From a virus: 21,535 nucleotides of DNA. The stretch is from IMG/VR virus record IMGVR_UViG_3300025759_000829, positions 1 through 21,535 of that record. One strand, 5' to 3'. Positions within the stretch are counted from its first letter, which is position 1. Every line of letters begins with the position of its first letter. Positions 1-21,535 of the stretch are shown one piece after another. The notes beneath the pieces are model-generated. The model searched no databases. It saw only the letters and a list, made by a program, of their open reading frames with translations, and was not told the origin of the DNA. The position numbers and the translations under genes are program-made.

Positions 1-1
1 G

Positions 2-385
2 ATGACAACTCTCACACAAATTCAAGTGAGTCCTGAGTTGCTCGTGCAAGGAACAGCAGTCAAGCACAACAATGAGGATTATGTTGGTTTACCTGGTGAC
101 AAGTGGATCTTAATTAAAGGGATCGTTGAATCTGCTGACAATGACTGCAAGGATATTATCAATGATGCCGTGCATCTCTGTCAGCATCAACTTGAAGGTT
201 GTCATGAAACATGCAACAACATTCCCGAGCATCAAAAGAATTTAATCAAAGTGCTCACGATGAAGGTTGAGAATCAAAAGAGTCAAATCGAAAGACTTGA
301 ACAAAGCTCCGAGCTTTGGAAATATGCTGCGATTGTTGGGAGCTCAGTTGCCTTGTCGGCTGGCACTTACATATTGATAAAGTAA
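2..385 (+). CDS. coiled-coil protein with C-terminal membrane anchor, unknown function
   Basis: This is the only gene I accept on the plus strand, and it converges on the minus-strand operon. From the ATG at base 2 it has 127 residues, but the true start may lie left of the window because only one base is visible upstream and no ribosome binding site can be checked. Seen: a soluble N-terminal part with four cysteines (C49, C60, C67, C71), a charged helical stretch with leucine/isoleucine spacing typical of a short coiled coil (about 79-101), then a hydrophobic segment (about 105-126) ending in a lysine. This would be a tail-anchored inner-membrane protein. The topology recalls XhlA-type lysis accessory proteins, but I do not recognise a family. 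It overlaps the end of the 30-residue minus-strand peptide by 19 bases. It could be a lysis, superinfection or early gene. Confidence 0.6.
   Translation: MTTLTQIQVSPELLVQGTAVKHNNEDYVGLPGDKWILIKGIVESADNDCKDIINDAVHLCQHQLEGCHETCNNIPEHQKNLIKVLTMKVENQKSQIERLEQSSELWKYAAIVGSSVALSAGTYILIK
302..318 (-). terminator. possible weak hairpin terminator downstream of the minus-strand operon
   Basis: An inverted repeat of 8 bases (302-309 with 311-318) around a single central base lies about 50 bases beyond the last minus-strand stop codon, inside the plus-strand gene. As a hairpin it would be a 7-bp stem with a 3-base loop. On the minus strand it is followed by TTC and later TTTC rather than an unbroken T run, so it is a poor intrinsic terminator. 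It is the only hairpin I found near the convergent junction. Confidence 0.2.
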
Positions 386-459
386 GTAATCACTCTTAAC
401 AATGCAAGTCCCACAAGACCACCTATTAACATCAAAAAAGCTGCTTGCTCACTTCTCAT
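367..459 (-). CDS. 30-residue single-pass membrane peptide
   Basis: A short open frame whose ATG (459-457) overlaps the end of the preceding 91-residue membrane protein gene by 11 bases. It encodes 30 residues: a charged start (MRSEQ), then a nearly continuous hydrophobic stretch (about residues 6-29) with a GG pair, broken by one arginine (R22). The best support is the ribosome binding site: GGAGGG at 470-465, five bases before the ATG, as strong as any in the operon. Such coupled small membrane peptides in phage lysis regions are often holin or antiholin parts, but that role is inferred here only from topology and context. It is the last minus-strand gene and overlaps the convergent plus-strand gene by 19 bases. 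It could be spurious because it is so short. Confidence 0.5.
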   Translation of the reverse strand: MRSEQAAFLMLIGGLVGLALLRVITYFINM

Positions 460-724
460 GTTTTCCCTCCAACTGAGCAACCTTCAACTTTAAAGCGTTG
501 AGATCTTCCCATATTTTGATCCGACCATCTCGCTCGGTTGCGTAGTTGGTTTGGATCATATTCTCAAGAGATTCAAGCTTCTTTTCTTGTTGATCATTGA
601 TTTGGTCTGACTTAGAAATGTCTGTTCGTAAACTGTTGATCATGTTGGATACATACCAAATCACACCGATCACAGTGCCAAATAGACCAAGAATTTGAAA
701 CATCACATTTACATCAATTGTCAT
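449..724 (-). CDS. small membrane protein with N-terminal anchor and coiled coil, holin/spanin-like
   Basis: This 91-residue protein has one hydrophobic segment near the N-terminus (about 8-28, IWYV near its end), followed by a charged helical region with heptad-like hydrophobics (about 38-58 and 72-86). An N-terminal anchor plus a coiled-coil tail fits an inner-membrane spanin subunit or a small holin accessory protein, but it is shorter than usual i-spanins and no lipoprotein o-spanin is visible nearby. The ATG has a GAGGT ribosome binding site and lies seven bases after the preceding gene. Its end overlaps the 30-residue membrane peptide. Assignment to lysis is inference from topology and late-operon position. 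Confidence 0.7.
   Translation of the reverse strand: MTIDVNVMFQILGLFGTVIGVIWYVSNMINSLRTDISKSDQINDQQEKKLESLENMIQTNYATERDGRIKIWEDLNALKLKVAQLEGKHEK
465..470 (-). promoter_or_regulatory. ribosome binding site of the 30-residue peptide
   Basis: GGAGGG on the minus strand, five bases upstream of the ATG at 459. It lies inside the 3' end of the 91-residue gene, where the codons for Leu-Glu-Gly-Lys could have been written otherwise. This supports translation of the small frame. Confidence 0.5.
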
Positions 725-731
725 GATTACC

Positions 732-1094
732 TCAGCGAAGTGTTATAGTCACGAGGTCACCGGCAGCACGTGCCGAGGCTCCGACAAAATTATGCCAAAT
801 GATCCCTGGTGAGTATGTGTTGTTATTATCGACATACACAGCACCATTCTCAACAGCCATAAATCCTCCTTGATCTACAATATCACGTGATGATTTTGCT
901 TCAACTTGACCTTGTGCCTGTGCTCTTACATAATAAACACCAAGATTGTCGGCATCTTCAGCAGCGTTCTCCCTTGCAACATATAAAGGAGTATTCATAT
1001 TGTTTGCTCTTATATAAAGATTTGAGCTTGTATCATATGACAACACATCCCCTTGAACAATATTACTATTACATTTGATTTTTATCCACGACAT
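732..1094 (-). CDS. small barrel-like virion protein (decoration or fibre-tip type), putative
   Basis: This protein has 120 residues and no membrane segment. The pattern QGDVLSYD near residue 14, a middle part with short beta-like strands, and GDLVTITL at the end resemble the small beta-barrel of phage capsid-cement proteins (DUF2190-like). They also resemble a KGDVVYI segment inside the large fibre (residues about 664-783 of that protein). The match is by eye and weak in identity. The ATG has an AAGGA ribosome binding site and sits ten bases after the preceding fibre gene. Being far from the head genes and next to fibre genes, it is more likely a fibre tip or accessory surface protein than a second head decoration protein. 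The surrounding DNA is AT-rich (18 G or C in bases 1021-1080). Confidence 0.65.
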   Translation of the reverse strand: MSWIKIKCNSNIVQGDVLSYDTSSNLYIRANNMNTPLYVARENAAEDADNLGVYYVRAQAQGQVEAKSSRDIVDQGGFMAVENGAVYVDNNNTYSPGIIWHNFVGASARAAGDLVTITLR

Positions 1095-1104
1095 AATCTT
1101 ATCC

Positions 1105-1734
1105 TTAGCTTAGTTGATAAATTTGATAGGAGATAGTACGCATCTCCTCATCGTCTACATTTTTAACTGATCCACTTAATGACTTCACAACGATTCTGAA
1201 AATATCATTATTCACAAAAGTTCCAATACCATAAATAAAAGCTCCATATCTTGAAGTCCTATCTATAGTTACCTTCATTCCAAATTCTCCGGCATTGTTC
1301 CTCATTCTCATAGTCATGCTTGTTCCACTTGGGATAGCTAACGTACATACAATCAAATAAGTCCCAGCAGTGGGAATATCAATAGATTCAGCCCAGCGTG
1401 TATTAGATAAAGGTGAATTTGATGTAGTTGCATTATTAAAATTAAATCCAGAATCTCTATGCTGTAATGATCCATAATCTCTGATAGTAAAATAGTCACC
1501 TGCTGCATAGTAATAGCTTCCCCCACTCCATCCGTAAGTGCTTCCAAATATGGCTAGACCGAGATTGGGTGTGGTGGCTCCTGGATAACTGCCATTCAGC
1601 CAATTTGCACCATCGTATTTTATCACCTGATTTGATGCTAGTGAAGATTCAGAAATATAAGAAGCCATATTCACAGGAATGTCACCGGCTGCACTTGGAT
1701 TCTGACTATCAACTGTGATTTTATTATGACTCAT
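1105..1734 (-). CDS. putative tail fibre/tip protein, paralogue of the preceding gene at its N-terminus
   Basis: This 209-residue protein has a repeat-free, beta-rich look with many Ser, Thr, Gly, Asn and Tyr. It begins MSHNKITV followed by QNP, as does the gene just upstream, and both carry a later NQVIKYDG/DQVIKYDG segment; the remainder differs. The C-terminal part (about 110-209), with alternating hydrophobic and polar residues, looks like a trimeric receptor-binding head of the TNF/C1q-like kind seen in fibre tips. That is inference. Its start overlaps the previous stop by four bases (ATGA). Hand counts for two 60-base lines (1201-1260 and 1441-1500) give 17 and 19 G+C, much lower than the head and repeat regions, which hints at separate acquisition. 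Confidence 0.7.
   Translation of the reverse strand: MSHNKITVDSQNPSAAGDIPVNMASYISESSLASNQVIKYDGANWLNGSYPGATTPNLGLAIFGSTYGWSGGSYYYAAGDYFTIRDYGSLQHRDSGFNFNNATTSNSPLSNTRWAESIDIPTAGTYLIVCTLAIPSGTSMTMRMRNNAGEFGMKVTIDRTSRYGAFIYGIGTFVNNDIFRIVVKSLSGSVKNVDDEEMRTISYQIYQLS
1711..1734 (-). repeat. 24-base direct repeat, copy 2 (start of the 209-residue fibre gene)
   Basis: The first 24 coding bases of this gene (encoding MSHNKITV) are identical to those at 2355-2378. The sequences diverge right after, apart from a shared CAGAATCC (QNP) a few bases further on. The two copies are 644 bases apart and bracket exactly one gene. Confidence 0.85.
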
Positions 1735-2378
1735 GTTGTCACCTTTATGATCAAGCAGCTAGTAAATTCAGCTATTGTATTACCTTGATTTGCAACGCTA
1801 TCAACATTAGAGTTCTGTATCACTTTAAAATCAAGAGGTTGATTTGATCCTGTGATACTAGTAAAACTGCTAATAGTCGTTGATGCTCCTCCCGAATATG
1901 AATTTGCATTATCACCGATTACTAGAGCTGAGCTTTTAAAAGCTGTTGAATATTTCCATTGGGCCACAAGATAACCACTTGCTGAAAATTCAACTCTAGT
2001 CTGTGTTAATATCCAGTATTTACCTACAGGTAAAGTGATAGCGTCATACCAGTCTCCAGTTGAATTTGATAATGTCGCGCCTGTAATTGTGTTAATTGGA
2101 TTTGTATCATAAAACTCAATACTTTGATTGGCTGCTAAAGATGATGCGCCACTCGTACTATATGCAGCTGACTCACCTTGACCGATCAATATGTATTCCA
2201 TATCACCTGCAGGAGCTGCCCCATTCACATATCCAGCACCATCATATTTGATGACTTGATCTGCCGAAGGCGTTGTGATTGTCACGTTGTTGAGATCACC
2301 GATATCCAAAGATGAGAGTGACACGTTACCACTAGAGTCAGGATTCTGTCCTTGAACTGTGATTTTATTATGACTCAT
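1731..2378 (-). CDS. putative tail fibre/tip protein
   Basis: This 215-residue protein starts at the ATG at 2378. A longer reading from a TTG at 2393 is possible, but the GGAGG ribosome binding site lies inside that extension and the ATG overlaps the stop of the large fibre gene as TAATG, so the short start is preferred. The N-terminus MSHNKITVQGQNP resembles a fibre attachment segment and is shared with the next gene. A SADQVIKYDGAGYVNGA segment follows (about 36-52), then GDMEYILIGQGESAAYS, and a C-terminal beta-rich domain with alternating hydrophobic residues that could be a trimeric tip. It follows the 1036-residue fibre directly and may form its distal part or an alternative tip. No catalytic motif is visible. 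Confidence 0.72.
   Translation of the reverse strand: MSHNKITVQGQNPDSSGNVSLSSLDIGDLNNVTITTPSADQVIKYDGAGYVNGAAPAGDMEYILIGQGESAAYSTSGASSLAANQSIEFYDTNPINTITGATLSNSTGDWYDAITLPVGKYWILTQTRVEFSASGYLVAQWKYSTAFKSSALVIGDNANSYSGGASTTISSFTSITGSNQPLDFKVIQNSNVDSVANQGNTIAEFTSCLIIKVTT
2355..2378 (-). repeat. 24-base direct repeat, copy 1 (start of the 215-residue fibre gene)
   Basis: Identical to 1711-1734. It covers the first eight codons, up to the valine codon of MSHNKITV. Confidence 0.85.
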
Positions 2379-5300
2379 TAGATCACCTCCCAATTGCTTG
2401 AACCGTCACTCACAAGAGTCACAGCTTGATTTTGTACTGTCAATGTATAATCTGTTCCAGCCCCTCCGAGGTCGACTTGCTCAGTACCATCAGGAGACAA
2501 GATCAAGTTGTTGCCTGCTGTCTTAAGTTTCACACGAATCTCAGTTCCTGCCGTCACACCACTCAACGCAGGGAGATTGATTGTGATCGCTCCTCCTGAT
2601 GTATCAGCAGAGTAATGAGTTGAGGCTGCTCCTGTAACCGGTGAAGATGCTGATGTGATTGCTGTGTATGTGAATCCACCTCCTCCACTTGCTTGATCAA
2701 CCCAATCAAGATTCCCACTTCCATCAGTTTTCAAAACTTGATCAGCAGTTCCGTCAGTGTTTGGGAATGTTAAAGTGTATGATGCAGCAGCTGAATGAGG
2801 AGGCCCCTTGAGTGTGATGCCATGACTGTTTTGTTCACAGTTCAAAACAATTTGACCACTTCCTCCGGTTGCATTCCCTTTGATCGTGACTTTGCCTGTT
2901 CCATCAGGAGCAAGCTCAATCGCACCATTGGAGACGCTGACAATGTCTTGACCATTGACATCGAGATCACCACCGAGTTGAGGAGTTGTATCATCGACAA
3001 TGTTGATTGCAAGATCATCGTTGAAAGATGAAAGATTGATCGCACTCAAAGCCGTTGACACAGCTTGATTCGATCCATTACCAAGGAAGATTTTATTGCT
3101 GTCAAGATTAGGGGTTGCATTCGTACGACCTGCGCCACCGATCTTGTAAATGCCACTATTACCAGTGCCATCAACTTTCACAACTCGACCAATGTTTTGA
3201 ATGAGATTTGACTCTCCTGCTGGTGCAGAATTTGCCAAGGCTCCTGCTGTGGTTTCACTTACAAACAAAGTGTCACCGACTGCAAATGATCCTGTATTGA
3301 TTCCTTCAAGGTTACCAAATGTTACGATCTGAACTTCAGCATTGAGAGAAGCTGCAGCATAACAAACACCAAAAGCTGGCATTGTTGACGCACTGTTTGC
3401 TTGTGCTTTCTCAACTGTTGGAACGCCTCCCGAGACTCCTGCAATGTAAACAACATCACCCTTACTCAAGGCAACGTTTGCTTTTGCTTTGAATCTCACA
3501 GCACCATTCAGATCTCCATGAGTTGTCACAAAGCGATTTGTTTCACTTCCTATTGTGTGAGTTTGATCACCATCAGCAAGAAGATCACCACCCATTGTCA
3601 CCTGAGCAACGGAGATGTTTGTGGTTGTGGTTGCACCATTGTCAGTCACTTGTTGCAAGGTTTCACCTGCACCACTTGGAAGGTTGGTCAACTGTGAACC
3701 ATCAACAGCAGGGAGACGAGATGAACCATCCAACTGAACGACGTTATTGGCACTTGTTCCAACGTCAAGAGTTGAACTTGTACCAAGTCCCAAATTGGTT
3801 CTTGCTGTCGCAACATTATTCAAGTCACTGAGGTTGCTTGCAATTGCAAGTTTTGTGTTGTCGGTGCCTGTGACTCCTGTTAACTGTGAACCGTCGACAG
3901 CTGGTAGACCTGTGGCATCCAAGACAACAACATTTCCATTGCTTGTCCCTGTGTCAAGAGTTGCACTTGTGCCAAGTCCCAAATTGGTTCTTGCTGTCGA
4001 TGCACTATTCAGATCACTGAGATTGTTTGTGATCAACAAGGCACCTGTCGGACTGATGTTAGTTAACTGTGAACCGTCAACAGCAGGAAGTTTAGAAGTT
4101 CCATCCAATTGCACAACATTATTGGCACCTGTTCCAACGTCAAGAGTTGAACTTGTACCAAGACCAAGATTCGTTCTTGCTGTTGTTGCGTTGTTCAAGT
4201 CACTTAAGTTGTTTGCAATTGCAAGTTTTGTGTTGTCCGTTGATGTGACTCCTGTTAACTGAGAGCCGTCAACAGCTGGCAGACCTGTGGCATCCAACAC
4301 AACAACATTCCCATTGCTTGTCCCTGTGTCGAGTGTCGCACTTGTGCCAAGACCAAGATTAGTTCTTGCCGTCGAAACATTATTCAAGTCACTGAGGTTG
4401 CTTGCAATTGCAAGCTTTGTGCTGTCGGTGCCTGTGACTCCTGTTAACTGTGAACCGTCAACGGCAGGGAGACCAGTTGCATCCAAAACAACAACATTCC
4501 CATTGCTTGTCCCTGTGTCAAGAGTGGCACTTGTACCAAGACCCAAATTGGTTCTTGCTGTCGCAACATTATTCAAGTCACTGAGGTTGTTTGCAATCGC
4601 CAACTTTGTGCTGTCTGTGCCTGTTACGTTTGTTAATTGTGAACCGTCGACAGCAGGCAGACCTGTGGCATCTAATACAACAACGTTCCCATTGCTTGTC
4701 CCTGTGTCAAGCGTCGCACTTGTGCCAAGTCCCAAATTCGTTCTTGCTGTTGTTGCGTTGTTGAGGTCACTCAAGTTGTTTGCAATCGCTAACTTTGTGT
4801 TGTCTGTCGCTGTGATTCCTGTCAATTGTGAACCGTCAACAGCTGGCAGACCTGTGGCATCTAATACAACAACATTTCCGTTGCTTGTTCCTGTATCAAG
4901 AGTTGCACTTGTGCCAAGACCCAAATTGGTTCTTGCTGTCGCAACATTATTCAGATCACTCAAGTTGTTTGCAATCGCTAACTTTGTGTTGTCTGTCGCT
5001 GTGATTCCTGTCAATTGTGAACCGTCAACAGCTGGGAGGCCCGTTGCATCTAATACAACAACGTTCCCATTGCTTGTCCCTGTGTCAAGCGTCGCACTTG
5101 TGCCAAGACCAAGATTCGTTCTTGCTGTTCCTGCATTATTCAAGTCACTGAGGTTGCTTGCAATTGCAAGAGCATTCACATCAGAAGCACCCAAAGACAC
5201 AACACCTGTTTGACCATTGACCGAGGCCACTGCGTCAGTGTTGTCAATTACATCAAACATTGCTGATGTGATTGGTGAGCTTGCATCTTGATTGAACACA

Positions 5301-5488
5301 ATGTGATCACCAACATTTAAAGTCACACCTGCCAAAGTACCTGCAACCGATACAATGTAGAAGTCACCTTTCTTTGCTGAGGTCAACACTGGTGAGTTTG
5401 TTGCTGCGTCGTATGATCCTTTATAAACAAGACCACCGGTTACGGCTCCTCCACCTGTTCCACGAAAAGATTCAAATTTAATTGCCAT
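2378..5488 (-). CDS. large tail fibre protein with eight 63-residue repeats
   Basis: This 1036-residue fibre has four parts. (1) N-terminal head (1-106) ending in SVNGQTGVVSLGASDV, a widespread tail-fibre collar motif. (2) Residues 107-608: eight tandem repeats of 62-63 residues, each with NLSDLNN..TARTNLGLGTS and LPAVDGSQLT, the style of phage fibre shaft repeats. (3) A KGDVVYIAGVS-containing small barrel (about 664-783). (4) A linker with TPQLGGDLDVNGQDI and SYTLTFPNTDGTADQVL, then a C-terminal beta domain (about 939-1036). Fibres of this type form trimers and bind host surface sugars or proteins. The ATG is two bases after the preceding stop with an AGG-type ribosome binding site, and the stop overlaps the next gene's ATG. 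No lyase or esterase motif is evident. Fibre assignment is firm; the receptor is unknown. Confidence 0.9.
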   Translation of the reverse strand: MAIKFESFRGTGGGAVTGGLVYKGSYDAATNSPVLTSAKKGDFYIVSVAGTLAGVTLNVGDHIVFNQDASSPITSAMFDVIDNTDAVASVNGQTGVVSLGASDVNALAIASNLSDLNNAGTARTNLGLGTSATLDTGTSNGNVVVLDATGLPAVDGSQLTGITATDNTKLAIANNLSDLNNVATARTNLGLGTSATLDTGTSNGNVVVLDATGLPAVDGSQLTGITATDNTKLAIANNLSDLNNATTARTNLGLGTSATLDTGTSNGNVVVLDATGLPAVDGSQLTNVTGTDSTKLAIANNLSDLNNVATARTNLGLGTSATLDTGTSNGNVVVLDATGLPAVDGSQLTGVTGTDSTKLAIASNLSDLNNVSTARTNLGLGTSATLDTGTSNGNVVVLDATGLPAVDGSQLTGVTSTDNTKLAIANNLSDLNNATTARTNLGLGTSSTLDVGTGANNVVQLDGTSKLPAVDGSQLTNISPTGALLITNNLSDLNSASTARTNLGLGTSATLDTGTSNGNVVVLDATGLPAVDGSQLTGVTGTDNTKLAIASNLSDLNNVATARTNLGLGTSSTLDVGTSANNVVQLDGSSRLPAVDGSQLTNLPSGAGETLQQVTDNGATTTTNISVAQVTMGGDLLADGDQTHTIGSETNRFVTTHGDLNGAVRFKAKANVALSKGDVVYIAGVSGGVPTVEKAQANSASTMPAFGVCYAAASLNAEVQIVTFGNLEGINTGSFAVGDTLFVSETTAGALANSAPAGESNLIQNIGRVVKVDGTGNSGIYKIGGAGRTNATPNLDSNKIFLGNGSNQAVSTALSAINLSSFNDDLAINIVDDTTPQLGGDLDVNGQDIVSVSNGAIELAPDGTGKVTIKGNATGGSGQIVLNCEQNSHGITLKGPPHSAAASYTLTFPNTDGTADQVLKTDGSGNLDWVDQASGGGGFTYTAITSASSPVTGAASTHYSADTSGGAITINLPALSGVTAGTEIRVKLKTAGNNLILSPDGTEQVDLGGAGTDYTLTVQNQAVTLVSDGSSNWEVI
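2386..2390 (-). promoter_or_regulatory. ribosome binding site deciding the start of the 215-residue fibre gene
   Basis: GGAGG on the minus strand, seven bases before the ATG at 2378. It lies downstream of the alternative TTG at 2393, which argues for the shorter protein. Confidence 0.7.
3665..5170 (-). repeat. eight tandem ~189-base repeats coding the fibre shaft
   Basis: Eight in-frame units of 63 residues (units 6 and 8 have 62) run from residue 107 to 608 of the large fibre. Units 1-5 and 7 are type A (SATLDTGTSNGNVVVLDATG). Units 6 and 8 are type B (SSTLDVG..ANNVVQLDG.S), giving the order A-A-A-A-A-B-A-B. Unit 7 also has an altered start (LLITNNLSDLNSAS). Many unit-to-unit differences in the DNA are synonymous. 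Confidence 0.9.
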
Positions 5489-5490
5489 GA

Positions 5491-5880
5491 TTAACCTCGA
5501 TTAAATCCACAGTAGATCACAAAAGCGTCAGATGAATCAGCTTTCTTATATGCGATGCTTGTGATGTTGGAAGATGCAAGAGCTTGACTATCAACTGAGT
5601 AAGATGACAGCAATGGGATGACTCCATCAGTATTAGTCACACCATCACCAGCACCAGCAGCAGCACGAAGCTTCACAAATGATACTGTTGATGTGTTGGA
5701 TGATACGGCCCCGAGATAAGCGAACTTAAGAGAAGCATCAATCTGACTTCCTGTGGTTGGATCGTAAAAGTCACTTGATGTCAACGAGTGCCAATCTGTA
5801 TCACTGACACCACTTGCATTATAAGCACCAATGATCTGACCTGCTGAGATTGGATTTTGAACTGATAATTTACTGCTCAT
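5491..5880 (-). CDS. small fibre-associated protein, putative
   Basis: This 129-residue protein starts at the ATG at 5880 (MSSKLSVQNPISAGQI). The frame is open further upstream, but those residues (KRKRIKQ and a hydrophobic run) are the holin-like gene read in another frame, so the internal ATG is chosen; it overlaps the end of that gene by 11 bases. The rest is beta-like and rich in Ser, Thr and Ala (SDTDWHSLTSSDFYDP, SLKFAYLGAVSS, DAFVIYCGFNRG), with no membrane segment. SVQNP near the start recalls the ITVQGQNP and ITVDSQNP starts of two other small fibre genes here, so a shared attachment segment is possible. Lying just before the large fibre, it may be a connector or chaperone for it. 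The function is not recognised. Confidence 0.7.
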   Translation of the reverse strand: MSSKLSVQNPISAGQIIGAYNASGVSDTDWHSLTSSDFYDPTTGSQIDASLKFAYLGAVSSNTSTVSFVKLRAAAGAGDGVTNTDGVIPLLSSYSVDSQALASSNITSIAYKKADSSDAFVIYCGFNRG

Positions 5881-6064
5881 TTGTTTTATTCTCTTTCTTT
5901 TTTGCTGCGACATTTGCACCAGCGTAAACAAGATACAAAGTGTCAATAAGCCCGAGGACTTCAGTTGATGCTTTGTTGAATGCTGACAAGATGCACACTG
6001 CTGTCAATGTAATAAGAAACATGAAAGACTTTCGCCCTCCAAAGGTTTTCATAAGTTTACTCAT
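5870..6064 (-). CDS. small holin-like membrane protein
   Basis: Only the end of a longer open frame is believable. The ATG at 6064 (or the adjacent ATG at 6067) follows GGAG by a few bases and overlaps the endolysin stop, giving 64 residues. Seen: a short basic start (MSKLMKTFGGRKS), a first hydrophobic segment (about 14-29, FMFLITLTAVCILSAF), a short polar turn with KAST, a second, weaker hydrophobic segment (about 36-53, VLGLIDTLYLVYAGANVA) and a very basic tail with AAKKKENK. Two-pass small proteins with a lysine-rich C-terminus directly after an endolysin are commonly holins, which time lysis by opening the inner membrane. The role here rests on topology and position, not on a family match. 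Confidence 0.65.
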   Translation of the reverse strand: MSKLMKTFGGRKSFMFLITLTAVCILSAFNKASTEVLGLIDTLYLVYAGANVAAKKKENKTNEQ

Positions 6065-6734
6065 CATAGTCTCCACTTGCCAATCTGTAAATGTGAGCAA
6101 CATCAAAAATACTTCTCTGACGCTTGATGACTCCCTCTCTCCATTCACCGTCCGGACCTTCTCCTTTGGCATTCCCTTCGATCGTGTCAAAGTTGCCATC
6201 CTCATCAGGTACACTCAAAGCGATGGTGATGTGATTGCCGTATGAAGGAGACTTCTCTTTTGATGTATACACAACAACGATGTCACCAATTGCAATCTCT
6301 TCGACTTTTCGCGCAGTGCCTCCCCAATTATTCCAAAGACGGTAACAGCTTGGAAAGATCTTTTGACGAATGTTGAATTTAGCTTGTGTATAACACCAAG
6401 CAGCGAAAGCACCACACCAAGCAAATTGACCATTACGAGTATAGTCTTTCTCCCAAGTCCATCCGATTCCATCCATTGATTTAATGTATAGATTGATTCG
6501 AGATGAGTCACCACCAAGACCGGGCTCTGTCACGTTCATATTCCATTCAGATTCTGCACGATCAACAACTTGTTTCACGTGTTCATTGGGTTGCAACTTT
6601 GTCTCGAATTCTCTTGATACATATTCCATGGGACTAAGGTCAAGCTGTAAGTGACTTACGTCACGCTTCAAGCGTCGGACTTTGTCCTCAAGTTGAGAGA
6701 CTTGTTTTGTTAAATCTGCTTTTGTAAGTTTCAT
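6057..6734 (-). CDS. endolysin, CHAP/NlpC-P60-type cysteine peptidase or amidase
   Basis: This 225-residue protein begins at the ATG at 6734 in a TGATG overlap with the tail-tip gene, with GGAG nine bases upstream; an in-frame TTG one codon earlier is less likely. Residues 4-33 form a short coiled coil with leucine heptads. From about 50 onward the sequence fits a papain-like peptidoglycan hydrolase: WCGAFAAWC with probable catalytic Cys107, then GDIVVVY (about 150-156), NHITIALS with His168, and TIEGNA (E186, N188) as the likely third residue. No signal peptide is visible, so a holin would have to release it. Position right after the tail hub also allows a virion-carried hydrolase that helps DNA entry. 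Bond specificity cannot be read from the sequence. Confidence 0.85.
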   Translation of the reverse strand: MKLTKADLTKQVSQLEDKVRRLKRDVSHLQLDLSPMEYVSREFETKLQPNEHVKQVVDRAESEWNMNVTEPGLGGDSSRINLYIKSMDGIGWTWEKDYTRNGQFAWCGAFAAWCYTQAKFNIRQKIFPSCYRLWNNWGGTARKVEEIAIGDIVVVYTSKEKSPSYGNHITIALSVPDEDGNFDTIEGNAKGEGPDGEWREGVIKRQRSIFDVAHIYRLASGDYDE

Positions 6735-9700
6735 CAAGCATACTCCTGAGCATCATCTGAAGATCCAAGGACACCGGCAGCACTCGCAAGATAAGCGTCT
6801 TGCTTGTGGTCTGCTGATGCACTTGTATAAATTGTTGGTTCAAGGGTTCCGAGGGTTGACACGCCATGAACAGCAGTGAAAGTCACTGTTGATCCTGCAA
6901 TTGATTGGATGGTCAAACCTGTGATTGCATTGTCCTCATCACCAAATGGAAGGAAGTCAACCACGTCACCAGCTGCAAAGAAGGCAGTGTCATCACTGCT
7001 GAATGTATTTGTTGAGACTGTGAGCTGTGTGGTTGATGTGATAAACGTCACCTTCATGGTTGAGTTCCAATTGACAACCGAGATCCCTGTGCGAACAATC
7101 TCAAGATCACAACCTTCACTCATAAGCTCTTGAGTGATTGACTTGATCATACCGATCTTATCAGTCACACCATAGTCATCACCAACATCCTTGAGATGAG
7201 GAGATGAGCACTTAACATAAGAGCCAACTTCAAGGAAGATTGATTGACCTGTGCCGATTGAACCTGTCCATAATCTCATTGGATCCGACAATACATTGAA
7301 TACTCGTGAGGCAATTGGGAGGAAATAATTGAAAGCATCACCAGCACCTGAGCCAACATCAAGAGACTTAAGGCCATAGAGCTCAATGCTTATCTTGCTT
7401 TTCTCTCCACCATATCGGTTGATTGATTCTTGATTGTTATAAATGATATGTTCAAGGAATTCGTTTTGATCATTGTCCCATTCATATTTGATTTCAACTT
7501 GTGTGACAATATCCTCATAAATACTCCATGTGGGTGGTGGATCTGTCAGCCAATCACCTGCTGCGATTGTTGCAGACACAAAGTCATCTGTCTCAGTCCC
7601 CAAAGATTCAAGTGTGATCTTTGGCACACCTGCCGAGCTTCGTCTCATGATGAGGATGCAACCGATTGACTTGAGCAATGAATCAAAGAAGTCACGTGGG
7701 TTGAAGTCATCAACAGAGAAACCACGACTCAACCATGAGATTTGCCTTGTGCCATTGGTCAAGAATGAGTTGACATCAATGTTGTCCTCATGGATGGAGA
7801 GACCAAAGCCAAGATCATCATATGACCCATTGTTCCCACCTCCACCACTTTGAAGGATCTTCAACATCATCTCACCAGGTGACACAAAGTATTCAGTGAC
7901 ACCACGTTTGACAATCGTTCTGTCATTACCATTCCAATCACCAAAGTGACCTTGATCAACATTCTCTCTGAATTGTCTTAAATGAATTAAGAACCCTGTT
8001 GACAATGCCGTCTCATGACTTGCTTGATAATAGAGAGTTTTGATTCTTTGATCTTGATAATCAAATGTTTCAACTTGAATCCCATAAAATACTCCTGCCG
8101 TTGCCGAGGTTGGCAAGTTCAAGGAGCTCTCACAAAGTATACCTGGTTCATTGGCTTGCTTGTATGCAGGAGCAACATTGATATCTATAAATGAAGATGT
8201 TGATCTGTGATTCTTAAATTCAATTGTTTGAACAAGTCGACTATTGCCTGCATAGTTTGGTTTTGTTCCGTCGTTCCAATAATCCAAAGGATAAAAGACT
8301 CTTGCTGTGTTTGCTAGTCTCACACGACTTTCACGCTGGTCGTTTTTCCAATAAGCATATTGATAGTTTGGGCTTGTACGATACCATGCTGACGAATACC
8401 AAAGATGGATCCTTCCATCATGGTTGTTGCGATGATCTGATAACGTGGTTGCTCTGATCTGATTGCCTCTGATTCGAAAGCTTGAGAAGGCTCCATCAAT
8501 ACCAGTGTGAGCAGTAATATTCGTCAAAGAGTTGTTGATGACATCAGGCCAATTCTCAAGGCTATCATTGGCTAATTCAAACCGTTTGATCTCACCACGA
8601 TTCTCAATCCTTACATTGTAATCACCTGCATTGATAGCAGCGATCAAAGCAACTTGACTCAATGCTCCTGTAACAGTGTGAATACATGTGACTCTTGGTG
8701 TACCTGCGACAGTTGTCAAGGTCTCCGGATAGATCTTGTCCCCAAAGAATGAGATCATCATGGGATACCGAGGATGACAAAGTGTTGCATTCTCATCTTG
8801 ACCATTTGGCAAGCTTGCATCATAGATGTCTTGTAGTGGTGCATTTGTTGGATACAGCAAGTCAAAGTCTGTCTTTGTGCTGTCAGTTGCATTCTGTTGA
8901 GCATTGGTCAAATAAATGCTGTAATCATTACGGAAAGCAGACCCAAACTCAAAAGTGTTTGATCTGTTTTTAAAGAAGTAATGATGATCTTGAAGTAAGA
9001 AAGATGATGAACCTTTTTGATCACTCAACTCAGTATCAAGTAAGGCAGTCAAAGGAATCAAAGAGAGATTGATTGTTGATCCGTTCTCTGCGTATGGAGA
9101 TGACTCAATGAAGCCGTTAATGATACAAGTATAATCACCAACGTGACCTTTTGAATCTTGGTTTGCAACAAAGAGTTTTGCTCTCCTACCTCGAAAGACT
9201 GTGATCTTATCTTCCACAAATGGGATCGATGAGGTTTGTGCGTCAATCCTGTGTGATTGATATTGACTGCCAGCAACACCACGATCAGCAATTGTCATAC
9301 TTGACGAAGTGAATGCAGTTACTCGAAAAGTCTCTGCACCAATGTGCATGAGCCGGGGAGTTGATAATGAGGATAGATCAGAATCAAGATTGATGGTTTG
9401 TGGAAGTGCGTCAAATGTAATGTCACTCTCAAGGTTTGCTCTTGAGATATTTCCCGACCTTTTGCCGATACGACCAAAGACAACACCTGGATCACTCGCA
9501 AGACCATCCTTGAGAATGGATAGCTCAAGAGATATTGAGCCATACTCAGCAACCCCACCATTTGGATCAATAGAACTATTGAAAGCACCAACGGCAACAA
9601 TCGCTTGACTGTCATCATAAGAGATCCCACTGATCAGATTAGCATCCAAGTTCGTGGATGAAGGAGGGACAATTGAATGATATCGATATTGCAAGCCTGC

Positions 9701-9748
9701 AATCTGAAGCGCAAAAACTCGCCTTCCATTATCTTGGGATATGCTCAT
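6734..9748 (-). CDS. large tail-tip/hub protein (central tail fibre-like), putative
   Basis: This 1004-residue protein is the largest gene of the tail-tip block. Early on (about 131-167) it has LMHIGAETFRVTAF and DRGVAGSQYQSHR, the pattern of a small module (G.E...V ... RG..G...H) frequent in phage tail proteins. The middle is long, with many Trp, Tyr and Asn residues. A C-terminal module (about 898-975) contains FAAGDVVDFLPFG and ITGLTIQSIAGSTVTF. By size and place (after tape measure and three smaller tip proteins, before endolysin and fibres) it should occupy the place of lambda gpJ or the hub of other siphoviruses, closing the tube and carrying fibres. It overlaps its neighbours by four bases at the start and by one base at the end (TGATG). 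No peptidase motif is visible. Confidence 0.75.
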   Translation of the reverse strand: MSISQDNGRRVFALQIAGLQYRYHSIVPPSSTNLDANLISGISYDDSQAIVAVGAFNSSIDPNGGVAEYGSISLELSILKDGLASDPGVVFGRIGKRSGNISRANLESDITFDALPQTINLDSDLSSLSTPRLMHIGAETFRVTAFTSSSMTIADRGVAGSQYQSHRIDAQTSSIPFVEDKITVFRGRRAKLFVANQDSKGHVGDYTCIINGFIESSPYAENGSTINLSLIPLTALLDTELSDQKGSSSFLLQDHHYFFKNRSNTFEFGSAFRNDYSIYLTNAQQNATDSTKTDFDLLYPTNAPLQDIYDASLPNGQDENATLCHPRYPMMISFFGDKIYPETLTTVAGTPRVTCIHTVTGALSQVALIAAINAGDYNVRIENRGEIKRFELANDSLENWPDVINNSLTNITAHTGIDGAFSSFRIRGNQIRATTLSDHRNNHDGRIHLWYSSAWYRTSPNYQYAYWKNDQRESRVRLANTARVFYPLDYWNDGTKPNYAGNSRLVQTIEFKNHRSTSSFIDINVAPAYKQANEPGILCESSLNLPTSATAGVFYGIQVETFDYQDQRIKTLYYQASHETALSTGFLIHLRQFRENVDQGHFGDWNGNDRTIVKRGVTEYFVSPGEMMLKILQSGGGGNNGSYDDLGFGLSIHEDNIDVNSFLTNGTRQISWLSRGFSVDDFNPRDFFDSLLKSIGCILIMRRSSAGVPKITLESLGTETDDFVSATIAAGDWLTDPPPTWSIYEDIVTQVEIKYEWDNDQNEFLEHIIYNNQESINRYGGEKSKISIELYGLKSLDVGSGAGDAFNYFLPIASRVFNVLSDPMRLWTGSIGTGQSIFLEVGSYVKCSSPHLKDVGDDYGVTDKIGMIKSITQELMSEGCDLEIVRTGISVVNWNSTMKVTFITSTTQLTVSTNTFSSDDTAFFAAGDVVDFLPFGDEDNAITGLTIQSIAGSTVTFTAVHGVSTLGTLEPTIYTSASADHKQDAYLASAAGVLGSSDDAQEYA

Positions 9749-10449
9749 GATCTATCAGCCTTGTAAAGGTCAAAGGTTGAGAAGGCTTTCAGCTTGCAAT
9801 CAGTGCAAGAGATATTGAATACAACTCGCTCTCCTCTTGCTTGATACACTCCGACAGTGTTTGGAATATACAAGGGACGTGGAGCCTCGGGACTTGTGTT
9901 TGTTGGAACGGCAGCAGGTATGATGTATCCTGAATCAACCATGTAACTTGATCCGATTTGAGTCGATGTTTCTGAGGAGAGTTCAAGGCTGTCAGCAGAA
10001 TTAAATCTGATTCCATAATCAGCAACTGCAACTTGACTATAACCGGAGCCCGAATCATTCAATAGTCCGATCTCAACATCAATTACAGGAGAGAATGCTG
10101 AGGATCCTGCATCCTGTGAAGTTGATCCACTTTCATATTGAATGATAACACCTATCCAATCAGAGACAAGTCTTGTAGCAGATATCAGCTTGTGAGTCTC
10201 AGTGTATCCTTTTGTGATGAGTCCTTGACTAGGTGATACTTTAGCATTCATATAGTCACGACCCGAAGCTGTCAAAGCTGGTGTATATGTTGACCTCATG
10301 ATTGGATAATTGACACGATTCAAAAACTTGACATAGTTCAATTGATTCAAAGCGTTTGACATGGATGAGACAGCAGACCCGAACAAGATCTCTCCATTGT
10401 TGCATGATGTCTTGTTTGGTAATAAACTGTAAGCTGTTGAAATCAACAT
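9745..10449 (-). CDS. tail-tip structural protein, unknown family
   Basis: This 234-residue protein has no membrane segment and many Ser, Thr, Asn and Tyr residues, typical of virion beta proteins. The start is set by TAGGAG about nine bases before the ATG, one base after the preceding stop. Its stop overlaps the large hub gene (ATGA), so the two are probably translated together. Near the C-terminus are NISCTDCKLKAFSTFDLY, with a CxxC pair, and earlier RPLYIPNTVGVYQARGERVVF. I do not recognise the family. Its place among four tip genes makes a baseplate-like hub partner or distal tail subunit the reasonable guess. Confidence 0.65.
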   Translation of the reverse strand: MLISTAYSLLPNKTSCNNGEILFGSAVSSMSNALNQLNYVKFLNRVNYPIMRSTYTPALTASGRDYMNAKVSPSQGLITKGYTETHKLISATRLVSDWIGVIIQYESGSTSQDAGSSAFSPVIDVEIGLLNDSGSGYSQVAVADYGIRFNSADSLELSSETSTQIGSSYMVDSGYIIPAAVPTNTSPEAPRPLYIPNTVGVYQARGERVVFNISCTDCKLKAFSTFDLYKADRS

Positions 10450-10450
10450 G

Positions 10451-11578
10451 TCAGACTCCTATCAAACTCAATCCAATAATTGTGTTTCTTGTTTTGGCTG
10501 CTCCTGTTATGGCAGGAGGATATCGATTGGCTCTTGGTGTATCCAAGTCCACAAGGCTCGCACTGTTCTCAGCATTGTTGTCAAATGTTGCGTCATAGTA
10601 AGGAAGACGAGTATCACCAACAACAGACAATTGACCATTGTCAATCTCCAAGTCAAAAGTGTGCCATCCTATAGTCGTATCACTTGCTTGATTGATGCTC
10701 AATGATTGACCAAAGAATGTGAAGTCAATGTCACCGATTACTTTGACATGAAGTTGCAACTTGTCAAAGTCAAGGTTTTCAAACCCCGACGGCAACAATG
10801 GATAAGCCAACAAGGTGCCAATGTCACCAGATCCGATATAAATCTGACTCATTGCTGCCTCGGTAAAACTTGGAAACAATGTGGATGATGTACTATAAAC
10901 ACCCGACCAACTCAGCAGTGATCTGAATCGTTTTCTCAACTCATCAATATTGTCAATTATGTTGTGAGCAAAACGAGACGTGAATGCTTGATTCACCTTC
11001 AAGCGATTGATCCCAAATGGAGTAATGGCCTTTGTATTATCATAGGGAGTCTTTTGACCTGCTGATAATGGTGAGGCTAGTCTCTTGAAGTATCCCATGA
11101 CTGAAAAGATTTCAACTTCAGCACCAGAGTTCGCTTGTACTTCCATTGTCACAGTTGCATAGTAATGAGTACCACTTGAAGGAAACGTGACAGTCACGTC
11201 ATTGTTTGCAAATCCGTTGGTTGTTGAGCTCAGACTTAAGACTGATGTGAATGTGCTTGAATCTATGTCAACTGTAAATCTCACATTGCAACCGGTGACT
11301 GTTCCATGAGTACGATAATTTATGATGAACTCAATCTCGTCATGTTCAAGTGACACAAGTGGAACTCTCCATTCTGCCATCTCGACATAAGAGGATGAGT
11401 CAGTGATAAAGCAACTATCTGCAAAAGCTTGAGACAAAACATTCTCACAATTGCCAGTTGCAAAAGCAAAGTTTGAAGCGTTCCCCATTCTTTCAGGAGT
11501 CTCGAAAGTGACTTGACGGCCTGCGACGGTTGACGCTGGGTCTGAGAGAATTGCTGATGTGCTATAGCTGTTACTCAT
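10451..11578 (-). CDS. tail-tip structural protein, unknown family
   Basis: This 375-residue protein is soluble and beta-rich. Its ATG overlaps the end of the previous gene by eight bases; the ribosome binding site is weaker than most here (GAGGA at some distance). Two parts can be suspected: an N-terminal half (to about 165) with carbohydrate-binding-like strand patterns (EFIINYRTH, FTVDIDSSTF, HYYATVTMEVQ), and a C-terminal half (about 210-345) with DKLQLHVKVIGDIDFTFFG and GWHTFDLEIDNGQLSVVGD, again jelly-roll-like. This is inference from alternating residue patterns. With its neighbours it probably builds the distal tail or tip complex. No named family was recognised. Confidence 0.65.
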   Translation of the reverse strand: MSNSYSTSAILSDPASTVAGRQVTFETPERMGNASNFAFATGNCENVLSQAFADSCFITDSSSYVEMAEWRVPLVSLEHDEIEFIINYRTHGTVTGCNVRFTVDIDSSTFTSVLSLSSTTNGFANNDVTVTFPSSGTHYYATVTMEVQANSGAEVEIFSVMGYFKRLASPLSAGQKTPYDNTKAITPFGINRLKVNQAFTSRFAHNIIDNIDELRKRFRSLLSWSGVYSTSSTLFPSFTEAAMSQIYIGSGDIGTLLAYPLLPSGFENLDFDKLQLHVKVIGDIDFTFFGQSLSINQASDTTIGWHTFDLEIDNGQLSVVGDTRLPYYDATFDNNAENSASLVDLDTPRANRYPPAITGAAKTRNTIIGLSLIGV

Positions 11579-12773
11579 TTAAGTGCTCGATCCTCATGCC
11601 AACAGGCACACGTCTCCTCATGTTATTAGGGAACATCAAATCAAACTGACTACTTACCATCGATCCACGAATACGACCTTCAAAACCGTTTCTTGCACTT
11701 GTTTGTAATAGATTGTAAAGAGGTTCTGCGTCAGCAGTGATGATCGATCTTCTTGAGTCACCCCATACTTGATAAAAGTTTATTCTCTCACCTGGTGAGC
11801 ACAATGGGACAAAGTTGTGAATGAAGTGCTGATATAAATCTATTTGATCAAGCCGAGCATCCAAGTCAAAGTCCAAGACAGAATCGCGATAAGTGCCGAT
11901 ATAATTTGAAGTGTATCCTCCACCAATCTTCCTCCTTGATTGAGCAACATTCTCAACATTGATATGATGTCTTTGATAAGGTCGTGACGGAACAAGCACA
12001 CCCGAGCAAGGATATGTTGCAGTTAAAACAGTGTATCCGTTGACTGTTGTTGTTGACTCTGTACCTGTGAACCCGAGAAATCTTCTCAATGTATTGTCTG
12101 TTGTATTCCAAAGCCATGAAGTTGCCAAAGCTGAATTAACAACATGACCAGCATCATTCAAATACCATCTTGTGTCTGAGCTTGTTGCAGCGACATCAGC
12201 AGCTTCCAAAGAGTTCGATCCATCATCAGCGTCACCATTGCCACGAACACGACAAGCCACGACAAGATCTTGAGCTCCACCGGTAAAGTTGAATAAGAAT
12301 GTGTTTGATCCTCCTGAGGTTTGTTCAATCTCATAAGAGAATGATACAATCTCACCTCTTGACCACTCTGAAGGAGCTGTCACAAGATTGGTCAGCTTTG
12401 GACCTAAGACAGATCCACCTGCATTGGAATTGATAAAGGTTGTACCAATGCCAAAGACATCAGTGACACCGTCGAGAGTTGATGATGAGTTGAATCTAAT
12501 TCTGAATACTCCATCAGATGAAATCTCAAGCTTGTCATTCTCATCAATGCCGACGTGCCAATCAGTTCCAAAGTTGGACGATGCCAAACAGAATGCAGAC
12601 AAGTCCTTGCCTGTGGCCATTCCTCTACCGTTAAGCATCGAAATCATATCTTCATAGTTTGACAACCAAGTCACGTCAACATTTGTCGAGCTTCTTGTTC
12701 CTGCTCTTGTTGGAAAGCTTGACATGTCAAGACCTGTCAAGAGTGCGAAGTTGGGAGATGGTGATGGATTCAT
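11571..12773 (-). CDS. tail protein following the tape measure, distal-tail-like, putative
   Basis: This 400-residue protein starts in an ATGA overlap with the tape measure stop, with AAGGAGA upstream. The gene right after the tape measure in siphoviruses usually encodes the distal tail protein or the first minor tail protein, which joins the tube to the tip. Residues about 55-300 look like an inserted beta domain (DGVFRIRFNSSS, SFSYEIEQTSGGSNTFLFNF). The C-terminal 120 residues have a more compact, conserved look (YRDSVLDFDLDARLDQIDLY, ERINFYQVWGDSRR, QFDLMFP), as expected for the tail-binding part. No family was recognised. Function is inferred from gene order. Confidence 0.65.
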   Translation of the reverse strand: MNPSPSPNFALLTGLDMSSFPTRAGTRSSTNVDVTWLSNYEDMISMLNGRGMATGKDLSAFCLASSNFGTDWHVGIDENDKLEISSDGVFRIRFNSSSTLDGVTDVFGIGTTFINSNAGGSVLGPKLTNLVTAPSEWSRGEIVSFSYEIEQTSGGSNTFLFNFTGGAQDLVVACRVRGNGDADDGSNSLEAADVAATSSDTRWYLNDAGHVVNSALATSWLWNTTDNTLRRFLGFTGTESTTTVNGYTVLTATYPCSGVLVPSRPYQRHHINVENVAQSRRKIGGGYTSNYIGTYRDSVLDFDLDARLDQIDLYQHFIHNFVPLCSPGERINFYQVWGDSRRSIITADAEPLYNLLQTSARNGFEGRIRGSMVSSQFDLMFPNNMRRRVPVGMRIEHLNE

Positions 12774-14863
12774 GACATTCTCCTTGCGCCACGTCGACTT
12801 CTCGACATGACTTTTGTTATGCGATCGGCAAGAGCTTCCTCGGCTGCTCGTTTTGTATCATACACGACAGCACCCGAAAAGTTAATATTAAAGACTTGAG
12901 TTGAGGTTGTGGCCTCTTCTCTCTGTGGAGCTTGACCAACTGTTTGGGGTGATCCACTTGGAGACACACCACCAGCACCACCAGCACCACCTCCACCACC
13001 TCCACCCATTGCTGATCCTGCGAGACCTGCTGCTCCTGCTGCTGCTGTGAAGATACCTGCTGCTTTAAAGAAGCCCGGTGCTGCTGCTGCTGTCAATGGA
13101 TTTGCTAAAGCTGCAAAACCTTTGGCAGTGTTCATCAGTGCTTCAACTGCTGCTTGTTGTGACAAGGCCATGAGTAAAGCACCGACTGACTCCTTGAAGG
13201 ATTCACCAAAGAACAAAGCACCAACGGCAGCCTCAGCAAAGCCACGTCCCATTTGACCAAAGAATCCTTGAACGGCTTTCATGGCTTGACTTGATTCATT
13301 GGTGATCAAGCTCAATCTCTCAATTCCATGCCTTCTCTGAAGCTCTGTGATTTGTTCCTGGTTGCCTTGAGCCTGTTGTAATTGTTGATCATAGTTGAAT
13401 TGCAAAAGTGCAAGCTCTCTCTCAAGATCATTCTCAGTCTGCTCAATATTGAAGCGTCTTGTTTCAAGTACAAACGCTTGACGCTTTTGAGCTTCCTCTT
13501 GTTCAATCCTTGTTTTCTTGGTTTCTTCTTGTTTGGTGATTGCGTTGAGCTGATTGTAATATGTGAGAGTTGCAATCTGTTGCTGTCTTTGATTGTCTTT
13601 AGCCAGCTTCAGAGAGACATTGTATTGATGAGTAATAAGCTCTATTTGTTTTTGGATGGAGTCCTCTTGGCTTTGAATCTTCAATTGTTCAATCCTTGCT
13701 TCTTCAGCAAAAATCCTCAATGCCTCTTGTTCTCTTCTTTGAGCATCAGCTTTCTCTCGGTCTCTTCGTCTTTGAGCTGCCTCCATGCTTCGTCTTGCAC
13801 GTTCTTGTCTTTTCTTTTCAGCTTCCTTCTCAATCTTCTCAACCTTCTTGACTGTTTGTTGATTGACAAGTGCTCTCTGATCGAGTGCTTGTATCTCTGC
13901 CTCAATCGCTTTGTTTTGTGCTTGAAGTGCTTTTTGATTCTCTTCGTTTTCTTTGGCATATATCAAAGCCAACTGAGCACGTCTCTCAATCTCAATCTTT
14001 GCAAGTTGAGCAGACTCCTCAGATAGTTTGTTTTCATGCTCGATAATCTTGAGTGACTTTAGTCTCTCAATGTTCTCTTTGACCTTAGCAGAAAGAAACT
14101 CAGCAGAACTCTCCTCAAGCTCTTTGTATTTCTTGGCTTGCTCCTCAAGATCCTTTGAGACTTGCTTTTGTAAAGGTTCTAAAACCTTGAGTTGTTTTTC
14201 AACTTCCTTTTGAGCCTTATTAAAAGCTTTCTGAGCTTCATCTTGTTTGTTTGCAAGGTTGATGACTTCACGTGCATTTTGAGCAGTGATCTCAATATTC
14301 TCACCTCTTGCTTTTTTCAGTTGTTGTTCAGCTTCAAATTGTCTTTGAAAAGCTTTGGTTAGCTTCTCTTGTGCAAACTGCAACTTTTCTTTTGCAAACT
14401 GTGATTCAAGAATGCCAAGTGATAACTTTTGAAGTTCGTCACCAAGAGGTAAAACACCTTTTTCACTCAAGGCTTCAAGCTTACTTTGCAAGTCACCAGC
14501 TGCTGCAGACATTGCGCTTGTGTTTTCCTCAGCTTCTTGAGCTGCACCACTGATCAACTTGAATGTTTCATAAAGGCCAAAGCCAGCAGTCACCACCATC
14601 CCAATGGGACCAAGTAAAGCAGTGAACCCCATGACACCACTTTGAGAAGCTTGACTCATGCTTCCCTTGAGATCACCAAAGGCATCGACAAGACCAAAGA
14701 CAGACTCCCCAATTGACCCCAAGCCTTCACCAAGTTTCTCATTGGTTGACCCCATGTTTTCAGCAAGTTTCTTGCCTGCCTCTCCAATGGAGCCAAGACC
14801 GTCTTTAATATCTTTGGTCCCTGTCAGCTCGACATCAATCTCTATTGTGCCACCATTAGCCAT
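12770..14863 (-). CDS. tail tape measure protein
   Basis: This 697-residue protein sets tail length and is thought to be ejected to help form the DNA channel. Seen: an N-terminal segment with Gly-rich repeats (GLGSIGEAG, GLGSIGES), a hydrophobic stretch (about 76-105), and a long coiled-coil rod (about 115-520) rich in Glu, Lys, Gln and Arg. A hydrophobic, Ala/Gly-rich part (about 524-615) with GFFGQMGRGFAEAAVGALFFG follows, then a Gly tract (about 618-632) and a basic C-terminus with RSRRGARRMS. At about 0.15 nm per residue, the usual rule for siphoviruses, it predicts a tail near 105 nm. The ATG has AAGGAGG seven bases upstream and overlaps the end of the chaperone frameshift extension by eight bases, the classical order chaperone-then-tape measure. 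Confidence 0.93.
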   Translation of the reverse strand: MANGGTIEIDVELTGTKDIKDGLGSIGEAGKKLAENMGSTNEKLGEGLGSIGESVFGLVDAFGDLKGSMSQASQSGVMGFTALLGPIGMVVTAGFGLYETFKLISGAAQEAEENTSAMSAAAGDLQSKLEALSEKGVLPLGDELQKLSLGILESQFAKEKLQFAQEKLTKAFQRQFEAEQQLKKARGENIEITAQNAREVINLANKQDEAQKAFNKAQKEVEKQLKVLEPLQKQVSKDLEEQAKKYKELEESSAEFLSAKVKENIERLKSLKIIEHENKLSEESAQLAKIEIERRAQLALIYAKENEENQKALQAQNKAIEAEIQALDQRALVNQQTVKKVEKIEKEAEKKRQERARRSMEAAQRRRDREKADAQRREQEALRIFAEEARIEQLKIQSQEDSIQKQIELITHQYNVSLKLAKDNQRQQQIATLTYYNQLNAITKQEETKKTRIEQEEAQKRQAFVLETRRFNIEQTENDLERELALLQFNYDQQLQQAQGNQEQITELQRRHGIERLSLITNESSQAMKAVQGFFGQMGRGFAEAAVGALFFGESFKESVGALLMALSQQAAVEALMNTAKGFAALANPLTAAAAPGFFKAAGIFTAAAGAAGLAGSAMGGGGGGGAGGAGGVSPSGSPQTVGQAPQREEATTSTQVFNINFSGAVVYDTKRAAEEALADRITKVMSRSRRGARRMS

Positions 14864-15281
14864 ATGAAGCCTCCTTCATGCTTTGCTCGTGTTGACGTGC
14901 AATCATTTGGTTGTGATTATATTCTATTATCTCAAGACTTTCAATGATTGCACAAGTAGGAGCAGGATATATGTCATCCATCTTGATCAATCCTGTCTTG
15001 ATTCTGTTGTAGTTTGTAATGAGTGAAGCAACTCGATTCATGTCTGCAATGGGACATGATCTAATCTTTAAATCAGAGTATGCCTCTCCTGAGTTGGGTG
15101 CGATTCGATAAGCTGGCATAAACAATCCAAGCTCATCCTTTTGAGCTTGTGGAAGTCCCTGTTGAAATGATCCTCCACAATTCCCACGCTTTCGCCTCAG
15201 TCCCTTGTCACTCCTACACTGTGAACAATCCCAGCCTCTTCCTTTACTAAAAGGAATCCATATGGAAGAGGCAAGAGCTAT
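14856..15281 (-). CDS. tail assembly chaperone, -1 frameshift extension (lambda GT-like)
   Basis: This frame is not a separate gene: the only early starts are a TTG at 15125 and an ATG at 15119 without a good ribosome binding site. Reading upstream, the frame stays open to 15290 and is closed by a TGA at 15293-15291, just before the slippery heptamer. Ribosomes slipping back at GGGAAAA would continue from ATA (15281) for 141 residues, making a fusion of 311 with the preceding chaperone. In lambda the corresponding GT protein holds the tape measure while tube subunits assemble. The extension begins IALASSIWIPF and contains a cysteine cluster: CSQC (extension residues 19-22), C35 in GNCGG, and C76 in SCPIAD, a possible zinc site. 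A helical region with IIESLEIIEYNHNQ ends it. It overlaps the tape measure gene by eight bases. Confidence 0.85.
   Translation of the reverse strand: MALASSIWIPFSKGRGWDCSQCRSDKGLRRKRGNCGGSFQQGLPQAQKDELGLFMPAYRIAPNSGEAYSDLKIRSCPIADMNRVASLITNYNRIKTGLIKMDDIYPAPTCAIIESLEIIEYNHNQMIARQHEQSMKEASYG
14870..14876 (-). promoter_or_regulatory. strong ribosome binding site of the tape measure gene
   Basis: AAGGAGG on the minus strand, six bases before the ATG at 14863, located inside the end of the chaperone extension. It allows tape measure synthesis independent of how often ribosomes enter the -1 frame. Confidence 0.7.
15234..15272 (-). promoter_or_regulatory. frameshift-stimulating stem-loop
   Basis: On the minus strand GCCTCTTCC (15272-15264) pairs perfectly with GGAAGAGGC (15242-15234), leaving a 21-base loop. 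The stem starts eight bases after the slippery heptamer, the spacing usual for -1 frameshift stimulators. The loop side also holds a second perfect 7-bp hairpin (15256-15250 with 15245-15239, loop of four) that uses part of the same GGAA strand, so the two stems compete. Confidence 0.75.
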
Positions 15282-15790
15282 TTTCCCGAGTCACCCACAA
15301 GAGACGCTCTCTGAATATGCAAGACCAACTCTGTGATTGTTGTCACACGCATACCGTCGGGACGAATCTGTTGAATCATCTCGATTGTACCAGGTTGACC
15401 ATCGATTGACACAAGGCTTTCACGAATCATTTCAAGATACACTCTTGAGATGTATGCTTCATAATCTGCATAAGCTTCACGTTCGTCAATGGGAAGCTTG
15501 TGATGCCATCTTGCTTTTTCTCTTGAATCGTTGGGAGCCTCAACCCACAGCAAGCGACCGAGCTCACTGCGAGAATAGGCACCTGCACGAATCTCGGCTT
15601 GTTCTCTCTCAGCAGGACCCAAAGGTCTGAGAGTGAAAACAGTTGCCTTCTCTCCCACATCTTCAAGCACATTCATGTCACCAGTGTTCAAATATTGTCC
15701 ACGTTGGTCATCTGTGCAAGTCACTGATATGTCAGCAGTGACAACCACGTCAAAGGTTGTATTTGTAGATGTGAGAAAGTTAATGGCCAT
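15278..15790 (-). CDS. tail assembly chaperone (lambda gpG-like), zero-frame product
   Basis: This 170-residue protein lies between the tail tube gene and the tape measure, the place of the lambda G gene. Its identity rests on position and on the frameshift signal at its very end (the last codons GGA AAA are in the slippery heptamer), not on a sequence match. Sequence: a beta-like start (TFDVVVTADISVTC), then a helical, charged body with FTLRPLGPAEREQAEIRAG (about 52-70) and a helix with DYEAYISRVYLEMIRESLVS (about 108-127), ending in VLHIQRASLVGDSGK. The short form should coat the tape measure and recruit tube subunits, with the fused form in the minority. The ATG starts one base after the tube gene stop, with a modest TTAGGA ribosome binding site. 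Confidence 0.82.
   Translation of the reverse strand: MAINFLTSTNTTFDVVVTADISVTCTDDQRGQYLNTGDMNVLEDVGEKATVFTLRPLGPAEREQAEIRAGAYSRSELGRLLWVEAPNDSREKARWHHKLPIDEREAYADYEAYISRVYLEMIRESLVSIDGQPGTIEMIQQIRPDGMRVTTITELVLHIQRASLVGDSGK
15281..15287 (-). promoter_or_regulatory. programmed -1 ribosomal frameshift slippery site GGGAAAA
   Basis: In the zero frame the codons are TCG GGA AAA TAG, so the heptamer has the required X XXY YYZ phase. After slipping, GGG AAA are read and translation continues with ATA GCT CTT. It differs from the lambda G-GT heptamer GGGAAAG in the last base only. The zero-frame stop codon follows at once, which may add pausing. Confidence 0.85.
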
Positions 15791-15791
15791 A

Positions 15792-17093
15792 TTATAGTCC
15801 TAATGAGATTCTGAATGGTGAACATCCTGCATTTGACTCATAAGCAGATCCACCACTAACATCACCGGCAAAGCGTGATTGATTATACACGAGAGTCTGA
15901 CGAACGATGTCATTACCACTCACGTCATATTTTGATGGATCATCTGCAAGCTGAGCAGCAGGAATCATGATTGCACAACCTTCGCCATCAGCTGAAGGTC
16001 CTGTCCCTACTAACACTTGACGAACTGTTCTGTTGAAGTAATCATTTGCAATTGTTGTATTTACAGTTGACAAGGTCAAAGTCAATTCAACATTTACGTC
16101 AGTGATTTCCATGTCAGACATCGCAAGGATTGATTCAGAATGACCAAGAGGAGTCAAGGTATTTGTCACAGTCAAAGAGAAGTCCTCACAATCAACAGCA
16201 ATTCGTCCGAGTGCGTCAGCACTTGTTGCATTTGTCAATGAAGATGGTGAAGCATTCGAGATCACGACATAAGAGTTTCTGAAGAAAGGTGGCGCGCCTG
16301 CGTTGTATGTTGGCTCGATTGGTCCCACTGCACTTGAATGATCATCTTGAATAAGTGCTGCTTGATATGTGAAGTCACCCATTAAGCGACCATTGTCAAG
16401 ACTGATAGCAAGGCTCTCAAGTACGCAACCATAAGCATAAGAACGGAAGTTCACACCATCAACACGAAAAGTCAGTGAGTGAGTTCTTGTGCCTGTTTGA
16501 GTTCTTGAACCTGGATACCAAGTTTGAGTCCCTCTCAATGTTGGAGTACCTGTGAATCCTGCTGAGAAAGCTGGTGAGACTGTCACAGTTGTACCACTCA
16601 CTTCAGTGATTGCAGAGTATTCAACAGCACCATTGATGATGCTTGACAACAATGTGCCAATGTCAGCAGCTGCGAAACCTGTGGCTTCAACATTATTGAC
16701 ATCGGTGACGCTTGATGCTGCTACTGATGCAACACTTCCAACTTGAGTTTTAAATCCTGCGCCCAACAAGTATCCGAGATAGTTGGCTGAGTAATCGCTT
16801 GGAGTGCTTCCGATTGTTGTCAGATCAACTCTCAAGTTCACTTGTCCTGTTCTACGACGGACACGATTGGCACCGTTCCAAACTGTGTCGGGCTCTGGTG
16901 GTACAAGATACGATCCATCTCTTGCATCGTTTCTCTCACTTGCCACAACGTCACCATAGATTAAGATTGGTTCACGTTCACAAGGGATCGAAGTATATGT
17001 GTATCCTGAGTTGTCAGGTAGATTTGTGGATGATGACAGTGAACCAAAGCTGGTCTCAACTGCAACGCTTAAGCTTCTATGCGTAACACTCAT
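15792..17093 (-). CDS. major tail tube protein
   Basis: This 433-residue protein starts at the ATG at 17093. A 23-residue upstream extension (hydrophobic, MMLVRFLVTCLLFLLIF) is the terminator gene read in another frame; the GGAGG at 17104-17100 and the stop of the preceding gene one base before the ATG settle this. Residues 1-118 and about 190-433 have the strand-rich look of tube proteins (RTGQVNLRVDLTTIG, RTHSLTFRVDGVNF, DFTYQAAL, DVNVELTLTLSTVNTTIAND). Between them lies an apparent extra module (about 119-188) with ADIGTLLSSI and ITEVSGTTVTVSPAF. It is long compared with lambda gpV (246 residues). Being placed between the terminator and chaperone genes supports the call. It assembles as stacked rings around the tape measure. 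Confidence 0.83.
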   Translation of the reverse strand: MSVTHRSLSVAVETSFGSLSSSTNLPDNSGYTYTSIPCEREPILIYGDVVASERNDARDGSYLVPPEPDTVWNGANRVRRRTGQVNLRVDLTTIGSTPSDYSANYLGYLLGAGFKTQVGSVASVAASSVTDVNNVEATGFAAADIGTLLSSIINGAVEYSAITEVSGTTVTVSPAFSAGFTGTPTLRGTQTWYPGSRTQTGTRTHSLTFRVDGVNFRSYAYGCVLESLAISLDNGRLMGDFTYQAALIQDDHSSAVGPIEPTYNAGAPPFFRNSYVVISNASPSSLTNATSADALGRIAVDCEDFSLTVTNTLTPLGHSESILAMSDMEITDVNVELTLTLSTVNTTIANDYFNRTVRQVLVGTGPSADGEGCAIMIPAAQLADDPSKYDVSGNDIVRQTLVYNQSRFAGDVSGGSAYESNAGCSPFRISLGL

Positions 17094-17094
17094 G

Positions 17095-17559
17095 TTAAGC
17101 CTCCAAATATAAAAGATCAAAAGGAACAACAAGCAAGTGACCAAGAATCTCACCAACATCATCAGTGATCAACTCTGCTCTTGATTGCAATGGTATCACC
17201 GAGATGATCCCTGTTGTATTAAATTCATATTGAGGACCCTTGATTGTATCAATCAGTTTTCCGGCATCCTCGTTCATCATGCGAATCTTGAAGCCTTCCT
17301 CTTTCGGAATAGCATATCGCACATTTATCTCGATGGTGACACGCTTCCGACCACTGAGGCCAGCACTGCCGTCATCCATTGCGAGTGAAACGATCTCAAG
17401 AGTAAATTGTCTTTGACTCTGAAATCTTGTGTTTAGTGGAGAGACAAGGCCCGAGCCGTCATCAATGCAGACAAAGCCATGATGAGAGTCAGTCTTTGGA
17501 TCAATTGCCTCAATCATTGTCTTGATCTTGTCAAGTGCTTGAAAGATTCCTCTGCTCAT
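17095..17559 (-). CDS. tail terminator protein (lambda gpU-like), putative
   Basis: This 154-residue protein starts in an ATGA overlap with the gpG/gp10-like gene and ends one base before the tail tube ATG. Its size and position fit the terminator, which caps the tube at the right length and joins it to the head. Seen: an N-terminal helix (GIFQALDKIKTMIEAID), then beta strands FTLEIVSLAMDD and VTIEINVRYAIP, a helix with NEDAGKLIDTIKG, and ELITDDVGEILGHLLVVPF near the end. Alternating helix and sheet of this kind is typical for tail terminators. No diagnostic motif exists, so the call rests on order and length. Confidence 0.7.
   Translation of the reverse strand: MSRGIFQALDKIKTMIEAIDPKTDSHHGFVCIDDGSGLVSPLNTRFQSQRQFTLEIVSLAMDDGSAGLSGRKRVTIEINVRYAIPKEEGFKIRMMNEDAGKLIDTIKGPQYEFNTTGIISVIPLQSRAELITDDVGEILGHLLVVPFDLLYLEA
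17100..17104 (-). promoter_or_regulatory. ribosome binding site deciding the tail tube start
   Basis: GGAGG six bases before the ATG at 17093, inside the last codons (Leu-Glu-Ala) of the upstream gene. It rules out the hydrophobic N-terminal extension. Confidence 0.75.
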
Positions 17560-18077
17560 ACATTTCTCCCTAGTTTCTTGGATATGTCAAAAGCAACGGC
17601 ATTCACAAGCGTGTCAATTTCATTGTCAGTCAAGCCAATGTAAGGACGAACTTTATGAACTTCATATCCATAATGTTGGACATGTTTTGTTAAGCCGATT
17701 CTGAAACGAGTCTCAGTTGCTGAAAGGACAACAAGATTATTCATCAATTGTCCACTCAATACAAGATCAACCTCAGCAGTTTGACCCTGTCCTCCTCGAC
17801 GCTTCCTTGAATCTTCTTTGTATTGTCGATACCCACCAGCATAATAGATTGACTTGCCGGTCCTTGACAACCTGGTGCCTCCCTTTGGTTTGAGTCGTGC
17901 ACCACGAAAAGAAACATATAAAGGTTTTGTTGAGTACTTCTTGAACTTCTTACCTCGTGAACTAATGCCTTTCATCGTGCGACGCTTGACAGTTGCAACG
18001 GTATTCGATGCAAGTGCTTTGGTATCTTTTGCCGTCCAAATATCACGAGGCAATTTGAGATTGACCTTGACCGTCAT
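17556..18077 (-). CDS. head-tail joining / virion morphogenesis protein (Mu gpG or HK97 gp10-like)
   Basis: This 173-residue basic protein joins its neighbours by a TGATG overlap at the start and an ATGA overlap at the end. The basic N-terminal half (RRTMKGISSRGKKFKKYSTK, LKPKGGTRLSRTGKS) is followed by DLVLSGQLMNNLVVL (about 105-119) and HYGYEVHKVRPYIGLTDNEID (positions about 132-152). The order LSG.L...L, then a G..VH segment and RPYIGLTDNEI, matches the virion morphogenesis (gpG-like) and HK97 gp10-like families, which sit at the neck or tail-completion step. The position directly before the terminator agrees. Small neck proteins diverge fast, so the exact family is uncertain. Confidence 0.72.
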   Translation of the reverse strand: MTVKVNLKLPRDIWTAKDTKALASNTVATVKRRTMKGISSRGKKFKKYSTKPLYVSFRGARLKPKGGTRLSRTGKSIYYAGGYRQYKEDSRKRRGGQGQTAEVDLVLSGQLMNNLVVLSATETRFRIGLTKHVQHYGYEVHKVRPYIGLTDNEIDTLVNAVAFDISKKLGRNV

Positions 18078-19030
18078 CAGTGCCTCATCGATCTCTTTGG
18101 TGTGAAGCTCTGATCATATTCAGTCTTATTGTAAGTTCTCCATGATGCTCGAAAGTCGGTGGCCTTGCCTCCGTTCTTTTCAAGGTCAAGTTCACCCTCA
18201 TCGATGACACCATCACCATCGAGATCCAAGTCAACCGATCGAAGTGCAAGGTCCATCAACTCAATACAACGAGCTCTCATTGCGTCGGCTGCATCAAGTT
18301 GCAGATTCATCTCATAGATTCGAGCAGCTGTGCAGTAAGCATGACAAAGCTCGAAAGCCTCAGCATTGAAGATCTCATCCTCTGTCACGTTGGAAGATCC
18401 AAGACGATCCCTGAGCATCAATGAAAGCTCATCAAGAGAAGCTTTGATCTGTGGTGCAAAGTCAGCTTGACGACGTGGCACCATGTCAGCAAGTGGAGCA
18501 AAACGATTCACAAAAGCATCGTGGTCAAGACCAGTGTCGAAAGGTCGAGGAGTAACCTTGATCACTCCTTTGTCCAAGTTGGATAAATTGTTTTGTCCAA
18601 GATCTGAAGTGTATGAAACTAAATATTGAAATGTTCCACTTGTCGCAGTGACATTGGCTGATGATGCTGTCACATACCACATTGCAAACTCAATAGTTGC
18701 ACTTGTTGACAAGTCAATCTCACGAGGTAAAGGATCGGCAAGGATCGCAGTTGTTCCCACAATACGGACGATCTTGATTGAATACCAAGCATCTCCATCC
18801 GTCCTCAAGAATGCAAACGCTTGATCTCTCTCAAGAGAGTCAGAGCTTGCAATCGTCAAGGTCCTGCGATCATTGCCAATTGCAGAGACAGTGATGTTTG
18901 CTCTTGATTGATTCAAGTTGCTTGTCACATCACTTGACACTTTGAAAGTGATTGAAGGTGTTCCGTTAATGGGTGCAGGAGCATTCCATTCAAACATGTG
19001 GTCTTGACCTGTTATTGCTTTTCTTATCAT
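18077..19030 (-). CDS. head-tail connector-like protein with an EF-hand-type calcium loop
   Basis: This 317-residue protein overlaps the F-like gene by four bases. The N-terminal half (about 20-165) is beta-like, with TLTIASSDSLERDQAFAFLR and IVRIVGTTAILADPLP, the pattern of an inserted small module. The C-terminal half is helical (about 170-265; KASLDELSLMLRDRL, EAFELCHAYCTAARIYEM), as in adaptor proteins of the gp6/gp15 type that sit below the portal. At 269-280 the sequence DLDGDGVIDEGE fits the EF-hand loop (Asp at 1, 3, 5 and 9, Gly at 6, Ile at 8, Glu at 12). Position between head and tail genes suggests the head completion adaptor. The name is inference; the calcium loop is plainly seen. 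Confidence 0.65.
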   Translation of the reverse strand: MIRKAITGQDHMFEWNAPAPINGTPSITFKVSSDVTSNLNQSRANITVSAIGNDRRTLTIASSDSLERDQAFAFLRTDGDAWYSIKIVRIVGTTAILADPLPREIDLSTSATIEFAMWYVTASSANVTATSGTFQYLVSYTSDLGQNNLSNLDKGVIKVTPRPFDTGLDHDAFVNRFAPLADMVPRRQADFAPQIKASLDELSLMLRDRLGSSNVTEDEIFNAEAFELCHAYCTAARIYEMNLQLDAADAMRARCIELMDLALRSVDLDLDGDGVIDEGELDLEKNGGKATDFRASWRTYNKTEYDQSFTPKRSMRH

Positions 19031-19932
19031 CTCTTTGCTCCTGCGTTTGCTTTTGAAATGTCTGTTGTCTTTGCTCTGTCGAGACCTGCTGCCTTGATGA
19101 ATCCTTCAGATACAGGACTCCAAGAATGTCGACAGTTATAACCTCCACCGGCAGTCTTGACAGGGAGACCTTGTTTGTTGTTGAGCTTTTTCATTTGCGA
19201 TTCACTCACAACCTTGTCAACCAATGGCCGACAAAAGTCACGAGTTACACCATCAATGGGACCAGTGTATAAATAATAATGGAGATCAGCCTCTTCAGCA
19301 ATGGCAGCAGTAACACTCCTTCCAAACATTGAAAGCTTTGTGTTGACTTCTGTCAACTGTCTCCCTGCTGCTGATTGCATCTTCTGAGATAGTGAGGAGA
19401 TGGCTTGTGTCATGGGTACGTCAATCGACATCGCAACAAGCGACTCTCTGACACCACTTGCCACAGTAGGGATAATGACATCATCAAACAGAGTCTCAAC
19501 TGCTGAGGTCTGCATGATGTCAAGTTGTTGTTGAATTGGAGTCAACCCGAGATCGGGCTGAATAATTCTTGTTGTTTTCTCGACGGCTTGAGAGATGAGG
19601 TCTGCTTGCTCGATGAATTCATCAATTGCAACGTCAAACCCACCTCTAATAATGAAGTCAATCAGCTGGTCTCTAGGTAGAGAGAGGATTGTCAATGGGT
19701 CGCTTGCTTGGACTGCCGTCTCAAGTGTTTTTAGGAATCGAGTTCTTGATTTATCGAGAACCGATTTCATTGCCTTCTCGGCTTTGATCTGAGTTTTTAA
19801 CTCATTGATCTTTGCTTTGGTGATACGTGCGACATCACCCGATTGATTCTTGAGTTGTTTCTCAAGATCTTCAATTGCTAGTTGATCAGCATCTTGCTCG
19901 GCAAGAAGTGTGATTTCGTGATTGTCGCACAT
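19027..19932 (-). CDS. minor head protein with Mu F-like C-terminal motif
   Basis: This 301-residue protein starts ten bases after the major capsid gene's last coding codon, with an AAGG site. Residues 10-75 are a charged coiled coil (LEKQLKNQ, INELKTQIKAEKAMK), 78-215 are helical, and 219-275 carry YLYTGPIDGVTRDFCRPLVDK followed by NCRHSWSPV. A TR..C ... CRH.W.P pattern is characteristic of the Mu F / SPP1 gp7 family of minor head proteins, which are packaged in few copies and take part in head morphogenesis or DNA delivery. C234, C267, H269 and W271 are the key residues. In Mu and most relatives this gene precedes protease and capsid genes; here it follows the capsid gene, and the N-terminal part looks different from typical F proteins. 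Confidence 0.72.
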   Translation of the reverse strand: MCDNHEITLLAEQDADQLAIEDLEKQLKNQSGDVARITKAKINELKTQIKAEKAMKSVLDKSRTRFLKTLETAVQASDPLTILSLPRDQLIDFIIRGGFDVAIDEFIEQADLISQAVEKTTRIIQPDLGLTPIQQQLDIMQTSAVETLFDDVIIPTVASGVRESLVAMSIDVPMTQAISSLSQKMQSAAGRQLTEVNTKLSMFGRSVTAAIAEEADLHYYLYTGPIDGVTRDFCRPLVDKVVSESQMKKLNNKQGLPVKTAGGGYNCRHSWSPVSEGFIKAAGLDRAKTTDISKANAGAKR

Positions 19933-19939
19933 GTCAGCC

Positions 19940-20950
19940 TTATACTAAGCAATCAGTAAGGATATACCCAAGAGTTGAGTCAATCGCTTTGAACTGTTGA
20001 ACTTCTTCAGCGTATACATAGCGACGTGTCGCGTCAAGGCTGTCATATTGACCTGCTTGCATTCCACCAAAATCGAAGTTAAGTGCTGCCACAGGCATTC
20101 CTTTGACATTACCACTCTTTTGTACAATTGCGTCAGCACCTTTCATGATGCCACAGAAGATTGTTTCAGTGTTCCAAATTTGTGATTCTGATGAAGTTGC
20201 ACCAGGTACAGCAGTCTCGCGACGAGCTTCACCAACGTAGATATTTGGAATGCCAAGGATGTTGCGTAAAACTTCTTTTGTTGCTTCTTCAGTAAGAATA
20301 CGGTTGCCACTTGCGAAAGCACCTGCACCACTCACGTCACCAGCATAACCACGTACTTCGGGATTACGAGCTAATGAACGGAATACACCACGACCAAAGA
20401 TCAAGGTGTCTGCATTGATACCATGAGCAGCAGCAAAGACAAGATCTTTTAATTTGTCAAGACCTGTCAAAGCGTCAGTGCCTGCTGCGTCAACTTTGCC
20501 ACCCATAACATTGGTACATGTATCATTTGAGAATGAAGCTGTATCAAAGATTAAGTTTGCAGCACGTTGCTCTTTTGCAAGCATCATCGCGCGACGTACT
20601 TTGCGAACGATACGAGCTTCTTCACCACCAGGATATTGACTGTCAATGATGTCTTCCATTGCGATCGAATCTTGTGCAGAGTAGATCTTTGCTTTGAAAG
20701 TCAAGCTAGTACGATCAAATGAACCAATGTTCGCACGACCTGCACCAGGAGCACGTTCAAGGTCAAGACCAACACCAGCACCCATGAAGTTGCGACTATT
20801 CTCTAAAAGAAATGTACCACTTCTCTCAGGGATCTTCACGTTTTCAAAGATTTGGTTTGCAATGAGTTGACTGTCTGAAGGTACAACCTCAGACACAAGG
20901 GACGTTAGAATCTCGTCGACTGGATGAATAACACTGTATGAACTAGCCAT
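19940..20950 (-). CDS. major capsid protein
   Basis: This 336-residue protein builds the icosahedral shell. It follows the decoration-type gene by nine bases, with TAGGAGTG before the ATG. Seen: an N-terminal arm (PVDEILTSLVSEVV), then a region with FDRTSLTFKAKIYSAQDSIAM (about 78-98) resembling the E-loop/long strand part, a helix with EEARIVRKVRRAMMLAKEQR (about 109-128; spine-helix-like), DTLIFGRGVFRSLARNPEV (about 181-199), NIYVGEARRET (about 239-249), and a C-terminal strand region with YDSLDATRRYVYAEEVQQFK. Length and layout fit an HK97-fold capsid protein of the lambda gpE type. No long delta domain precedes it, agreeing with a separate scaffold/protease gene upstream. The family is assigned from pattern and order. 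Confidence 0.88.
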   Translation of the reverse strand: MASSYSVIHPVDEILTSLVSEVVPSDSQLIANQIFENVKIPERSGTFLLENSRNFMGAGVGLDLERAPGAGRANIGSFDRTSLTFKAKIYSAQDSIAMEDIIDSQYPGGEEARIVRKVRRAMMLAKEQRAANLIFDTASFSNDTCTNVMGGKVDAAGTDALTGLDKLKDLVFAAAHGINADTLIFGRGVFRSLARNPEVRGYAGDVSGAGAFASGNRILTEEATKEVLRNILGIPNIYVGEARRETAVPGATSSESQIWNTETIFCGIMKGADAIVQKSGNVKGMPVAALNFDFGGMQAGQYDSLDATRRYVYAEEVQQFKAIDSTLGYILTDCLV

Positions 20951-20959
20951 GAGTCACTC

Positions 20960-21346
20960 CTATGGTAATAAGTTGTTTGCACCAGTGAAAACGACAAGTA
21001 ATTGGTCATTTGCTGAGGCACTTGTTTGGTTGATGTTAGGAATTACGCGAGCGATTGCATAGTTTCCACTTGTCGCATGAGCAGCAACTGCACCAGCAGT
21101 CGTAGCCATTACTAAAGGAGAAGTGTTGAAAGTGATTGCACCACCAGCGATAACACGAGTTAAGCCATGGATGACAACGTCAACAGCTTCACCAGCTGAG
21201 GCAGCACGTTGAGCAACACCAACACAAGCTGCGTCAGTTGCTGCAGTAGTGACTGCAACTTTTCCATTGCCGTCGATGCTGACAAGTGCGAATTCAGTGA
21301 TTGCACCTGCTGCGATAAATGATTGAATGATTTGTGTGTCAGCCAT
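20960..21346 (-). CDS. capsid decoration / cement protein (DUF2190-like)
   Basis: This 128-residue protein is rich in Ala, Gly, Thr and Val, with no charged helices. The start is ATG at 21346, with GGAGG about nine bases upstream in the end of the preceding gene. Strands such as FALVSIDGNGKVAVTTA, CVGVAQRAASAGEAVDVVIHG and TRVIAGGAITFNTSP fit the small beta-barrel decoration proteins that bind the capsid surface after expansion. Position between protease/scaffold and major capsid genes is the same as for lambda gpD. Confidence in decoration is good from gene order and composition; the DUF2190 link is by eye. Confidence 0.82.
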   Translation of the reverse strand: MADTQIIQSFIAAGAITEFALVSIDGNGKVAVTTAATDAACVGVAQRAASAGEAVDVVIHGLTRVIAGGAITFNTSPLVMATTAGAVAAHATSGNYAIARVIPNINQTSASANDQLLVVFTGANNLLP

Positions 21347-21348
21347 GG

Positions 21349-21535
21349 TTATCCTCCAAATGCTTGACGATAAAAGTCAGGTTGTTGTTCTCTGAATAAA
21401 CTAAGTGCGTCACTGTAGTTGATTGATTTCTCTTCAGCTAAAGCACGAACTTTTTGATCAAGTGATTTCTTACTGATCTCTTGACCACTTGCACCATGTC
21501 CAACCTCTTCGAGGGGTACACTTGAATTTGACTGA
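21349..21535 (-). CDS. C-terminus of a probable prohead protease/scaffold protein (partial)
   Basis: This gene is cut by the right edge. I translated the last 61 codons by hand up to the TAA at 21351-21349. They read, in part, PLEEVGHGASGQEISKKS, then VRALAEEKSINYSDALSLF, and end REQQPDFYRQAFGG. A helical tail with A.EEKSI.YSDAL is typical of the C-terminal end of phage protease-scaffold fusions of the Mu I / head maturation type, where it contacts the capsid shell. Its place directly upstream of decoration and capsid genes agrees. The protease part and its catalytic residues are outside the window, so scaffold alone is also possible. The stop lies two bases from the next gene's ATG. Confidence 0.6.
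   Translation of the reverse strand, partial: QSNSSVPLEEVGHGASGQEISKKSLDQKVRALAEEKSINYSDALSLFREQQPDFYRQAFGG

Follow-up and report, generated by a model that had tools for sequence, protein, structure and literature searches.

The window analysed here is a 21.5-kb metagenomic virus record (IMGVR_UViG_3300025759_000829, 21,535 nt) of an uncultivated tailed phage. As listed in Table 1, an ORF of 170 codons (hereafter G) is followed by a −1-frame region (T) and by a tape measure gene, all on the minus strand. G runs from an ATG at 15790 to a TAG at 15278, and its 3′ end reads TCG GGA AAA TAG. The original prediction, made from this DNA alone, had placed the heptamer GGGAAAA in the correct phase at the end of the 170-residue gene, and it is indeed found there at 15287–15281. 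The −1 frame is closed by a TGA at 15293–15291 and is then open from 15290 to a TAA at 14858–14856. CTC separates this TGA from the heptamer, so that the distance is three bases and not the four that had been counted. The remaining ORF readings were correct: the −1 frame stays open for 141 codons after the heptamer, into the start of the tape measure gene, and 13 nt (15290–15278) belong to both open frames. The tape measure ATG at 14863 gives an 8-nt overlap with T, and the AGGAGG ribosome-binding site of the tape measure gene falls within T. Since the first ATG/GTG/TTG in the −1 frame is a TTG at 15125, the region 15277–15126 appears empty to an ORF caller. This seemingly intergenic region is accounted for by the −1 frame, as had been proposed.

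Table 1. Features of the G/T/tape measure locus in window coordinates
Feature	Position	Strand	Basis
G, candidate tail assembly chaperone, 170 aa	15278..15790	−	ORF; kept in relatives; AlphaFold pLDDT 89.3; weak fold match
Slippery heptamer G GGA AAA	15281..15287	−	Invariant GGGAAA[A/G] in 120 distinct junctions; one change on tree
Zero-frame TAG stop, adjoining the 3′ end of the heptamer	15278..15280	−	Stop at that spot in 115/120 distinct junctions
Stem-loop 5′ arm, GCCUCUUCC, 8 nt past the heptamer	15264..15272	−	Synonymous-shuffle test; covariation; pairing in 77/78 loci
Stem-loop 3′ arm, GGAAGAGGC	15234..15242	−	91.9% of cells paired; 23 cells changed on both sides
T, predicted −1-frame part of a GT fusion, 141 codons + TAA	14856..15281	−	Lacks its own start codon; conserved cysteines, including CxxC; purifying selection from T codon 2
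Tape measure protein	12770..14863	−	Match to phrog_1538 (tail length tape measure; E 2e-7)
Probable tail tube protein, upstream of G	15792..17162	−	Position; ~430-aa ORF in 72/74 relatives; phrog_290 match in one relative

The order of the tube-like protein, G, T, and tape measure genes is conserved. A long ORF follows T in all of the 66 testable relatives, and the upstream ORF lies directly before G. In one relative, the upstream ORF matches the phrog_290 minor tail protein (E 8e-6); it is the probable tail tube gene, judging otherwise from its position. The called start of this ORF in the window gives 456 aa, and most relatives have 427–435 aa; the start is more likely the ATG at 17093 (433 aa). 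Further along the record, a scaffold/decoration-like protein (20960–21346; phrog_673, E 3e-14) precedes the major head protein (19940–20950; phrog_1005, E 3e-28), which has only two distant matches in cultured phages (Pseudomonas and Vibrio).

Neither G nor T has a match in Pfam or among 50,697 cultured-phage records, and none in PHROGs is convincing. There is no detectable sequence similarity to the lambda proteins either, in agreement with the original prediction. G matched no PDB chain by sequence, and a fold search of the PDB was also empty. The AlphaFold model of G is confident. When it was compared with viral models, the top-ranking hits that carry a name were tail assembly chaperones from Arthrobacter phage Molivia and similar actinophages, in short and extended forms (Molivia entries of 204 and 358 aa). 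The values are E ~4e-3, probability 0.99, a TM-score of 0.44–0.46 (below 0.5), and 16% identity. This fold likeness is suggestive. The chaperone label is drawn from gene order and a weak fold match, without sequence similarity. The AlphaFold model of T (pLDDT 53.8) is too poor for a fold search. T has invariant cysteines (C19-x2-C22, C35, C76, and C110; window 14859–15281), which, to judge from the sequence, might bind zinc. The only match of T in bacterial genomes is a short fragment, located at the end of a contig, in a Sphingomonadales metagenome bin (L110, CALGEE010000310.1). It may point to the host group, or it may be an artefact of binning.

Is the junction of the two frames conserved? 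T, G, and two T alignments served as queries against IMG/VR, and the relatives gathered have T identities from 100% down to ~45%. The searches gave 120 distinct junctions (72 + 48), and a maximum-likelihood tree was made of 78 non-redundant loci. In 120 of 120 distinct junctions, the last codons of G were found to contain GGGAAAA or, in one clade, GGGAAAG, with an unchanged codon phase. Thus, the frame change is at the same site across the related phages, as an alignment had been expected to reveal. On the 78-locus tree, the seven bases of the heptamer have changed 0, 0, 0, 0, 0, 0, and 1 times, and the wobble bases upstream in G have changed 16–32 times each. The codon preceding GGA has changed its amino acid 21 times and its third base, G, never. 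The glycine codon of the slip site is GGA in all, and elsewhere in G only 16% of the glycine codons are GGA. A zero-frame stop directly follows the heptamer in most junctions (Table 1), and the exceptions in the non-redundant set stop two codons on. Loci L099, L139, L145, L149, and L172 have lost the stop after the heptamer (TCG or CAG), and in the members checked, two more codons follow before the zero frame closes. One further G gene (L038 4001–4510/L030 upstream of 3995; IMGVR_UViG_3300008012_004924) carries a premature stop, 8 codons upstream of the slip site. This would abolish full-length G and GT, and may be a real mutant or a sequencing error.

The original prediction missed a conserved stem-loop downstream of the heptamer, whose 5′ and 3′ arms in the window are given in Table 1. 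Across 40 non-redundant loci, folding of the 51-nt stretch behind the slip site is stronger than that of synonymous-codon shuffles of the same protein (mean z −2.48; p<0.05 in 72% of loci). In the same test, windows further along T gave a mean z of −0.9 to +0.05, and those starting at least 12 nt into T showed no comparable excess of folding. The corresponding stretch of the analysed phage, folded as a single sequence, is unremarkable (z −1.45); it is the family that carries the hairpin signal. Pairing was compared in two registers. In the register of the window, 91.9% of cells pair and 23 are changed on both sides (slid controls, 44–69% paired), and in the second register, 83.6% pair and 20 are changed on both sides (slid controls, 41–71%); these percentages lean towards structure, since each locus was assigned to a register with its fold already known. 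The synonymous-shuffle test is free of this grouping bias. Positions +9 to +18 form a mean of 9.2 pairs, and at least six of these ten bases are paired in 77 of 78 loci. The register of the 3′ partner has changed at least 17 times on the tree while the hairpin was kept. The 8-nt spacer lies within the 5–9 nt found in many studied −1 frameshift cases (PMC5009743). Judged by these comparisons, the hairpin is selected beyond coding constraint. Rfam gave no match. An upstream Shine-Dalgarno stimulator was also considered and rejected: AGGUGA-like letters precede the slip site in many loci, and anti-SD pairing is not above that of synonymous shuffles. Such a stimulator is not a general requirement for −1 frameshifting.

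T behaves as a coding sequence from its beginning. On the 78-locus tree, T codon 2 has 35 codon changes versus 4 amino-acid changes, and T codon 3 has 39 versus 4. Variation in T codons 1–12 is greatest at third positions. Since codons 2 and 3 change often and their amino acids rarely, the coding function of the −1 frame begins at the slip site. An interruption of the −1 frame between the slip site and the distal domain, which would have spoken against a fusion, was seen in no relative. Readthrough of the stop codon was rejected because T is in the −1 frame and because the zero frame past the TAG closes after 1–76 codons at scattered places.

It is very unlikely that T is a separate gene, started at the TTG at 15125, at a non-standard ATA (15281), or by termination–reinitiation, with GGGAAAA being incidental. 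The selection on the −1 frame begins at codons 2–3, far upstream of the TTG at 15125, and a start at this TTG would remove the conserved CxxC region. Some lineages have GTA, ATC, or ACA as T codon 1; an ATA there is therefore not needed, which speaks against such a start. A separate gene also leaves the invariance of the heptamer without a reason. The original prediction held that T lacks a good start of its own, and this is true of the window and of most relatives: among the 120 distinct junctions, no in-frame ATG/GTG/TTG lies at or before T codon 2 outside one subclade. It is not true of that subclade (L049–L052, L115–L120, and L164), which had escaped notice; there, T codon 1 and/or T codon 2 is ATG, and this does favour a start of T. 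The junction reads GGGAAAATGATG in L049, L051, L052, L116–L120, and L164 and GGGAAAATAATG in L050 and L115. The state with an ATG at the junction arose once on the tree, the heptamer and hairpin are kept there, and the window phage falls outside the subclade. These phages might make free T alongside GT. A tentative extension, which I regard as rather doubtful, comes from the 5′ arm of the stimulator being fixed at the slip spacing and its 3′ partner being repeatedly replaced (~17 register changes) without loss of the hairpin, together with the ATGs of the subclade (GGGAAAATGATG): the same bases may serve both −1 frameshifting for GT and coupled initiation for free T.

The programmed −1 frameshift that had been predicted is thus supported, with selection on the −1 frame starting at the first codons after the slip. 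I consider it highly probable, on comparative sequence evidence, that a conserved programmed −1 ribosomal frameshift makes the G and G-T forms of a tail assembly chaperone. Comparison of the relatives shows that the slip site, the −1 frame, and the hairpin are all under selection; the slipping itself and the chaperone role are inferred. Most ribosomes would terminate at the TAG and release the 170-aa G. A minority would slip back by one base on G GGA AAA, with GGA in the P site and AAA in the A site, and the stem-loop 8 nt downstream would help this slip. After the slip, 141 more codons would be translated, giving a GT fusion of 311 aa. By analogy with lambda, G and GT may bind the tape measure protein, and the T part may recruit the tail tube protein.

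Could the two frames be joined by the slippage of an RNA polymerase instead of a ribosome? Such slippage might use the short homopolymer pair present here (GGG AAAA), but its runs are only 3 and 4 bases, and known runs for transcriptional slippage are far longer. The tolerance of GGGAAAG in one clade and the strict phase of G GGA AAA also stand against it, and ribosomal slippage accords with a translated stem-loop at a distance of 8 nt; I therefore take the transcriptional route to be extremely improbable. Two adjacent ORFs without an independent second start would, seen alone, resemble one gene broken by a frameshift mutation or an assembly error, but this has next to no likelihood, since the same break at the same heptamer recurs in 120 distinct sequences from many samples with T identity down to ~45–60%, and no relative with a single continuous G-T frame was found.

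The lambda gpG/gpGT frameshift is a conserved feature of long-tailed dsDNA phages (Xu, Hendrix and Duda 2004, as cited in PMC5009743). The lambda G and GT proteins, at a ratio of ~30:1, attach to the tape measure protein, and the tube protein is brought in by the T part (PMC5009743). The present locus resembles it in having two ORFs between the tape measure and the (here putative) tube protein, a predicted −1 slip on a G GGA AAR heptamer that ends the first ORF, and a second ORF without a start. The heptamer G_GGA_AAG is highly shift-prone in E. coli (PMC5009743), which may not resemble the host of this phage, and frameshifting of 6–7% was measured for two HK97-like chaperone genes (PMC3711429). 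Unlike lambda G/GT, with which it shares no detectable sequence similarity, this family has a conserved covarying stem-loop downstream and one subclade with an ATG at the junction. Like the dnaX cassette of E. coli, the locus combines a slippery heptamer with a stem-loop a short distance downstream. In contrast, dnaX has an additional upstream Shine-Dalgarno-like stimulator (PMC3711429), for which no selection was found in this family, and its shift yields a shorter product, while the shift here would yield a longer one.

The G/GT arrangement is already established, and a frameshift at this place would be expected by specialists in long-tailed phages; what is new is the phage family, the conserved hairpin with a changing partner, and the ATG subclade. 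The value lies in unusually complete comparative evidence for a stimulatory hairpin. On strong comparative grounds, the G/GT frameshift is extended to a phage family that is absent from the searched cultured-phage records and unnamed in Pfam and PHROGs, and in which T would be cut short or overlooked by gene callers. The family also provides natural material for studying how the position and strength of a stem tune frameshifting: one slip site followed by a selected hairpin, in ~80 divergent versions.
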